A DNA stretch of 64,000 bases from Pararhizobium qamdonense (GTDB lineage: Bacteria > Pseudomonadota > Alphaproteobacteria > Rhizobiales > Rhizobiaceae): the NCBI RefSeq assembly GCF_029277445.1, contig NZ_CP119566.1:2606001-2670000 (forward strand). Direction: 5' to 3'. The notes beneath the pieces were generated by a model. It saw nothing but the letters and a program-made list of their open reading frames with translations, was not told where the DNA came from and ran no database searches. Position 1 is the stretch's first letter; each line of letters begins with the position of its first letter. Positions 1 through 64,000 of the stretch are shown piece by piece. Made by a program: the position numbers and the translations under genes.

Positions 1-2
1 AT

Positions 3-68
3 ACCGCCCAAAATGCCGGCCTGTTCTGTGGCGGGCGTATTCGCGTCCTTATCGAAAAACTGAGATAG
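3..68 (+). CDS. XdhC-family protein, N-terminal domain (3' end only)
   Basis: Only the last 21 codons are in the window; the gene starts upstream. The readable end (NAGLFCGGRIRVLIEKL, then TAG) matches the CGGRI-type motif that closes the N-terminal XdhC/CoxI domain. XdhC proteins bind molybdenum cofactor and help insert it into xanthine dehydrogenase and related hydroxylases. The next gene starts 5 bp after this stop and carries the second, Rossmann-like XdhC domain. The two domains that form one protein in many bacteria are therefore encoded here by two adjacent genes. The identification rests on a very short stretch plus this context. Confidence 0.6.
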   Translation, partial: TAQNAGLFCGGRIRVLIEKLR

Positions 69-73
69 CGCCG

Positions 74-772
74 ATGTTGCCAGCGCATTTGCACGAGATC
101 AATGCGGCGCGCGATGCACGGCGGGCAATGGTTGTGGTGTCCGACCTCGACACCGGGGAAACCCGGTTGTTGCGCGCGGAGGAGTTGTCCGATCCCGTCT
201 CTGCGTCGGCAGTCGAATCGGCGTTGCGCACGGGAAAAGCAGGTCTTGCTGGGATTGGCGGCCGGTCCGTCTTCATCAATGTCCACCAGCCGCCGCCGCG
301 TATTGTTGCCATAGGCGCAGGTCATATCGCGCAGGCTTTGGCCGGGATGGCCGCGATTGCGGGTTTCGACATGGTGATCATCGATCCGCGCGGCTCCATG
401 ATCTCACCCGCAACATTCGGCACGGCTGCACTTTTTGCAGAACAGCCCGAAGACGTGTTCCAGCGGCGGCCTCTTGATGCTTTCACGGCGCTGGCTGCGG
501 TCGCGCATGATCCGTCGATCGATGACCTGCCTTTGACGAAGGCGCTTGCGGCGCAATGTTTCTATGTCGGCGCGCTCGGCGGCAAGAAGAGCCATGCCAA
601 GCGGATCGAGCGGCTGGCCGGGCTTGGCGTAGACGATGCCGCGATTGCGCGCATTCATGGCCCGATCGGCCTTGATATCCGCGCGGCCAATCCCGCTGAA
701 ATCGCCGTTTCCATTCTCGCCGATATCATCCTTTCGCTCCGGACGCGCAATGTCTCGGCGACGGCTATCTGA
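74..772 (+). CDS. XdhC-family protein, C-terminal Rossmann-like domain
   Basis: This 232-residue protein is the C-terminal half of the XdhC family. A glycine-rich nucleotide-binding turn (IVAIGAGHIAQAL, about residues 76-88) is followed by a segment typical of XdhC_C: VAHDPSIDDLPL, then YVGALGGKKSHAKR (about 165-178) and a GPIGLDI motif. The family delivers molybdopterin cofactor to Mo-hydroxylases in the cytoplasm. It lies 5 bp downstream of a separate N-terminal XdhC gene, so the two products probably act together and are co-transcribed. The ATG at 74 is the first in-frame start after the preceding stop. No Mo-enzyme gene is visible in the window. Confidence 0.85.
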   Translation: MLPAHLHEINAARDARRAMVVVSDLDTGETRLLRAEELSDPVSASAVESALRTGKAGLAGIGGRSVFINVHQPPPRIVAIGAGHIAQALAGMAAIAGFDMVIIDPRGSMISPATFGTAALFAEQPEDVFQRRPLDAFTALAAVAHDPSIDDLPLTKALAAQCFYVGALGGKKSHAKRIERLAGLGVDDAAIARIHGPIGLDIRAANPAEIAVSILADIILSLRTRNVSATAI

Positions 773-835
773 CATTTGGTTTTGACACGCCCGAATGCGG
801 CGTCGCGGTGGCATCCCATTGAAAGGGTGAGGGAC

Positions 836-1153
836 ATGGACAATGTGGCAATCGAAGAGATGTTTTCGGCGCTCGGCCCGGTGACGGTCAAACGCATGTT
901 TGGCGGCAAGGGGATCTATTTCGAGGGCCGGATCCTGGCGCTGGAAGTCGGCGGCGATATCCTGTTGAAGGCAGATGCCGAGAGTACCGGGGCGTTCGAA
1001 GATGCCGGCAGTTCGCAATGGACCTACGACGGCAAGGGCAAGCTTGTGAAGATGCCCTACTGGTCCGTTCCGGAAGAGGCCTTCGATGATCCCGACGACA
1101 TGGCGCGCTGGGTGCGGCTTGCCTATGAGGCAGCGTTGCGGGCTAAGAAATAG
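836..1153 (+). CDS. TfoX N-terminal domain protein
   Basis: This 105-residue protein matches the TfoX N-terminal domain: MFSALGPVTVKRMFGGKGIY near the start, then LKADAES and a conserved YWSVPEE segment. Stand-alone TfoX-N proteins are common in alphaproteobacteria. Full-length TfoX regulates competence in gammaproteobacteria, but the role of the single-domain form is not established. The start at 836 is chosen because a GGGTGAGGG ribosome-binding sequence lies just upstream and homology begins there; a longer frame back to 776 adds non-conserved residues. Its 3' end overlaps the convergent NUDIX gene by 11 bp. Confidence 0.8.
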   Translation: MDNVAIEEMFSALGPVTVKRMFGGKGIYFEGRILALEVGGDILLKADAESTGAFEDAGSSQWTYDGKGKLVKMPYWSVPEEAFDDPDDMARWVRLAYEAALRAKK

Positions 1154-1565
1154 CCTGTTCCCGCAATGCCTTCACCGCATCCTGCGCGAAAACGGAAAGC
1201 GGCTGCGGCAGGGCGTCGAGCGCATACCAGCCGATATCGGAGAGTTTGTCGGGTTCCATCAGCTGTGGCGCGCCGGAGAAATCATCGGTCATGTAGATCA
1301 GCGAAATCCAGTGCTGCCGGTCGGCCTCGATCCGCTGCTCGCTGAGGCAGAGAAAACGGGCGGAATGGATCGTCAGACCGCTCTCTTCTTCGGCCTCGCG
1401 GCGCGCGGCGTCAGCAACCGCTTCCATATGATCGACCTTGCCGCCGACGATGCTCCAATGGCCGGCTTCTGGTGCTTTCAAACGCCTGCAAAGCAAAAGC
1501 TTGCCGTCATTTAAGACGGCAAGCCCTGATCCCACGCCGGGAAAATCGATGCCTGGAACTGCCAT
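1143..1565 (-). CDS. NUDIX hydrolase
   Basis: This 140-residue NUDIX hydrolase carries a complete Nudix box at about residues 41-63, starting GGKVDHMEAV and ending REAEEESGL, which fits Gx5Ex7REUxEExGU. It therefore should bind a divalent metal and hydrolyse a nucleoside-diphosphate-linked substrate; the substrate cannot be told from sequence. The box lies after an N-terminal strand region rich in LLLCRR, as in MutT-like ADP-ribose or (d)NTP pyrophosphatases. It is transcribed convergently with the TfoX-N gene, sharing 11 bp at the 3' ends, and its ATG lies downstream of the helicase stop codon on the same strand, 14 bp away. Confidence 0.9.
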   Translation of the reverse strand: MAVPGIDFPGVGSGLAVLNDGKLLLCRRLKAPEAGHWSIVGGKVDHMEAVADAARREAEEESGLTIHSARFLCLSEQRIEADRQHWISLIYMTDDFSGAPQLMEPDKLSDIGWYALDALPQPLSVFAQDAVKALREQAIS

Positions 1566-1579
1566 GCAAACGGTAAGGC

Positions 1580-3115
<1,536 letters not shown>

Positions 3116-3325
3116 AGGGAAATCTGTTTCCGTTCCGGTTCGGTCGAACTCTGGTCAATCGGCGCATGCGTAAACTGCCGTCGCTGGGGCTCTTAGTCCC
3201 ATAGCCAAGCAAAGTCAAGAAAACCGGTGGTTTGATCGGGAAAAGAACCAAGAATGGACTGCCAACAACAACATAGCTGAAAAACGCCTGCTGTTACGTC
3301 AAGAGCGGCGCCAAGGCCGTCAAGC

Positions 3326-4636
3326 TCAGTTGATGTAGTGGCTAAGCTTGATGCCAGCAGTCAGGAACCGCATAGGATCGACCGCTTCGCCATTCAAACG
3401 GACTTCATAATGCAGGTGCGGGCCCGTGGAGCGGCCGGTGCTGCCGGATCGGGCAATGGGTTCGCCGGTTCTGATCTTGTCGCCGGCATTCACCAGGATC
3501 GTCGAGAGATGCGCGTAGCGGGTGGTGATCCCATTGCCATGGTCGATTTCGACCATGTTGCCGTAACCGCCATTCTTGCCGGCGGTGATCACCGTGCCGG
3601 GTGCGGTCGCAAGGATCCGCGTTCCCGTCGGCGCCCGGAAATCGATGCCGGCATGCAGCGCCAGCCGTCCCAGAAACGGGTCGAGCCGGTTGCCGAAGGT
3701 GGATGTGATGTCGCTGGCCGGCGATGGATTGTTGAACGGCAGCTTTTTCGCCTGGCTGCGGACGCTCTCCAGGCGGCCAAGCGCTGTATCGAGCCCGATC
3801 AGCGAGTTATCGAAGGCCTCGGTCGTTTCTGGCTCCACGAACGGCCCGCCGATGGCGTCGTCGTCTGCGGTCACGGCTGGTGTGACGGCCACCTCGTCTG
3901 CATCAAGCTTGACGCCGGTGCGGGCAAGGATGGTCATGATGGCATCGGTGGCTTCCGAGGCGCCGGCCGTCAGGTTGTCGATACGGGTTTTCTGCTGCTG
4001 TTCAATATCCTTCAGCGACAACGTCACTTTCGAAAACAGCCGGTCGGCGCGGTCCGACATCGCTTCCTGGCCGTTTGACGTGGCTTGGGGCGCATAGGCC
4101 AGCGCCATCTTCTGCTGCGGCGTGTTGCCGCCCATGCCCATCAACCGCTCGATCGCCTTCAGGCCACCGCCGGCATCGGCGCGCTTCTGGCTTTCGACCG
4201 GCGCTGCCTCTGGCTGAATATCCTTTTCGGCAATGCCTGATTCTTCTGCGCGGTCGAGCAATGTGCCAAGACGGCCGTGGCGGGAGGAGAGCGCCATCTG
4301 CTGCTGCAGCAGTTTTTCGACCTTGTCTTCCAACACCTGCTGATCGAGGAGCTGACGGCTGGTGACGCGATCGACCTGCGCGCGCAAGGCGGCGATCCGG
4401 TCTTCATATTCATGCTGCATGCGCGCCTGGCGGGCCATCGTGCCGCCGATCAGGTCGTCGCGCAGTACGAGATAGGAGGTGGCGGCGAGGTAGCCGATCG
4501 AAAATACGGAGACGAAACAGACGGAAACTGCGGCCATCCAGGGGCGGATGGTCATGTGGCGAACCTTGTCGCCGCTGGCCAGAATGATGATGTGCTTTTG
4601 TGCGCGCTTGCCGAAAACCTGGCTTTCCGTAGACAC
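3326..4636 (-). CDS. M23-family cell-wall metallopeptidase
   Basis: This 436-residue inner-membrane-anchored peptidase has one transmembrane segment (about 33-57), a long coiled-coil region with many Gln, Arg and Leu (about 60-230), and a C-terminal LytM/M23 domain. The zinc site is visible as HAGIDF and HLHYEV, with the usual GYGN and ARSGSTGRSTGPHLHYEV surroundings, so it is probably an active peptidoglycan endopeptidase rather than a degenerate EnvC type. The periplasmic coiled coil suggests work in septum or polar growth zones. A GTG at 4636 is preferred to the TTG one codon before it, because GGGGGTGAG is then properly spaced. Confidence 0.9.
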   Translation of the reverse strand: MSTESQVFGKRAQKHIIILASGDKVRHMTIRPWMAAVSVCFVSVFSIGYLAATSYLVLRDDLIGGTMARQARMQHEYEDRIAALRAQVDRVTSRQLLDQQVLEDKVEKLLQQQMALSSRHGRLGTLLDRAEESGIAEKDIQPEAAPVESQKRADAGGGLKAIERLMGMGGNTPQQKMALAYAPQATSNGQEAMSDRADRLFSKVTLSLKDIEQQQKTRIDNLTAGASEATDAIMTILARTGVKLDADEVAVTPAVTADDDAIGGPFVEPETTEAFDNSLIGLDTALGRLESVRSQAKKLPFNNPSPASDITSTFGNRLDPFLGRLALHAGIDFRAPTGTRILATAPGTVITAGKNGGYGNMVEIDHGNGITTRYAHLSTILVNAGDKIRTGEPIARSGSTGRSTGPHLHYEVRLNGEAVDPMRFLTAGIKLSHYIN

Positions 4637-4737
4637 CAACTCACCCCCAATGCGTGCTTACCTGCCCGTCATGATGGGATTGATTAGACACTGTTAAGGT
4701 TAATAAAGCCTTGATCTCAAGCGTTTCGGACGATTTG

Positions 4738-5565
4738 TCAGGTGTTTACCGAGGCCGTCATCGAGCGGTAGAACGACGGGGTCAGGCCGGCTTCGGCGCG
4801 GGCGATATCGTTGAACGGGGCCTTGAGCGGACCGCGAAAATTGGCCCGGACCAGGGCCTGAAATGCGGCGGCCGGGTCCTTCTTCTGGCGCGCGCAGAGA
4901 AACCGGAACCATTTGGCACCAACCGCCACATGGCCCTTTTCGTCCTCGTAGATCACGTCGAGCACCGCAGCACTTTCCAGATCGCCGGCTTCGCGCATCT
5001 TTGCCTGCAGCGCAGGCGTCACGTCGAGGCCGCGCGCCTCAAGGATCAGCGGTACCACCGCCAGCCGCGCCGTCAGGTCGTTGCGCGTGTCATGCGCTGC
5101 CTGCCACAGTCCGTCATGGGCCGGCAGGTCGCCATAATCGGCACCCAGCTCACGCAGGCGATCGCGCACCATGCGGAAATGCTTGGCCTCCTCGAAGGCC
5201 ACCTTCATCCAACCGTCGAAGAACGAGTTCGGCACCGGCTCCGTTGCGAACCGGGCGACGATATCGAGCGCCAGATCGACGGCATTCAGTTCGATATGGG
5301 CGATGGCATGTAAAAGGGCGATCCGGCCTTTGTCGGTCGTGAGCGCCCGCTTCGGCATCTGCCGCGGCGGTATCAATTCGGGCTTTTGCGGCCTTCCGGG
5401 ACGTTCAGGCACGGCCATATCGAGCGGCGAGCGCAGCGACAGGGTGCGCTCGTTCCAGCGGCGGGCTGTCTCCTGGGTCAGCAGCGTCTTGATATCGAGA
5501 TCATCAGCGCGGATGGCGCGGACCGCGCCATCGCGAAGGCTGCGGATTTCCGGCAGGTCCGTCAT
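4738..5565 (-). CDS. DUF455 ferritin-like protein
   Basis: This 275-residue protein matches the DUF455 family, a ferritin-like four-helix fold related in structure to MiaE-type diiron proteins. Candidate metal-ligand helices are visible: HAIAHIELNAVDLALD (about 127-142), FEEAKHFRMVRDRL (about 168-181), and YEDEKGHVAVGAKWFRFL, i.e. repeated E...ExxH patterns. The function of DUF455 is not established. It starts 2 bp after the bcp stop codon, so the two genes form a tight transcriptional pair with bcp first. A link to peroxide or redox chemistry is only suggested by that pairing. Confidence 0.85.
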   Translation of the reverse strand: MTDLPEIRSLRDGAVRAIRADDLDIKTLLTQETARRWNERTLSLRSPLDMAVPERPGRPQKPELIPPRQMPKRALTTDKGRIALLHAIAHIELNAVDLALDIVARFATEPVPNSFFDGWMKVAFEEAKHFRMVRDRLRELGADYGDLPAHDGLWQAAHDTRNDLTARLAVVPLILEARGLDVTPALQAKMREAGDLESAAVLDVIYEDEKGHVAVGAKWFRFLCARQKKDPAAAFQALVRANFRGPLKAPFNDIARAEAGLTPSFYRSMTASVNT

Positions 5566-5567
5566 TG

Positions 5568-6050
5568 TCAGATCGTTCCCCCGGCAAGGCTTTTGGCAGC
5601 TGCCAGCACCTCTTCGGCATGACCGGCGACCTTCACCTTCGGCCAGATGCGCCGGATGACGCCATCGGGACCGATCAGCAGGGTCGTACGCTCAACACCC
5701 ATATATTTGCGGCCATACATGCTCTTTTCCACCCAGACGCCATAGCTGTTGAGGACGGACAAATCCTCGTCCGAAGCAAGAATCACCGACAGATCATACT
5801 TCTTGGCGAACTTGTCGTGCTTCTTCACCGAATCGGGCGACATGCCGATGACCACAGTGCCGGCTTGCGAAAATTCGCTCAGAAGTCCGCTGAACGCGAT
5901 TGATTCGGTGGTGCAGCCGCTGGTGTCATCCTTGGGGTAGAAGAAGAGAACGACCGATTTTCCGTTGAAATCACCGAGGGAAACGGTTCCGCCGCCTTCG
6001 CGGGGCAGGGTAAAATCCGGTGCAATTGCGCCTTCGGTCAGGTTCGCCAT
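5568..6050 (-). CDS. bcp: Peroxiredoxin, Bcp/PrxQ family (one-cysteine form)
   Basis: This 160-residue thiol peroxidase of the Bcp/PrxQ family reduces hydrogen peroxide and organic hydroperoxides. The peroxidatic cysteine is C46 in the segment YPKDDTSGCTTES. In most Bcp proteins a resolving cysteine follows five residues later. Here that position is Ile51, and the protein contains no other cysteine, so it must work by a one-cysteine mechanism with an external thiol. The start at 6050 is chosen for a well-placed AAGGAAT; a longer frame to 6083 has no such site. It lies 2 bp upstream of the DUF455 gene in the same operon. Confidence 0.93.
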   Translation of the reverse strand: MANLTEGAIAPDFTLPREGGGTVSLGDFNGKSVVLFFYPKDDTSGCTTESIAFSGLLSEFSQAGTVVIGMSPDSVKKHDKFAKKYDLSVILASDEDLSVLNSYGVWVEKSMYGRKYMGVERTTLLIGPDGVIRRIWPKVKVAGHAEEVLAAAKSLAGGTI

Positions 6051-6413
6051 GGTTATTCCTTTATTTTGGGGCATGTGCGCCAAACGTTTGTCGCATCAGG
6101 CATATCCAATCGTGACCCGGCCCGTCCAGCGCCGCCGGTCATGGTGGAGGTTTTTTCGCGCACAGGAAGACGGGCTGTAGGGCAGACATCGTTTGCTCCG
6201 GGGTCGTTCTTTAACTACTGTGTCACGCATGCGAATGTCAGGCGGTGCGTGTGTGTGCCGTTGATATGCCAGGGCGATAAAATGATTTGAATCAACCACG
6301 TAATCCGTGATTCGGCATTGCGGAACGCAGCCGTTGATGCCGCGATTGGCATCGCAGCAGATTGGAAATGACCGCATGATTCTTTTTCACACATCCGGAG
6401 GCTGCCGGCGCTG
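6051..6413. other. Intergenic region, no gene seen
   Basis: This 363-bp divergent region separates bcp from the AsmA-like gene and must contain promoters for both directions. Short reading frames here overlap one another and have no recognisable product or ribosome-binding site. A GGAGG at 6398-6402 is the probable ribosome-binding site of the AsmA-like gene. I cannot assign a specific operator. Confidence 0.5.
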
Positions 6414-9400
6414 ATGAATGAAATCCGCGGTGAAAAAGTATCGTTTCGCAAGGAAGACATTGTCGCTCTGCATTCCCTGCCGTCCGCGCAGGCCCATGAC
6501 CCCTGCATCGTTCACGCGCCGAACAAGCGCGGCATCACCCGTCTGATCTTTACCACAACGGTTGTCGTTGCCTCGATCGTGCTTTTGCTGGGCGCAGCAC
6601 TGATTGCGGCCATTGAAGGCGGGGTGCTTGACGGGCCGCTCAATGCAAGGGCACAGGCGGCCCTGAACACGGCGCTTGGCAGCGGCTATCATGCCGAAGT
6701 GGGCAGCACGGTGCTGCGGGTCACGTCTGACGGGGCGCTGGCGCTGAAGGCCCAGAACGTGACGCTGGTGGAGAACGTCTCCAACAAGCGGCTTGTCGGG
6801 ACCAACAGCGTGTTCATCGAACTCAACCCCTTGGCCCTGATGACCGGGCGGATCGCCGTTTCGCGGCTTGAGGCCGAGGGAGCGACGCTGGATCCGGCGC
6901 TGCTTCCACAGGGAAAACCGATCGATCTGACGACGATCCGAATCGCCGATGTCGGCGCGGGTCTGGAGGTCGTCTTCAACCAGATCGACCGTCTCTCGCA
7001 ACTGATTGGCCGCAGCAATACGCAGACGGTGCGCATTGCCGACCTGCGCCTGTCGTTTTCCGGTCTGCGCCAGCGCATCGTTCCCGTCGTGGTGGAGACG
7101 CTGGATTTCCAGCGCACGGCTGACGGTTCCATGCAGATCGACGGTGTGTTTTCTATCGATGGTCAATCCTCGCAACTGCATCTGCGCGCCGATCGTGAGA
7201 GCGGCCGTATCACGACGCTCAACGGCTCAGCCGTGGGGTTACCGCTGTCCGCCTTCCTGCATCGCAACGAAACCCCGACGGAGCTCGCTTTCGGGGTGAC
7301 AAGCAGCGCGGATCTGACGATCAAGGCGACTCGGGCGTCAGAAAACGCGCCTCCGGCGCTGCAATTGAACGGGCGTTCCAATGACGGTGCTTTCGATGCT
7401 GGCGGGTTCACATCGGAACTCAAACCTTCCGAACTTAATGTCAGCTATGATTTTGCGCGCAACCGGATCGAAATCCTGCCGTCGATGGCGCGTGTTGGCC
7501 GCTCAACCTTTCCGTTTACCGGTGCGATTGCCGATCTCGATCCGGCGGCGTTTGCCGGACAGAAGGGCTTTTCGATCGATCTTCTGCTGCAGGCTGCCAG
7601 CTCCTCGCCTATCGATGTTTCCGAGGCGCCGCTGATCTTCGACGCCAAGGCGCAAGGCCGCTATCTGTCGGAAAGTCACCAGCTGGTCTTTGACGAACTG
7701 ACGGTTGCCAGCGGCCTTGGCACAGCTGCCGGTTCGCTGTCGATGACGTTTGGGGAAACCTCGCCGCAGATCAGCTTCGCGCTCTTGACCAGCAGGTTGC
7801 AGTCGGCCGCCGTCAAACAGCTCTGGCCCTGGTGGGTCGGCAAGAACGCACGCCGCTGGGTGGTCAACAACATTTTCGGCGGCACGGTCACGGATGGCAA
7901 GATCGAGGTCTTCCTGCCGATGGGACGTATTACCCGCACCGTCGGGCCGATCGACCTGAATGCCGAGGAATTGAACGTTCAGTTCAACATCACCGACGCA
8001 CGGATCAATCTGGCCGGCGATATCCCGCCGCTGCGGGATGCTGCCGGCGCGTTCACGCTGAAGGGCGAGCGCATGGATGTGGAGATCGAGCGCGGAACCG
8101 CGTATTTCCCGTCGGGGCGCTCCGCCACGTTGACCGGCGGCAACTTTATCATTCCGAGCACTTACCAAAAGCCTTTGATTGCCGAAATGAAGCTCGATGT
8201 GGCCGGGCAGGCGGACGCGATTGCCGAGCTTGTCACCTACCGGCCCATTCTCGCCCTGCAGCGGACCCCTTTCAAGCCGGAGGATTTTTCCGGCGACATG
8301 ACGGCACGCGTCGGCGCCCGTTTTGGTCTGGTCGTTGCCCAGCAACCGCCGCCACCGCAATGGCAGGCCGAAATGCTGCTCAACGGCGTGACGCTCAACA
8401 AACCGATTGCCGGACGCGCGATTTCCGACATCAAGGGAAGCCTTCGGATCGATCCGCAGCAGGCGGTGCTTGACGCGAAAGCCGATATCGACGGCGGACC
8501 GATGGATATCTCGCTTGTCGAACCGGTCGGGGCCAACAGCACCGTCAAGAGAAAGCGTGAGGTGTCCGGAACGCTGGATGACAAGGCACTTGCCAAGCTT
8601 GCTCCGGGCCTTGCCGGTATCGTCAATGGGCCGGTGGCACTGGATATCCTGATCGACGATACCGACCGGCAGACCGTCTCGGCCGATCTCGGCCGGGCGG
8701 CGATCTCGCTTCCATGGATCGGCTGGTCGAAAGGAGCCGGGATTGGCGCCAAGGCCGCGTTTTCGGTCTCCAACGTCGATGACATGACGCATATCGACGA
8801 CCTGAAGCTCACCGGTGACGGTTTTGGCGCGAGCGGCGCACTGGTGCTCGACAAGGCAGGCCTGAGTTCGGGCGCGTTTTCGTCGGTCCAGCTGTCGCGG
8901 GGCGACAATTACGCCGTCAGCATCAAGCGTCAAAAGAGCGGTTTCGGGGTGAGCGTCAATGGCAGTTCGGCCGATATACGCCCGATCATCGAAAGCCTGC
9001 GCAGCCCTTCCAGCGGCGATGACGGTGGTGATGGCAAACGCATCGCCATCAATGCCAATCTCCAGCAGGTCACCGGGTTCCATTCCGAAACCCTTTCCAA
9101 CGTCAATCTGGACTATGCCGCCAGAGGCAAGCAGATCGATGCCGTCGATCTGTCGGCGGTGACGGACAGCGGTCAGGCCGTTGTCGCCAAGCTGACGAAA
9201 AACGGCGCCGACAATTTTTTGGAACTGACCACCGGCGATGCCGGTTCGCTGGTCCGGTTTGCCAATATCTACAACAACATGCGCGGTGGTCTTTTGAACC
9301 TCAAGCTGCGTGATCGCGGCGGCAGTTCGTGGCGCGGCAATATCGATATCCGCAAGTTTTCGCTGGTCAACGAGACACGGCTGCAATCGATCGTCTCGAC

Positions 9401-9809
9401 CCCGACAGGTGCTGACGGCCGAAGCCTGAACCAGGCCGTGAAGAAGGATATCGATGTCAGCTCGGCCCGTTTCGAGCGCGGATCGGCCAATGTGGCGTTG
9501 GACAATGGATCGATCGCCATTGACGGCGGCGTGGTGCGCGGCGTCGATATCGGCGCGACGTTCCAGGGAACGGTGCGTGACCAGAATGGCAATATGGACA
9601 TGACCGGAACCTTCATGCCGGCCTATGGGCTCAACCGGCTGTTCGGCGAACTGCCGATCATCGGCGCCATTCTCGGCAATGGCCGCGACCGCGGCCTGCT
9701 CGGCATCACCTTCAAGCTGGTCGGGCCATTCACCAAGCCGAACCTGACGATCAACCCCCTGTCGATCATCGCGCCCGGCGTGTTCCGCAGCATCTTCGAA
9801 TTCCAATAA
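6414..9809 (+). CDS. AsmA/YhdP-like protein with DUF3971
   Basis: This 1131-residue protein has a cytoplasmic N-terminus, one transmembrane anchor (about 44-67) and a very long periplasmic part dominated by beta-strand repeats. Central sequence such as LWPWWVGKNARRWVVNNIFGG is typical of DUF3971, and the C-terminus (GLNRLFGELPIIGAILGNG, then LVGPFTKPNLTINPLS) is typical of AsmA-like C-terminal domains. This superfamily (AsmA, TamB, YhdP) forms hydrophobic-groove bridges that carry phospholipid between the inner and outer membranes; that role is inferred from the family. GGAGG lies 11 bp before the ATG. It is followed at once by a strong hairpin shared with convergent tyrS. Confidence 0.88.
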   Translation: MNEIRGEKVSFRKEDIVALHSLPSAQAHDPCIVHAPNKRGITRLIFTTTVVVASIVLLLGAALIAAIEGGVLDGPLNARAQAALNTALGSGYHAEVGSTVLRVTSDGALALKAQNVTLVENVSNKRLVGTNSVFIELNPLALMTGRIAVSRLEAEGATLDPALLPQGKPIDLTTIRIADVGAGLEVVFNQIDRLSQLIGRSNTQTVRIADLRLSFSGLRQRIVPVVVETLDFQRTADGSMQIDGVFSIDGQSSQLHLRADRESGRITTLNGSAVGLPLSAFLHRNETPTELAFGVTSSADLTIKATRASENAPPALQLNGRSNDGAFDAGGFTSELKPSELNVSYDFARNRIEILPSMARVGRSTFPFTGAIADLDPAAFAGQKGFSIDLLLQAASSSPIDVSEAPLIFDAKAQGRYLSESHQLVFDELTVASGLGTAAGSLSMTFGETSPQISFALLTSRLQSAAVKQLWPWWVGKNARRWVVNNIFGGTVTDGKIEVFLPMGRITRTVGPIDLNAEELNVQFNITDARINLAGDIPPLRDAAGAFTLKGERMDVEIERGTAYFPSGRSATLTGGNFIIPSTYQKPLIAEMKLDVAGQADAIAELVTYRPILALQRTPFKPEDFSGDMTARVGARFGLVVAQQPPPPQWQAEMLLNGVTLNKPIAGRAISDIKGSLRIDPQQAVLDAKADIDGGPMDISLVEPVGANSTVKRKREVSGTLDDKALAKLAPGLAGIVNGPVALDILIDDTDRQTVSADLGRAAISLPWIGWSKGAGIGAKAAFSVSNVDDMTHIDDLKLTGDGFGASGALVLDKAGLSSGAFSSVQLSRGDNYAVSIKRQKSGFGVSVNGSSADIRPIIESLRSPSSGDDGGDGKRIAINANLQQVTGFHSETLSNVNLDYAARGKQIDAVDLSAVTDSGQAVVAKLTKNGADNFLELTTGDAGSLVRFANIYNNMRGGLLNLKLRDRGGSSWRGNIDIRKFSLVNETRLQSIVSTPTGADGRSLNQAVKKDIDVSSARFERGSANVALDNGSIAIDGGVVRGVDIGATFQGTVRDQNGNMDMTGTFMPAYGLNRLFGELPIIGAILGNGRDRGLLGITFKLVGPFTKPNLTINPLSIIAPGVFRSIFEFQ

Positions 9810-9810
9810 A

Positions 9811-9835
9811 AAACCGGCGGGATCGCCGCCGGTTT
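9811..9835. terminator. Bidirectional intrinsic terminator
   Basis: A perfect 10-bp stem (AAACCGGCGG pairing with CCGCCGGTTT) with a 5-nt loop sits between two convergent genes, directly after the AsmA-like stop codon and 26 bp from the tyrS stop. A- and T-rich ends flank the GC-rich stem, so it can work in both directions. Confidence 0.85.
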
Positions 9836-9860
9836 CATGTCATTCCATGGACTCGAGCGC

Positions 9861-11114
9861 TCAGGACGGGCGGACGAGAATGTGCTTCTTCTTGCCGAGC
9901 GACAGCTTGATCACGCCGTCGGCCGTGACGTCACCGGTGCCGATCAGCTGACGATCGTCGCTGACCACGGCATCGTTGAGGCGCACGGCACCATCTTTGA
10001 GAAACTGCCGTACTTTGCCGTTCGATTCGGCCAGACCGGCGCGCACGAACAGCGCGAGAACACCGACGCCGGCCTCAAGCTCTGCCGTGGGCACGTCGAT
10101 GGACGGCAGGTTGGCAGCAAGTGCTCCCTCTTCAAAGGTCTTGCGGGCGGTTTCGGCCGCTTCCTCGGCTGCGGCGCGGCCATGCAGGGTTGCCGTGATC
10201 TCGGTCCCCAGGATCTTCTTGACCTCGTTGATCTCGGTGCCGGCAAGCTGCGAGAGGCGGGCGATCTCGCCCATTGGCAGCGTCGTGTAGAGCTTGAGGA
10301 AGCGCGACACGTCGGCGTCTTCCGTGTTGCGCCAATATTGCCAGAAATCGTAGGCCGACATCATGTCGGGGTTGAGCCAGATCGCACCATTGACGGACTT
10401 GCCCATCTTTGCGCCCGAAGATGTGGTCAGGAGCGGAGAGGTCAGCGCGTAGAGCTGCGGCGTTCCCATGCGGTGACCGAGATCGATGCCGTTGATGATG
10501 TTGCCCCATTGATCGGAGCCGCCCATCTGCAAACGGCAGCCGGTGCGCTTGTAGAGTTCGACGAAATCGTAGGCCTGCAGGATCATGTAGTTGAATTCGA
10601 GGAATGACAGCGACTGCTCGCGGTCGAGCCGCGTCTTGACGCTGTCGAAGGCCAGCATGCGATTGACCGAGAAGTGGCGGCCGACATCGCGCAGGAATTC
10701 AAGGTAGTTGATGCCGAGCAGCCAATCGGCATTGTTGATCATCAAGGCGTCTTTCGGCCCCTCGCCATAGGTCAGGTAGTTGGAAAAGACCGATTTGATG
10801 CTGGCGATGTTGGACGCGATCGTGTCCGGCGTCATCAACTGGCGCGCCTCATCCTTGAAGGACGGGTCTCCGACCATGCCGGTGCCGCCGCCCATCAGCG
10901 AGATCGGCCGGTGACCGGTCGCCTGCATCCAATGCAGCATCATGATCTGGATCAGGCCGCCGGCATGCAGGCTCGGCGCGGTCGGATCAAAGCCGATATA
11001 GGCCGTCACGGTTTCCTTGTTGAACAGCGCATCCAGTCCGGCATTGTCGGATGTCTGGTGGATGAAGCCGCGTTCGTGGAGGGTGTGAAGGAAATCGGAC
11101 TTGAATTCGGACAT
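9861..11114 (-). CDS. tyrS: Tyrosyl-tRNA synthetase
   Basis: This 417-residue class I aminoacyl-tRNA synthetase charges tRNA-Tyr with tyrosine in the cytoplasm. The HIGH-type signature is HAGG (residues 50-53) after the TyrRS motif [12 protein letters not shown]. The KMSKS-type loop is KMGKS (236-240). The GGSDQWGN tyrosine-recognition segment is at about 198-205, and a C-terminal S4 RNA-binding domain runs from about 345. Length is normal for the bacterial enzyme. It is divergent from anmK, with 129 bp between the starts, and shares a terminator with the convergent AsmA-like gene. Confidence 0.97.
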
Positions 11115-11243
11115 GACCTGTCTCTTTCGGGAGGCTGTTTTAAAGGAATGGACGCTTGCTGGATATTTGCGCGGCGTTTAGCACTGTTTGGTAGAAAGTG
11201 CACCTGTTTGCATCGCAAATGTTTGTTTGGGGGTGAATGCTCA

Positions 11244-12386
11244 ATGGCGCAGATGAAGACGGCGATCGGGCTGATGAGCGGGACCAGCATGGATGGCATC
11301 GACATCGCGCTCATTCGAACCGATGGCCGCGACCGTGTCGAGCGTGGTCCGTCCATGGGCGTCGGCTATGAGCCGGCTTTCCGGAACAGGCTGAAATCGG
11401 CATTGAATGAGGCGCGCGCGCTGACGGACAGAACGCAGCGCCCGGGGGACCTTTCGGCGATCGAGCGAAACCTCACCTTACGGCATGCCGTTGCGGTCAA
11501 CGATTTTCTAGCCAGCAACGGGCTGTCGCCAACAGACATAGACGTGATCGGATTTCACGGGCAGACCATTCTTCACTGCCCCGATGCGGCGCTGACCGTG
11601 CAACTGGGCGATGGCGCGCTTCTGGCGCAATCGACCGGCATTGCCGTCGTGCATGATATGCGTGCTCATGACATGACATTTGGCGGGCAGGGCGCGCCGC
11701 TCATTCCGGTCTATCATGCCGCGCTTGCCCAAAGCGCCGGCCAAACAGCCCCGCTGGTATTCGTCAATATCGGCGGCATTTCCAATCTGACGTTTATCGG
11801 CACCGAAGGCGATATCGTCGCCTATGACAGCGGGCCGGGAAATACCCTGATCGACCAATGGGTGGAGACCCATACGGGCGGCACATTCGATAAGGATGGC
11901 GCGATCGCCAGCGCTGGCCGCATCATTCCCTCGCTTGCGGAAAGGTATCTCGATCACGCGTTTTTCTCATCCAACCTGCGCCGCTCGCTTGACCGCAACG
12001 ACTTCTCACCGCCAGCCGTTGCCGATGCCGCCTTGGCGGATGGGGCGCGCACGCTTGCCTATGTGACCGCTGCCGCCATTCTCAAATCGGCGAGGCATCT
12101 GCCCGAGCGGCCGCAGACCCTGGTCATATGCGGGGGCGGGCGGCTCAATCCGGTCATCATGGACGACCTTCGCAGGCTAGGGGCAAAGGAGGATATCGCA
12201 GTCATCGTGGCGGAAGAGGCGGGTCTTGATGGCGATGCCATGGAGGCGGAGGCGTGGGCTTATCTCGCCGTCCGGTCGATGGAAGGATTGCCGCTGACTT
12301 TTCCGGGCACCACGGGCGTCACGAAACCGGTCACCGGCGGCGTCTTCAATCCGGTACTTCCCGCGCAATCACCGTTCGCAGATTAA
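11244..12386 (+). CDS. anmK: Anhydro-N-acetylmuramic acid kinase
   Basis: This 380-residue sugar kinase phosphorylates 1,6-anhydro-MurNAc to MurNAc-6-phosphate, a step in recycling peptidoglycan released during growth. The family hallmark [12 protein letters not shown] is at residues 9-20, followed by the ATPase-fold segments [12 protein letters not shown] and NIGGISNLT, and [10 protein letters not shown] further on. Length is close to the E. coli enzyme. The frame is open back to 10674, but that part is antisense to tyrS and not conserved. The start at 11244 lies after a GGGGGTGA; a second ATG at 11253 is the alternative. Confidence 0.95.
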
Positions 12387-12491
12387 CGTTTCTTTTGCCG
12401 GACATCGTTACCATTCCCGCGAATCTGCGCTGGCCTTTGGCATGGGCGCAGGAGAGCACACGGCGTGTGGGTTCTCGAAACGGACACTGAG

Positions 12492-13685
12492 ATGAACGGC
12501 GCGCTTTTTCTTTTGACGGTCAACTTCCTGATAGCGCAGCTTTTTTGCGTCTTCTTCCTTGTGATCTCCAGGCGCAGCCGCATTCCCTCTGCCGGACGCT
12601 GGTTCGCCGCTGCCTTTGCGGTCGCGTCCCTGTCAGCGGTTTTCGAAGTCGCGATCCGCTACGGCGATTTCGATAGGCTTGCGAGCTTTGGTGCGTTCAC
12701 CGCCGTATTGACTGCGCTTTTGATGATCCGCGTCGGGATCGGCAGGCTTTATTCGGTGCCTGCCAATATCTGGACCATCACGGCGCTTCTGGCAGCGGCC
12801 CTGCCGCTCAACCTGATGATCTATGATCTGCCGCGCAGCACATTTGCCCATTCCTTCGGCTATCAGACGCCGTTTGCGATCGCGGAGCTGCTCTGCGCGC
12901 TGGCGATCTATCGCTCGGGACGGCGCGAGATCGCCGACCGCCTCCTCATGGCGCTGTTTTTGGTCACGGCTGCGAATTTTGCCGGCAAGGTCTATTTCGC
13001 CGTGAAATTCGGCAGTGGCGGTACCGCGCAATCCTATCTCGGCAGCACCTATGCGCTGGTCTCCCAGAGCCTCAGCGCGGTGCTGGTGGTCTCCACGGGG
13101 CTCACGCTTCTGGCGGTGATCGTTGTGGAGATCATGGACGATGCGAAGGCAAACTCGGAAATCGATCCCTTGTCGGGGCTTTTCAACCGGCGCGGTTTTG
13201 ACGCCCGAGTAAGCCAGATCCTGTCCCGCCCTTTGTCTGCCTATCCGCACTGCGTGATCGTGTGCGATCTCGATCATTTCAAGGTCGTGAACGATACCTA
13301 TGGCCATGCTGCGGGCGACCAGGTGATCCTGGCCTTTGGCCGCATGATTGCCGGACATGCGCCGCCTGACGCAATCTGCGCGCGGTTTGGCGGCGAGGAA
13401 TTTGCGATTTTCCTGCCATCGACCGGCGAAACAACCGGCTATCTCTTCGCGCAGGGACTGCGAAACAGCTTTTCGTCACTCACCATCGCCGGTCTGCCGG
13501 ACACGGTGCGCCTGTCGGCCAGTTTTGGCGTGTGCGCGCTGGCGGCACCCGGCGACAAGATCTCCGACACGATCAAGGGTGCCGATGCAGCACTCTATGA
13601 TGCCAAGAAGAGCGGCCGCAACCGGGTCAACCGCGCAGGTCAGACGATACCCGCAAAGCCGGACGGCTGGCAGGCGCAGGCCTGA
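12492..13685 (+). CDS. Membrane-bound GGDEF diguanylate cyclase
   Basis: This 397-residue protein has an N-terminal half of about six hydrophobic segments (residues 1-210) and a C-terminal GGDEF domain. The active-site motif is GGEEF inside ARFGGEEFAIF, and the metal and substrate segments CDLDHFKVVNDTYGHAAGD are intact, so it should make cyclic di-GMP from GTP. The position of the RxxD allosteric inhibition site, nine residues before GGEEF, reads PPDA, so product inhibition through the I-site is probably absent. GTG at 12465 is an alternative start. It lies 105 bp after anmK on the same strand. Confidence 0.9.
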   Translation: MNGALFLLTVNFLIAQLFCVFFLVISRRSRIPSAGRWFAAAFAVASLSAVFEVAIRYGDFDRLASFGAFTAVLTALLMIRVGIGRLYSVPANIWTITALLAAALPLNLMIYDLPRSTFAHSFGYQTPFAIAELLCALAIYRSGRREIADRLLMALFLVTAANFAGKVYFAVKFGSGGTAQSYLGSTYALVSQSLSAVLVVSTGLTLLAVIVVEIMDDAKANSEIDPLSGLFNRRGFDARVSQILSRPLSAYPHCVIVCDLDHFKVVNDTYGHAAGDQVILAFGRMIAGHAPPDAICARFGGEEFAIFLPSTGETTGYLFAQGLRNSFSSLTIAGLPDTVRLSASFGVCALAAPGDKISDTIKGADAALYDAKKSGRNRVNRAGQTIPAKPDGWQAQA

Positions 13686-13746
13686 AATCCACGTTTCAAC
13701 TCCTAAATCACCCGGCTGCTGGGACAAGTGATCAGGTCTCAACAAA

Positions 13747-13853
13747 AAATGGCACCCGGCGACGATTGAGGCGCGGAGTGCCATTTGGACCTATGGAAAG
13801 CCAGGCAATGCCCGGAGTGCCCGTGTCGTGATGACGGGGCGGACGACCGCCCC
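13747..13853. terminator. Two hairpins between convergent genes
   Basis: AAATGGCAC (13747-13755) pairs with GTGCCATTT (13778-13786). GGGGCGG (13836-13842) pairs with CCGCCCC (13847-13853) around a 4-nt loop. They lie between the end of the diguanylate cyclase gene and the end of the hydrolase gene. Neither has a long T-run, so their role as terminators is only likely. Confidence 0.5.
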
Positions 13854-13858
13854 AATCG

Positions 13859-14536
13859 TCAGCGGATGCGTTTTGCTGCCGGTTCCGGCGTCAGTTCGCC
13901 GTTCAGCCGCCGGTCGAGATAGTCCTCGCATTCGGCCATTAGCGTATCGACCTGGCCATTGAAGAAGTGGTTGGCTCCCGGCACGGTCTTGTGGGTGATC
14001 AGGATGCCCTTCTGGGCCTTCAGCTTGTCGACGAGATTGTTGACGTCCTTTTCAGGGGCAACCTTGTCGAGATCGCCGTTGATGATCAGGCCGGAGGACG
14101 GGCAGGGCGCCAGGAACGAGAAGTCGTAGGTATTCGGCTGCGGCGCGATCGACATGAAGCCTTCGATTTCCGGACGGCGCATCAGGAGCTGCATGCCGAT
14201 CCAGGCGCCGAAGGAATAGCCGGCGACCCAGCAGCTCTTCGAATCAGGATGCATGCTCTGCACCCAGTCGAGCGCGGAGGCGGCATCCGACAGTTCGCCG
14301 GCGCCGTGGTCGAATTCGCCCTGGCTGCGGCCGATCGAGCGGAAATTGAACCGGAGCGTGGTAAAGCCGCGCTTCTGGAACATGTAGAACAGCTGGTAGA
14401 CGATCTGGTTGTTCATCGTGCCGCCAAACTGCGGATGCGGGTGCAAAACGATGGCGATCGGGGCATTCTTCTGCTTGGACGGCTGGTAACGGCCTTCGAG
14501 GCGACCGGCCGGTCCGTTGAAGATGATTTCGGGCAT
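13859..14536 (-). CDS. Alpha/beta hydrolase
   Basis: This 225-residue protein is a small alpha/beta hydrolase of the dienelactone-hydrolase-like group. The oxyanion segment HPHPQFGG is followed by the nucleophile elbow GYSFG, an acid in NGDLDKVAP and the catalytic histidine in GANHFF, i.e. a complete Ser-Asp-His triad. Close relatives are annotated only as hydrolases, and the substrate is unknown. It is cytoplasmic, with no signal peptide. It is divergent from the suf operon; its promoter shares the 224-bp region that contains the Irr-box-like site. Confidence 0.88.
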   Translation of the reverse strand: MPEIIFNGPAGRLEGRYQPSKQKNAPIAIVLHPHPQFGGTMNNQIVYQLFYMFQKRGFTTLRFNFRSIGRSQGEFDHGAGELSDAASALDWVQSMHPDSKSCWVAGYSFGAWIGMQLLMRRPEIEGFMSIAPQPNTYDFSFLAPCPSSGLIINGDLDKVAPEKDVNNLVDKLKAQKGILITHKTVPGANHFFNGQVDTLMAECEDYLDRRLNGELTPEPAAKRIR

Positions 14537-14610
14537 TGGCTCTCCGGGCTTGATTCTGGGACTAAAAACCGTTTCAGCGCCGATGCAGTCTTGACGAAAG
14601 CAGTCAGCTT

Positions 14611-14640
14611 TTCTAAAACCAGTTTAGAACCATTCAAAAC
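14611..14640. promoter_or_regulatory. Irr-box-like site (ICE) and overlapping palindrome upstream of suf operon
   Basis: GTTTAGAA-CCA-TTCAAAAC (14622-14640) fits the rhizobial iron control element TTTAGAA-N3-TTCTAAA with one mismatch. Overlapping it, TTCTAAA (14611-14617) and TTTAGAA (14623-14629) form a perfect 7-bp inverted repeat with a 5-nt spacer. A TTGACA at 14642-14647 follows directly and could be the -35 of the suf promoter, although no good -10 is seen. Iron control of the sufS2BCDS1XA operon by RirA and Irr is known in rhizobia; assigning this site to Irr is inference. Confidence 0.55.
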
Positions 14641-14760
14641 TTTGACACGGACTTTCCGTGGCGAGTGCTGTCTCTTACGGCAAGCGAAGCAAAAAATTCA
14701 AGGAAAATGCACCGGCCGCATGCCTTTACATGGCAGCCGGTCCATCTTTGGCAAGGGAAT

Positions 14761-15927
14761 ATGGGACAAGAGCGCATCTACATGGACTGGAATGCCACCG
14801 CGCCGCTCTTGCCGGCTGCGCGCGAGGCATGCCATTGCGCGCTTGATCTTAACGGCAACCCATCCTCGGTGCATGGCGAGGGCCGCAAAATCCGCACCCT
14901 GATCGAAAATGCCCGCCGTGAGGTCGCAGCCCTTTGCGATGCGGCCTCCGCCAATGTGACTTTTACCAGCGGCGCGACGGAGGCGGCCAATTGGGTGCTG
15001 ACACCCGATTTCCGCATGGGCAAGACACCGCTCACCATCGGCCATCTCTATATTTCTGCCATCGAGCATCCGGCTGTCCGCGAAGGCGGGCGGTTTGGGG
15101 CCAATGCGATCAGGGAAATCGCCGTGACGCCTGATGGCACGATCGATCTTGCAGCACTGGAAGCCGCGCTTGCAGCACACGACCGGCAATCCGGCCTGCC
15201 GATGGTTGCGGTGATGCTGGTCAACAACGAGACAGGCATCGTCCAGCCCATCGAGGACGTGTCCTGCCTGGTCAAGGCGGTGGGCGGCATTCTGGTTGTC
15301 GATGCGGTTCAGGCTGCCGGACGGCTGCCTGTTTCGATCGAGGCGCTGGGAGCGGATTTCGTGATCATCTCCTCGCACAAGATCGGCGGCCCCAAAGGTG
15401 TTGGCGCGCTCGTCTCGCGTGGCGAGATCCTGATGCCTTCGGCGCTGATCCGTGGCGGCGGCCAGGAGAAGGGGCATCGCTCCGGAACTGAAAATCCGGC
15501 GGCTATTGCCGGATTTGGCGCGGCCGCGCGGTGTGCGGCTGCGGACCTGGACGGGCGCATGCGCGGCGTGTCTGCACTGCGCGACCGGCTGGAGGCTGCG
15601 ATGATCGAGGCTGCACCGGATGTCATCATTCATGGCCTTGGTGGCGCGCGCGTTGGCAATACATGCTTTTTCACGCTGCCGGGGCTTAAATCGGAAACCG
15701 GCCAGATCGCCTTCGATCTTGAGGGTGTCGCGCTTTCGGCGGGTTCCGCCTGCTCGTCCGGCAAGGTCGGCCAGAGCTATGTTCTGTCGGCCATGGGCCA
15801 TGATCCTCGGCATGGTGCGCTGCGGATTTCGATCGGGCCGGCGACGACAGAGGATGAGATCGACAGATGCGCTGCGGTCTTTGCCAAAGTTGCGGCGCGC
15901 CGCAGGCTCGCGGGGGCTGCAGCTTGA
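14761..15927 (+). CDS. sufS2: Cysteine desulfurase, first gene of suf operon (SufS2)
   Basis: This 388-residue PLP enzyme of the NifS/IscS-like class takes sulfur from cysteine for Fe-S cluster assembly. The PLP lysine is K207 in SSHKIGGPKG and the persulfide cysteine is C331 in SAGSACSSGK, so the enzyme looks intact. The start at 14761 follows AAGGGA; ATG at 14782 is possible, and the frame upstream of 14761 is not conserved. It is the first gene of a cluster in the order sufS2-sufB-sufC-sufD-sufS-sufT-sufA, the arrangement described for rhizobia. A 145-bp gap with two inverted repeats separates it from sufB, so sufB may also have its own promoter. Confidence 0.93.
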   Translation: MGQERIYMDWNATAPLLPAAREACHCALDLNGNPSSVHGEGRKIRTLIENARREVAALCDAASANVTFTSGATEAANWVLTPDFRMGKTPLTIGHLYISAIEHPAVREGGRFGANAIREIAVTPDGTIDLAALEAALAAHDRQSGLPMVAVMLVNNETGIVQPIEDVSCLVKAVGGILVVDAVQAAGRLPVSIEALGADFVIISSHKIGGPKGVGALVSRGEILMPSALIRGGGQEKGHRSGTENPAAIAGFGAAARCAAADLDGRMRGVSALRDRLEAAMIEAAPDVIIHGLGGARVGNTCFFTLPGLKSETGQIAFDLEGVALSAGSACSSGKVGQSYVLSAMGHDPRHGALRISIGPATTEDEIDRCAAVFAKVAARRRLAGAAA

Positions 15928-15941
15928 CTCTGAATTAAATT

Positions 15942-15961
15942 GCGGAAATTGAATTTTCCGC
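15942..15961. repeat. Inverted repeat after sufS2
   Basis: GCGGAAA (15942-15948) and TTTCCGC (15955-15961) form a 7-bp inverted repeat with a 6-nt loop, 15 bp after the sufS2 stop. No T-run follows. It could be a weak terminator or attenuator between sufS2 and sufB, or a protein-binding site. Confidence 0.4.
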
Positions 15962-16004
15962 TTGGCAAACGGGGTGAAAATGCCCCTTAAGCCCACTACA
16001 TAGG

Positions 16005-16025
16005 CGATACACGAACATTGTATCG
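16005..16025. promoter_or_regulatory. Perfect palindrome upstream of sufB
   Basis: CGATACA-N7-TGTATCG is a perfect 7-bp inverted repeat with a 7-nt spacer, 47 bp before the sufB start. The size and spacing fit a site for a homodimeric regulator. It does not match the Irr box or a TGA-N9-TCA iron-Rhodo box, so I cannot name the protein. It suggests that sufB onward can be controlled separately from sufS2. Confidence 0.5.
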
Positions 16026-16072
16026 TACTGACAAGCTGCCGGACCTTGTACCCGGCGAGATTGGAGAACGAC

Positions 16073-17542
16073 ATGGCTGCTGTGCAGGAAACAATCGATC
16101 AGGTCGCCCTGATCGATGTGGACCAGTACAAATACGGGTTTGAGACGACGATCGAAATGGACAAGGCGCCCAAGGGCCTGTCCGAAGACATCATCCGCTT
16201 CATTTCGGCAAAGAAGAACGAACCGGACTGGATGCTCGAATGGCGTCTGGAGGCGTATCAGCGCTGGCTGACGCTGGAAGAGCCGACATGGGCGCGCGTC
16301 AACTATCCGAAGATCGATTTCAGCGACATCTATTTCTACGCAGCGCCGAAGAGCACGCCCGGCCCGACCTCGATCGACGACGTCGATCCGGAGCTTTTGC
16401 GGGTCTATGAAAAGCTCGGCATTCCGCTTCGCGAACAGGAAATCCTGGCGGGCGTGAAAACGCCGCGCATCGCCGTCGATGCCGTGTTCGATTCCGTTTC
16501 GGTCGTGACCACGTTCAAGGAAGAACTGAAGAAGGCCGGCGTGATCTTCATGTCGATCTCGGAAGCCATCCGCGAACATCCGGATCTGGTGAAGAAATAT
16601 CTCGGCACCGTCGTTCCGACGACCGACAATTATTATGCGACGCTGAACTGCGCCGTGTTCACGGATGGATCCTTCGTCTATGTCCCCAAGGGCGTTCGCT
16701 GCCCGATGGAACTGTCGACCTATTTCCGCATCAACGAGAAGGGCACCGGCCAGTTCGAGCGCACGCTGATCATTGCGGAAGAGGGCGCCTACGTTTCCTA
16801 TCTGGAGGGCTGCACCGCACCCCAGCGCGACGAAAACCAGCTGCATGCGGCTGTTGTCGAGCTGGTTGCGCTCGACGATGCCGAAATCAAGTATTCCACC
16901 GTCCAGAACTGGTATCCGGGCGACAAGGACGGCAAGGGCGGCATCTACAATTTCGTCACCAAGCGCGGCGATTGCCGTGGCAAGAACTCCAAGATTTCGT
17001 GGACGCAGGTCGAAACCGGCTCGGCGATCACCTGGAAATACCCGTCCTGCATCCTGCGTGGCGATGGCTCGCGCGGCGAGTTCTACTCGATCGCCGTTTC
17101 CAACGGTCACCAGCAGATCGATTCAGGCACCAAGATGATCCATCTCGGCAAGAACACGTCGAGCCGCATCGTCTCCAAGGGCATTGCCGCAGGCGTCAGC
17201 CAGAACACCTATCGCGGCCAGGTCTCGACCCACCGCAAGGCGGAAAACGCACGCAACTTCACCCAGTGCGACAGCCTGCTGATCGGCGACAAGTGCGGCG
17301 CCCATACGGTGCCCTATATCGAGGCCCGCAATTCCTCGGCGCAGTTCGAGCATGAGGCGACGACCTCGAAGATTTCCGAAGACCAGCTGTTCTACTGCCT
17401 GCAGCGCGGCATTCCCACGGAAGCGGCGATCGCGCTGATCGTCAACGGCTTCGTCAAGGAAGTCATCCAGGAACTGCCGATGGAATTTGCGGTTGAAGCG
17501 CAGAAGCTGATCGGGATTTCGCTGGAAGGTAGCGTGGGCTAG
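16073..17542 (+). CDS. sufB: Fe-S cluster assembly scaffold SufB
   Basis: This 489-residue scaffold subunit of the SufBC2D complex receives sulfur and holds the nascent Fe-S cluster in the cytoplasm. Typical SufB segments are [36 protein letters not shown], and the C-terminal cluster region with [39 protein letters not shown]. The start at 16073 follows GGAGAA; the 9 codons upstream in frame have no ribosome-binding site. It is separated from sufC by 516 bp, an unusually wide gap for these co-acting subunits, because a nuclease cassette is inserted there. Confidence 0.97.
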
Positions 17543-17550
17543 AAATCTCA

Positions 17551-17582
17551 CCGTCATCCTCGGGCTTGTCCCGAGGATCTGA
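17551..17582 (+). repeat. REP-like palindrome, left inverted repeat of GIY-YIG cassette
   Basis: The core ATCCTCGGG-CTTGT-CCCGAGGAT is a 9-bp stem with a 5-nt loop, flanked by CCGTC on the outside and CTGA on the inside. All 32 nt are repeated in inverse orientation at 17955-17986. It resembles the CCTCGGG-type palindromes scattered through Rhizobiales genomes. Confidence 0.85.
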
Positions 17583-17605
17583 TGGAGCCGATCTTGGAGA
17601 CGTGA

Positions 17606-17947
17606 TTGACCGGTTTCGTCTATATGATGTCTGACAAGCCAAGAGGCGTTATCTACATCGGCGTGACCTCAGACCTCACGGGGCGAATTTGGGAACACCG
17701 CAATCACATCCATGAAGGATTTACTGCAAAATATCGCGTCGAGAAGTTGGTTTGGTTCGAACGTCATCCGACCATCGTTCTTGCGATACAGCGTGAGAAA
17801 TCTTTGAAGAGGTATAGACGGGACTGGAAAATCGAATTGATCGAAGGGCTCAACCCCACGTGGTTGGACCTGTTCGAACGTATTGAAGAAATCGACAATG
17901 CCTATCGCCCACATCCGAGCACTAAAATGTGGAGCGATTACAATTGA
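17606..17947 (+). CDS. Single-domain GIY-YIG endonuclease
   Basis: This 113-residue protein is a stand-alone GIY-YIG nuclease domain of the YhbQ/UPF0213 type. The motif reads VYMM...VIYIG (residues about 5-19), followed by the conserved arginine in GRIWEHR and the glutamate in the WFE segment (about 50), which supply the catalytic residues in this superfamily. No DNA-binding domain is attached. The start codon is TTG at 17606, supported by a GGAGA 8 bp upstream. Its neighbours are sufB and sufC, which have no functional link to a nuclease. It is enclosed by perfect inverted repeats, so it more likely serves the repeat element than the suf pathway. Confidence 0.88.
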   Translation: MTGFVYMMSDKPRGVIYIGVTSDLTGRIWEHRNHIHEGFTAKYRVEKLVWFERHPTIVLAIQREKSLKRYRRDWKIELIEGLNPTWLDLFERIEEIDNAYRPHPSTKMWSDYN

Positions 17948-17954
17948 TAGACTG

Positions 17955-17986
17955 TCAGATCCTCGGGACAAGCCCGAGGATGACGG
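17955..17986 (-). repeat. REP-like palindrome, right inverted repeat of GIY-YIG cassette
   Basis: This is the exact reverse complement of 17551-17582 over 32 nt. It begins 7 bp after the GIY-YIG stop codon. The sequences diverge on both sides of the 32-nt identity, which marks a defined repeat boundary. Confidence 0.85.
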
Positions 17987-18058
17987 CGGTCTGAGTGAAG
18001 CGCTTAGGACATGGGTTTGCATGGATCAATGCAAGCCGGCCACTCTAGGAAGATTGAA

Positions 18059-18814
18059 ATGCTTGAAATCAGAAACCTCCATGCCCGCATCGCCGAAGAC
18101 GGTACCGAGATCATCCGTGGTCTGAACCTGACCGTGAAGGCCGGTGAAGTTGCTGCCATCATGGGGCCGAACGGCTCCGGCAAGTCGACGCTGTCCTATA
18201 TCCTGTCGGGCCGCAGCGATTATGAAGTGACCGAAGGCGATATCCTCTATAATGGCGAGAGCATTCTTGAGCTCGATCCGTCCGAGCGCGCCGCCAAGGG
18301 CATCTTCCTTGCCTTCCAGTATCCGGTCGAGATCCCGGGTGTCGCGACCATGCAGTTCCTCAAGGTCGCGCTCAACGAGCAGCGCAAGTATCGCGGCGAA
18401 GACGAGCTTTCGACGCCGGATTTCATCCGCCGCGTCAAGGAGGCCGCCGCCAAGCTGCAGATCAACCCGGATATGCTGAAGCGCCCGCTCAATGTCGGTT
18501 TCTCCGGCGGCGAGAAGAAGCGTGCGGAAATCCTGCAGATGGCGCTGCTGGAGCCGAAGCTTTGCGTGCTCGACGAAACCGACAGCGGCCTCGACATCGA
18601 CGCGCTGAAGATCGTTTCGGACGGCGTCAACGCGCTGCGTTCGCCGGACCGCGCTGTCATCGTCATCACCCATTACCAGCGCCTCCTGGAATATATCGTG
18701 CCCGATAGCGTCCATGTTCTCTACAAGGGCCAGATCATCAAGTCGGGCGACAAGTCGCTGGCGCTTGATCTCGAAGCCAATGGGTATGCCGACATCATCG
18801 ATGCGGCGGCTTGA
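18059..18814 (+). CDS. sufC: Fe-S assembly ATPase SufC
   Basis: This 251-residue ABC-type ATPase powers conformational change of the SufBC2D scaffold. Walker A is GPNGSGKST (about 37-45), the signature is FSGGEKKR, and the Walker B/D-loop region reads CVLDETDSGLDID, the typical SufC form. The start at 18059 has AGGAAG in front; the frame extends 16 codons upstream without support. sufD begins 11 bp after the stop, so C and D are tightly coupled. The distance to sufB is enlarged by the GIY-YIG cassette. Confidence 0.97.
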   Translation: MLEIRNLHARIAEDGTEIIRGLNLTVKAGEVAAIMGPNGSGKSTLSYILSGRSDYEVTEGDILYNGESILELDPSERAAKGIFLAFQYPVEIPGVATMQFLKVALNEQRKYRGEDELSTPDFIRRVKEAAAKLQINPDMLKRPLNVGFSGGEKKRAEILQMALLEPKLCVLDETDSGLDIDALKIVSDGVNALRSPDRAVIVITHYQRLLEYIVPDSVHVLYKGQIIKSGDKSLALDLEANGYADIIDAAA

Positions 18815-18825
18815 GGAGTAACGGC

Positions 18826-20100
18826 ATGAACATGCAAACGGCCATCACGATGACAGCCGCCGAAACGGCCCTCGTCGATGCCTATACTGCCCAGATCGGT
18901 GAACTGCCCGGCGAAGGTGCCGTGCTGTCTGCGCGCGATACGCTGCTGGCAAACCTGCGCCAGCAGGGCCTGCCGACGCGCCGGGTCGAATCCTGGCATT
19001 ATACGGACCTGCGCGCGCTCTTGCGCGCCGTTCCGGCCTACGATCCCACCGCGTTCGCGCAAAGGGTCGATCCGCTGGTTCCCGGTTCTTCGGTGCTTGC
19101 CGTTTTGAACGGCAAGGCGGATACCAAGAACCTGCCTGCCGGCATCAACGTGCGCTCCTATGCCGAAAGCCTGATCGATGGCGTTGCCGCCGCCGATCTG
19201 GTGGAACGCGATGAGGACGACGCCGTTGGGCGGATCAATGGCAGCTTCGTGCGCGACGGGTTCGAGATCGAGGTGCCTGAGGGTACCGAGCTTGAACAGC
19301 CGATCGAGTTCCAGCTGGTACAAAGTGCCGGCCAGAGCCATTCCCGCTTTCCGGTGACGTTTGGCGCCAATTCCAAGGCCACGATCATCGAGCGCCATCT
19401 TTCGGTCAATGATGCTGCAAGCCTGGTGACCGTTGTCAGCGACCTGATCCTCGATGAGGGCGCCGAGATCACCTGGATCATCCTGCAGCAGCAGGGCGCC
19501 AACGACAGCCATCTGGCTCAGGTGAACTTCGATCTCGGCACCAATGCCAAACTGCGCCTGTTCATCATCAATGCCGGCGGCAAGCTGGTTCGCCAGGAAG
19601 TGCATGGCGTCACCACGGGCGAAGGCGCCGATTTCAAGCTGCGCGGCATCAACCTGCTCGGCGGCGACACCCATACCGATGTGACGTTCACGCTCGGCCA
19701 TGACGTGCCGAACACGACATCGACGGAAATCCTGCGCAACGTGCTGTTTGATCGTGCCAAGGGCGTGTTCCAGGGCCAGATCCGGGTCGCTCCGGATGCG
19801 CAGAAGACCGACGCGAAGATGGCGTGCAACACGCTGCTCCTGTCCGACGACGCTGATTTCTCGGCCAAGCCGGAGCTGGAAATCTTTGCCGACGACGTGC
19901 AATGCGGCCATGGCGCCACCGTCATCGATATCAACCCGACGCATCTCTATTACCTGCGCGCGCGCGGCATTCCGGAAAACAAGGCCCGCGCCATGCTGGT
20001 CAACGCGTTTGTCGATGAGATCGTCGAGGAACTTGAGGACGAGGGACTGATCGAGACACTGGAAACGATCATCGCCGCCTGGCTCGAAAAGCACGCCTGA
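18826..20100 (+). CDS. sufD: Fe-S assembly protein SufD
   Basis: This 424-residue partner of SufB in the SufBC2D complex helps iron entry and cluster assembly. The N-terminal part carries the family segment RRVESWHYTDLRALL (about 50-64), and the beta-helix part ends with FADDVQCGHGATVIDINPTHLYYLRARGIPENKAR split over two conserved motifs, including the H needed in SufD proteins. The ATG at 18826 follows GAGGAG that overlaps the sufC stop. sufS begins 7 bp after the stop codon. Confidence 0.96.
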   Translation: MNMQTAITMTAAETALVDAYTAQIGELPGEGAVLSARDTLLANLRQQGLPTRRVESWHYTDLRALLRAVPAYDPTAFAQRVDPLVPGSSVLAVLNGKADTKNLPAGINVRSYAESLIDGVAAADLVERDEDDAVGRINGSFVRDGFEIEVPEGTELEQPIEFQLVQSAGQSHSRFPVTFGANSKATIIERHLSVNDAASLVTVVSDLILDEGAEITWIILQQQGANDSHLAQVNFDLGTNAKLRLFIINAGGKLVRQEVHGVTTGEGADFKLRGINLLGGDTHTDVTFTLGHDVPNTTSTEILRNVLFDRAKGVFQGQIRVAPDAQKTDAKMACNTLLLSDDADFSAKPELEIFADDVQCGHGATVIDINPTHLYYLRARGIPENKARAMLVNAFVDEIVEELEDEGLIETLETIIAAWLEKHA

Positions 20101-20107
20101 TTGGATC

Positions 20108-21355
20108 ATGGACATGGAACACTCGGTGCCGGTGCCGGCCTATGACGTCGAAGCGATCCGCAGGGATTTTCCGATCCTCTCGCGGACCGTTTACGGCAAG
20201 CCGCTTGTCTATCTCGACAATGGCGCCTCGGCACAGAAGCCGCAGGTGGTCATCGACGCCATCTCCCATGCCTATTCCAATGAATATGCCAATGTCCATC
20301 GCGGCCTGCATTTTCTGTCGAACGCGGCAACCGACGCCTATGAGGGTGCGCGCGAAAAAGTGCGCCGCTTTCTGAACGCGCCGTCAGTCGATAACATCAT
20401 CTTCACCAAATCCTCCACCGAGGCGATCAACACGGTCGCTTATGGTTACGGCATGCCGAAGATCGGTGATGGTGACGAGATCGTCATCTCGATCATGGAG
20501 CATCATTCCAACATCGTTCCCTGGCATTTCATCCGGGAACGCCAGGGCGCCAAGCTGGTCTGGGCGCCGGTCGATGATCAGGGCGCGTTTCATATCGACG
20601 ATTTCGTCAAATGCCTGACCGACAAGACCAAACTGATTGCCATCACCCATATGTCGAACGCGCTCGGCACCGTCGTTCCCGTCAAGGAAATCTGCCGGAT
20701 CGCGCGCGAGCGCGGCATTCCGGTGCTGGTGGACGGCAGCCAGGCCGCCGTTCATATGCCGGTGGATGTGCAGGATATCGATTGCGACTGGTACGTGATG
20801 ACCGGGCACAAGCTCTACGGTCCCTCGGGCATAGGCGTGCTCTACGGCAAGATGGACCGGCTGAAGGAAATGCGTCCCTTCATGGGTGGCGGCGAGATGA
20901 TCGTCGAGGTGACCGAAGACGCGGTCACATACAACGAGCCACCGCACCGGTTCGAGGCTGGTACGCCGCCAATCGTCCAGGCGATCGGCCTTGGCTATGC
21001 GCTGGATTATATGGATACGATCGGGCGGGCGGCGATCGCGGCCCACGAAGCCGATCTTGCCGCCTATGCGCATCAGCGCCTGTCGTCGGTCAATTCGCTG
21101 CGGGTGATCGGGACGGCGCCGGGCAAAGGTGGTATCTTCTCCTTCGAACTCGAAGGCATCCACGCCCATGACGTGTCGATGGTGATCGATCGCGCCGGCG
21201 TCGCGGTGAGGGCGGGAACGCATTGTGCCCAGCCGCTCTTGAAACGCTTCGGCGTGACCTCCACATGCCGTGCATCCTTTGGCCTCTACAATACGCGGGC
21301 CGAAGTCGACATTCTGGTGGATGCGCTGGATCAAGCCCGCAAATTCTTTGCGTAA
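20108..21355 (+). CDS. sufS: Cysteine desulfurase SufS (group II)
   Basis: This 415-residue PLP-dependent group II cysteine desulfurase supplies persulfide sulfur to SufB. The PLP lysine is K235 in TGHKLYGPSG and the catalytic cysteine is C387 in TCRASFGLYNT. Such enzymes usually need a SufE or SufU sulfur acceptor; none is encoded in this operon. It is the second desulfurase of the operon, and is of a different subclass from the IscS-like sufS2 at its head, as in other rhizobia. It is followed 13 bp later by the DUF59 gene. Confidence 0.95.
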   Translation: MDMEHSVPVPAYDVEAIRRDFPILSRTVYGKPLVYLDNGASAQKPQVVIDAISHAYSNEYANVHRGLHFLSNAATDAYEGAREKVRRFLNAPSVDNIIFTKSSTEAINTVAYGYGMPKIGDGDEIVISIMEHHSNIVPWHFIRERQGAKLVWAPVDDQGAFHIDDFVKCLTDKTKLIAITHMSNALGTVVPVKEICRIARERGIPVLVDGSQAAVHMPVDVQDIDCDWYVMTGHKLYGPSGIGVLYGKMDRLKEMRPFMGGGEMIVEVTEDAVTYNEPPHRFEAGTPPIVQAIGLGYALDYMDTIGRAAIAAHEADLAAYAHQRLSSVNSLRVIGTAPGKGGIFSFELEGIHAHDVSMVIDRAGVAVRAGTHCAQPLLKRFGVTSTCRASFGLYNTRAEVDILVDALDQARKFFA

Positions 21356-21368
21356 GGACATGAAGCCG

Positions 21369-21749
21369 ATGAGCCTTGATACGACCGAAGACAAGATCGA
21401 TGTCCGTGAAGGCCTCGTTCACTCCGCTATTCCCGCAGACGAACTGGCGCGCCTGAGCGATGATGTGATTTCTGCGCTGAAGACGGTCTATGACCCGGAA
21501 ATCCCCGCAGATATTTTCGAACTGGGGCTGATCTACAAGATCGATATCGAAGATGACCGCATGGTCAAGATCGCCATGACGTTGACCGCCCCCGGCTGCC
21601 CCGTTGCCGGCGAAATGCCGGGATGGGTGGAAAATGCCGTCAGTTCCGTCGAAGGCGTATCGGGCGTCGAAGTGTCGATGACCTTCGATCCGCCGTGGAC
21701 GCCGGACCGCATGTCGGAAGAGGCGCAAGTTGCGGTCGGCTGGTACTGA
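21369..21749 (+). CDS. sufT: SufT-like Fe-S assembly factor (DUF59/MIP18)
   Basis: This 126-residue protein has a DUF59 (MIP18) domain. The hallmark YDPEIPADIFELGLIY (about residues 43-58) and the segment TLTAPGCPVAGEMPGW with the conserved cysteine are present. Family members act late in Fe-S cluster maturation or transfer; in rhizobial literature the gene at this place is sufX. An ATG at 21360 is in frame, but its AGGA is only 1 bp away, so the ATG at 21369 is preferred. It is co-transcribed with sufS and followed by sufA after 90 bp. Confidence 0.9.
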   Translation: MSLDTTEDKIDVREGLVHSAIPADELARLSDDVISALKTVYDPEIPADIFELGLIYKIDIEDDRMVKIAMTLTAPGCPVAGEMPGWVENAVSSVEGVSGVEVSMTFDPPWTPDRMSEEAQVAVGWY

Positions 21750-21839
21750 TCGCGTATTGATCCCTTAACCGGTGCGCATTACATTCTGGACTCGGAAAGC
21801 ATCAGGCCTTGAACCTGGTGGCTACAAGGAGAACGGCCG

Positions 21840-22232
21840 ATGGGCTTTGCAATCATGAGTTTGACCGATGCGGCGGCAGGCCGCGTCAAGGCAATCGTCG
21901 AAAATGCCGGCGGTGATGCCCAGGGTATTCGCGTCGGGATCAAGAAGGGCGGCTGCGCCGGCATGGAATATGCCATCGACATGGTGACCTCGGCGAACCC
22001 GAAGGACGATCTGGTCGAACATCAGGGCGCCAAGGTCTGGGTTGCTCCCGAAGCCGTGCTTTACCTGCTCGGAACGCGGATGGACTTCGAAGTCACGACG
22101 CTGCGCTCCGGCTTCACCTTCAACAACCCGAACCAGACATCGGCCTGCGGCTGCGGTGAATCCGTCGAACTGAAGCCCGCCGATCTTGCTGCGCTGGCGG
22201 CCAAGGGTGACGCGGTGGTTCGCGCCAGCTGA
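21840..22232 (+). CDS. sufA: A-type Fe-S carrier SufA/IscA
   Basis: This 130-residue A-type carrier accepts assembled Fe-S clusters and hands them to target proteins. The three conserved cysteines are visible: one in GGCAGMEY and two in ACGCGES near the C-terminus. A strong AAGGAG lies 7 bp before the ATG. The N-terminus MGFAIMSLTDAAAGRV is in line with the family. It is the last gene of the suf operon and is followed by an intrinsic terminator 42 bp after its stop. Confidence 0.96.
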   Translation: MGFAIMSLTDAAAGRVKAIVENAGGDAQGIRVGIKKGGCAGMEYAIDMVTSANPKDDLVEHQGAKVWVAPEAVLYLLGTRMDFEVTTLRSGFTFNNPNQTSACGCGESVELKPADLAALAAKGDAVVRAS

Positions 22233-22273
22233 GGCTATCGCTGCGCTCCTGCGGCGCTTGATTCGAATTCAGG

Positions 22274-22302
22274 AAGAGACTGGTTTGCGCCAGTCTCTTT
22301 TT
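22274..22302 (+). terminator. Intrinsic terminator of suf operon
   Basis: A perfect 10-bp stem (AAGAGACTGG with CCAGTCTCTT), a 6-nt loop and a following T-rich run form a standard rho-independent terminator. It lies just after sufA and before the histidine kinase gene. Confidence 0.9.
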
Positions 22303-22343
22303 CTGTTTTATGCTTCTCCCAGTGTTGGGCGGAGCGTAACCCG

Positions 22344-24227
22344 ATGACGGCGGCGCAGACAGATTTCCTGCAAGCGATCTATGATATCTTTCCGTCCCCC
22401 GTCATCCTTGTTGATGCCGGCAGCACCATCCTGTCGGTGAATGCGGCGGCGATCGAGCAGTTCGGTTATGCCGCCGAGGCGCTGACCGGTGGTCCGGCGC
22501 ATCGTCTCTTTGCGAGCGGACATGAGGTTGAAGCCTGCCTTTGCCAGAGCGTGGAGGGTCTTCACAAGGCGCGGTTTTCCGAAGCGGTCCATCGTTTCAG
22601 CCGCCGCGACGGCACGGTGTTCGAAGCCCGGCTGCGTGTCGCGCCCATCGTCGATGCGGATGGCGTCAGGCGTGGGTCTGCCGCTATTATCCACGACATC
22701 CGCGATCTCCCAGCCAATCTGGAACCTCACCGCGCGCACCGCACTGCCGGCGATATTCTCGAGACCGCGCTGCAGGCTATTCCGGAGGGGTTTGCGATCT
22801 TCGACCGGGATGAGCGGATCATCATCTATAACGATGCCTATCGACAGATTTGCGGCGCAGCGGGACCAAGGCTCAAAATCGGCATGACGGCCGAAGAGAT
22901 CGTGCTCGCCGTCTACGAGGTGGGATATTATCCCAGCGCGCCCGTCGGGTCGCCAAAGGCAAAAGCCTGGCTTGAGAACCGGATGCGGGCTTTTCGCAAC
23001 CCGGGCGGCGATCACCAGATCTTTCCCTATGGCGACGGCCGCTGGCTGCGGGTGGAGGACTTCAAGACGGAAGACGGCTACACCGTTGCGCTTCGCATCG
23101 ACGTCACCGATCTGAAACGGGCTGAAATCGCACTGGAGCGGCAAAGGCTCGAATATTATTCGCTGGTGCAGAATATTCCCGATGTCATCAGCCGTGTCGC
23201 TCCCGATCTTACCTATACGTTTGTCAACGACCGCTATGCGAAGCTCGCCGGCATGGCCGCCGATGCGCTGATCGGACGGCAGCTGCTCGATTTTGTTCCG
23301 GGAGAGGACCGGGCAAACCTGGCCGCGCTGCTCAAAAACCTTTCGATAGACGAGCCGCTGTCCACACGCGAACAGCACCGGAAATTGCCCGATGGGTCCG
23401 ATCTCTGGCTGTTCTGGTCGAATATCGCGCTGTACGAACGCGGTGAGCTGATCGAATATGTCACTGTCGGCCGCGATATCACCGAGTTGAAATTGCAGCA
23501 GCAGCGCATCGCCCGGCAGAGCGCCGAACTGGAGCGCAAGAACGCGGCTCTCAACCATTTCACCGGTACGGTGTCGCACGACCTGAAGGCGCCGCTGCGG
23601 CATATGTCGATGTTTTCCGAGATGATCAGCGAGGATGTGGCCAGCGGCAATCTAGAGGAGATCCCGGTCTATGCCGGCCATCTGCGCCAGGGTGCGCGGC
23701 GGATGTACCAGCTGATCGACAGCCTGCTCGACTACGCCCAGATCGCCGATGAAATCGGCAGCTGGCAGGTGGTCTCGATGACCGAGGTGATCTCAGAGAC
23801 CATCCTCAATCTCGACAGTTTCATTCGCGAGGCCGACGCCACGATCGATGTTCAGGCATTGCCGCAGCTGAAAGGCGATACGGAACTGCTGAAGCGTCTT
23901 TGCCAGAACCTGATCGGCAATGCCATCAAGTACCGCCGCAAGGATGTGAAACCGGTGATCCGGATTTACGCGGAAACGGACGGAGGCACGATCCGGGTGA
24001 TCTTCGAGGACAATGGCATCGGCGTCGATCCACGCTTCGCTAAGAAAATTTTCGACGTCTTCCAGCGCCTCCACCGGGATGAAAGTGTCTATCCGGGCAC
24101 AGGCATCGGACTGGCGCTGGCCAAACGGATCGCCGAGAGCCACGGCGGCTCCATCGCGCTCGACACGTCATTCACGCAAGGGGCGCGCTTCGTTCTGCTG
24201 CTTCCGGACCAGTCTGAGGGCGTTTGA
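22344..24227 (+). CDS. Soluble multi-PAS sensor histidine kinase
   Basis: This 627-residue cytoplasmic histidine kinase has no transmembrane segment. Three PAS-type sensor domains are recognisable (about 5-125, 135-260 and 262-385). A short coiled coil leads to a HisKA domain with the phospho-acceptor H412 in TVSHDLKAPLRH, followed by a HATPase domain with N-box NLIGNAIKYRRK and G-boxes DNGIGVDPRFAKKIF and GTGIGLALAKRI. No response regulator gene is adjacent, so it is an orphan kinase in this window. The ligand is unknown. The SHDLKAPLRH box resembles phytochrome-like kinases. Confidence 0.92.
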   Translation: MTAAQTDFLQAIYDIFPSPVILVDAGSTILSVNAAAIEQFGYAAEALTGGPAHRLFASGHEVEACLCQSVEGLHKARFSEAVHRFSRRDGTVFEARLRVAPIVDADGVRRGSAAIIHDIRDLPANLEPHRAHRTAGDILETALQAIPEGFAIFDRDERIIIYNDAYRQICGAAGPRLKIGMTAEEIVLAVYEVGYYPSAPVGSPKAKAWLENRMRAFRNPGGDHQIFPYGDGRWLRVEDFKTEDGYTVALRIDVTDLKRAEIALERQRLEYYSLVQNIPDVISRVAPDLTYTFVNDRYAKLAGMAADALIGRQLLDFVPGEDRANLAALLKNLSIDEPLSTREQHRKLPDGSDLWLFWSNIALYERGELIEYVTVGRDITELKLQQQRIARQSAELERKNAALNHFTGTVSHDLKAPLRHMSMFSEMISEDVASGNLEEIPVYAGHLRQGARRMYQLIDSLLDYAQIADEIGSWQVVSMTEVISETILNLDSFIREADATIDVQALPQLKGDTELLKRLCQNLIGNAIKYRRKDVKPVIRIYAETDGGTIRVIFEDNGIGVDPRFAKKIFDVFQRLHRDESVYPGTGIGLALAKRIAESHGGSIALDTSFTQGARFVLLLPDQSEGV

Positions 24228-24397
24228 ACGGCACATGCCCGATTGGGGCGCGTCGAGCGTCCATCAGGAGACTGACAAAATCAGTTGCCGGCTTTTTGTA
24301 GGTCATTTGGGACACTACGCGAACCCCAATCCCCCGTCGTTCCTATGCTCGCACAGACATAAATTCAGCTCAAATTATTGAAATTAAATAGTTTTTT

Positions 24398-24450
24398 AAC
24401 CCGACGGACGTCGGGTTGCTGGATCCCCGCCACAAGGGCGAGGATGACGG
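24398..24450. repeat. REP-like palindromic element
   Basis: AACCCGAC (24398-24405) and GTCGGGTT (24410-24417) form a perfect 8-bp hairpin. It is followed by a second imperfect palindrome in which GGATCC..CGCC pairs with GGGCG..AGGAT. Read on the minus strand the element starts CCGTCATCCTCG, the same 12 nt that begin the GIY-YIG cassette repeat, so it is probably a sub-type of the same Rhizobiales repeat group. It lies alone between two genes with no nuclease gene beside it. Confidence 0.65.
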
Positions 24451-24500
24451 AGAATGGGGTATCGCTCCCACCAGATAATCGTATTCAGCGTCTGTGAGCA

Positions 24501-24549
24501 AACGGAGGGGTGCACCGTTGAAGAAGGGGCGCCTGGGCACCCCTCCGTT
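24501..24549 (-). terminator. Probable terminator of gcvTHP operon
   Basis: A perfect 13-bp stem (AACGGAGGGGTGC, 24501-24513, with GCACCCCTCCGTT, 24537-24549) and a 23-nt loop lie directly after the gcvP stop. On the minus strand the stem runs into TTTGCT, a short T-tract. Confidence 0.65.
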
Positions 24550-24555
24550 CAATCC

Positions 24556-27419
<2,864 letters not shown>

Positions 27420-27420
<1 letters not shown>

Positions 27421-27782
27421 CAGGCGATCAGCTCCTTATAGGCCGCTTCGTCCAACAGGGCGTTCACGGCAGACGGATCGGACAGTTTCAGCTTGAAGAA
27501 CCATCCGGCACCCTGCGGGTCGCTGTTGACCAGCGCCGGGTCGTCGACGATCGCCTGGTTGCTCTCGACGATCTCGCCATCAAGCGGACAATAGACATCG
27601 GAGGCTGCCTTGACGGATTCGACGGTCGCGGCGGTCGCACCCTTGTCGAGCGCGGTGCCGGCTTCCGGCAGTTCCACGAAGACGAGGTCGCCGAGCTGTT
27701 CGGCGGCATGCGCTGTGATGCCGACGGTTGCGATATCACCCTCGATTTTCAGCCATTCGTGTTCATCGGTAAATTTCAGCAT
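27420..27782 (-). CDS. gcvH: Glycine cleavage system H protein
   Basis: This 120-residue lipoyl carrier protein shuttles the aminomethyl group between the P, T and L proteins. The lipoylated lysine is K58 in the conserved segment [13 protein letters not shown], and the family ending [12 protein letters not shown] is present. It starts 15 bp after the gcvT stop and its own stop overlaps the gcvP start by one base. The L protein is not encoded here; in many bacteria it is shared with 2-oxoacid dehydrogenases. Confidence 0.98.
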
Positions 27783-27797
27783 GGGTTCAGCTCCTGA

Positions 27798-28937
27798 TCA
27801 GCGTTTGTAGGTCGGGGTGACGAAAGGAAGGGCGGCGACGGTGATAGGCAGGTATTTGCCGCGCACCTCCGCGAAAACCTGGGTGCCGTTGGCGGTATGG
27901 GCGCTATCGACATAGCCCATGGCGACGGGATGATCGGCGCTGGGGCCAAAGCCGCCGGATGTGACGGCGCCGATGGGTGTCTTGCCGTCCGCGTCGGCAA
28001 AGAGTGGCGCGCCGCCGCGAACCGGGGCCTTGCCCTCCGGCTTCAGGCCAACGCGGCGGCGGGTGGCGCCATCGGCAAACTGGCGCAAGATGACACCGGC
28101 GCCCGGAAAGCCGCCCGCGCGGGCGCCGCCAGTGCGGCGCGCCTTCTGCATCGCCCATTCGAGGCCAGCCTCGACCGGCGTCGTCGTGGTGTCGATATCA
28201 TTGCCATAGAGACACAGGCCTGCCTCGAGACGCAGCGAATCGCGGGCGCCAAGGCCGATCGGCATGACATCGGGATGTTCGAGGATGCGGCGGGTCACGT
28301 CCTCTGCCGATGCGGCCGGGATCGAGATCTCAAAACCGTCCTCGCCGGTATAGCCCGAGCGCGAAATGATGCAGGGCACGTCGTGCAGATCTGCTTCAAC
28401 GACATCCATGAAGCGCATGGTGGCGATATCGGCCCAGAGTTCGGCAAGCACGCATTCGGCGCGTGGTCCCTGCAGCGCAATCAGCGCGCGGTCGTCAAGC
28501 AGGGTGAGCTCGCACGTGTCGCCGAGATGCTTTTGCAGATGGGAAAAATCGGCCTCTTTGCAGGAGGCGTTGACGACGAGAAACAGATGGTCGCCGCGAT
28601 TGGCGACCATCAGGTCGTCGAGGATAGTGCCGTCCTCACCGGTCAACAGCGCATAGCGCTGGCGCCCTTCCGCAAGACCGAGAATATCGACCGGCACCAG
28701 CTTTTCCAGCGCCAGTGCTGCGTCCTCGATCCGGCCGGATTCTGGCCGCAGGATCACCTGTCCCATATGCGAAACGTCGAAAAGTCCGGCGGCAGCGCGG
28801 GTATGCAGATGCTCCTTCATGACGCCGGCGGGATATTGCACCGGCATGTCGTAGCCGGCAAACGGCACCATGCGGGCACCCAGCGACACGTGCAGCGCAT
28901 GCAGGGGTGTCTGTTTCAAAGGGGAATGTTCGTTCAA
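27798..28937 (-). CDS. gcvT: Aminomethyltransferase, T protein
   Basis: This 379-residue T protein of the glycine cleavage system transfers the one-carbon unit to tetrahydrofolate and releases ammonia. Conserved segments are RMVPFAGYDMPVQYP near the N-terminus, FDVSHMGQ, and SGYTGEDGFEI. The start codon is TTG at 28937: it has a well-spaced GGAGG in front, and the next ATG would remove conserved sequence. It is the first gene of the operon and lies 75 bp downstream of the glycine riboswitch, which presumably controls all three genes. Confidence 0.96.
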   Translation of the reverse strand: MNEHSPLKQTPLHALHVSLGARMVPFAGYDMPVQYPAGVMKEHLHTRAAAGLFDVSHMGQVILRPESGRIEDAALALEKLVPVDILGLAEGRQRYALLTGEDGTILDDLMVANRGDHLFLVVNASCKEADFSHLQKHLGDTCELTLLDDRALIALQGPRAECVLAELWADIATMRFMDVVEADLHDVPCIISRSGYTGEDGFEISIPAASAEDVTRRILEHPDVMPIGLGARDSLRLEAGLCLYGNDIDTTTTPVEAGLEWAMQKARRTGGARAGGFPGAGVILRQFADGATRRRVGLKPEGKAPVRGGAPLFADADGKTPIGAVTSGGFGPSADHPVAMGYVDSAHTANGTQVFAEVRGKYLPITVAALPFVTPTYKR

Positions 28938-29012
28938 GTCCGGCCTCCAGGTCTGGCGCCACGCGCCGGCTCATCTCCACGGCGCATGTTTCTGCGACGT
29001 ATCCTCGAGCCC

Positions 29013-29160
29013 CCTCTGTCCCTTTGCCTGAGATTGTTATCCCTTCGGCGAGCGGAAATGCTTCTCTCCAGAGTCCTACCGGCACCTTGCTGGTCCTTTG
29101 GCCTGAGAGTTTCCGGGGCGGTTGCTCCTTCGGCACCGGCGCAAACCGGATTCTCCCAAC
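29013..29160 (-). promoter_or_regulatory. Tandem glycine riboswitch
   Basis: The gcvT leader, read on the minus strand, contains two glycine aptamers in tandem. The upstream aptamer (about 29160-29085) has GGGAGA, GCCGAAGGAGCAA and CTCTCAGGCCAAAGGACC. The downstream one (about 29073-29013) has CTCTGGAGAG, GCCGAAGGGATAA and TCTCAGGCAAAGGGACAGAG. These are the class signatures of the gcvT RNA. Such tandem switches turn on glycine cleavage genes when glycine is abundant. Confidence 0.95.
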
Positions 29161-29329
29161 AAGATCGGGTTCAGATAACGGCGATGCCGGCGGCTTGGCA
29201 AGTGTAAAATGTCGCGCCCGAACAGATTTTTGTCGTGGCTGTTTTACTGGCAGGAACCTGCGCGAAAAATCAGCCTTTGCTTTTTTTACGGACAGGGGAT
29301 AACGCAATTTGCGGAGACGGAGATCATCA

Positions 29330-29725
29330 ATGGCGAGAGCCGGGCGGCAGATACGGGTGGCGGTGCGGGTGCTTTCGGCACTGGCGCTCCTGTTCCTGTC
29401 CTTTGCCCACCAGCCGGCGTTTGCCCGTCAGATTACGCCATCGATCGCGGCGCAGTATATGCTGCCGGATGGAACGACCGGCGATATCTGCTTCAGTCTG
29501 GATGGTGTCAATGGCAAGGACCACGGTTCCTCGCATCAGGGACTGGCACCGGTCTGCGACTATTGCCGGCTGTCTGCCTCGGTCCTTTTGCCGGCACCAG
29601 CGGGCGAGGGCTATCTCGTTATCCGCACGGCCTTTCACGTCTCGATCCCAGTGGAGTATGCGGCAGTTTTCGTGCCGAACCCGCGCCTCCTGCCGCAATC
29701 GCGCGCACCGCCGGTCTTGCTCTGA
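29330..29725 (+). CDS. DUF2946-type secreted protein, probable copper handling
   Basis: This 131-residue protein has an N-terminal hydrophobic signal segment (about 9-32) and resembles the DUF2946 family. It contains a cysteine in GDICFSLDG and a CxxC in VCDYCRL, the typical DUF2946 pattern. Family members usually sit beside copper genes, and the next gene is a YcnI-PCuAC fusion, so a role in periplasmic copper handling is inferred. The ATG at 29330 has GGAG sequences in front; a TTG frame back to 29309 is less likely. It is divergent from the gcv operon. Confidence 0.7.
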   Translation: MARAGRQIRVAVRVLSALALLFLSFAHQPAFARQITPSIAAQYMLPDGTTGDICFSLDGVNGKDHGSSHQGLAPVCDYCRLSASVLLPAPAGEGYLVIRTAFHVSIPVEYAAVFVPNPRLLPQSRAPPVLL

Positions 29726-29824
29726 CGTCTTTCCAAAAATTCCATAGTATCCAGAGCATTCAGCCGCCGTTGCGGCATTGACCGTCCTGCCGGGATTGGC
29801 AGGCTCAGGTCCGGAGACAGATCG

Positions 29825-30808
29825 ATGAGACAGACCAGAACAACCCTGCTTGCCCTTGCTTTTTCGCTCGGTGCTGCGGCCTCAGCGCAGGCGCATGCTT
29901 CCTTCGAAACCGATGAGGCGGCATCTGAAAGCAGCTTCAAGGCCGTGCTGCAGATCCCGCACGGATGCGACGGCGAGGCGACCACCGAAGTACAGGTCAA
30001 GCTTCCGGAAGGCTTCGTTTTTGCCAAGCCGCAGCCAAAAGCCGGCTGGGAGCTGGAGATCATCAAAGGCGATTACCAGAAGAGCTATGACAATCACGGC
30101 ACGGCGGTGACGTCGGGTCCGCTGGAAATCCGCTGGAAGAACGGCAATCTCTCGGACGACTATTACGACACCTTCGTCATCAGCGGCAAGATTTCCGGCT
30201 TTGAGCAGGAAACCCAGCTCGCTTTTCCGGTGACGCAGCTCTGCGGCACGTCAGGTAAAGTCGTCTGGGATGAAATCCCCGCCGAAGGGCAGAGCGCCCA
30301 TTCGCTGGAACATCCGGCACCAACGGTGACTGTTACGCCCGCAAAGGCCGGGGGCCACGATCACGATGACATGGCTGCGATGGCTGGCATGGCCACCGCG
30401 TATGGCGTGCCGGTCAAAGCCGGTTCGCTGGAGATTTCCGGCGGTGCGGTCAAGGCGATGCTGCCGGGCGCCAAGGTCGGCGGCGGTGGTTTCATCATCA
30501 AGAATGATGGCAGCGAAGACGATACCTTGCTTTCCGTCGAAAGCCCGGCGGCGGGCCGCGTCGAACTGCATGAAATGACCATGCAGAACGACGTGATGAA
30601 GATGCGCAAGCTGGAAGAGGGCATTGCCATTCCGGCCGGCGAAACCGTGACGCTTCAATCGGGTGGCCTGCACCTGATGTTCATGGAGGTGAAGACGCCG
30701 TTTGCCGAAGGTGACAACATTCCCGTGACGCTGACCTTCGAGAAGGCTGGCAAGGTCGATTACGTGCTCCAAGCCGGCAAAGCCGGTGGTGCCCGCAAGC
30801 ACAAGTAA
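29825..30808 (+). CDS. YcnI (DUF1775) - PCuAC copper chaperone fusion
   Basis: This 327-residue periplasmic protein joins two copper-binding modules. After a signal peptide cleaved after AQA, the mature protein would begin HASFE; an N-terminal histidine binds Cu(II) in YcnI/DUF1775 domains. A linker rich in His and Met (GGHDHDDMAAMAGM, about 178-191) leads to a PCuAC (DUF461) domain with the copper motif HEMTM...MKM...HLMFM. PCuAC delivers Cu(I) to the CuA or CuB sites of cytochrome oxidase. It follows a DUF2946 gene after 99 bp on the same strand, and two small hairpins lie in that gap. Confidence 0.9.
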   Translation: MRQTRTTLLALAFSLGAAASAQAHASFETDEAASESSFKAVLQIPHGCDGEATTEVQVKLPEGFVFAKPQPKAGWELEIIKGDYQKSYDNHGTAVTSGPLEIRWKNGNLSDDYYDTFVISGKISGFEQETQLAFPVTQLCGTSGKVVWDEIPAEGQSAHSLEHPAPTVTVTPAKAGGHDHDDMAAMAGMATAYGVPVKAGSLEISGGAVKAMLPGAKVGGGGFIIKNDGSEDDTLLSVESPAAGRVELHEMTMQNDVMKMRKLEEGIAIPAGETVTLQSGGLHLMFMEVKTPFAEGDNIPVTLTFEKAGKVDYVLQAGKAGGARKHK

Positions 30809-30867
30809 GACCCAGTAAGACCCAGGGGATTTCGAGCGGACCAATGACGGCGCGGGACACCGCGCCG

Positions 30868-31227
30868 TTACCGTTTGGCGATGAAATCCTGTTCAGTGCC
30901 GTCCGTTTCGCCGTCTGCGGCCAATGTCTCGTCGCTTTCCCCGGTTTCCGGCTCGTCCGGGCCGAATTCCATATAGCGGCGGACCACTTCGCCGCGCGTG
31001 CCCTGGGGCAGGCGGCTGTGGGAACTCATCAGCATCAGGGAGAGCGATGTCGGGCTGCGAAGGGCGGCGATGGCGGCGTGGGTATTGGCCGCATCCTCCT
31101 TCGGCCGGGCCGAAAGCAGGGTGATCGCCTCGTCGGTCGGGCCATCGCCGCTCACGCGTGCGGACGGCTTGAGCGCTTGCGCCGCATAAGCCGCCGTGTT
31201 GGCTGACATGGTGACGACCAGGGTCAT
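30868..31227 (-). CDS. Conserved-type hypothetical protein
   Basis: I do not recognise this 119-residue protein. It has no signal peptide or transmembrane helix. It is Ala-rich with a middle segment SPTSLSLMLMSSHSRLPQGTRGEVVRRYMEFG and an acidic C-terminus. Two starts are possible, 31227 and 31209 (MSANTAAYAAQ), neither with a strong ribosome-binding site. It lies downstream of the terminator that closes the DapA-like operon, so it may be expressed separately, and it is convergent with the copper gene, with 59 bp between. Confidence 0.5.
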   Translation of the reverse strand: MTLVVTMSANTAAYAAQALKPSARVSGDGPTDEAITLLSARPKEDAANTHAAIAALRSPTSLSLMLMSSHSRLPQGTRGEVVRRYMEFGPDEPETGESDETLAADGETDGTEQDFIAKR

Positions 31228-31354
31228 GAACGATCTGCCCTTGGCGGGCGCTCCCTCGAATAGACAATCGATCGTCGGTTTTAACCCGGCCCGCGTTTCA
31301 CCCCGGTGAAATCGCGCGGCCGCATTTAAGGCAAATCCTATGGATTAGCTGAGG

Positions 31355-31394
31355 GAAAAAGGGGGCGCAGACCGCCGGGGAAAGCGCGCGCCCC
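31355..31394 (-). terminator. Intrinsic terminator of DapA-like operon
   Basis: Read on the minus strand, GGGGCGC (31394-31388) pairs with GCGCCCC (31368-31362), and the stem is followed by CTTTTTCCC. It lies 6 bp after the stop of the small protein gene at 31401. Confidence 0.75.
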
Positions 31395-31400
31395 AAAGGT

Positions 31401-31670
31401 TCAGGCGTAACGCCGCAAAGACGTAGTGCGCACCGCTACGGCGGTTATGCCGTCGAGTTCGACGCATTTGCCGGCCGGTGCGCGGCACACCGCGCAGACG
31501 TCGTGATTGCTTTCCTCATCGGCAAAATGCAGGGCTGCGGCTTCGCTGGCAAACAGTCCGCCGACCCGGCCCAGCCGGTCGTGCACGACCCACCAGCCGT
31601 GATGATCGCAGCCGACGGTGAAACGCGGCGTTGCAGACTGTGTGTTGGTGAGGGGATATCGACTGCCCAT
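31401..31670 (-). CDS. Small hypothetical protein
   Basis: I do not recognise this 89-residue soluble protein. It contains a compact conserved-looking segment, CDHHGWWVVHDRLGRVGGLF followed by ASEAAALHFADEE, and a CxxC (VCAVC). A similar pattern, aromatic residues then Gly-Gly-Phe and an Ala-rich helix, occurs in small rhizobial proteins of unknown role. The start at 31670 is chosen by AAGGTC/AAGGATC upstream. It is the last gene before an intrinsic terminator. Confidence 0.6.
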   Translation of the reverse strand: MGSRYPLTNTQSATPRFTVGCDHHGWWVVHDRLGRVGGLFASEAAALHFADEESNHDVCAVCRAPAGKCVELDGITAVAVRTTSLRRYA

Positions 31671-31725
31671 GATCCTTGTTGACCTTCGTGTTGTTGAACG
31701 GGTGTTGCTGTTGGCTTTCTGCGCC

Positions 31726-31869
31726 TCAGGGCAGAAACCCGCTGGCCAGAAGCTGAATGATGCCGGCACAGGCAAAGACGGCAACCAGACGGACGAGGGC
31801 GCCTGACAGCGTACTGCGATCTGGCGGTGCCTGCGTGTCTGATGAACTTCGAACGCCCAGCGGCTGCAT
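31726..31869 (-). CDS. Small single-pass membrane protein
   Basis: This 47-residue protein has a polar N-terminus and a C-terminal transmembrane helix (about 24-44: ALVRLVAVFACAGIIQLLAS). The start at 31869 is supported by AGGAAGA at proper spacing; the frame is open back to 31944 without such a site. It lies between the DapA-like gene and the 89-residue protein gene. Its function is unknown. That the frame is translated is inferred from the ribosome-binding site and the clear hydrophobic segment. Confidence 0.5.
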   Translation of the reverse strand: MQPLGVRSSSDTQAPPDRSTLSGALVRLVAVFACAGIIQLLASGFLP

Positions 31870-31973
31870 GACCTGTTCTTCCTGTTGGTTCGTTAAGCTC
31901 TTGATTGCCATGATAAAATATGTGCCTTGCCATTGCCGTTCCATGCGTGGCCGGCAGGTTTGTTCTTAAAATC

Positions 31974-32894
31974 TCATAGGAATTGCCTTTGTGCGGGCGC
32001 GGGTTTGCTCAGGACAGGCGCGAGCGCCATGCGGATCGCTGCGGTGGTTTCCGCAACCACCGGCGTCAGCGGCAACCGGACATCGTCGCTGATGCCTCTG
32101 AGCAGGCTGAGACCGTATTTGATGCCCGCTGCTCCGGGTTCACGTTCCAGCGCCTGAAACAGCGGGGCGAGGCGCTCCTGCAGGCTCTGTGCCGATCGCT
32201 GGTTTCTGGTGGCGAGCGCCTGATGCAGCGCAACGGTCAATCGTGGCACCAGATTGGCGGCGGACGAAATCACCCCACGGCCACCCATGAGCGTGAAGGG
32301 CATGGCGGTCAGATCATGGCCGGAATAGAGCGCGAAACGCTGCCGCAGGGCGGCGGGCATAGGTACAAGCCTTGCAATATCTCCTGTTTCATCGGCGATA
32401 CCGATGATCTGTTCGAGGCCTGCCAGGCGCTCCAGTGTCCGGGAAGACAGATCGATGGCCGTGCGCTGCGGTGCGACGCCGATGATCAGCGGCAGGTCGA
32501 CCCGATCGGCGATCGCCTGATAATGGCGAAACAGGCCTTCCTGAGACGGCTTGCTGTAATAGGGCGTCACCACATAGGCCGCCGCCGCTCCCATATTCTT
32601 CGCCTCTGCCGTACGCGCGACCGTCGTTTCCGTGCAGTTGGTGCCCGTGCCGGCAAAAACCGGGACGCGGTTGTCGGCAACGGCAACGGCAAACCTGATT
32701 AGCCGCGTCCGCTCGTCATCGTTTAGAGCCCAGGGTTCACCGGTGGGTCCGGCGACGAGAAGACCGGAGATGCCGCTGTTGATCTGCCATTCGGCGAGGT
32801 CGGCGAAGGCGGCTTCGTCGATCTGGTCGCCCTGAAAGGGTGTGATGAGATCACAGATTGCGCCTTGCGGCATGGGCCGCGCGTTTCCACTCAT
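31974..32894 (-). CDS. DapA/NAL-family protein lacking the catalytic lysine
   Basis: This 306-residue TIM-barrel protein is clearly of the dihydrodipicolinate synthase/N-acetylneuraminate lyase family (GLLVAGPTGE, VFAGTGTN, VVTPYYSKPSQEGLF). The Schiff-base lysine of the family, in the motif IIGIKE, is replaced by alanine here (IIGIADETGD, A167). The first threonine of GTTGE is proline, and the YNVPSRTG segment reads IGVAPQRTA. The substrate tyrosine pair (112-113) is kept. It therefore should not carry out aldol condensation or cleavage in the usual way. Its ATG overlaps the stop of the upstream gene as ATGA. It is not the lysine-pathway dapA. Confidence 0.85.
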   Translation of the reverse strand: MSGNARPMPQGAICDLITPFQGDQIDEAAFADLAEWQINSGISGLLVAGPTGEPWALNDDERTRLIRFAVAVADNRVPVFAGTGTNCTETTVARTAEAKNMGAAAAYVVTPYYSKPSQEGLFRHYQAIADRVDLPLIIGVAPQRTAIDLSSRTLERLAGLEQIIGIADETGDIARLVPMPAALRQRFALYSGHDLTAMPFTLMGGRGVISSAANLVPRLTVALHQALATRNQRSAQSLQERLAPLFQALEREPGAAGIKYGLSLLRGISDDVRLPLTPVVAETTAAIRMALAPVLSKPAPAQRQFL

Positions 32895-33379
32895 TTTCCA
32901 AGTTCCTGTTGCACAGCGGCTTTGCTCCACTTTTGGCGCACAAACCGTGAGGATGTGCGGATGGCGCTGCCCAAAAGCGCGATGAGGACGGCGGCCGGGG
33001 GATCGCGATGGCCGGCTTGCGTGAACCTGCACCGGCGTGCGCGGTCAAGGCCACCGTAGGCGGACACGGTGGCCGTCCAGCAATCGCCATGCGGCTCGAG
33101 ATCGCTGAGGTCGCGGGCGGGAGTACAGGCATGTGCGAGAAGGCGAAGGGCGGCGGTAAAGGCTTCCTTCTCCATCAGACGGCGCAACTCCGGCGATTGC
33201 TTGATATCCTCGGGCAGGCCAGCCGTTTCAGGTAGAATGCGCACGGCTTCCCAGACATGGTGTTCGCGCAGAACCCGCGCTGCGCCAACGCGGTCCATCA
33301 GGCTCGCGAGTGCTGCCTGCGCGGCCATTCCTTCGAAAAGACCTGTGGTTGCGGCAGGCTGTCCCGATAGCGTGGCCAT
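32891..33379 (-). CDS. Hypothetical protein coupled to DapA-like gene
   Basis: I do not recognise this 162-residue protein. It is mostly helical by composition, with segments such as LMDRVGAARVLREHHVWEAVRIL and a Cys-containing middle part (HACTPARDL, GDCWTATVSAYGG), and a weakly hydrophobic stretch (PPAAVLIALLGSAI). Its stop overlaps the start of the DapA-like gene as ATGA, so both are translated together. It begins 3 bp after the stop of a small membrane protein gene. The three probably act in one unknown process. Confidence 0.6.
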   Translation of the reverse strand: MATLSGQPAATTGLFEGMAAQAALASLMDRVGAARVLREHHVWEAVRILPETAGLPEDIKQSPELRRLMEKEAFTAALRLLAHACTPARDLSDLEPHGDCWTATVSAYGGLDRARRCRFTQAGHRDPPAAVLIALLGSAIRTSSRFVRQKWSKAAVQQELGK

Positions 33380-33382
33380 GTC

Positions 33383-33568
33383 TCAGGCAATGACCAGAAG
33401 GACGCCAATACCGGCAAGCGAGAGAAAGATCGCTGCCGCGTTCAAGAAGGCCGTCAGACGGGCGCGGCGCTGCCTGCGGGAGGGTGATGAAGCGTCAGGC
33501 CGCGATCGGCTGGACCGCCCGATTTTGAGCGCTGAAAGATGGGTGGGATGAAGGTGAGGCATAAGCAT
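33383..33568 (-). CDS. Small membrane protein
   Basis: This 61-residue protein has a basic, Ser/Arg-rich N-terminal half (RSSRSRPD..SPSRRQRRAR) and a C-terminal transmembrane helix (about 41-61), giving a positively charged cytoplasmic domain. It is the first gene of the DapA-like operon and ends 3 bp before the 162-residue gene. ATG at 33562 is an alternative start. I see no family. Confidence 0.5.
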   Translation of the reverse strand: MLMPHLHPTHLSALKIGRSSRSRPDASSPSRRQRRARLTAFLNAAAIFLSLAGIGVLLVIA

Positions 33569-33905
33569 CGTGGCAGTGACCTGTTTCGGATGCCTGAAGA
33601 CTAGGGGCTTGCCGCATTGGAAATCCATCCCAGGACAGGGGCCAAGAGATAAAGGTTTCATAGGGGAACGAAGGAACGGCGGATCGTCCAAGCTGCGTCT
33701 TTCCCGCAACGGCGGATCACTATGTGGTGACCAGACGGCAAACTTGGTGCTGGAAGCGGCATGTCCCGTTGGAAAGGCAGAGGATTGGTTGCATAAGGAA
33801 TTTGATCCGATTCCTCAGCGATGAAGACGCGTGGCGCACTGCTTGTCTGGTGCCTCTGCGGTCTGCGTCCTCCAGATGGGCCGGACGATATTGCTGAAAT
33901 AGCGA
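33569..33905. other. Intergenic region, no gene seen
   Basis: This 337-bp divergent region lies between the small membrane protein gene and the L,D-transpeptidase gene. An inverted repeat AGGAAT-N8-ATTCCT is visible near 33799-33818. No convincing reading frame or RNA gene is seen. Confidence 0.45.
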
Positions 33906-34613
33906 ATGATGGGGCTCATGACGACCGATCACAGTTTTTCCCGCCGCGGTTTTCTCGGCGTTCTTGCGGCAGGCACGCTTGCCGGCTGTTCCACAACAAT
34001 GCCGGGCGGCTCTGCGCCAATGCCTGCGCGGATCACCCGCCCGATCGGGCCACCGTCCGATGCCGAACTTCAGGTCATGTACGGCCCGGTCGAAGACGGC
34101 GGCTATCTGATCCCGGCCATTCCCTATCAGCAGATCGATCCGCAATTCTACCGCCAGCGCGTGGCCGACCGCACAGGCGAAGCACCCGGCACCGTCGTCG
34201 TCGATACGCCGTCGCGGCTGCTTTATGTGATCGAGCCCGGTGGCACCGCCATGCGCTACGGCGTTGGTATCGGCCGTGACGGCTTTGCCTGGCAGGGTGA
34301 CGGTATCATCCACTGGCGCCAGGCCTGGCCGCGCTGGAAGCCGCCGAACGAAATGGTGGCGCGCCAGCCGAGCCTTGCCAAATATTCGATCGCCAATGGC
34401 GGCATGGAGCCGGGGCTGAAAAATCCGCTCGGTGCCCGGGCGCTTTATATCTTCCAGAACGGCGAAGACACGCTCTACCGGCTGCACGGCAATCCGGAAT
34501 GGAAATCGATCGGCAAGGCGGTATCGTCGGGCTGCGTGCGGCTGATGAACCAGGACGTGATCGACCTCTATCAGCGCGTTCCTGCAAAAGCCAAGATCGT
34601 CGTCTACCAGTAA
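33906..34613 (+). CDS. L,D-transpeptidase lipoprotein (YkuD family)
   Basis: This 235-residue protein starts with a twin-arginine-type signal (SRRGFLG) and a lipobox (LAGC), so it is probably a lipoprotein exported folded or through Sec. The YkuD catalytic motif is complete: HGNPEW followed by SSGCVRL, with the catalytic cysteine in SGC. Such enzymes make 3-3 cross-links in peptidoglycan or attach proteins to it, an important activity in Rhizobiales polar growth. ATG at 33909 and 33918 are alternatives; the last has a GGGG in front. A second YkuD-fold lipoprotein gene follows after 165 bp. Confidence 0.92.
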   Translation: MMGLMTTDHSFSRRGFLGVLAAGTLAGCSTTMPGGSAPMPARITRPIGPPSDAELQVMYGPVEDGGYLIPAIPYQQIDPQFYRQRVADRTGEAPGTVVVDTPSRLLYVIEPGGTAMRYGVGIGRDGFAWQGDGIIHWRQAWPRWKPPNEMVARQPSLAKYSIANGGMEPGLKNPLGARALYIFQNGEDTLYRLHGNPEWKSIGKAVSSGCVRLMNQDVIDLYQRVPAKAKIVVYQ

Positions 34614-34778
34614 GCCCTTGGGAGGCGGGTGCAACCGCACCTGCCTCCTGAAACGGGAGCGCCGATATTAACCGGACGCTAACCGCAATATCGGATTCTG
34701 CGATAATTAAATCAGTGATCGTCCTGATTTGACACGTCCGACAAAACTTTGGCACGATTTGCAGCGATAGACGCTTTC

Positions 34779-35831
34779 ATGAATTCTCGGCTTGCCCTTC
34801 ATCGCGCCTCCAAGCGCATCCGCTCTGCCCGCACATTCGTGTCGCGGACATTGGCAGCGCTTGCGCTTGGCGTTGCGCTGTCAGGCTGCATGGCGCTCGA
34901 CGATCTCTCCGAGGCGCCGCCGAAACTCTCGGGCAAGATGATCGCCGAGATGTCGAAGAAGGGCATGAAACCGGAAAGCCCGGTCCTGGTGCGGATCTTC
35001 AAGCAGGAAAGCGAGCTGGAAGTCTGGAAGGTCAACAAATCCGGCGCTTACGCGCTTTTGAAGACCTATCCGATCTGCCGCTGGTCGGGCGAACTCGGGC
35101 CGAAGACCAAAGTGGGCGACCGGCATGCGCCCGAAGGCTTTTATCATGTCTCGGCCGGTATGCTGAACCCCAACTCGCAATTCTACGTCTCCTTCAACCT
35201 CGGCTACCCCAACCGGCTGGAATCGGCGCTTGGCTATACCGGCGAGGCGCTGATGGTGCATGGCGCCTGCTCATCGTCGGGCTGCTATGCGATGACCGAC
35301 CAGGGTGTGGGCGAAATCTATGCGATCGTGCAGAAGGCGCTGTCGGGCGGCCAGGAGAAATTCCAGGTTCAGGCCTATCCGTTCCGCATGACGGCGCAGA
35401 ACATGACCAGCCATCGCGGCGATCCGAACATGCCGTTCTGGCGCACGATGAAGGAAGGTTACGACGCCTTCGAGGTGACGCGCCGCCAGCCGAAGGTTTC
35501 GGTCTGCGAACGCCGTTACGTCTTCAACAAGGAATTCGAGGGCGGCGAACCAGCCGATCCGCTCGCGGCATGCCCACCCGCCGTCAACCAGCTCGAGCCG
35601 CAGGCGATGGCAAAAATCCAGGCGGAAGAGCGCAAGCTCGACACGGCGGTGACAAGCTCCATTCCGGCAAGCTCGACGCTTAGCGCCTATTCCGACGGCG
35701 GCATGCATCCGAGTTTTCGTGCGCTCCTGAAGGCGCAGGGTCCGAAAAAACTGGCCGCCAGCATTTCGGGCACCAAATACCCGATCAGCCGCCCGGAAGC
35801 GGCGCTTGCGGACCCTTTTGACGGGCGATAA
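34779..35831 (+). CDS. YafK-like YkuD-domain lipoprotein
   Basis: This 350-residue lipoprotein has a lipobox (ALSGC, about residue 38) and a YkuD domain of the YafK/DpaA type: ICRWSGELGPKTKVGDRHAPEGFY, then VHGACSSSGCYAMTD with the catalytic cysteine. In E. coli the YafK protein (DpaA) removes Braun lipoprotein from peptidoglycan; whether this protein makes or cuts cross-links is not visible. The C-terminal 100 residues are low-complexity. The TTG frame start at 34749 is not supported, and the ATG at 34779 puts the signal peptide in the right place. Confidence 0.88.
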   Translation: MNSRLALHRASKRIRSARTFVSRTLAALALGVALSGCMALDDLSEAPPKLSGKMIAEMSKKGMKPESPVLVRIFKQESELEVWKVNKSGAYALLKTYPICRWSGELGPKTKVGDRHAPEGFYHVSAGMLNPNSQFYVSFNLGYPNRLESALGYTGEALMVHGACSSSGCYAMTDQGVGEIYAIVQKALSGGQEKFQVQAYPFRMTAQNMTSHRGDPNMPFWRTMKEGYDAFEVTRRQPKVSVCERRYVFNKEFEGGEPADPLAACPPAVNQLEPQAMAKIQAEERKLDTAVTSSIPASSTLSAYSDGGMHPSFRALLKAQGPKKLAASISGTKYPISRPEAALADPFDGR

Positions 35832-36003
35832 AACTTTTAAGCGATATAAAGGCAGGCGCGCGCGTTTTCGCGCTGTTTTGTTTCGGCCTGCCGCCAGCGT
35901 CTGCTATTCCATTTTTCATTGCCATCAGGTCCATTGCAAATGCTTGCTCTCGCACGCAGATGGCCTATCTTCACAGTCACGACAACGCTTCGGCGGGAGC
36001 CCC

Positions 36004-36909
36004 ATGGCCAACGACCCCTACAAGACACTCGGCGTGGCGAAGACCGCAACGCAAAAAGAAATTCAGAGCGCCTATCGCAAGCTTGCCAAAAAGCTGCATC
36101 CCGACCTTAACCCCGGTGACAAGAGTGCCGAGGATCGTTTCAAGACGGTCTCCGAGGCCTATTCCATCCTCGGCGACGAGGACAAGCGGGCCCGTTTCGA
36201 CAAGGGCGAAATCGATGGCGCGGGAACCGAGCAGGCGCCGCGGAACTATTACCGCGAATATGCCGGCGCCCCCGGCGGCGACGCGCGTTACCAGAACAGC
36301 AGCGGATTTTCCGATTTCACCGATACCGACGATATCTTAACCAGCTTCTTTTCACGGCGAGGGCCAATGCGCGCCAAGGGCAGGGATCTGCAATTCTCCA
36401 TGGAGGTGAATTTCCTCGATGCGGTCAACGGCTCGAAGGAAAAGATCACGCTGCCGGATGGAGCCGTGCTCGATCTGCAGGTGCCGCCGGGCACGCAGGA
36501 AGGCCAGACGCTGCGGCTGCGCGGCAAGGGTGACCCTGGCGCAGGCGGCGGCCCGGCCGGCGATGCGCTGATCGAGATCCATGTCCGGCCGCATCCCATC
36601 TTCACCCGCGACGGCGACGATATCCGCATCGACATGCCGATTTCGCTGCGCGAAGCGATCCTCGGCGGCAAGGTCAATGTTCCCACCATATCCGGCAGCG
36701 TCATGCTGACCCTGCCGCCCCATTCCAACACCGGCAAGACGCTGCGGCTCAAGGGCAAGGGCGCCGCCAAGCGCGGCGGCGGCAATGGCGATCAATATAT
36801 CACGCTGAAGATCATGCTGCCGGAGACCGCCGATCCGGACCTGACCGCGTTCGCCACCACCTGGACGGCAGGGCAGGCCCACAATCCTCGCAAAGCCTGG
36901 GGAGATTGA
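36004..36909 (+). CDS. cbpA: DnaJ-class co-chaperone, CbpA type
   Basis: This 301-residue J-protein has an N-terminal J domain with the HPD motif (KKLHPDLNPGD, about 33-43), a Gly-rich linker, and two C-terminal substrate-binding barrels (about 120-290: GRDLQFSMEVNF, LPDGAVLDLQVPPGTQEGQ). There is no zinc-finger domain, so it is CbpA/DjlA-like rather than DnaJ. It stimulates DnaK and may bind DNA. The frame is open far upstream, but CGGGAG precedes the ATG at 36004. A CbpM-like gene follows after 3 bp. Confidence 0.95.
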   Translation: MANDPYKTLGVAKTATQKEIQSAYRKLAKKLHPDLNPGDKSAEDRFKTVSEAYSILGDEDKRARFDKGEIDGAGTEQAPRNYYREYAGAPGGDARYQNSSGFSDFTDTDDILTSFFSRRGPMRAKGRDLQFSMEVNFLDAVNGSKEKITLPDGAVLDLQVPPGTQEGQTLRLRGKGDPGAGGGPAGDALIEIHVRPHPIFTRDGDDIRIDMPISLREAILGGKVNVPTISGSVMLTLPPHSNTGKTLRLKGKGAAKRGGGNGDQYITLKIMLPETADPDLTAFATTWTAGQAHNPRKAWGD

Positions 36910-36912
36910 GAC

Positions 36913-37260
36913 ATGGACCATCTGGAGTTTTGCGAGCGCCTCAGCATCGTTTCCTCCACGCTGACAATATGGATCGACCGGCAATGGATCATTCCGGAAG
37001 TGACCGGGCCGGAATTGACCGGGCAGGAATTGACCGGGCAGAACGAGGCGTTCCACGACGCCGATCTGGCGCGCGGCCTGTTGATCCTTGATCTGTCGCA
37101 GAGCATGGGCGTCAATCAGGACGGCATCGACGTCATCATGGCACTGGTCGATCAGGTTCACGGCCTGCGCTCTAAACTGCACGCGCTGACCGATGCGGTC
37201 CGCGAACAGGACGGTGATGTTGCCCGCAGTGTGGTGAGGAAGCTTGAGGGCATGCGCTAA
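36913..37260 (+). CDS. CbpM-like chaperone modulator
   Basis: This 115-residue protein fits the CbpM/MerR_2 family, which binds the J domain of CbpA and inhibits it. It starts LEFCERLSIVSSTLTIWIDRQWIIPE, then has the typical FHDADLARGLLILDL (about 47-61) and a C-terminal helix with QVHGLRSKLHALTD. Its position 3 bp after cbpA supports the assignment. Between the two parts there is an in-frame triplicated pentapeptide (EVTGP-ELTGQ-ELTGQ) made by a 15-bp DNA repeat, which I would not expect in CbpM and which may vary in copy number. Confidence 0.82.
   Translation: MDHLEFCERLSIVSSTLTIWIDRQWIIPEVTGPELTGQELTGQNEAFHDADLARGLLILDLSQSMGVNQDGIDVIMALVDQVHGLRSKLHALTDAVREQDGDVARSVVRKLEGMR
36997..37041 (+). 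repeat. 15-bp tandem repeat, three copies, inside cbpM-like gene
   Basis: GAAGTGACCGGGCCG, GAATTGACCGGGCAG and again GAATTGACCGGGCAG follow one another without gap. The last two are identical. The unit is a multiple of three, so changes in copy number would keep the reading frame. Confidence 0.9.
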
Positions 37261-37313
37261 CTGCTCGGCACTATGACGTCACGCCTCATCCGGCATGACG
37301 GGAGGAGTTTTCA

Positions 37314-37712
37314 ATGCGGCATATCTACAGCCTCGATCATTTCGCACTTTTGGTTCGTGACCTTGAGCGCAGCGTCGCCTTTTACACCGATATTCTCGGC
37401 TTTACCCCGATCGAGCGCTCCGGCAGCGCCAACGTCGCCTGGCTGACCATCGGCGGCCTCGACACGATCCACCTGATCGAGGGCGATTTTGGCGCGACGC
37501 ACCTCACCAAGGACACGCATTTTGCACTCCGCATCGATGATCTCGACGCCTTCGTTACGGATATCGCCGCCAAAGGCGTGACGTTTTATGACTGGCCGGG
37601 GAATTTGGGGAAGATCGGCGTGCGGCGCGACGGGTTCCGGCAGGCGTATCTGCAGGACCCGGATGGGTATTGGATCGAGATCAACGATCACACGCAGGCG
37701 GTTGCGGAGTGA
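37314..37712 (+). CDS. VOC-superfamily (glyoxalase-like) protein
   Basis: This 132-residue single VOC module has the pattern SLDHFALLVRDLERSVAFYTDILGF at the N-terminus and QAYLQDPDGYWIEIND at the C-terminus, with metal ligands H8 and the glutamate in the latter. Such proteins include glyoxalase I, dioxygenases and antibiotic-binding proteins; the reaction is not visible. The gene ends 6 bp before the first unit of the palindromic repeat cluster. Confidence 0.88.
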   Translation: MRHIYSLDHFALLVRDLERSVAFYTDILGFTPIERSGSANVAWLTIGGLDTIHLIEGDFGATHLTKDTHFALRIDDLDAFVTDIAAKGVTFYDWPGNLGKIGVRRDGFRQAYLQDPDGYWIEINDHTQAVAE

Positions 37713-37718
37713 GCGTTG

Positions 37719-37794
37719 CCTCTCCCCTTGCGGGAGAGAAAGAAAAATCAGCATCTTAGCTTCAGCTAAGTGCTAGATTTTTCAGGTGAGGGGG
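37719..37794 (+). repeat. Palindromic unit A (forward)
   Basis: The unit has a GC-rich hairpin (CTCTCCC-CTTG-CGGGAGAG), then an AT-rich nested palindrome built on ATCTTAGCTTCAGCTAAG with AAAATC/GATTTT ends, then GGTGAGGGGG. Over 72 nt its reverse complement differs from unit D in only two positions. Together with unit B it forms the first inverted pair. Confidence 0.9.
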
Positions 37795-37810
37795 TGTTTG
37801 TGCGCCCATG

Positions 37811-37890
37811 CCTCCCCCCTCTCTTGCAATTTCTAACACTTAGCTAAAGCTAAGATGTTGAAATTGCTTTCTCCCCCGCCGAGGGGGAGA
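37811..37890 (-). repeat. Palindromic unit B (reverse)
   Basis: This is a reverse-orientation unit with a CTCCCCC-GCC-GAGGGGGAG hairpin and a GCAATTTC/GAAATTGC outer stem around the CTTAGCT-NN-AGCTAAG core. It matches unit G at 78 of 80 positions in direct orientation. Confidence 0.9.
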
Positions 37891-37929
37891 TATGCTTGCC
37901 GCACCTCCACACGCCTCCGGAAAACTTGC

Positions 37930-38001
37930 ATGTATCGCAAGGTTCCAGATGCCGTCGTTTCGCCACAGCCATCCGGGCCGAAATGGCAGAAACATTGGTA
38001 A
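37930..38001 (+). pseudogene. Decayed 5' remnant of a DUF559 gene
   Basis: The 118-bp interval between units B and C (37891-38008) is recognisably related to the start of the intact DUF559 gene and its upstream sequence: both contain CACCTCCACACGCCTCCGG and a start reading MxRKVPD. After about 15 codons the copies diverge through small deletions, the frame shifts and it stops after 23 residues. The rest of the gene is missing. It sits between a reverse and a forward palindromic unit, the same arrangement as the intact gene. Confidence 0.8.
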
Positions 38002-38008
38002 GGACGTA

Positions 38009-38083
38009 CCTCTCCCCTTGCGGGAGAGGATACAAAATCAACATCTTAGCTTCAGCTAAGTGTTAGATTTTGTTGGTGAGGGG
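38009..38083 (+). repeat. Palindromic unit C (forward)
   Basis: It differs from unit E (38587-38661) at one of 75 positions. It has a CTCTCCCC-TTGC-GGGAGAGG hairpin and an AAAATCAACATCTTAGC...GCTAAGTGTTAGATTTT nested palindrome. It closes the interval with the decayed DUF559 copy. Confidence 0.9.
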
Positions 38084-38103
38084 CTCTGTTTGTGCCCCCA
38101 TGC

Positions 38104-38182
38104 CTAACCTCTCACCTGAAAAATCTAGCACTTAGCTAAAGCTAAGATGCTGATTTTTCTTCCTCTCCCGCAAGGGGAGAGG
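38104..38182 (-). repeat. Palindromic unit D (reverse), upstream border of DUF559 gene
   Basis: It is a reverse copy of unit A with two differences over 72 nt (38111-38182). It ends about 40 bp before the DUF559 start codon. The GC-rich hairpin reads CCTCTCCCGC-AAGGGGAGAGG at its gene-proximal end. Confidence 0.9.
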
Positions 38183-38221
38183 TAGCTTTGCTGCACCTCC
38201 ACACGCCTCCGGAAAACCTGC

Positions 38222-38578
38222 ATGCATCGCAAGGTCCCCGATCCGCATCGTCATTTCGCCAGAACCATGCGCGCGGATGCGACTGTGGCGGAAAACCTTT
38301 TGTGGCAAGCGGTCCGCAACCGCCAGCTGGAAGGTTTCAAATTCAAACGGCAGGTGCCGCTCGACGGCTATATCCTCGATTTCGTCTGCTTCGAAGCGCG
38401 GGTGATCGTCGAGGTCGATGGATCTCAGCATGCGGACAACACGCGCGACCTTGTGCGGAATGCTTTCTTTCGCGGCCAGGGATTTCGGATCCTGCGCTTC
38501 TGGAACGACGAGGTCGTACAAAACCTCGACGCCGTTTGCCTGGCAATCCTGGCCGAACTGAAAAACACCGGCGAATGA
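38222..38578 (+). CDS. DUF559-family endonuclease-like protein
   Basis: This 118-residue protein is a DUF559 domain, related to Vsr and PD-(D/E)XK nucleases. The conserved run is visible: EN-LLWQAVRNRQLEGFKFKRQ (about 24-44) with the K-F-x-R-Q motif, then LDGYILDFVCFEARVIVEVDGSQH split as the aspartate in LDFVC and the E-V-D-G-S-Q-H active-site segment, then GFRILRFWNDEVVQNLD. Such stand-alone proteins have no established biochemical role. It lies between a reverse unit (D) and a forward unit (E) of the palindromic family, and a decayed copy sits in the same setting just upstream. Confidence 0.9.
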   Translation: MHRKVPDPHRHFARTMRADATVAENLLWQAVRNRQLEGFKFKRQVPLDGYILDFVCFEARVIVEVDGSQHADNTRDLVRNAFFRGQGFRILRFWNDEVVQNLDAVCLAILAELKNTGE

Positions 38579-38586
38579 GAGCCCTA

Positions 38587-38662
38587 CCTCTCCCCTTGCG
38601 GGAGAGGACACAAAATCAACATCTTAGCTTCAGCTAAGTGTTAGATTTTGTTGGTGAGGGGG
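38587..38662 (+). repeat. Palindromic unit E (forward), downstream border of DUF559 gene
   Basis: It begins 8 bp after the DUF559 stop and is nearly identical to unit C. Its gene-proximal end CTACCTCTCCCCTTGC is the inverse of the gene-proximal end of unit D, so D and E form terminal inverted repeats around the gene. Confidence 0.9.
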
Positions 38663-38683
38663 TCTGTTTCCTGCGCCCATGCC

Positions 38684-38757
38684 TACTCTCTCGCAATTTC
38701 CAACACTTCGCTGAAGCTAAGATGTTGAAATTGCTTTCTCCCCGCTATGGGGGAGAA
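38684..38757 (-). repeat. Palindromic unit F (reverse)
   Basis: It is a diverged reverse unit of the B/G type (GCAATTTC/GAAATTGC stem, CACTTCGCTGAAGCTAAG core, hairpin CTCCCC-GCTAT-GGGGGAG). It is paired with unit E across the usual short spacer containing GCGCCCATGCC. Confidence 0.85.
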
Positions 38758-38784
38758 AAGTCTATCGACATATCGGACCTCGCG

Positions 38785-38967
38785 TCAGGCCGGGGTGCAG
38801 GTCATGCCATTTCGCTTGGCATTGTCGATACAGTCACTGCGGTTCGAGTAGCCCTGTGTCGATGAGCCGACGATGCGGCCGTTTGCAGCCGTGCGCCGCC
38901 AACGCCAACCGTCGCCTCCCTGATAGATTTCCCAGGTGTCGCCATTTCTATCTTTGCAACTCGCCAT
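38785..38967 (-). CDS. DUF1508/YegP-like small protein
   Basis: This 60-residue protein has a single DUF1508-like module: WEIYQGGDGWRWRRTAANGR followed by IVGSSTQGYSNRSDCIDNAKR. YegP-type proteins are small beta-alpha proteins of unknown role, usually in two repeats; here there is one. The start at 38967 is chosen for a strong GGAGGAAA; the frame is open to 39039 without support. It lies within the palindromic repeat cluster, between pair E/F and pair H/G. Confidence 0.8.
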   Translation of the reverse strand: MASCKDRNGDTWEIYQGGDGWRWRRTAANGRIVGSSTQGYSNRSDCIDNAKRNGMTCTPA

Positions 38968-39089
38968 TTCTTTCCTCCAATTCAAGTGCGAATCGAGAGG
39001 TATGGGATTCGGGGAAGGGCCTCCACCAATTAGATACAACTTTAAGATGATTTTAAGATTTTTGCATATTCATTTGCGGGATATGAGGT

Positions 39090-39131
39090 CAAAACAATAT
39101 CTTAGCTGCGGTGTTGATTTTGTTGAATGGG
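39090..39131 (+). repeat. Degenerate palindromic unit H (forward)
   Basis: CAAAACAATATCTTAGC and GTGTTGATTTTGTTGAATGGG correspond to a forward unit that has lost the right half of its core palindrome and its GC-rich hairpin. It stands in the same position relative to unit G as the other forward units do to their partners. Confidence 0.65.
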
Positions 39132-39150
39132 ATCAAATTCCTTTCCCGAA

Positions 39151-39230
39151 CCTACCCCCTCTCTTGCAATTTCTAACACTTAGCTGAAGCTAAGATGTTG
39201 AAATTGCTTTCTCCCCCGCCGAGGGGGAGA
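39151..39230 (-). repeat. Palindromic unit G (reverse)
   Basis: It matches unit B at 78 of 80 positions. It is the last unit of the cluster and ends just before the nrdJ terminator. Confidence 0.9.
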
Positions 39231-39236
39231 AAAGTC

Positions 39237-39270
39237 AAAAAAATATGGCCCGGGGATATCCCGGGCCATA
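39237..39270 (-). terminator. Intrinsic terminator of nrdJ
   Basis: A perfect 11-bp stem (TATGGCCCGGG with CCCGGGCCATA, 5-nt loop) is followed, on the minus strand, by seven T residues. It lies 28 bp after the nrdJ stop. Confidence 0.93.
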
Positions 39271-39297
39271 GTCAGTCAGTCAATTGTCAACACGCGA

Positions 39298-42200
39298 TCA
39301 GCTGCACCCACTCGTCGCACCACATGTGTCGCACTTCTCGCATGTGCCATTGCGCACCATCGTGAAATTCTGGCACTCGCTGCACATGTTGCCCGTATAG
39401 CCCTGTGCGATCGAGCGGATGCGGCGCTCGGCTTCCAGTTTCTTGGCGTCCGACTTGGCGGCGGCGGCTTCGGCGGCTGCCTTGTCGGAGAAGAGGGCGG
39501 TGACGTCCGGTTCGGTGCCGGTTTCGCCGGCAGTCTCTTCGGGCTGTTCGGCGGCGCGCTCCTCGTAATCGCGCTTGAAGGCGACGATTTCGGAGGTGGA
39601 GATCGAAACGGCGGCAACCGTTTCGAGTTTGCGGGCAGCGCTGCCGGAGAACGCAGTGACCGTGCCGCCCGACGATGCCTTGGCGGGAGCGGCGGTTGCT
39701 GCGCCCTTCGGCTCGCCGGACGTGCGGTCGACCTGGCCGCCGGAGACGAGCGTCGGCTTGTGGCCGCGGGTCCAGCCGGTGGAGAGCAGGTTGGTCTTGC
39801 CTTCCTGGATGCCCTTGCCGAGTGCGGTATTGCCGAAGTCGGACGTATCGACATGGGCAAGGTCGTGGCGATTCAGGTAGGAGACGGCGAGTTCGCGGAA
39901 CACATAGTCGAGGATCGACGTGGCGTTCTTGATCGCGTCATTGCCCTGCACCATGCCGGCCGGTTCGAACTTGGTGAAGGTGAAGGCCTCCACATATTCT
40001 TCCAGCGGCACGCCGTATTGCAGACCCAGCGAGATGGCGATGGCGAAATTGTTCATCATCGCCCGGAAGGCAGCGCCTTCCTTGTGCATGTCGATGAAGA
40101 TCTCGCCGATGCGGCCATCACCGAATTCGCCGGTGCGCAGATAGACCTTGTGGCCGCCGACGATTGCCTTCTGGGTATAGCCCTGGCGGCGGTTCGGCAG
40201 CTTTTCGCGCTCGCGGGTGACCCGCTCGATGACGCGTTCGATGATCTTCTCGGTGACGGTGACGGCCTGGGCGGCAGCGGGTGCAGCCAGGAAATCCTCC
40301 ATCGCATCCTCGTCCTCATCGTCCTCGATCAGCGAGGCGTTGAGCGGCTGGGAGAGTTTCGAACCATCGCGGTAGAGCGCGTTGGCCTTCAGCGCCAGCT
40401 TCCAGGACAGCATGTAGGCGGCCTTGCAATCTTCGACCGTCGCCTCGTTCGGCATGTTGATGGTCTTGGAGATCGCGCCGGAGATGAACGGCTGGGCCGC
40501 CGCCATCATGCGGATATGGCTTTCGACCGACAGATACCGCTTGCCGATCTTGCCGCAGGGATTGGCGCAATCGAAGACGGGCAGGTGCTCGGCCTTCAGG
40601 AACGGCGCGCCTTCCAGCGTCATCGCACCGCAGACATGCACGTTGGCCGCTTCGATCTCCTTCTTGGAAAAACCGATATGCTCCAGCAGGTTGAAGCTCA
40701 TGTCGGCGAGCTGTTCGTCGCTGACCTTCAGCGTGTCCTTCAGGAAGTCGAGGCCGAGCGTCCACTGGTTGAAGACGAACTTGATGTCGAAGGCAGCCTT
40801 GGTGGCGCCGTTGATCGCTTCGATCTTCTCGTCGGTAAAGCCCTTGGCTTTCAGCGAGCCGGGATTGACCGCCGGTGCCTGGTTGATATTGCCATGGCCG
40901 ACCGCGTAGGCCTCGATCTCGGCGATCTGGCTTTCGCTATAGCCCAGCGTGCGCAGGGCTTCCGGAACGGCGCGGTTGATAATCTTGAAGTAGCCGCCGC
41001 CGGCGAGCTTCTTGAATTTCACCAGGGCGAAATCGGGCTCGATGCCGGTCGTGTCGCAATCCATCACCAGGCCGATCGTGCCTGTCGGCGCGATGACGGA
41101 GACCTGGGCATTGCGGTAGCCGTGCGTCTGGCCGAGTTCCAGCGCCTTGTCCCAGGCAGCCTTGGCATGGGCCACCAGATTCTGGTCCGGGTTTTCGGAA
41201 TGGATCAGCGCCACCGGATCGACCGACAGGCCTTCATAGCCCTGCGTTTCGCCATGGGCGGCGCGGCGATGGTTGCGGATGACACGCAGCATCGATTCGC
41301 GGTTCGGCTTGAAGCCCGGGAACGGGCCGAGCTTGGCGGCGATTTCGGCCGATGTGGCGTAGGAAACGCCGGTCATGATGGCAGTCAGGCTGCCGGCGAT
41401 GGCGCGGCCTTCGGTGGAATCATAGGGGATGCCGGAGGACATCAGCAGGCCGCCGATATTGGCGTAGCCGAGACCCAGCGTGCGGTACTCGTAGGAGCGC
41501 TCGGCGATTTCCTTGGACGGGAACTGCGCCATCATGACCGAGATTTCGAGAACCAGCGTCCAGAGCCGGACGGCATGTTCGTAATCGGCGATGTCGATAT
41601 TCTTGGTGGCGGCATCCTTGAACTGAAGCAGGTTCAGCGAGGCAAGGTTGCAAGCGGTGTCGTCAAGGAACATATATTCCGAGCAGGGATTGGATGCACG
41701 GATCGGACCTGCGGCCGGCGAGGTGTGCCAGTCGTTCATGGTCGTGTTGAAATGCAGGCCGGGATCGGCCGATGCCCAGGCGGCGTGGGAAATCTGTTCC
41801 CAAAGGTCGCGGGCCTTCAGCGTCTTCATTACCTTGCCGTCCTTGCGGGCGGTAAGGTTCCAGTTTCCGTCAGCTTCTACAGCGCGCAGGAAGTCGTCCT
41901 TCAGGGAGACGGAGTTGTTGGAATTCTGGCCGGAGACCGTCAGATAGGCTTCCGAATCCCAGTCGGTGTCATAGGTCTTGAACTCGATATCCTTGTAGCC
42001 CTGCTTGGCGAACTGGATAACGCGCTTGACGTAGTTTTCCGGAACCTGGCTCTGCTTGGCAGCCTTGATTTCGCGCTTGAGGGCCGGGTTTTCCTTCGGG
42101 TCGTAGCAGGCGTCGTTTTCGGCCGAGCAATTGATGCAGGCCTTCATGATCGCCTTCAGGTGCTTGGCGACGATCTTGGACCCGGTGACGAGGGCTGCGA

Positions 42201-43110
42201 CCTTCTGCTCTTCCTTGACCTTCCAGTTGATGTAATCCTCGATATCGGGATGATCGATATCGACGACGACCATCTTGGCCGCACGGCGCGTCGTGCCGCC
42301 CGACTTGATGGCGCCGGCGGCGCGGTCGCCGATTTTCAGGAACGACATCAGGCCCGACGACTTGCCGCCGCCCGAGAGCTTTTCGCCTTCGCCGCGCAGG
42401 TAGGAGAAGTTCGAACCGGTGCCGGAGCCATATTTGAACAGACGGGCTTCGCGCACCCACAGATCCATGATGCCGCCTTCGTTGACGAGATCGTCACCGA
42501 CGGACTGGATGAAGCAGGCATGCGGCTGCGGATGCTCGTAGGACGACTTGGATTTCACCAGCTTGTTGGTGAAGGGATCGACATAGAAATGGCCCTGGCC
42601 CGGGCCGTCGATGCCATAGGCCCAGTGCAGGCCGGTGTTGAACCATTGCGGGCTGTTGGGAGCGACGCGCTGGGTGGCGAGCATGTAGGCAAGCTCGTCG
42701 CGGAAGGCGAGCGCCGATTCTTCCGATGCGAAGTAATTGCCCTTCCAGCCCCAATAGGTCCAGGTGCCGGCCAGGCGATCGAAAACCTGGCGTGCGTCAG
42801 TTTCGGAACCGTACTGCTCGTCCTTCGGCAGATCCTTCATGGCGGCAAGGTCCGCCTCGGAGCGCCACAGCCAGGAGGGAACAGCGTTTTCCTCGACCTT
42901 CTTCAGGCGCGCAGGCACACCGGCCTTGCGGAAATATTTCTGCGCCAGGATATCGGCTGCGACCTGGCTGAACTGCGCGGGCACATCGATATCGGCCAGG
43001 CGGAACACGATCGAGCCATCGGGATTCTTGATCTCGCTGACGGCCTTGCGGAACTCAATTTCAGCATAGGCCGATTGGCCCGGCTTGGTGAAACGACGTT
43101 CGATCTGCAT
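39298..43110 (-). CDS. nrdJ: Vitamin B12-dependent (class II) ribonucleotide reductase
   Basis: This 1270-residue adenosylcobalamin-dependent enzyme makes deoxyribonucleotides and needs no oxygen-dependent radical partner. The active-site region [21 protein letters not shown], in two parts NPCSE and DDTACNL, carries the substrate-site cysteine and glutamate. The glycine- and proline-rich [23 protein letters not shown] is typical. The C-terminus has a CxxC-rich tail ([16 protein letters not shown]), used for re-reduction or metal binding. Length fits the long rhizobial form. The start at 43110 follows AAAGGACAGGGACAG; 18 codons upstream are not conserved. A NrdR-box pair lies upstream; I see no B12 riboswitch. 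Confidence 0.97.
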
Positions 43111-43242
43111 CTGTCCCTGTCCTTTGTTTGCCGCAGGCCCGAACCGCTTAGGCTCAGGGCGCAATTGTCCGCATCCGGCCGCAACGATGATTGCGCAGCC
43201 AGTTTCCGTTTTCCGCAGTGATGGGAAACCCGTGTCGGGGAA

Positions 43243-43289
43243 ACCCTGTATCTTGTGCTGATTGTGGCTGCAAACACTAAATATAGTAT
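43243..43289 (-). promoter_or_regulatory. NrdR-box pair upstream of nrdJ
   Basis: ACACTAAATATAGTAT (43274-43289) is a near-perfect match to the NrdR box, whose pattern is about ACACTATATATAGTGT. A weaker second box, ACCCTGTATCTTGTGC (43243-43258), lies 31 bp away centre to centre, about three helical turns. NrdR boxes typically occur as such pairs in ribonucleotide reductase promoters. The pair lies 133-179 bp before the nrdJ start. Confidence 0.75.
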
Positions 43290-43751
43290 CAACAACTTAC
43301 TTACGCCAGCGATTTGTGACGTGTTTGGCGCTTGGGGAGATCACAAAAAATAACCGTCACGCCCCGTGGATCATCCACCGGACAGTTTTGAAAACACAGA
43401 CGATTTCCTCTGAAATGAACCGGCCTCGTTACTTTCCGGTCCCGCCGCCGCCGCAACGTAGAAACCATTAACGGCATTCGACCCGAGTCCGTCAAGGGCT
43501 GGTTTGTGTCGTAATTGCGAACACCAGATGTTGTGTGTGTGGCCTGTGGAAAACGGGGACAGCAGGCATATCCAGCAAAATCAGGCGCTTCGCCGGGTTC
43601 GCTCCAGCGCCGTTCGCAGCGGCAGGCAATTCCACGAAATTTTATGGGTAAGAAACAATAGTATATTTACCCTGATACCCTCCGGTCCTAGCCAGGAGGG
43701 GCAAAATATGGCGCCAAGACAGGATTGATTCGCGGCGTTATGCCGTCGGGA
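43290..43751. other. Intergenic region, no gene seen
   Basis: About 460 bp between the nrdJ promoter and the end of the Cache protein gene hold no convincing gene. A six-codon frame (43708-43728) follows a strong AGGAGGGG on the plus strand, and that sequence lies in a CCCTCC/GGAGGG hairpin (43678-43700). No gene follows it on that strand. Confidence 0.4.
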
Positions 43752-44336
43752 CTAAAGCGCGTCGAGATTGATACCGATGGTAATGGCGCCGAGCGGTTTT
43801 CCCGTCTGGGGATCAGAAATGGTCAGGCTCGCCTGCGATTGCAGCATCTGGGTCGATTCGTCTTTTTCCGCCGCATCGACGAAAAGGACAGGGGACCCGG
43901 CAAGATACGTTTTTTGCCATTTCAGTTCATCGCCTTGCCAATAATCTGAACTCACCTCGCTCTCGCCGGCGGACAACCCCTTGGCATCAATCACCAGAAT
44001 CTCGGTGATGACGCCGCCTGAGGCAATCTGCTTGTCTTTGAGAAAGCGAGACAATTGATTACCGGTGACCGAGCCGATCAGCGGGCGGGCATCGCTTGCA
44101 AATTCGGTACGCCATGTTGCATCGAGAGCATCGATCGCCGTTTGGCTGAGGTTGGAATGGCGCAGGTTCTGGCTTTTCAAGGCGTCGATGATCAATGGGT
44201 CTTCGACCCACTCGCGGATATTGGCTTCGACATAGGCTGTCACCGGGGCGACGTGAACGTCGCTGGCGCTTGAGGGCGCAGCCTGTATCAGAAAGAGCGC
44301 TGCACTAAGCGCACTCGCAAAGAGGATCTTGCCCAT
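43752..44336 (-). CDS. Secreted Cache/PDC-type sensor domain protein
   Basis: This 194-residue protein has a signal peptide (about 1-25, ending SSAS) and one Cache/PDC-like ligand-binding domain: ITEILVIDAKGLSAGESEVSSDYWQGDE is the typical core, split over strand-turn-strand, with PLGAITIGINLDAL at the C-terminus. It has no transmembrane or signalling domain, so it is a free periplasmic sensor-like module and cannot transmit a signal alone. No chemoreceptor or kinase gene is adjacent. The ligand is unknown. Confidence 0.8.
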   Translation of the reverse strand: MGKILFASALSAALFLIQAAPSSASDVHVAPVTAYVEANIREWVEDPLIIDALKSQNLRHSNLSQTAIDALDATWRTEFASDARPLIGSVTGNQLSRFLKDKQIASGGVITEILVIDAKGLSAGESEVSSDYWQGDELKWQKTYLAGSPVLFVDAAEKDESTQMLQSQASLTISDPQTGKPLGAITIGINLDAL

Positions 44337-44489
44337 GATGATCGTGTCGCCTTATGCGGCCCGTTGATATGGGCCTTCTGGCATCTGCGCATGCTGGTTC
44401 AATCGAACAAGCCAGCGTGTTGTTAAACAAAAACTATTCCGCATGCCTCACGTGGCCGGCGGCAGAGCAGCCTGCCGGAAAACCATCCT

Positions 44490-44987
44490 TCAGCCGCGCG
44501 ATCCCTTGGCGATCGGCTCCTGATAGGTGAAGCCCATATCCCAGGGGAAGTAGATCCACGTATCCTGGCTGACCTCGGTGACGAATGTATCGACCTGCGG
44601 CCGGCCCTTGGGCTTGGCATAGACGGCGGCGAAATGCGCCTTTGGCAGCATGGCGCGAACCACGGCTGCGGTCTTGCCGGTATCGGTGAGGTCGTCGATG
44701 ATCAGAACGCCTTCGCCGCCATCCGCCTTCAATTCCTCCGAAATGCCCTTGAGCACATACATCTGCCCCTGGGCATCATAGTCATGATAGGAGGCGACGC
44801 AGACGGTCTCGATCAGCCGGATGTTCAGCTCGCGGCAAACGATGGCCGCCGGAACAAGCCCGCCACGGGTAATACAGACGATCGCCTTCCACTCACCGCC
44901 ATTGTCGGCAAGACGCCAGGCAAGCGCACGCGCATCACGGTGGAACTGGTCCCAGGAAACGGGAAATGCTTTTTCGGGAAGGGACAT
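44490..44987 (-). CDS. gpt: Xanthine-guanine phosphoribosyltransferase
   Basis: This 165-residue purine-salvage enzyme converts xanthine or guanine plus PRPP to the nucleotide. The PRPP-binding loop is [14 protein letters not shown] (about 94-107), and the substrate hood motif [10 protein letters not shown] is near the C-terminus, as in Gpt. A TTG two codons earlier (44993) is possible, but the ATG at 44987 has GGAGC at good spacing. A tRNA-Leu gene lies 40 bp upstream on the same strand. Confidence 0.93.
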
Positions 44988-45026
44988 GCTCAAGCTCCAG
45001 TTGATCGAGGCATCCGGTTTCGGGAT

Positions 45027-45111
45027 TGGTGCGGACGACGGGGGTCGAACCCGTACAGATTTCTCCGAGGGATTTTAAGTCCCTTGCGTCTACCAGTTTC
45101 GCCACGTCCGC
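45027..45111 (-). tRNA. tRNA-Leu (anticodon TAA)
   Basis: Read on the minus strand, the acceptor arm GCGGACG pairs with CGTCCGC and is followed by an encoded ACCA. The anticodon arm AGGGA-CTTAAAA-TCCCT presents TAA, and the T-arm is ACGGG-TTCGACC-CCCGT. The length of 85 nt with a long variable region fits tRNA-Leu. Confidence 0.96.
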
Positions 45112-45300
45112 CTGCTTTTCCTTTCAAACACTCCGGCTTTAAGGTCAATAGGCTGTTTTCTTAAACACGCGTGCGCGCACCATTTGACTGCGGTTAAGCA
45201 AGGATCGAGGAATCTCAAAAACCCCTCAAACCACAGGGTTTTGTTGAAGATCGTCAGGCCTTATATTTGCTTTGTGATCAAAAGCTGGGGCGAGCTTGAT

Positions 45301-45558
45301 ATGTTGGAAGAAATCCCATTGACGTGGAAACCGATCCGCAACCGCTCGTTTGCCGGCATGCTCGGCCAGCAGGAATTGGCCTATGTGCTGCAGCATGACG
45401 GGCAGACCAGTTGGAAATGGATGGTGTCCGGCTGCAATGGCACGATACGGTACGATTTCCAGTCGGCTGAAACCCTCGACGAGGCAAAAGCTGCAGTTCA
45501 GGCCAGTATAGAAGAGTGGTTCCGGGTGGCAGGGCTGCTCAACAAGGCCGCGTCATAG
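45301..45558 (+). CDS. Small hypothetical protein
   Basis: I do not recognise this 85-residue soluble protein. It has a run of aromatic and charged residues (WKPIRNRSFAGML, TSWKWMVSG) and ends with an amphipathic helix (ETLDEAKAAVQASIEEWFRVAGLL). The start at 45301 is the likely one; the open frame upstream to 45184 has no ribosome-binding site and includes the region next to the tRNA gene. Confidence 0.6.
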   Translation: MLEEIPLTWKPIRNRSFAGMLGQQELAYVLQHDGQTSWKWMVSGCNGTIRYDFQSAETLDEAKAAVQASIEEWFRVAGLLNKAAS

Positions 45559-45692
45559 TTCCCGCTTTCCGGTACCGGCATGCATTCCGTTTGAAATCAA
45601 CAGAAATGATCAATAGCAAGAACTCATAATTGCATTATAATTAACTAATATTATTATGGCTGCGGTGCCCGTCACTAACTATGAGGTCTCCG

Positions 45693-45842
45693 ATGCCAGA
45701 TAAAACGCATGTCACGGATCTTCTCTATGCCGCTAAACTTCTAGCCGATGCCGATCAGAATACGATTTTGAGCTATTTGATCTGCATGGCCCTCCTGGAA
45801 GCGCAGCAAAGCCCGAAAACAAAAAACGTGCAGGCAGCCTGA
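45693..45842 (+). CDS. Very small hypothetical protein
   Basis: This 49-residue reading frame (starts MPDKTHVTDLLYAAKLLADA, ends KNVQAA) has GAGG 6 bp before its ATG and a helical, leucine-rich composition (ILSYLICMALLEAQQ). Similar short helical proteins occur in rhizobia, as far as I recall. It lies in an AT-rich intergenic region between two other small genes. Function unknown. Confidence 0.5.
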   Translation: MPDKTHVTDLLYAAKLLADADQNTILSYLICMALLEAQQSPKTKNVQAA

Positions 45843-45980
45843 ACCCGGTGGCCGGGGCTGGCGAAATTAACCCTACCTGTGAAGGTTAATCAGAGGTTAC
45901 GGTTGATGCCCCGCATCAGACAGGCTTTAACCGGTGCTGCCGAGGGAGGGAGCTCGGCATTTTCAGCACCAAAACCATAG

Positions 45981-46006
45981 GCCCCTCTTCGGCGCCGGAG
46001 AGGGGC
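45981..46006 (-). terminator. Probable terminator hairpin
   Basis: GCCCCTCT (45981-45988) pairs with AGAGGGGC (45999-46006). On the minus strand it lies 47 bp after the stop of the DUF2188 gene and is followed by CTATGGTTTTGG, a weak T-tract. Confidence 0.5.
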
Positions 46007-46052
46007 ATCTGGGTCTTATCGGTCAGTGTGCAAGATGTTGGCCAGGCCCGCC

Positions 46053-46295
46053 TTACTTGTCCTCGACCACGGCCTCCGGCCGGTCGCCGCCGTCGGCATG
46101 TTCATAATGCCATTCACCGCTCTGGTCCTGAAAGCTGATTTCCTCATCCTCGCCGCCGACCTGCTGTTCGGCCGCTGCGGCCTTTGCCGCTGCGACAGCC
46201 GTCTCGCGCGTCGGGAAGGCTTCGGAAAACACGCCGGAAAGCTTATAGGCCCATCCGCCGTCATGCTCGACAATTGCGTAAACCACTTTGGTCAT
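46053..46295 (-). CDS. DUF2188 protein
   Basis: This 80-residue protein fits the DUF2188 family: MTKVVYAIVEHDGGWAYKL, then FPTRETAVAAAKAAAAEQ and FQDQSGEWHYEHADGGDRP. These are small soluble proteins of unknown role, often numerous in rhizobia. The start at 46295 follows a strong AGGGAG; the frame is open to 46439 without support. Confidence 0.82.
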   Translation of the reverse strand: MTKVVYAIVEHDGGWAYKLSGVFSEAFPTRETAVAAAKAAAAEQQVGGEDEEISFQDQSGEWHYEHADGGDRPEAVVEDK

Positions 46296-46536
46296 TTCGT
46301 ACTCCCTGGAGTGCGCCTCTTCCATATCGCATGGCATCGGCGTGACCGGACAGGAACGGCCAAAGGCTGGCAATCGTTCCCGCTGCCTAACCTTGCAGTG
46401 CGGATGATCGCATTGCATTCCGGCGGTGCAAACTAACACAAAAGACCGTCAATTTTCCACTTTTCCGCTTAACTCCCGGAAAGCCCGGGCCTGCGGTTAT
46501 CGTCCATCTGCATTCTTCACAACGCGCGGACGCGAA

Positions 46537-46560
46537 AAGGGCGACCTTTCGATCGCCCTT
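46537..46560 (-). terminator. Probable terminator of wrbA
   Basis: AAGGGCGA (46537-46544) and TCGCCCTT (46553-46560) form an 8-bp stem. On the minus strand it lies 29 bp after the wrbA stop and ends in CCCTTTTC. Confidence 0.6.
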
Positions 46561-46589
46561 GAGGTTCGTCATAGGGACCCGTTTGTATC

Positions 46590-47189
46590 TCAGGCAGACA
46601 ATTTGGCAGCGATCTTGGCGACATGGGCGCCCTGGTAGCGGGCGGCTTCCAGTTCGATTTCCGACGGCTGGCGCGCGCCGTCGCCACCGGTGATCGTCGA
46701 AGCGCCATAGGGCGAGCCGCCCTTGATTTCTTCCAGGCCCATCTGGCCCTGGAAGGCATAGGGCAGGCCGACGACGACCATGCCCTGGTGCATCAGGGTG
46801 GGGATGAAGCCGAGAATGGTGGATTCCTGGCCGCCATGCTGGGTTGCGGACGAGGTGAAGACCGAGCCGACCTTGCCGACCAGCGCGCCCTTCATCCAGA
46901 GACCGCCGGTCTGATCGACGAAATTGCGCATCTGCGATGCGACCGTCCCAAACCGTGTACCTGCGCCAAAAATGATGGCGTCGTAATCGGCCAGTTCGTC
47001 CGGGGTCGCAATTTCCGCAGCCTGATCGACCTTGAAATGGGAGGCCTTGGCAACATCGGCAGGCACCAGTTCCGGCACGCGCTTGACGGTGACGTCGGCA
47101 CCGGCGGACTTTGCGCCTTCGGCGACGGCATAGGCCATGGTTTCGATATGTCCGTATGCCGAATAGTAGAGCACCAATACCTTAGCCAT
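46590..47189 (-). CDS. wrbA: NAD(P)H:quinone oxidoreductase, WrbA type
   Basis: This 199-residue flavodoxin-like enzyme reduces quinones by two electrons with FMN. The FMN-binding turns are seen in [15 protein letters not shown] (about 5-19) and [16 protein letters not shown] (about 76-91), and the family segment [15 protein letters not shown] is present. Length is typical of WrbA. It is cytoplasmic and protects against oxidative quinone cycling. It is divergent from the CinA/MoaB-like gene. Confidence 0.95.
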
Positions 47190-47351
47190 CGTATTCTCCT
47201 TTGAACTGGCAATTCCGCTTGATTGCCGCTGGACATAGGATCTATCAGTTTAGCTGTCCGTTGTCCGAAACGAAGCGGACGACAGACTGTTCGAGAATAA
47301 GAAACAGTCGGTTTTTTGACTGAACGATCTCAGTTTACACGGGACTTTCCG

Positions 47352-48110
47352 ATGACCAGCGAAAAAATCGTCACCGCCGCCATGCTCGCCATTGGCGACG
47401 AACTGCTCTCCGGCCGGACCAAGGACAAGAATATCGGCCATCTGGCAGATGTGCTGACGCTCGCCGGCATCGATCTCAAGGAAGTCCGCATCGTCGCCGA
47501 CGACGAACCGGCGATCGTGGCTGCGCTCAACGGATTGCGGGGCGAATACGATTACGTCTTCACCTCCGGCGGTATCGGTCCAACCCATGATGACATCACC
47601 GCCGATGCGGTGTCGCGAGCGTTCGGTGTCGAATGCATCCATGATCCGGAAGCCATGACATTGCTTGGCGCCATGTACGAGCGGCGCGGCCTGGAGTTTA
47701 CCGAGGCGCGGCGGCGCATGGCCCGCATGCCGAACGGCGCGCGTCATATACCGAACGCCGTTTCGACAGCCCCCGGCTTCATCATCGGCAATGTCCATGT
47801 GATGGCCGGCGTGCCGCAGGTTTTCCAGGCCATGCTGGATGCGCTCCTGCCAAATCTAAAGAGCGGTACGGTCGTCAAGTCGCGCACGGTCCGTTCTCCC
47901 TTCGGCGAAGGCGATATTGGCGGGCCGCTCGGCGACGTGCAGAAGGCGCATCCCTTCACCAGCATCGGCTCCTATCCGAAATTCGACGGCACGTCGTTTT
48001 CGACCGACCTTGTCATCCGCGCCCGCGACGAGGCTTTGCTCGATGCGGCAGAGGCCGATGTGAAGGCGATGATCGAGGCGATCGCAGCCTCGAAGAACAA
48101 ACCGGAGTGA
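47352..48110 (+). CDS. MoaB/CinA-N domain molybdopterin-binding protein
   Basis: This 252-residue protein has a MoCF-binding domain like the N-terminal part of CinA: MLAIGDELLSGRTKDKN (about 11-27) and FTSGGIGPTHDDITADAVSRAFG (about 64-86), the usual cofactor-binding loops. The C-terminal deamidase half of CinA is absent, so it is the short form. Possible roles are molybdopterin binding or nucleotide (CDP/NMN-type) pyrophosphatase activity; the sequence does not decide. Its stop directly abuts the stop of the convergent next gene. Confidence 0.9.
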   Translation: MTSEKIVTAAMLAIGDELLSGRTKDKNIGHLADVLTLAGIDLKEVRIVADDEPAIVAALNGLRGEYDYVFTSGGIGPTHDDITADAVSRAFGVECIHDPEAMTLLGAMYERRGLEFTEARRRMARMPNGARHIPNAVSTAPGFIIGNVHVMAGVPQVFQAMLDALLPNLKSGTVVKSRTVRSPFGEGDIGGPLGDVQKAHPFTSIGSYPKFDGTSFSTDLVIRARDEALLDAAEADVKAMIEAIAASKNKPE

Positions 48111-48725
48111 TTACGGCGCGGGGGAAGCTGCGGCGATGGTAAATTTCTGATCGACGCTTGCCGACTTGCCGCTGTTCAAATCGTTGAAGTGAAAGCGCAG
48201 GACATAATCGCCGGCGGCAGCACCGCTGACATCCGTGGTCAGCGTCGCATAGATTTCCTGGTTGCGCAGGAAACTCGTGAAGGTGAAATTGCCGAATGCC
48301 TTCTGGTTGGCCAGCACTTCGCCGGAAGCGCTGAGAATGTCCAGATCGACCGTGAAATGGGTCTCCAGCTTTCCCGCAGCCGCCGCCGGCTTCCAGGTCA
48401 GGCCGATGGGCTCGACATAGGACACGAGAGCCTCGCCCGGCTTGAAGACCGGCTGCGGCTTGGGCTCATACATGGCATAGCCAACCGGCGCGGAGGCGAC
48501 GAAGACCGCTTTGCCGATGGAGAAGGGCAATGTCGCTGAAAAGGTACCGACGGCCGCGCGCAGGGCGTCATGGGCACCGGTTGTGTCGCCGGAGGTTGCC
48601 AGCGTCTCGGCTTTCGAGGCTGCCTCTGCCAGCGGTCCGGCACCTGCCGGACCTGCCATCAGCACCATGAGCGGGAGCGCTTTGATCACGCCCGTCAAAC
48701 CACCTTTTCGATTGCCGGTACGCAT
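48111..48725 (-). CDS. Secreted hypothetical protein
   Basis: I do not recognise this 204-residue protein. It has a signal peptide (about 1-30, KALPLMVLMAGPAGAG) and a C-terminal beta-rich part with alternating hydrophobics (ETHFTVDLDILSASG, YVLRFHFNDLN), suggesting an Ig-like or beta-sandwich periplasmic domain. It is convergent with the CinA-like gene, with the stop codons side by side. Confidence 0.65.
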   Translation of the reverse strand: MRTGNRKGGLTGVIKALPLMVLMAGPAGAGPLAEAASKAETLATSGDTTGAHDALRAAVGTFSATLPFSIGKAVFVASAPVGYAMYEPKPQPVFKPGEALVSYVEPIGLTWKPAAAAGKLETHFTVDLDILSASGEVLANQKAFGNFTFTSFLRNQEIYATLTTDVSGAAAGDYVLRFHFNDLNSGKSASVDQKFTIAAASPAP

Positions 48726-48904
48726 GATCTCTCCCTAATACACCCCGTGTGCGGATGTTCGGTATTTGCCGTCCGGAGTCAAGCGGGGCATCTGCGCCAA
48801 AAGATGATTACATCACTCCACTTACCAATGAATAGATGTAGTTTCCCCGGCGGCCTTGTGGCATAGGCAGGGCGAAACGAACCCAAAGCGAAAGACCGCA
48901 GTCC

Positions 48905-50152
48905 ATGAAGCAGGATGTTGATAATGCCGTTGAGGCTTTGCGTGCGTTGTTCCCGGCAACGCCGCTGCAGCTCAACGATCACCTGAGTGCCCGTTACGGG
49001 GCTGCGATCTATCTGAAGCGCGAAGACCTGTCACCGGTGCGGTCCTACAAGATCAGGGGCGCGTTCAACTTTTTCCGCAAGGTCATCGAGGCCGGTGGAA
49101 CCGGAAAGACCTTTGTCTGCGCTTCCGCCGGCAATCACGCCCAAGGGTTTGCCTTCGTCTGCCGCCATTTCGGCGTCCCCGGCGTGGTCTTCATGCCGGT
49201 GACGACACCGCAGCAGAAGATCGACAAGACCCGGATATTCGGCGGCGAGTTTATCACCATCAAGCTGGTCGGCGATTTCTTCGACCAATGCTATCAGGCG
49301 GCGCGCGATCATGTGGAGCGGATCGACGGTGTCATGGTGCCGCCCTTCGACCACGCCGATATTATCGAAGGCCAGGCGACGGTGGCAGCCGAGATGATCG
49401 AACAATTGCCGGACGGCGTGATCCCGGACCTGGTGATCATGCCCGTCGGCGGCGGTGGGCTCTCAGCCGGGATGACCGGCTATCTTAAAGACCGTATCCG
49501 GCCGGAGGCCTTTATTTTCTGCGAGCCGGAGGGCGCGCCGAGCCTGCGCCGCAGCCTGGAGACAGGCAAAGTGGTGACGCTCGATCAGGTCGATAATTTC
49601 GTCGATGGCGCCGCCGTCGGGCGCATTGGTGACCTGAATTTTGCAGCCCTCAAGCATTTCTCCACCGGTCAGGTCCTGCTTCTGGCGGAAAACGCAATCT
49701 GCGTGACGATCACCGACATGCTCAATGTCGAAGGCGTCGTGCTGGAACCGGCGGGTGCTTTGTCGATCACCGCGCTGGAGACGCTTGGCCGCGAGGCGCT
49801 GGAGGGCAAGACCGTCGTTGCCGTGGTTTCGGGCGGCAATTTCGATTTCGAACGCCTGCCGGATGTCAAGGAACGGGCGATGCGGCATGCGGGCCTGAAA
49901 AAGTACTTCATCCTGCGGATGCCGCAACGTCCCGGCGCGCTGAAGGATTTTCTCGGTCTGCTCGGTGAAGAGGACGATATCGCCCGCTTCGAATATCTGA
50001 AGAAATCGGCGCGCAATTTCGGCTCGATCCTGATCGGCATCGAAACCAAGCATCCGGAGAATTTTCCACGGCTAAAAGCGGCATTCGACCGCGCCGGGCT
50101 GCACTATCAGGATATCACCGATAATGAGATCCTGGCCAATCTGGTGATCTGA
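48905..50152 (+). CDS. ilvA: Threonine ammonia-lyase
   Basis: This 415-residue PLP enzyme deaminates threonine to 2-oxobutanoate, the first step to isoleucine. The PLP lysine is K49 in VRSYKIRGAFN, and the phosphate-binding glycine loop is VGGGGLSAG (about 180-188). After about residue 325 comes a short ACT-like regulatory domain (RPGALKDFLGLLG), as in the single-ACT type of threonine dehydratase, probably sensitive to isoleucine or valine. It is monocistronic here, convergent with a hydrolase gene. Confidence 0.93.
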   Translation: MKQDVDNAVEALRALFPATPLQLNDHLSARYGAAIYLKREDLSPVRSYKIRGAFNFFRKVIEAGGTGKTFVCASAGNHAQGFAFVCRHFGVPGVVFMPVTTPQQKIDKTRIFGGEFITIKLVGDFFDQCYQAARDHVERIDGVMVPPFDHADIIEGQATVAAEMIEQLPDGVIPDLVIMPVGGGGLSAGMTGYLKDRIRPEAFIFCEPEGAPSLRRSLETGKVVTLDQVDNFVDGAAVGRIGDLNFAALKHFSTGQVLLLAENAICVTITDMLNVEGVVLEPAGALSITALETLGREALEGKTVVAVVSGGNFDFERLPDVKERAMRHAGLKKYFILRMPQRPGALKDFLGLLGEEDDIARFEYLKKSARNFGSILIGIETKHPENFPRLKAAFDRAGLHYQDITDNEILANLVI

Positions 50153-50156
50153 TTTT

Positions 50157-50206
50157 ATGATTTAAATCATATCATTGATCGGTTTTATTAAACCAATCAA
50201 TGATAT
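50157..50206. terminator. Overlapping AT-rich palindromes between ilvA and hydrolase
   Basis: ATGATTTAAATCAT (50157-50170) is a perfect 14-bp palindrome. Overlapping it, ATATCATTGAT (50169-50179) plus GGTTT (50181-50185) pair with AAACC (50190-50194) plus ATCAATGATAT (50196-50206), a 16-bp stem with one mismatch. The second hairpin includes the last 35 bp of the hydrolase coding sequence. It probably acts as a terminator for both convergent genes, though no T-run follows. Confidence 0.5.
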
Positions 50207-51083
50207 CTGCTGCGAGCCTGTCCGTCGTCTCCGGCGACAGGGCGTCGCCTGCAACCACGTGACCATGGGGATCGCCGATCGCGCCGGGGTCCAGCATGGT
50301 GGCGGGGCCGCCCCAGCGGGCGGCGATGGTGGACGTATGCCGCGCATCGACCACCTTATCAACGGGTGATTGGATGAACAGCGCCGGTGTTGTTATCGTT
50401 TCAAAGCGAAGTGCGCGGGCTTGCTTCACCAATGACGCGACCGGCAGTAGCGATGAGACCGGATAGTCCGTTGTCCAATAGGCAGCGTGAAGGGCGTTCA
50501 TGGGCAGGAAGGACCGGTGGCGGCCAAGGATGAGGCGGGCGCTGAGACCGGCAAATGGGGCAGTCAACAGGAACGCGGCACGGCCCTTGATCCGGAAATT
50601 CGGAGCGAGGAAAACGGCAGCTTTGACGCGGGCGGCCAGATGCGGTTGCGACAGGGCGAGAGTGGCCAGCGTCGCGCCGGTCGAGGTTGCGATGATCAGC
50701 GTGCTGGAGCCGATCAGGCCGGCGATATCCAGTGCTTCGCGCATGTCGTCCTGCCATAGAGCCACAGAGGCTTGCGCCATCGTATCGCCGCTGCGGCCGT
50801 GACCATTCAAGCGCGTGTAGAACAGGTTGGCACCGAGCGCCCTGGCCACCAGATCGGGCAGGGGCCGAACCTCGCCTTTGGATGCGGAAAATCCATGGAT
50901 ATAAACGATGGCAAGCGGCGTTTTCTGCCTTGTAGCGGGATCGGCCCAGACGACCTCTTTCGCCAATCCCGGCCGGATATCGGGATAGGCCGATTCTCTC
51001 GCGGTCAGATAGGCATCGACCTCGTCGGCCGATCCGGGCGCGGTTGATCCGGTGACCGGTAGATCCGGCGTCATGCTGGCCAC
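50172..51083 (-). CDS. Alpha/beta hydrolase
   Basis: This 303-residue alpha/beta hydrolase has the oxyanion motif YIHGFSASKGE (about 61-71), a nucleophile elbow ATSTGAT (the serine at about 150), an aspartate in SPVDKVVD and a histidine in GDPHGHVV, so the triad is complete. It looks like a carboxylesterase or monoacylglycerol-lipase-like enzyme without a signal peptide. GTG at 51083 and ATG at 51074 are possible starts. The 3' end of the gene lies inside a large hairpin. Confidence 0.85.
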   Translation of the reverse strand: MASMTPDLPVTGSTAPGSADEVDAYLTARESAYPDIRPGLAKEVVWADPATRQKTPLAIVYIHGFSASKGEVRPLPDLVARALGANLFYTRLNGHGRSGDTMAQASVALWQDDMREALDIAGLIGSSTLIIATSTGATLATLALSQPHLAARVKAAVFLAPNFRIKGRAAFLLTAPFAGLSARLILGRHRSFLPMNALHAAYWTTDYPVSSLLPVASLVKQARALRFETITTPALFIQSPVDKVVDARHTSTIAARWGGPATMLDPGAIGDPHGHVVAGDALSPETTDRLAADIIDWFNKTDQ

Positions 51084-51184
51084 AGTGCCCCTATCATTTC
51101 ATTTTTCCGCCAACGCGCATGTGGTTTCCGGATCGGCGAACTTTAGTCTTTGACAGCCCGGTTTGCCATGGGTAAGTCTTTCGC

Positions 51185-51502
51185 ATGGCTTCATTCCTGT
51201 CAAAACTGTTTGGTCTTTCCAAAGCCTCCGGCACCGAACCCGCTGCGTCTTCCGGCAAGACGGAGACCTATGGCGACTGCCTGATCCGCGCCACGCCGAT
51301 GCGCGAGGGTTCCCAGTTCCGGCTGGCCGGTTCGGTGGAAAAGGAAATCGAGGGCGGCGTTCGTGTCCGCACGTTCATCCGCGCCGACGTTTTCACATCG
51401 GAACAGGACGTCATCGATGCGACCTTGCGCAAGGCGCGCCAGATCATCGATCAGCACGGCCCATCGCTGTTTGCCGACGACGTTGCTTCGCGCCAAGTCT
51501 GA
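51185..51502 (+). CDS. HlyU-family protein
   Basis: This 105-residue protein resembles the HlyU family, named after a Vibrio regulator but widespread in alphaproteobacteria as a small protein of unknown role. The core is YGDCLIRATPMREGSQFRLAG, then VRVRTFIRADVFTSEQDVIDATLRKARQIIDQHG. It has no helix-turn-helix that I can see. Its gene is divergent from the hydrolase. Confidence 0.78.
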   Translation: MASFLSKLFGLSKASGTEPAASSGKTETYGDCLIRATPMREGSQFRLAGSVEKEIEGGVRVRTFIRADVFTSEQDVIDATLRKARQIIDQHGPSLFADDVASRQV

Positions 51503-51702
51503 TTCTCTTCATCCGGGGATGGTGCTACACGGACTGTCATCGGGACAGGCTATGGTGCCGCGACGTCTAAATCGGCAAGTATTCAACCTTTGCGGTGCTT
51601 GCCCTGAGCTTGCCTCCTGAAAAGCGGCAGCAAAACCCTAAACGTTTCTTTAAATTTGCCGCCTATAGATTCGCACAGTGAAATTCGAGTGAATATCCGG
51701 CG

Positions 51703-52947
51703 ATGACCAATGTAATGCTGTTTCTCTGCGAAGGCCTTGTCTACGTCGCAGTCATGGTCACATTGCTGCATCTGCGCCATCGTCTGGGCCTTGGTGTCTT
51801 CATCGCAGCCCTTGGCGTACTGCATTTCATCGAAACCTATCTGGCCGCTGTTTTTTACGTGCAATTGCCGTTCGGGGTGATTTCGCCGGGCTCTGCCGTG
51901 CTGTTTGCCGGCAAGTTGATGATGATCCTGCTCCTTTACGTGAAGGAGGATGCGGCAACGGTTCGCCAGCCGATCTACGGCCTTCTGGCCGGCAATTTTC
52001 TCACCGTGGCGCTTGGCCTGCTCCTGCAGATGCACCAGACCGTTTCAGCCGTGCCCAATCGCAGCGCCGACCTTGCCTTCATCGACGAGATGGGCTGGCT
52101 GATGCTGTGGGGGACATTGCTGCTCTATCTCGATTCGTTGCTGATCATCCTGCTTTACGAGCGGATCGGCCGCTGGATGCGCGGGTTTCTCACGCTGCGT
52201 TTTCTTATCTGCGGCGTCGTGGTGCTGACTTTCGACCAGGCCGGTTTCTATCTGGCGCTGCATGCGCTCAACGATGCTCCGGCCGAGGTGTTCTGGGGCG
52301 GCTGGATTGCCAAAATGGGGGCGGCGGTTGTCTATTCGCTGATTCTCGGTGCCTACCTGCATTTTTCCAGTCATTCGGTACTCTCCGTCCTGCGCCAGCC
52401 GATCGGCGACATCTTCAACACGCTGACATTCCGGGAGCGCTACGAGGACCTGCTGTCGAAGTCGGGACGCGACATGCTGACCGGCGTGCTCGATCGCAGC
52501 CGTTTCGAGTTCGAGGCGCCAAGGCTGGTCCGCCATGCGGTGGCGTCTGGCGGCGTCATCAGTCTGATCATGATCGATGCCGATCATTTCAAGAGCATCA
52601 ACGACCGCTTTGGCCATCTCGAGGGCGACCGGGTGCTGAAATCCATTACCGACGCCATCCAGGCGGGCCTGCGCCCGAACGATCACCTTTTCCGCTACGG
52701 TGGGGAAGAATTCGTTGTGCTTTGCGACGGCCTGGATCACGGCAACGCCTTGTCCCGCGCCGAACAATTGCGGCTGCGTGTGTTCAGCGATGTGACAGCG
52801 TCCGACCAATCCGCCGTCACCGTCAGCATCGGCGTTGCCTCCACGCCCGTTGACGGAACGACGACGCGCGATCTGCTGTCGAAAGCGGACCTGCGGCTCT
52901 ATGAGGCCAAGCGCCGGGGCCGCAATTGCGTGGTTGGAAACGCCTGA
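51703..52947 (+). CDS. Membrane-bound GGDEF diguanylate cyclase with I-site
   Basis: This 414-residue protein has seven or so hydrophobic segments in residues 1-235 and a C-terminal GGDEF domain. The active site is GGEEF in FRYGGEEFVVL, and IDADHFKSINDRFGHLEGD is intact. Nine residues before GGEEF the sequence reads RPND, a proper RxxD inhibitory site, in contrast to the cyclase at 12.5 kb. The enzyme should make cyclic di-GMP with product feedback. No partner domain is fused. Confidence 0.92.
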   Translation: MTNVMLFLCEGLVYVAVMVTLLHLRHRLGLGVFIAALGVLHFIETYLAAVFYVQLPFGVISPGSAVLFAGKLMMILLLYVKEDAATVRQPIYGLLAGNFLTVALGLLLQMHQTVSAVPNRSADLAFIDEMGWLMLWGTLLLYLDSLLIILLYERIGRWMRGFLTLRFLICGVVVLTFDQAGFYLALHALNDAPAEVFWGGWIAKMGAAVVYSLILGAYLHFSSHSVLSVLRQPIGDIFNTLTFRERYEDLLSKSGRDMLTGVLDRSRFEFEAPRLVRHAVASGGVISLIMIDADHFKSINDRFGHLEGDRVLKSITDAIQAGLRPNDHLFRYGGEEFVVLCDGLDHGNALSRAEQLRLRVFSDVTASDQSAVTVSIGVASTPVDGTTTRDLLSKADLRLYEAKRRGRNCVVGNA

Positions 52948-52955
52948 GAATTCGG

Positions 52956-53417
52956 TCAGACACCGACATTCGGCCGGTCGATGATTTCCCGCAGCGAAAA
53001 GCTGGAATTGATCTTGACCACATGGGGCAGGGCAGACAGCCAATCCCGGTGGATGCGCTCATAATCCTCAAGGTCCTTGGCGGCGACCCGTAGGATATAG
53101 TCGTATTCTCCCGACATCAGATAGCAGACGAGCACATTCGGACAGAGTTTTACCGCCGCCTCGAACTCGGTCAGCGTCTTCGCAAACTGGCCTGACAGCG
53201 AGATGTGGACGATCACCATGATGCGGTAATCAAGCGCCTTGTGCGACAGGCGGGCGTGATAGCCGCTGATGACGCCGGTTTTTTCCAGAATATCGACCCG
53301 CCGCGAGCAGGCGGAGGCTGACAGGCCGATCTTTTCGGCAAGCTCCGCATTGGCGATCCGGCCGTTCTGCTGCAGAATCCGCAGAATTGCAGCATCAATT
53401 GTATCCATTGCCGACAA
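52956..53417 (-). CDS. Lrp/AsnC-family regulator of ald
   Basis: This 153-residue regulator has an N-terminal helix-turn-helix (LQQNGRIANAELAEKIGLSASACSRRV in the order helix-turn-recognition helix) and a C-terminal RAM/AsnC ligand-binding domain (GEYDYILRVAAKDLEDYERI). It is divergent from the alanine dehydrogenase gene with 154 bp between, the usual arrangement of an alanine-responsive AldR-type activator. A TTG at 53417 has AAGGAT at good spacing; the ATG at 53408 is the alternative. An inverted repeat overlaps its ribosome-binding site, suggesting autoregulation. Confidence 0.92.
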   Translation of the reverse strand: MSAMDTIDAAILRILQQNGRIANAELAEKIGLSASACSRRVDILEKTGVISGYHARLSHKALDYRIMVIVHISLSGQFAKTLTEFEAAVKLCPNVLVCYLMSGEYDYILRVAAKDLEDYERIHRDWLSALPHVVKINSSFSLREIIDRPNVGV

Positions 53418-53469
53418 TCGAATATCCTTCGAATTTTTCTGTCATAACGCAATAATCTTCGGAAGATTA
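53418..53469. promoter_or_regulatory. Two inverted repeats, probable Lrp/AldR operators
   Basis: TAATCTTC-G-GAAGATTA (53453-53469) is a perfect 8-bp inverted repeat. TCGAA-N5-TTCGA (53418-53432) is a second, 36 bp away centre to centre. Both lie in the divergent promoter region between the Lrp-type gene and ald, and their form suits an Lrp-family regulator, which binds several sites along one DNA face. Confidence 0.65.
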
Positions 53470-53571
53470 CGATAATTCCCCGTCATTTCGCAAGGACATG
53501 CGGCGATCTTTCTGTTTCGCTACGCGGGTCAAATAACGATGGCGAAAGCCGCAAATGAGAGGAACGCGAAG

Positions 53572-54690
53572 ATGCGTGTCGGTTGCCCGAAGGAAATCAA
53601 AAACCATGAATATCGTGTCGGTCTGACGCCCGGCTCGGTGAGGGAATATGTGGCGCATGGCCACGAGGTGATCATCGAAACGAAGGCGGGCGCAGGCATT
53701 GGCGCCGAAGACGACAGCTACCGGGCGGCCGGCGCAAAAATCGTCGCCACCGCCAGGGATGTCTTTGAAAAATCCGACATGATCGTCAAGGTTAAGGAGC
53801 CGCAGCCCTCCGAATGGGCGCAGCTTCGCGACGGTCAGATCCTCTACACCTATCTGCATCTTGCGCCCGATCCGGAGCAGACCAAGGGCCTCCTTGGCTC
53901 CGGCGTCACGGCGATCGCCTATGAAACGGTCACCGACGATCGCGGCGGCCTGCCGCTTCTGGCGCCGATGTCGGAAGTTGCCGGGCGCTTGGCCATACAG
54001 GCAGGTGCTACCTCGCTGCAAAAGGCGAATGGCGGCCGCGGCATCCTGCTCGGCGGCGTTCCCGGCGTCTTGCCCGCCAAGGTCGCGGTCATCGGCGGCG
54101 GCGTCGTCGGTCTGCATGCGGCGCGCATGGCGGCCGGTCTCGGCGCCGATGTCAGCATTCTCGACCGCTCCATTCCACGGCTGCGCCAGCTCGACGATCT
54201 CTTTGCCGGGCGCGTCCACACCCGGTTCTCGACCATTGATGCGCTGGAGGAGGAAGTCTTTGCTGCCGATCTGGTGATTGGCGCCGTGCTGATCCCCGGT
54301 GCTGCCGCGCCAAAGCTGGTAACACGGGAAATGCTGTCGGGCATGAAGAGGGGCGCTGTCATCGTCGATGTCGCCATCGACCAGGGTGGCTGCTTCGAGA
54401 CCTCGCATGCAACGACGCATTCCGATCCGACCTATGAGGTCGATGGCATCGTGCATTATTGCGTCGCCAATATGCCGGGTGCGGTTCCGATCACGTCTGC
54501 GCATGCATTGAACAATGCGACGCTCTATTACGGTCTGCAATTGGCCGACCGTGGCCTGAAGGCGATTGCCGAAGACCGGCATCTGCGCGCCGGGCTTAAT
54601 GTTCATAGAGGCCGGGTCACCAACAGGGCGGTGGCCGAGGCGCTTGGCTATGAGAGCCACACCCCGGAGGCCGTGCTGATGATCGCCTGA
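53572..54690 (+). CDS. ald: Alanine dehydrogenase
   Basis: This 372-residue NAD-dependent enzyme interconverts alanine and pyruvate plus ammonia. The start MRVGCPKEIKNHEYRVGLTP is the family signature with the substrate arginine and lysine. The catalytic histidine lies in YTYLHLAPDPEQT and the NAD fold in KVAVIGGGVVGLHAARMA (about 168-185). The start at 53572 follows GAGAGGAA; 11 codons upstream are not conserved. An Lrp-type regulator is divergent from it and a strong terminator follows. Confidence 0.97.
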   Translation: MRVGCPKEIKNHEYRVGLTPGSVREYVAHGHEVIIETKAGAGIGAEDDSYRAAGAKIVATARDVFEKSDMIVKVKEPQPSEWAQLRDGQILYTYLHLAPDPEQTKGLLGSGVTAIAYETVTDDRGGLPLLAPMSEVAGRLAIQAGATSLQKANGGRGILLGGVPGVLPAKVAVIGGGVVGLHAARMAAGLGADVSILDRSIPRLRQLDDLFAGRVHTRFSTIDALEEEVFAADLVIGAVLIPGAAAPKLVTREMLSGMKRGAVIVDVAIDQGGCFETSHATTHSDPTYEVDGIVHYCVANMPGAVPITSAHALNNATLYYGLQLADRGLKAIAEDRHLRAGLNVHRGRVTNRAVAEALGYESHTPEAVLMIA

Positions 54691-54710
54691 CCGGAACAAG
54701 CTGTCTTTCA

Positions 54711-54738
54711 TGGGGCCGGTGAATTCCGGCCCCATTTT
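54711..54738 (+). terminator. Intrinsic terminator of ald
   Basis: TGGGGCCGG (54711-54719) pairs with CCGGCCCCA (54726-54734) around a 6-nt loop, followed by TTTT. It lies 20 bp after the ald stop. Confidence 0.88.
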
Positions 54739-55211
54739 CATGCACGCTCGATCCGGCACTGGTAACAATTGTTGCGGGCCGAGCGGACATGGACATAGGC
54801 GATGTCCGATCTCTCCAGCAGCTCGGCTGCTCTTGCATCGATGGCGTCAACCGGAGTTACGGCGCCGGTACCATAAACAATGCGGTCGTCGGCACTGTAG
54901 CCACGCAGGAGATAATCCTTGCTGGTGGTGAGGATCGCAGGCACGGAAGTTTCCCCGTTATAAGCCTCGCAGTCTTGCGCGTGCAGAAAGACAGGCCCGG
55001 TCTCGGCATAGGGCTGGAGATCGGGGAAGGGACGATAGGCAATGATCAGATAGGGATCGCCTTCGGCAATATTGGCAAGGCAATGGCGGCACGGCATGCC
55101 CTGGCCGTCGGAGACATGCAGTTCGGGTCTGAGCCCATAGGCGTCCGGCTCGCGGCGGCGGTAGCGTGCAGCAAGATCGCTCGGCATCGGCTTGTATCTG
55201 AGCTTGATCAT
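54738..55211 (-). CDS. DUF1203 protein
   Basis: This 157-residue protein fits DUF1203: a paired-cysteine N-terminal segment (GMPCRHCLANI, about 38-48), then DPYLIIAYRPFP, GPVFLHAQDCEAY, and a C-terminal CYQC. The four or more cysteines could bind a metal. The family has no known function. A GGAGAAACC precedes the ATG. It is convergent with ald, sharing the terminator region. Confidence 0.85.
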   Translation of the reverse strand: MIKLRYKPMPSDLAARYRRREPDAYGLRPELHVSDGQGMPCRHCLANIAEGDPYLIIAYRPFPDLQPYAETGPVFLHAQDCEAYNGETSVPAILTTSKDYLLRGYSADDRIVYGTGAVTPVDAIDARAAELLERSDIAYVHVRSARNNCYQCRIERA

Positions 55212-55289
55212 CGGTTTCTCCTTGTTTCGATCGAGGAGAAACTAACACTCACCCAAAACCGCAGACACCCGATTCTTGCCGCGCTCCAA

Positions 55290-55865
55290 TCAGAGGCTGA
55301 GAGCGAATTTCAGGAGTTCGTCATCACTCAACGGTTGAACCGACGCGTCATGCGTGGAGACCGGGGAAAAGCCGAAACGCTGGTAAAGTTGCAGCGCTCG
55401 CGGATGATCGAGCGTGTTGGTCGCGACGCGCACCGTGGTCGGATTGGAATTCCAGGCGGCGTACAAAGTTTGCAGCAGGAACCATTTGCCGAGCCCGAGC
55501 CCGAGCGCGTGTTCGAACATGCCGAAATGCGACAGCTCAACATTGTCCTCGTCCACCTGCAGCAGTTCGAAAAAGCCGGCGGGCGCTCCGTTGACGTAGA
55601 GGACTGTTACGGTATTGCGCTTGTCATGCAGGACGCCGGCCAGATCGGCATCGCTCATCCGCAACCGGTCGACCCAGTTCCAGCGCTTGCCCACCTGCAG
55701 ATAAAGGAAACGATAGAAGGGCAAGGGAATTTCCGGCACGCGCATGATCGCGGTCTGGATATTGACCGGGACCGGAAGGCTTTGCTTGGGCGGCGCGGTC
55801 ATTTCCAGTTCGGTGACGCGAACGGCGAGCGGTTCGACTGTTGTGTTCTCGGCCATGCTGATCAT
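55290..55865 (-). CDS. GNAT-family N-acetyltransferase
   Basis: This 191-residue protein has a GNAT fold in its C-terminal part: VLYVNGAPAGFFELLQV, VELSHFGMFEHALGLGLGKWFLLQTL (the acetyl-CoA-binding P-loop-like segment GLGLGKW), and TNTLDHPRALQLYQRFGF. The substrate is unknown. The start at 55865 overlaps the sseA stop as ATGA, suggesting coupling; ATG at 55856 is the alternative with better-spaced GGGAAAGA. It is the last gene of a four-gene run cysK-alaX-sseA-GNAT. Confidence 0.85.
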   Translation of the reverse strand: MISMAENTTVEPLAVRVTELEMTAPPKQSLPVPVNIQTAIMRVPEIPLPFYRFLYLQVGKRWNWVDRLRMSDADLAGVLHDKRNTVTVLYVNGAPAGFFELLQVDEDNVELSHFGMFEHALGLGLGKWFLLQTLYAAWNSNPTTVRVATNTLDHPRALQLYQRFGFSPVSTHDASVQPLSDDELLKFALSL

Positions 55866-56716
55866 TCTTTCCCGGTCGCGACCGGCGTGTCTGCCCGGCT
55901 GCCCCATTCGGACCAGGAGCCGTCATAGAGCGTATTTTCGGTATGGCCCAGCGATTGCAGCGCCAGCATGATGATCGCAGCCGTGACGCCGGAACCGCAG
56001 GAGGTCACGACCGGCTTGTCGAGATCGATACCCGCAGCTTCGATCGTTGCGCGCAATTCGTCGAGCGGTTTCAGCTTGCCGCCGGTCGAGAAGACACCGG
56101 AAGGCAGGCTTTTGGCGCCGGGCATATGGCCGGACCGCATGCCGGCTCTCGGTTCGGCCTCCTCGCCGGTAAAACGCGCGGCACCGCGGGCATCGGCAAT
56201 CTGGCGGGAACCAGATTCGACGATGTCGCGCATCTGCGCAAACGAGGTGACGGCGTCCGCATCGAACTGCGGATGCAATGTTGCCGGCGCAGGCACCGGG
56301 ACCTCGGTGGTGACAGGACGGCCCTCGGCCTTCCAGCCGTCGAAACCGCCGTCCAGCACGAAGACAGACTTTGCGCCCATCGTGCGCAGCAGCCACCAGA
56401 CGCGCGGTGCGGTGAAGATGCCGGGGCCGTCGTAGACCACAATCGTGTCGGTCTCGCTGATGCCAAGTTCGCCGACGGACGCGGCAAACGATTCGGGCGA
56501 GGGGATGGTGTGGGGCAGGCCGCTGGTCAGGTCGGCAATGGCGTCCTGGTCGTAGAAGACGGCGCCGGGAATATGGCCAGCAGCGTATTCAGCTTTCGGA
56601 TCCCGCTTCTGTGCCGGCAGGTACCAGGCGGCATCGAGGATCTTGACGGACGAATCGGCGAGCCGCTGCTCAAGCCAGTCGGCGGAAACGACGAAAGCGC
56701 TTTTCTGTTCGGTCAT
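55862..56716 (-). CDS. sseA: 3-mercaptopyruvate sulfurtransferase
   Basis: This 284-residue two-domain rhodanese has its catalytic cysteine at C240 in the loop CGSGVTA, the form typical of 3-mercaptopyruvate sulfurtransferase rather than thiosulfate rhodanese. The N-terminal inactive domain has AAWYLPAQKRDPKAEY and HIPGAVFYD. It moves sulfur from 3-mercaptopyruvate to a thiol acceptor in cysteine breakdown. The start at 56716 follows GGAGAG; the frame runs back to 57016 as a shadow of alaX. It lies 4 bp downstream of alaX. Confidence 0.95.
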   Translation of the reverse strand: MTEQKSAFVVSADWLEQRLADSSVKILDAAWYLPAQKRDPKAEYAAGHIPGAVFYDQDAIADLTSGLPHTIPSPESFAASVGELGISETDTIVVYDGPGIFTAPRVWWLLRTMGAKSVFVLDGGFDGWKAEGRPVTTEVPVPAPATLHPQFDADAVTSFAQMRDIVESGSRQIADARGAARFTGEEAEPRAGMRSGHMPGAKSLPSGVFSTGGKLKPLDELRATIEAAGIDLDKPVVTSCGSGVTAAIIMLALQSLGHTENTLYDGSWSEWGSRADTPVATGKE

Positions 56717-56720
56717 CGAT

Positions 56721-57467
56721 TTACTCTCCGGTGGATGTGGCGTCCGGCGTGCCGAATCGGATGCGGAAACGCCGGTTTTCCTTGCCCTTCTTTTCGATCT
56801 TGGCGATGTAGACAGCGCCGACCTCCTGGGTCTCGGAGACATGCGTGCCGCCGCAGGGCTGGCTGTCAACAGACGCGTTGTCACCGATGCAGACCAAGCT
56901 GACCCGGCCAAGACCGATCGGCGGGCGGACATTCTTCGATTTGACGATATCGGGATTGGCAGCCAATTCCGCGTCGGTGATCCATTGCAGATAGATCGGG
57001 TGGTTGCCATCGACAAGCGCCATCATCGCTGCAGTCACCGCGTCCTTGTCGATGGTTTCGCTCATGTCGAAATCGACGCGGCTCTCGTCCTCGCCAACGG
57101 CCGCACCGGTGATCGGAAACTGGCAGACGACGGAGAGCAGGTGGCAGGCCGTATGCATGCGCATCAGCTTGTAGCGGCGCGGCCAGTCGATATGCAGCAC
57201 CAGCTTTTCGCCAACCAGCACGGGCGGTTGTTCGGCTGCCGGAACATGGATGATGATGTCCTTGGTATCGCCATGACGGGTGGTGGCGACTTCGATGCGG
57301 CTGCCGTCGGCGCGCTCGAAAAAGCCGCTATCGCCGGGCTGTCCGCCCGACGTTGCGTAAAAACAGGTCTGATCGAGTGTGATGCCGCCGTCTTCCCGAA
57401 TTCCCGTGACGATCGCCTCCGTGGTTGAAAGGTAGAAATCGTCGCGAAAAAGGGCAGTCGTTGTCAT
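56721..57467 (-). CDS. Alanyl-tRNA editing protein AlaX
   Basis: This 248-residue protein is a free-standing editing domain like that of alanyl-tRNA synthetase, which removes serine or glycine wrongly attached to tRNA-Ala. The zinc-binding motif is HTACH (about 143-147) with the second half CGGTHV (about 216-221). It also has the N-terminal beta-barrel segment (FYLSTTEAIV...LDQTCFYATSGGQPGDSG). It is co-transcribed with cysK (7 bp) and sseA (4 bp). Serine/cysteine metabolism next to serine editing is suggestive, but only by context. Confidence 0.93.
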   Translation of the reverse strand: MTTTALFRDDFYLSTTEAIVTGIREDGGITLDQTCFYATSGGQPGDSGFFERADGSRIEVATTRHGDTKDIIIHVPAAEQPPVLVGEKLVLHIDWPRRYKLMRMHTACHLLSVVCQFPITGAAVGEDESRVDFDMSETIDKDAVTAAMMALVDGNHPIYLQWITDAELAANPDIVKSKNVRPPIGLGRVSLVCIGDNASVDSQPCGGTHVSETQEVGAVYIAKIEKKGKENRRFRIRFGTPDATSTGE

Positions 57468-57474
57468 GAGATGC

Positions 57475-58515
57475 TTATCCGGCGGGTTCGTATGGGACTG
57501 TTATTCCGGAATTGCGCGTCAGCCAGGCCGGTACGGGAAGGCCTTTGGACTTCAGAAATGCCGGATTGAACAGTTTCGACTGATAGCGGTTACCATAGTC
57601 GCAGAGGATCGTCACGATGGTATGTCCCGGTCCCAGATCTTTTGCCAGCCGAATGGCGCCGGCAATGTTGATACCCGTCGAGCCGCCGAGGCAGAGACCT
57701 TCTTTTTCAACGAGATCGAAGACCAGCTGAACGGCTTCGGCATCCGGAATCTGATAGGCGAAATCCGGCGTGAACCCCTCCAGATTTGCGGTGATGCGGC
57801 CCTGTCCGATGCCCTCGGTGATCGACGAGCCCTCCGACTTCAGTTCGCCATGGGCGTAGAAATTGTAGAGTGCTGCCCCTTCCGGATCGGCGATACCGAT
57901 CTTGATGTCCGGGTTCTTCTGTTTCAGGCCGAGCGCGACGCCCGCCAGCGTGCCGCCGGAACCGACCGCGCAGATGAAGCCATCGACCTTGCCATCGGTA
58001 TCGCGCCAGATTTCCGCCGCCGTGGTTTCCACATGGGCATCGCGGTTGGCGACATTGTCGAACTGGTTGGCCCAGATCGCGCCATTCGGCTCGGTCTTAG
58101 CCAACTCCGCGGCAAGACGGCCGGACAGTTTCACGTAATTGTTGGGGTTCTTGTAGGCGACAGCGGGAACCTCGATGAGTTCGGCGCCGAGAAGCCGCAG
58201 CGCATCCTTCTTTTCCTCGCTCTGTGTCTCGGGGATGACGATCACCGTGCGATAGCCGAGCGCCTGGGCGACAAGCGCCAGACCAATACCGGTATTGCCG
58301 GCCGTGCCTTCGACGATCACGCCGCCCGGCCGCAACGCTCCGGACTTTTCGGCATGGCGGATGATCGAGAGTGCTGCGCGATCCTTGATCGACTGGCCCG
58401 GATTGAGAAACTCCGCCTTGCCGAGAATGGTGCATCCGGTTGCCTCAGATGCGCCCTTGAGGTGGATCAGCGGCGTGTTGCCGATGGCATCGAGAACGGA
58501 AGGCAGAACGGGCAT
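57475..58515 (-). CDS. cysK: Cysteine synthase A
   Basis: This 346-residue PLP enzyme of the cysteine synthase family makes cysteine from O-acetylserine and sulfide. The PLP lysine is K44 in NPGQSIKDRAA, the substrate loop is EGTAGNTGIGLA (about 68-79), and the PLP phosphate loop GSGGTLAG follows at about 187. The TAGNTG loop and longer C-terminus differ a little from the SGNTG of CysK, so a broader or different sulfur acceptor is possible. It is the first gene of the cysK-alaX-sseA-GNAT run, divergent from the ChrR-like gene. Confidence 0.9.
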   Translation of the reverse strand: MPVLPSVLDAIGNTPLIHLKGASEATGCTILGKAEFLNPGQSIKDRAALSIIRHAEKSGALRPGGVIVEGTAGNTGIGLALVAQALGYRTVIVIPETQSEEKKDALRLLGAELIEVPAVAYKNPNNYVKLSGRLAAELAKTEPNGAIWANQFDNVANRDAHVETTAAEIWRDTDGKVDGFICAVGSGGTLAGVALGLKQKNPDIKIGIADPEGAALYNFYAHGELKSEGSSITEGIGQGRITANLEGFTPDFAYQIPDAEAVQLVFDLVEKEGLCLGGSTGINIAGAIRLAKDLGPGHTIVTILCDYGNRYQSKLFNPAFLKSKGLPVPAWLTRNSGITVPYEPAG

Positions 58516-58817
58516 GATAAAACCTCTTGGCTGCGAATGGTTGCGCAGGGGAACCCTGGCGCCGGTGACAATTTTAACGGGACATGCAGGAACTGCCTAA
58601 GCCACATAAATGCGGGCAGCGCAACATGCCGTAATGCTAGCGTCTTTTCGCCCTACACACGCGTTGAAGCAAGAAATAGCGTTTCAACCCGGCGCTGTCG
58701 CGGGCAAAATTGACCCAAAATAGCCAGGGGCGTTTCGTTGACACGGTGATCCATTTGTTGCCCCTTGGCGTAATGGGGCAATCGTTTCCGTTACGGCAAA
58801 ACAGGTGAAGACAATCT
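58516..58817. other. Divergent intergenic region cysK / ChrR-like
   Basis: This 302-bp region contains the promoters of both genes. On the plus strand it holds the ECF11-like promoter listed separately, and a hairpin TTGCCCC (58758-58764) with GGGGCAA (58775-58781) that overlaps the spacer and -10 of that promoter. I see no reading frame or RNA gene. Confidence 0.5.
58747..58775 (+). promoter_or_regulatory. ECF11 (sigmaE/ChrR-type) promoter-like site
   Basis: TGATCC (58747-58752), 18 bp of spacer, then TAATG (58771-58775) fits the promoter pattern recognised by Rhodobacter sigmaE (TGATCC-N18-TAAGA) except in the last two bases. It lies 43 bp before the ChrR-like gene. The same GGTGATCC occurs at 59526-59533 before the SDR gene, but without an equally good -10. 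Confidence 0.55.
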
Positions 58818-59465
58818 ATGGCTGATTTTCAGCTGGATACAGTGGACGCCCTGATGGCACGCTATGCAGCCGGCATTCTGCCGGAACCGGCACGCGTTCT
58901 CGTCGAGGCACATCTCGAAATGCAAGCCGCCAACAGGCCCAAGGTCGCCGAGTTTGAAACGGTTGCCGGTGATATTCTGGAGCAGATGGAGCCGGTGTCT
59001 CTGACGTCGCGGGACGAGGCGCTGAGAGCCATATTTTCCGCTGCCCCTCTACGCCTGGCGGATGCGTCACCGCAGCAGCCCGTCACCGCATTTTTCCCCA
59101 AGGCAATCCGCGATTTTGCCGGGTTCGATGCAGCAGACATTCCCTGGAAGAGAAAGCTTCCGGGGTTCAAGGAATACAGTCTTGGAAAAATCGACGGTTG
59201 CGATGTCAGCTTCTTCTGGCTGAAGCCCGGACGAACCGTTCCAGCCCATACGCATGAGGGCTACGAGCTGTCGCTGGTTCTCGACGGCGCCTTCAACGAT
59301 ACGCGCGGACGCTTCGTCAAGGGTGACATTTCGGTGGCGGACGAGAGCATCGACCATCGTCCCGTGGCGGAGGCCGAATGCCCTTGCATCGGTTTTGCCG
59401 TCTCCCAGGCGCCGCTGAAACTGACCGGTTCATGGCGGCAGTTGCTGGGCGACATGATCGGTTGA
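58818..59465 (+). CDS. ChrR-like cupin anti-sigma factor lacking the N-terminal zinc ligands
   Basis: This 215-residue protein is built like ChrR: an N-terminal anti-sigma-like part and a C-terminal cupin. The cupin zinc ligands are kept at H144, H146, E150 and H180, matching H141, H143, E147 and H177 of R. sphaeroides ChrR at a constant offset of three. In the N-terminal domain the first ligand of the HxxxCxxC motif is present (H32) but the two cysteines are Gln36 and Asn39, and the early histidine is missing. The zinc site needed for standard sigma binding is therefore lost. No sigma factor gene is adjacent. An ECF11-like promoter lies upstream. Confidence 0.82.
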   Translation: MADFQLDTVDALMARYAAGILPEPARVLVEAHLEMQAANRPKVAEFETVAGDILEQMEPVSLTSRDEALRAIFSAAPLRLADASPQQPVTAFFPKAIRDFAGFDAADIPWKRKLPGFKEYSLGKIDGCDVSFFWLKPGRTVPAHTHEGYELSLVLDGAFNDTRGRFVKGDISVADESIDHRPVAEAECPCIGFAVSQAPLKLTGSWRQLLGDMIG

Positions 59466-59575
59466 TCATTCTGCCGAACAATGGCCCGAATGCGGGAACA
59501 AACTCAATTTCAATGCGTATTGTTTGGTGATCCCAAAGTTTCGGGCTCCGCAATGAAGCAGCGAAAGGAAATCCC

Positions 59576-60418
59576 ATGACCGATTTTGTCGCACACCCCG
59601 AGATGGGTCTGGCCTGGGTCACGGGAGCAAGTTCCGGCATCGGCCGCGCCCTGGCGCTGCGGCTGGTCAAGGACGGTTTCAATGTGGTCGTTACCGCGCG
59701 CGATCATGAAAAATTGGTCAAGCTGCAGCATGAATCTCCTGGTCCCGGCAAGATCATCGTGCTTGATGGCGATGTCACCGATCCGCGGGACATGGAACGG
59801 ATTCTGGCTGCGATCGAGTATGAGCACGGGCCTATGGCGCTCGCCGTCTTGAATGCCGGCGTCTATGTGGCTGTTCACGGCGAGGACCTGCATCGGGAGG
59901 ATTTTGAAAAGACGTTCGCCGTCAATCTGCATGGAACCGTCAACTGTCTGCTGCCGGCCGTGCGGCATATGAAGGCGAGGGGGCATGGCCAGATCGCCAT
60001 CGTCTCTTCCGTGACCGGCTATGGTGGCCTGCCGACCAGTGCGGCCTATGGTGCGACCAAGGCGGCGTTGATCAACATGGCGGAAAGCCTGAAGTTCGAT
60101 CTCGATAAGGTCGGCGTCCGCCTGCAGATCATCAATCCCGGCTTTGTCGAAACGGACGCGACGGCAAAGAACGAGTTCCCGATGCCGGCCCTTGTCAGCG
60201 CCGAAGTGGCTGCCGACCGGATTGCGGACGGCCTGAAATCCAGCGGCTTCGAGATTACCTTTCCCAAGCGTTTCACCTATGTGATGAAACTCATCAACCT
60301 CTTGCCCTACGGCCTGTATTTCTGGCTGGTCAACCGGGCCACGGGATGGAGGACGCGGCCGCTGGTCACAGGCGCTCCTCCCGTCGAGATCCTGGAGCGG
60401 GATCCGCAGGCGGTGTGA
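59576..60418 (+). CDS. Short-chain dehydrogenase/reductase
   Basis: This 280-residue SDR has the NAD(P)-binding motif TGASSGIGRAL (about 16-26) and the catalytic YGATK (Tyr and Lys four apart, about 157-161) after SSVTG. It has a hydrophobic C-terminal segment (YVMKLINLLPYGLYFWLVN) that suggests membrane association, as in lipid-acting SDRs. A GGTGATCC is seen 43 bp before the start. In Rhodobacter an SDR gene also belongs to the sigmaE/ChrR cluster with cfa-like genes, as far as I recall. It is convergent with the MFS gene. Confidence 0.92.
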   Translation: MTDFVAHPEMGLAWVTGASSGIGRALALRLVKDGFNVVVTARDHEKLVKLQHESPGPGKIIVLDGDVTDPRDMERILAAIEYEHGPMALAVLNAGVYVAVHGEDLHREDFEKTFAVNLHGTVNCLLPAVRHMKARGHGQIAIVSSVTGYGGLPTSAAYGATKAALINMAESLKFDLDKVGVRLQIINPGFVETDATAKNEFPMPALVSAEVAADRIADGLKSSGFEITFPKRFTYVMKLINLLPYGLYFWLVNRATGWRTRPLVTGAPPVEILERDPQAV

Positions 60419-60433
60419 TGGTCGCAGCCGCAC

Positions 60434-61774
60434 TCATTGGCGGATGCGTGATTGCAGGGTCTTCTGCGCCGCCTCGTCCAGCGGAAAATTCCACATCAGG
60501 GCGATCGCTGCGAGTTTGAGCGCAATGGGAACCCAGGCATAGATCGCGGCCAACGCAAACAGCGCGGTTTCGGTATTCTGTGCCGCAGGAGCCGGATCAA
60601 AGCCGAAAACGCTGAGCAGCGGAAAGACGATGCCGACGCCTACCGCCAGCGACAGCTTTGTCGCAAGTCCCCAGGCCGCGAAATAAAAGCCACTGCGCTG
60701 ATCGCCTGACTCTGCGGTATCGGCGTCAATGACGTCAGCCTGGATCGATGCCGGGAGTGTCAGATCGAGACCGAGCAGTAGCCCGGTGAGGGCACAGATT
60801 AGCGCGAAGGACACAAGTGCGCCCGCTGGTAGCAGCGGTGCGGCAGAAAAGATCACGCAGGCGGCGATCATGGCGATTGCCCATGCCCGGTGCTTGCCGA
60901 GCCTTCGCGCCATCAGCGCGGCAAGCGGGATGCCCGCGACGGCGCTCAGGAAATAGAGAAACAGCAGCGGTCCGCGCATATCCGGCAGTTGCAGCCGTGC
61001 CGAGACAAAATAGAGAAACAAAGTCGCCGGAATGCCGTTAGCAAGACCGTTCAGAAAGAAGGCAGCAATCAGCCGCAGGAACGGCCGGTTGCGGCCGAGA
61101 TAGGAAAGCGCCTGCCGCAGCGGCAGGGGCTTTCGCGTCAGGTTGGCGGGTTCCGGAACGATCCATATGGTCAGACCGCCGAAAGCGAGAAGCGTCACCG
61201 CGACCGTGATGCCAAGGACCGCGAGGCCGGAAAATCCGCGCTGTTTAAACCCGATGGCGAAGGGAAGCACGATCGCAATGAGAGTGCCAGCGAGCGTCAA
61301 GCCTTCCCGCGCCGAGGTCAGCCGCGTGCGGCCATGATAATCGGAGACGAGTTCGGCGCCCCAGGCGGAATAGGGCACGACGGCGAGCGTGAAACCCAGC
61401 GATGTCAGCATGCCCCACACCGTCAGCCACGCAATTCCTGCGCCGTCCGCAGGCCAATAGAGCATGAGCGCCGAGAGCGCGGCAACAGGCAAGGATATCA
61501 GGAAAAGCAGCCGGCGGCGGCCGAAGCTCGGATTGATCCGGTCGGCCGCATAGCCCGCCAATGGATCGGTTATCGCATCGAACAGGCGCACCAGCAAAAG
61601 CGCCCAGCCGACCGAGGCAATCGGCAGGCCCAGCGTTTCGCTATAATAGGTTGGAACGAGAGAATAAAGCGGAAGGCCCAGCGCTGCGAGCGGCGCTGCG
61701 GGCAGGGCATAGGCAAACAGCATCCGGCGGCTGACCGGCGTTCCGGCGCCGCCGCCGGTTGCGGGATTATTCAT
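60434..61774 (-). CDS. MFS transporter, GPH (sugar:cation symporter) type
   Basis: This 446-residue protein has about twelve transmembrane segments and the GPH/melibiose-type N-terminal signature (VGWALLLVRLFDAITDPLAGYAADR) with the FGRRRLLFLIS loop. The substrate is unknown. In the Rhodobacter sigmaE/ChrR locus a GPH-type transporter lies next to lipid-modifying genes, so a lipid or lysolipid could be carried, by analogy only. Its ATG overlaps the end of cfa by 8 bp, so the two are translationally coupled. A longer frame to 61936 is a shadow of cfa. Confidence 0.88.
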   Translation of the reverse strand: MNNPATGGGAGTPVSRRMLFAYALPAAPLAALGLPLYSLVPTYYSETLGLPIASVGWALLLVRLFDAITDPLAGYAADRINPSFGRRRLLFLISLPVAALSALMLYWPADGAGIAWLTVWGMLTSLGFTLAVVPYSAWGAELVSDYHGRTRLTSAREGLTLAGTLIAIVLPFAIGFKQRGFSGLAVLGITVAVTLLAFGGLTIWIVPEPANLTRKPLPLRQALSYLGRNRPFLRLIAAFFLNGLANGIPATLFLYFVSARLQLPDMRGPLLFLYFLSAVAGIPLAALMARRLGKHRAWAIAMIAACVIFSAAPLLPAGALVSFALICALTGLLLGLDLTLPASIQADVIDADTAESGDQRSGFYFAAWGLATKLSLAVGVGIVFPLLSVFGFDPAPAAQNTETALFALAAIYAWVPIALKLAAIALMWNFPLDEAAQKTLQSRIRQ

Positions 61775-63020
61775 ACACGATCTGTCGGACGTCGATGTTC
61801 TTTGCCCTGAAACCGGCTTCGCAATAGAACAGGTAGAACTCCCAGAGCCGCTTGAAGCGGATATCGAAGCCGAGCGGTTCGACTTTGTCCCAGACGCTCC
61901 AGAAGCGTTCGCGCCATTCGGCAAGTGTGCGGGCATAATCGAGCCCGAAGCCGAAATCGCCGCTGATCTTCAAACCCACCTTGCGTCCGAGTTCGATCAG
62001 ATGTTCGCGGGTCGGCAGCATGCCGCCGGGAAAGACGTATTTCTGGATGAAATCGGGATTTGCGCGGTATTCCTCGTAAGCTTCCGGCTTGATGGTGATG
62101 ATCTGCAAGGCAGCCTTGCCACCCGGCTTCAGGCAGCGTTGCAACTGCGAAAAATAAGCAGGCCAGTATTTTTCGCCGACGGCCTCGAACATTTCGATGG
62201 AGACGATCCGGTCATATACGCCCGTCTCGTCGCGATAATCCTGGAATTTGATATCGACCTTATCGGAAAGACCAGCGTTTTTCATGCGCTCGTTGGCGAA
62301 GGCCAGCTGTTCGCGGCTGATCGTCAGCCCCGTCACCTTGCAGCCGATTTCGCTGGCCGCATATTCGGCAAACCCACCCCAGCCGCAGCCGATCTCCAGC
62401 ACATGATGGCCGGCCTTGATGCCGGCGGCATCGGCCAGCGCCTTATATTTGGCGCGCTGGGCCGATTGCAGGTCGTTGGCACCCGTGGAATAGAGCGCGG
62501 AGGAATAGGTCATCGTCGGATCGAGCCATTCCTTGTAGAAGGCGTTGCCGAGATCGTAATGGGCGGAAATGTTCTTTTTCGATCCGGATTTCGTGTTGGC
62601 ATTCATCCAGTGGCGGAATTTTTCGACAAGCCGCAGCACGCCGCGCGCGCCATTGGAAAAATTACGGCCGACATCTGTATTGACGAGAAAGAGTTCGAGA
62701 AACGCCCCGACATCCGGGCTATCCCAGTCGCCGTCCATATAGCTTTCAGCAACGGCGATCGTGCCGCCGGTCAGCGCGCGCTGTGGTAAATTCCAGTTGT
62801 GCAAGGTAATGGACGCGACGGGACCCTGCGCCTTGCCTTTGATCACCACCGTGCGGCTATCCGGCAATGTCAGCTTCAGACATCCCGCCTGCATATGCAC
62901 AAGTCCGCGCAGCACCATCTGAGCTTTTGCGGGTAATCCTTTGACAATGCGTGATAAATTCTCAGCTGAAAGACGCTCGCCGTCCTTCGGGTCACAATAA
63001 CCGGTGCCTGCTGGGCTCAT
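61767..63020 (-). CDS. cfa: Cyclopropane-fatty-acyl-phospholipid synthase-like methyltransferase
   Basis: This 417-residue SAM-dependent enzyme acts on unsaturated acyl chains of membrane phospholipids. The SAM site is VLEIGCGWGGFAEYAA (about 197-212), and the active region has YDLGNAFYKEWLDPTMTYSSALY and SIEMFEAVGEKYW. It may be a classic cyclopropane synthase or a UfaM-type methylase of furan fatty acid synthesis; context does not decide. The ATG at 63020 follows GGAGGAT. It is coupled to the MFS gene downstream and lies 43 bp after DUF1365. Confidence 0.92.
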   Translation of the reverse strand: MSPAGTGYCDPKDGERLSAENLSRIVKGLPAKAQMVLRGLVHMQAGCLKLTLPDSRTVVIKGKAQGPVASITLHNWNLPQRALTGGTIAVAESYMDGDWDSPDVGAFLELFLVNTDVGRNFSNGARGVLRLVEKFRHWMNANTKSGSKKNISAHYDLGNAFYKEWLDPTMTYSSALYSTGANDLQSAQRAKYKALADAAGIKAGHHVLEIGCGWGGFAEYAASEIGCKVTGLTISREQLAFANERMKNAGLSDKVDIKFQDYRDETGVYDRIVSIEMFEAVGEKYWPAYFSQLQRCLKPGGKAALQIITIKPEAYEEYRANPDFIQKYVFPGGMLPTREHLIELGRKVGLKISGDFGFGLDYARTLAEWRERFWSVWDKVEPLGFDIRFKRLWEFYLFYCEAGFRAKNIDVRQIVYE

Positions 63021-63063
63021 TCGACAGATCCTCCGCAATCATTGCTCTTGACACAAAATAACC

Positions 63064-63936
63064 TCATTCCGCCGGACCGCCAACCTGGGATTCATGAGAA
63101 AAACCATGGCTTGTCCTTCGGCCCTGCTTCCAGGCGCTCGTCGGTTCGGGCGCTTGCGGCCGCGGGATATAGCGGACGCCTTTGATCCAGAGCTTCAACG
63201 CCTCCCAGTGAATCCCTGCAACGATCTTGAGTGTAAGATGCGGGATGCGTGCAACAAGACGCAAAATCTTGCCTGTTTTCAACGGCACCTGCACACCCGA
63301 AAAGGTGGCCGCCAGCAAGGGCCCTTCGGTGTCGGTTTCCAGAATACGCCAGCGGATCTCCTCTCCGGGCGGGAGCATGCGAAACTGATAGCGCATGGCC
63401 ATCGGAATGAACGGCGAGACATGAAACAGCTTGTCGCATTGCTGGCGGATGCCGGCATCCGAAACGTCGCCGGGTCCGATCGGGCAGACATAGGTATGGC
63501 GCTCGCCGAACGTGTTGCGGACCTCATAGACCATGGCACTCAGCGTGCCATCGTCCGCATAGGCATAGTAGACAGAGAGAGGATTGAAGACGAGGCCGAG
63601 GATGCGCGGGTAGCACACCAGAAGCACACGCGCCGGCCGCACCGCCAGGCCATTCTGCGCCAGGAGATCGTCGATATAGCTGCGCAGCGAAAGGCCATCC
63701 TTGCGGGTATGGTCCTTTTCATGGAACGAGAGAAGATTGCGGCGGTTGACCGAAAAGACTGCGCTCAAGCGGTCCGCTTCGTCCAGCCGGTCGAGATCGA
63801 CCATCAGCGAAAACACGTCATAGCTGAACCTGTGACCGACAGGCTTCATCCGCTGGTGCATGACCTGGCCGGAAAAGAGCACCGCCGCTTGCGCGGGTGG
63901 CGCTCCGTTCTTTGCCATGTGCGAGCCGGGACGCAT
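63064..63936 (-). CDS. DUF1365 protein
   Basis: This 290-residue protein matches DUF1365, which is almost always encoded beside a FAD-dependent amine-oxidase-like protein and a cfa gene, as here. Visible family segments are HQRMKPVGHRFSYDVFSLMVDLDRLDE, LVCYPRILGLVFNPLSVYYAY and VEVRNTFGERHTY-type sequence, then KLFHVSPFIPM. Its reaction is not established; a role in modifying unsaturated fatty acyl chains is inferred from the genomic linkage. The ATG directly follows the TAA of the upstream gene (TAAATG), with AAGGAGG 12 bp upstream. Confidence 0.9.
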   Translation of the reverse strand: MRPGSHMAKNGAPPAQAAVLFSGQVMHQRMKPVGHRFSYDVFSLMVDLDRLDEADRLSAVFSVNRRNLLSFHEKDHTRKDGLSLRSYIDDLLAQNGLAVRPARVLLVCYPRILGLVFNPLSVYYAYADDGTLSAMVYEVRNTFGERHTYVCPIGPGDVSDAGIRQQCDKLFHVSPFIPMAMRYQFRMLPPGEEIRWRILETDTEGPLLAATFSGVQVPLKTGKILRLVARIPHLTLKIVAGIHWEALKLWIKGVRYIPRPQAPEPTSAWKQGRRTSHGFSHESQVGGPAE

Positions 63937-64000
63937 TTACTCCGCCGCCTCCTTGAAGATTGAGGAAACCTGCTCACGCCATGGAATGATGCCGCCAAGG
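63937..64000 (-). CDS. 3' end of the gene upstream of DUF1365 (probable FAD-dependent oxidoreductase)
   Basis: Only the last 20 codons are in the window (LGGIIPWREQVSS...EAAE, then TAA). The stop abuts the DUF1365 start, so it is in the same operon. The identity is not visible in this fragment; a FAD-dependent amine-oxidase-like protein is expected only because that family usually precedes DUF1365 and cfa. Confidence 0.45.
   Translation of the reverse strand, partial: LGGIIPWREQVSSIFKEAAE

Follow-up and report, generated by a model that had tools for sequence, protein, structure and literature searches.

A stand-alone GIY-YIG nuclease gene enclosed by CGTC-tagged REPs between sufB and sufC: a candidate two-part mobile system

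Why a small nuclease gene framed by inverted repeats lies between sufB and sufC, and whether gene and repeats belong together, is the question raised by this locus of Pararhizobium qamdonense. The window, i.e., the whole stretch of DNA analysed, comprises 64,000 nucleotides (contig NZ_CP119566.1, positions 2,606,001 to 2,670,000). An earlier note on this DNA had described a GIY-YIG gene inside perfect 32-nt inverted repeats between sufB and sufC, each arm being a hairpin with a 9-bp stem, and the layout as well as the hairpins were confirmed. The two arms (17551-17582 and 17955-17986), each spanning 32 nt, show 100% complementarity and are separated by 372 nt. The locus is composed of the following features:

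16046..17542, + strand: left neighbour, which we take to be sufB from its sequence (ORF as listed; the true start is perhaps some codons downstream)
17551..17582, + strand: left REP, with the tag CGTC at 17552-17555, a 9-bp stem and the loop CTTGT (inverted-pair search, fold, tagged-hairpin detector)
17606..17947, + strand: gene for a stand-alone GIY-YIG nuclease of 113 aa, with a TTG start (ORF list, Pfam, AlphaFold2 model)
17955..17986, - strand: right REP, matching the left one exactly as its reverse complement, tag outward (inverted-pair search, fold)
18059..18814, + strand: sufC, right neighbour (listed ORF from 18011; start picked at MLEI)

Each arm folds by itself (z -5.1 and -4.3), the stem having 9 bp and the loop 5 nt, and both tags point away from the gene. 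The 25-nt repeat core was found twice in the window by a search allowing up to 3 mismatches, both copies being exact, and 0.00 copies are expected from dinucleotide shuffles of the window. A syntenic Azospirillum record carries a SufB annotation, and sufC gave one strong match per genome in 24/24 genomes of the genus. It was also considered whether the repeats serve as a terminator or promoter; this was rejected, as a consensus scan of 17480-18100 found neither a terminator-like nor a promoter-like site; the repeats may still act at the RNA level.

The CGTC REPs are a superfamily characterized by a CGTC, TGTC or CCTC tag, a stem of 8-9 bp starting with AT and a loop of 4-5 nt, and they occur mostly as head-to-head dimers (Di Nocera 2013, PMC3733652). 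They were found in all alphaproteobacterial orders then recognised, in Neisseria and in four further phyla, and they include Neisseria dRS3 (the CGTC-1 elements) and Rickettsia RPE-4 and RPE-6; the conclusion in the available sections of that paper was that they apparently have no dedicated transposase (PMC3733652). The window repeat has the tag, the 8-9 bp stem beginning with AT and the 4-5 nt loop of this superfamily. The gene and its repeats are probably, although far from certainly, a copy of a mobile system made up of two parts, in which the nuclease is cognate to CGTC-tagged REPs.

The assignment of the window protein to the GIY-YIG superfamily is based on the domain and on conserved residues. 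The ORF scored 48.2 bits against the Pfam GIY-YIG model (cut-off 22.6), and Y6, Y17, G19, R27, H31, E64 and N83 are invariant across 10 diverse family members; these are presumably the catalytic residues of GIY-YIG. The AlphaFold2 model (pLDDT 90.1) has Slx1, UPF0213 (1zg2), UvrC and I-TevI as fold neighbours, and Pfam revealed no recognition domain beyond the catalytic one. The suf-clade nuclease gene is under strong purifying selection, with a median dN/dS of 0.09 (74 pairs, 40 intact sequences).

The occurrence of REPs near such nucleases was determined across Alphaproteobacteria. A search of 144 genomes drawn from the class yielded 96 matches, spread over 47 genomes, with as many as 10 nuclease genes in a single genome. 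Six fragments or weak matches (G003:C11:184489, two pieces in G130, G027, G004:C65 and G010:C1:2765683) were omitted, which left 90 genes from 46 genomes, not all independent, as there are several per genome. ORFs of 20-kb stretches from 20 of the 46 genomes, at arbitrarily picked coordinates, served as controls. The strict detector, which gives some false positives such as CCTC inside sufB in L220 and L243, placed a REP within 250 bp of 47/90 nucleases and 25/317 control ORFs; REPs were present on both sides of 26/90 nucleases versus 0/317 controls, and a similar inverted pair in 15/90 versus 0/317. The earlier note had asked whether inverted pairs surround GIY-YIG genes beyond chance. The motif-free search for an enclosing inverted repeat (300-bp flanks, score of at least 14) was positive for 45/90 nuclease genes and 0/316 control ORFs, and at least one strongly enclosed nuclease is present in 31/46 genomes. 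Chance or a general density of REPs as the cause of the association is ruled out by these ORFs of the same genomes. A strong enclosing repeat is absent in the other 45/90 nuclease genes, which counts against the main reading, as do the 18 lowest-scoring loci that were fetched (L137-L154), ten of which lacked a strict REP within 1 kb and had no enclosing repeat above score 13. The relaxed REP detector was unspecific (65/90 nucleases but also 76/316 control ORFs) and served only for the choice of REP in the similarity test, where some chosen REPs are probably spurious. REP covariation was left out of the evidence because it is circular, the detector itself requiring pairing, and in alignments A1 and A2 the conservation of the tag and of the CA end is in part a product of the filter.

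At the level of whole genomes, the covariance model R1, built for a REP type of 30 nt, detected REPs in 39/47 nuclease-bearing genomes versus 12/97 others (odds ratio 35); the 8/47 nuclease-bearing genomes without an R1 REP count against the main reading. The Pfam model was run on those 12 R1-positive genomes and on 10 with neither REP nor nuclease. Among the R1-positive ones, G072, G097, G035 and G066 carry other small GIY-YIG genes, GIY-YIG proteins of UvrC size only were found in G011, G016, G020, G042, G078, G079 and G089, and none was found in G006. The clearest exception, which counts against the main reading, is G078, a 100% complete genome with at least 51 R1 REPs and only UvrC-size GIY-YIG; G089, with 47 weak R1 REPs and likewise only UvrC-size GIY-YIG, counts in the same direction. 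G078 may have lost its nuclease; otherwise nuclease and REP are tied together more loosely than thought. Orphan REPs in genomes without a small GIY-YIG gene would also arise if another transposase moved the REPs and the nuclease were mere cargo between two of them, associated through common descent, and movement of CGTC repeats by other transposases was left open in the available text of PMC3733652. The same text, however, describes the associations between CGTC repeats and transposase genes as few and fortuitous. Moreover, the nuclease-REP association recurs in many genomes, also outside the class with different REPs, and REP type tracks nuclease type within genomes. An explanation by cargo carried along is very improbable.

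The nuclease as cognate partner of its REPs was considered further within the genome of P. qamdonense, which contains three GIY-YIG matches (the window gene and two more), each beside CGTC palindromes of its own sequence. The window REP (loop CTTGT, stem ATCCTCGGG) and the REP of the paralogue C1:2151408 (loop CTTGA) have identical stems; C1:4079331 has a different REP stem, and its gene matches over residues 1-70 only. The exact suf-type REP core has 2 copies in the genome, at sufB-sufC only, which counts against the main reading. With 1-2 mismatches, 16 further copies were found, model R1 marked at least 48 places, and gene-free REP pairs are also present.

Between genomes, protein similarity and REP similarity were correlated (r 0.27, 61 nucleases with an assigned REP), the largest r being 0.18 in 2000 full shuffles and 0.257 in 2000 within-genome shuffles. 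The REPs of related species are non-independent, and this pairing may reflect joint descent, beyond specific recognition alone. In the best 80 of 497 named relatives, an enclosing inverted repeat (score of at least 14) was found in 65, and 78 have a strict REP no more than about 300 bp away, a few of these being false matches; where REPs lie on both sides (58 named loci), the tags point outward in 47, while 5 of the others have them inward and 6 have both in one direction. One loop base tracks the nuclease clade. In the suf clade, the 50 of the best 80 loci with at least 65% identity, the loop most often ends in T at 47 loci and in A at the other 3, two of which tie with T; in the remaining 30 the last base is A in 19 and T in 1, the core being absent in 10. 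The partnership of nuclease and REP proposed in the earlier note gains support from the local association, the co-occurrence in genomes and the clade-specific loop base, and the nuclease-REP association is well supported.

The same note had regarded REP, nuclease and REP as one unit, and such units were indeed found at different sites in sister species. The paralogous cassette C1:2151408 (L002) occupies the same site in G161, G156 and G163:C47, and other sites in G151:C7, G163:C48, G162:C40 and G162:C45. The G163:C48 site is that of G160:C111, and the copy in G147 lies about 2.5 kb from a homologous neighbour gene, so the same region is possible there. In a BLAST search with L002 and about 150 bp of flank per side as the query, where CGTC begins at 1450 and GACG ends at 1824, homology covered 1450-1825 in G151, 1448-1824 in G163:C48, 1448-1825 in G160 and 1440-1825 in G147; the limits in G162 were 1446-1791 and 1445-1786, and both stop short of the right REP. 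The homology of the cassettes at different sites stops at or near the tags.

The G163:C48 site was resolved in 22/24 genomes. It carries a cassette in G160, a REP pair in G150, another in G146, tandem cassette pieces in G157 and, in G158, a perfect short palindrome consisting of the two outer half-REPs joined. In the window's genome a stub breaks off at the left tag, after its GTC or one base further on, as the following base fits both sides, and continues directly with the right flank. There is no trace of the unit in G164, G156, G161, G159, G147 and G145, and the remaining nine genomes have other sequence. A palindrome-rich repeat, CCTCTCCCC..GCGGGAGAGGA, CAAAATCAACATCTTAGC.., was seen at this site in G152, G149, G154 and G151 (L375, L378, L380, L382), and at the site of the paralogous cassette, G152 (L365, G152:C16:218600-219800) has other sequence that resembles, by eye, a toxin-antitoxin pair of two small genes. 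Another site shows REP pairs, some of them decayed, as well as single palindromes. Where such palindromes are perfect and lie at REP-pair sites (L383 in G158, L307 in G157, L300 in G150, L304 in G153), they have the look of internal-deletion scars. The simplest reading of the gene-free REP pairs is that they are deletion derivatives of cassettes, and slippage between the repeated stem arms can account for part of the collapsed forms. Cassette-free alleles exist both at sufB-sufC and at the G163:C48 site. No clean pre-insertion site was found among the compared genomes, the empty sites differing by more than the cassette, which counts against the main reading, and no target-site duplication was visible by eye at the compared cassette copies.

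GIY-YIG is also a homing-endonuclease fold. The cassettes may have spread by a homing-like conversion, in which the nuclease would cut other REP loci or REP-free alleles and recombination would copy the cassette in; the REPs would serve as cut site and homology arms, and cassettes would spread only among existing REP sites. It is in line with such conversion that one site has a cassette or a REP pair depending on the species, that I-TevI is among the fold neighbours and that the paralogue weakly matches a group I intron endonuclease model, below the cut-off. However, the six relatives without a trace at the G163:C48 site have no REP there at all, a state that may or may not be ancestral, and the catalytic domain found by Pfam stands alone. 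Conversion of this kind is unlikely, but it deserves some weight.

The history of the sufB-sufC copy was considered separately. Among 24 genomes of the genus, the junction is empty in 13, contains a cassette in 4, a remnant in 1 (G152) and other inserts in 6. The reading frame of the junction cassette in G163 is broken, and in G152, of the same species, the left REP is retained with the opening codons of the gene, after which other sequence follows. The junction (17543-18058 in the window; L074, L076, L080, L084, L086, L087, L091) is a hot spot with other small inserts in six genomes, three of which are alike and about 430 bp long. Over a wider range, the nuclease lies at sufB-sufC in 47 of the best 80 named relatives, from Rhizobium and Agrobacterium to Roseibium and Pannonibacter. 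At this junction Azospirillum lipoferum, on its plasmid AZO_p3 (L178, 1876-2384), has a GIY-YIG nuclease gene of its own, 50% identical and flanked on either side by a REP pair of a different type. In four species, where the 28-nt REP cores were located by an exact search that succeeded in all four genomes, both cores are identical, the inner cassette is 80-85% identical and the downstream flank 46-69%. The occupancy in 47/80 relatives, the low dN/dS and the identical REP cores amid divergence mark the sufB-sufC copy as an old resident of a hot spot, kept by selection, and the identity of the suf repeats reflects maintenance. Recent insertion, which the earlier note had suggested from the unbroken identity of the repeats, was rejected on the grounds of this occupancy, of the strong purifying selection and of REP cores that stay constant while the rest diverges. 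The exact insertion point could not be found by empty-site comparison, as empty and occupied junctions are unalignable by eye outside the genes. That note had also named two findings that would undo its cassette idea, the gene at this junction in all relatives without repeats and repeats elsewhere that never accompany GIY-YIG genes; the junction is empty in more than half of the genomes of the genus, and half of the tested nuclease genes are enclosed.

The long residence at sufB-sufC may also be explained by a host function, in which the nuclease clears REP hairpins or cruciforms, or acts on REP RNA hairpins, and tolerates or needs the REPs without moving them, while the sufB-sufC pair may tune relative suf expression. 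The strong purifying selection, the near-invariant REPs and sufB-sufC position in 47 of the best 80 named loci, the similarity in fold to Slx1, which is a structure-specific nuclease, and the second nuclease type at the Azospirillum sufB-sufC junction would all fit such a function. However, 13/24 genomes of the genus do without any insert at this junction, and a mobile unit is the better fit for genomes with as many as 10 nuclease genes and for cassettes at different sites in sister species. A host function as the whole explanation seems distinctly unlikely.

The two-part mobile system was also followed beyond the class. A relative was present in 33 plasmid-collection records, and strict tagged hairpins were found within 500 bp in 11 of the 12 loci fetched from these, which had been picked for diversity. 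The twelfth, from Planktothrix, has arrays of the TGTCATTCTGAG repeat in place of tagged hairpins; on this plasmid (L182, 1989-2273) the nuclease lies between an MmeI-like restriction enzyme and DISARM drmA, amid the TGTCATTCTGAG arrays. The Neisseria gonorrhoeae nuclease gene is situated amid eleven strict tagged hairpins. In a phylum-wide search, the nuclease family was found in 90/299 genomes. For the 30 listed loci, a strict REP within 300 bp and an enclosing repeat were found in 12/14 and 7/14 loci outside the class and in 9/16 and 13/16 inside it.

Small GIY-YIG genes with a KGWSRAKK motif form a second nuclease subfamily, and inverted TCATCCTGAG..TCGAAGGATGA (or near) palindromes flank them at the following loci:

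L190 (G072), around base 1500: KGWSRAKK locus
L189 (G097), around base 1500: KGWSRAKK locus
L187 and L208 (both G023), around base 1500: KGWSRAKK loci

The KGWSRAKK-type gene of G024 lies at a contig end, where the flanks are not assessable, and no TCATCCTGAG..TCGAAGGATGA-type repeat was found at the other small GIY-YIG genes of G024, G032, G035, G066 and G097. Four loci, too few for a claim, suggest that the coupling of nuclease and palindrome is general. It is close to an even question, leaning slightly towards no, whether a whole class of transposase-free mobile DNA exists, in which GIY-YIG nucleases matched to their own palindromes would spread cassettes and REP pairs by hydrolytic hairpin cutting and host repair; this class would cover the CGTC repeats, Neisseria dRS3 included, and, via the second subfamily, the TCATCCTGAG..TCGAAGGATGA palindromes.

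In such a two-part system, the autonomous unit would be the REP-nuclease-REP cassette, and gene-free, REPIN-like REP pairs would be its non-autonomous derivatives. The REP would form a hairpin on single-stranded or extruded DNA, and the nuclease would read its stem, loop and tag and make a hydrolytic cut near the hairpin base, by the tag. Cleavage by GIY-YIG enzymes is hydrolytic and involves no covalent intermediate, and this chemistry alone joins no DNA. No covalent enzyme-DNA link is expected, unlike for RAYT, and joining would therefore be left to the host, whose replication or repair would connect the ends, so that the unit is moved, copied or lost. The architecture, the association, the co-inherited pairing, the cassettes at different sites with their ends at or near the tags and the site polymorphism were observed. 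That the nuclease cuts REPs, where it would cut and what the host would contribute we infer, and mobilisation of the cassette driven by the nuclease would follow from the same reasoning.

A candidate enzyme, with its cognate repeat known in dozens of species, can now be named for the CGTC REPs, which makes the question of their missing enzyme testable by one laboratory. If the proposal is true, the REPtron architecture arose twice, the second time with an unrelated hydrolytic enzyme and in a unit of about 380-440 bp, and the paired enzymes with their variable-stem hairpins are potentially a ready set of hairpin-specific nucleases. No published GIY-YIG-REP link was present among the matches listed in a full-text search, whose scope did not extend to bioRxiv and most subscription journals. 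In the part of PMC9465073 on Moraxella catarrhalis that was available, RayT and a GIY-YIG gene are separate accessory genes, and in the available parts of PMC10928387 and PMC7263005 the term RAYT is an author's name.

Compared with the CGTC REPs of PMC3733652, for which the available sections report no dedicated enzyme, the REPs described here are accompanied by a GIY-YIG gene, and the window REP has the tail CTGA, whereas many relatives have a CCA tail. An insertion sequence has a transposase between terminal inverted repeats, whereas the gene between the window repeats is a GIY-YIG nuclease, which sets the unit apart from that class. UPF0213, the bacterial Slx1-like proteins and Slx1 likewise consist of a single catalytic domain. 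Slx1, however, partners Slx4 on branched DNA (title of 6seh), whereas the window nuclease is stand-alone, and its family has an invariant Asn at 83, whereas the prokaryotic Slx1-like group is tabled without the C-terminal Asn in the available part of PMC1564403, which may or may not be the equivalent residue. The window gene has the nuclease fold in common with the GIY-YIG homing endonucleases. Homing endonucleases spread selfishly with the aid of host repair, as the window unit would on the present proposal. Unlike them, the window gene shows no intron or intein, has no recognition domain that could be found, and is flanked by its cognate hairpins.

The closest likeness is to REPtrons (TnpA-REP/RAYT), which share with the window unit the gene inside inverted hairpin repeats, the enzyme-specific repeat type, the gene-free repeat pairs and the 4-nt tag beside the stem; enzyme and REP types that are paired and co-inherited, as in a REPtron, were found here as well. 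However, the REPtron enzyme is an HUH tyrosine transposase and its tag is GTAG, whereas the enzyme of the window unit is GIY-YIG and the tag CGTC. According to the available sections of PMC8266576, TnpA-REP cuts and joins via its tyrosine, and it is mostly single copy and without evidence of mobility, whereas the site of the GIY-YIG gene varies and one genome may contain as many as 10 copies. Because the defining enzyme and tag of the REPtron are absent, the statement that the window unit works like a REPtron is kept apart from the statement that it is one.
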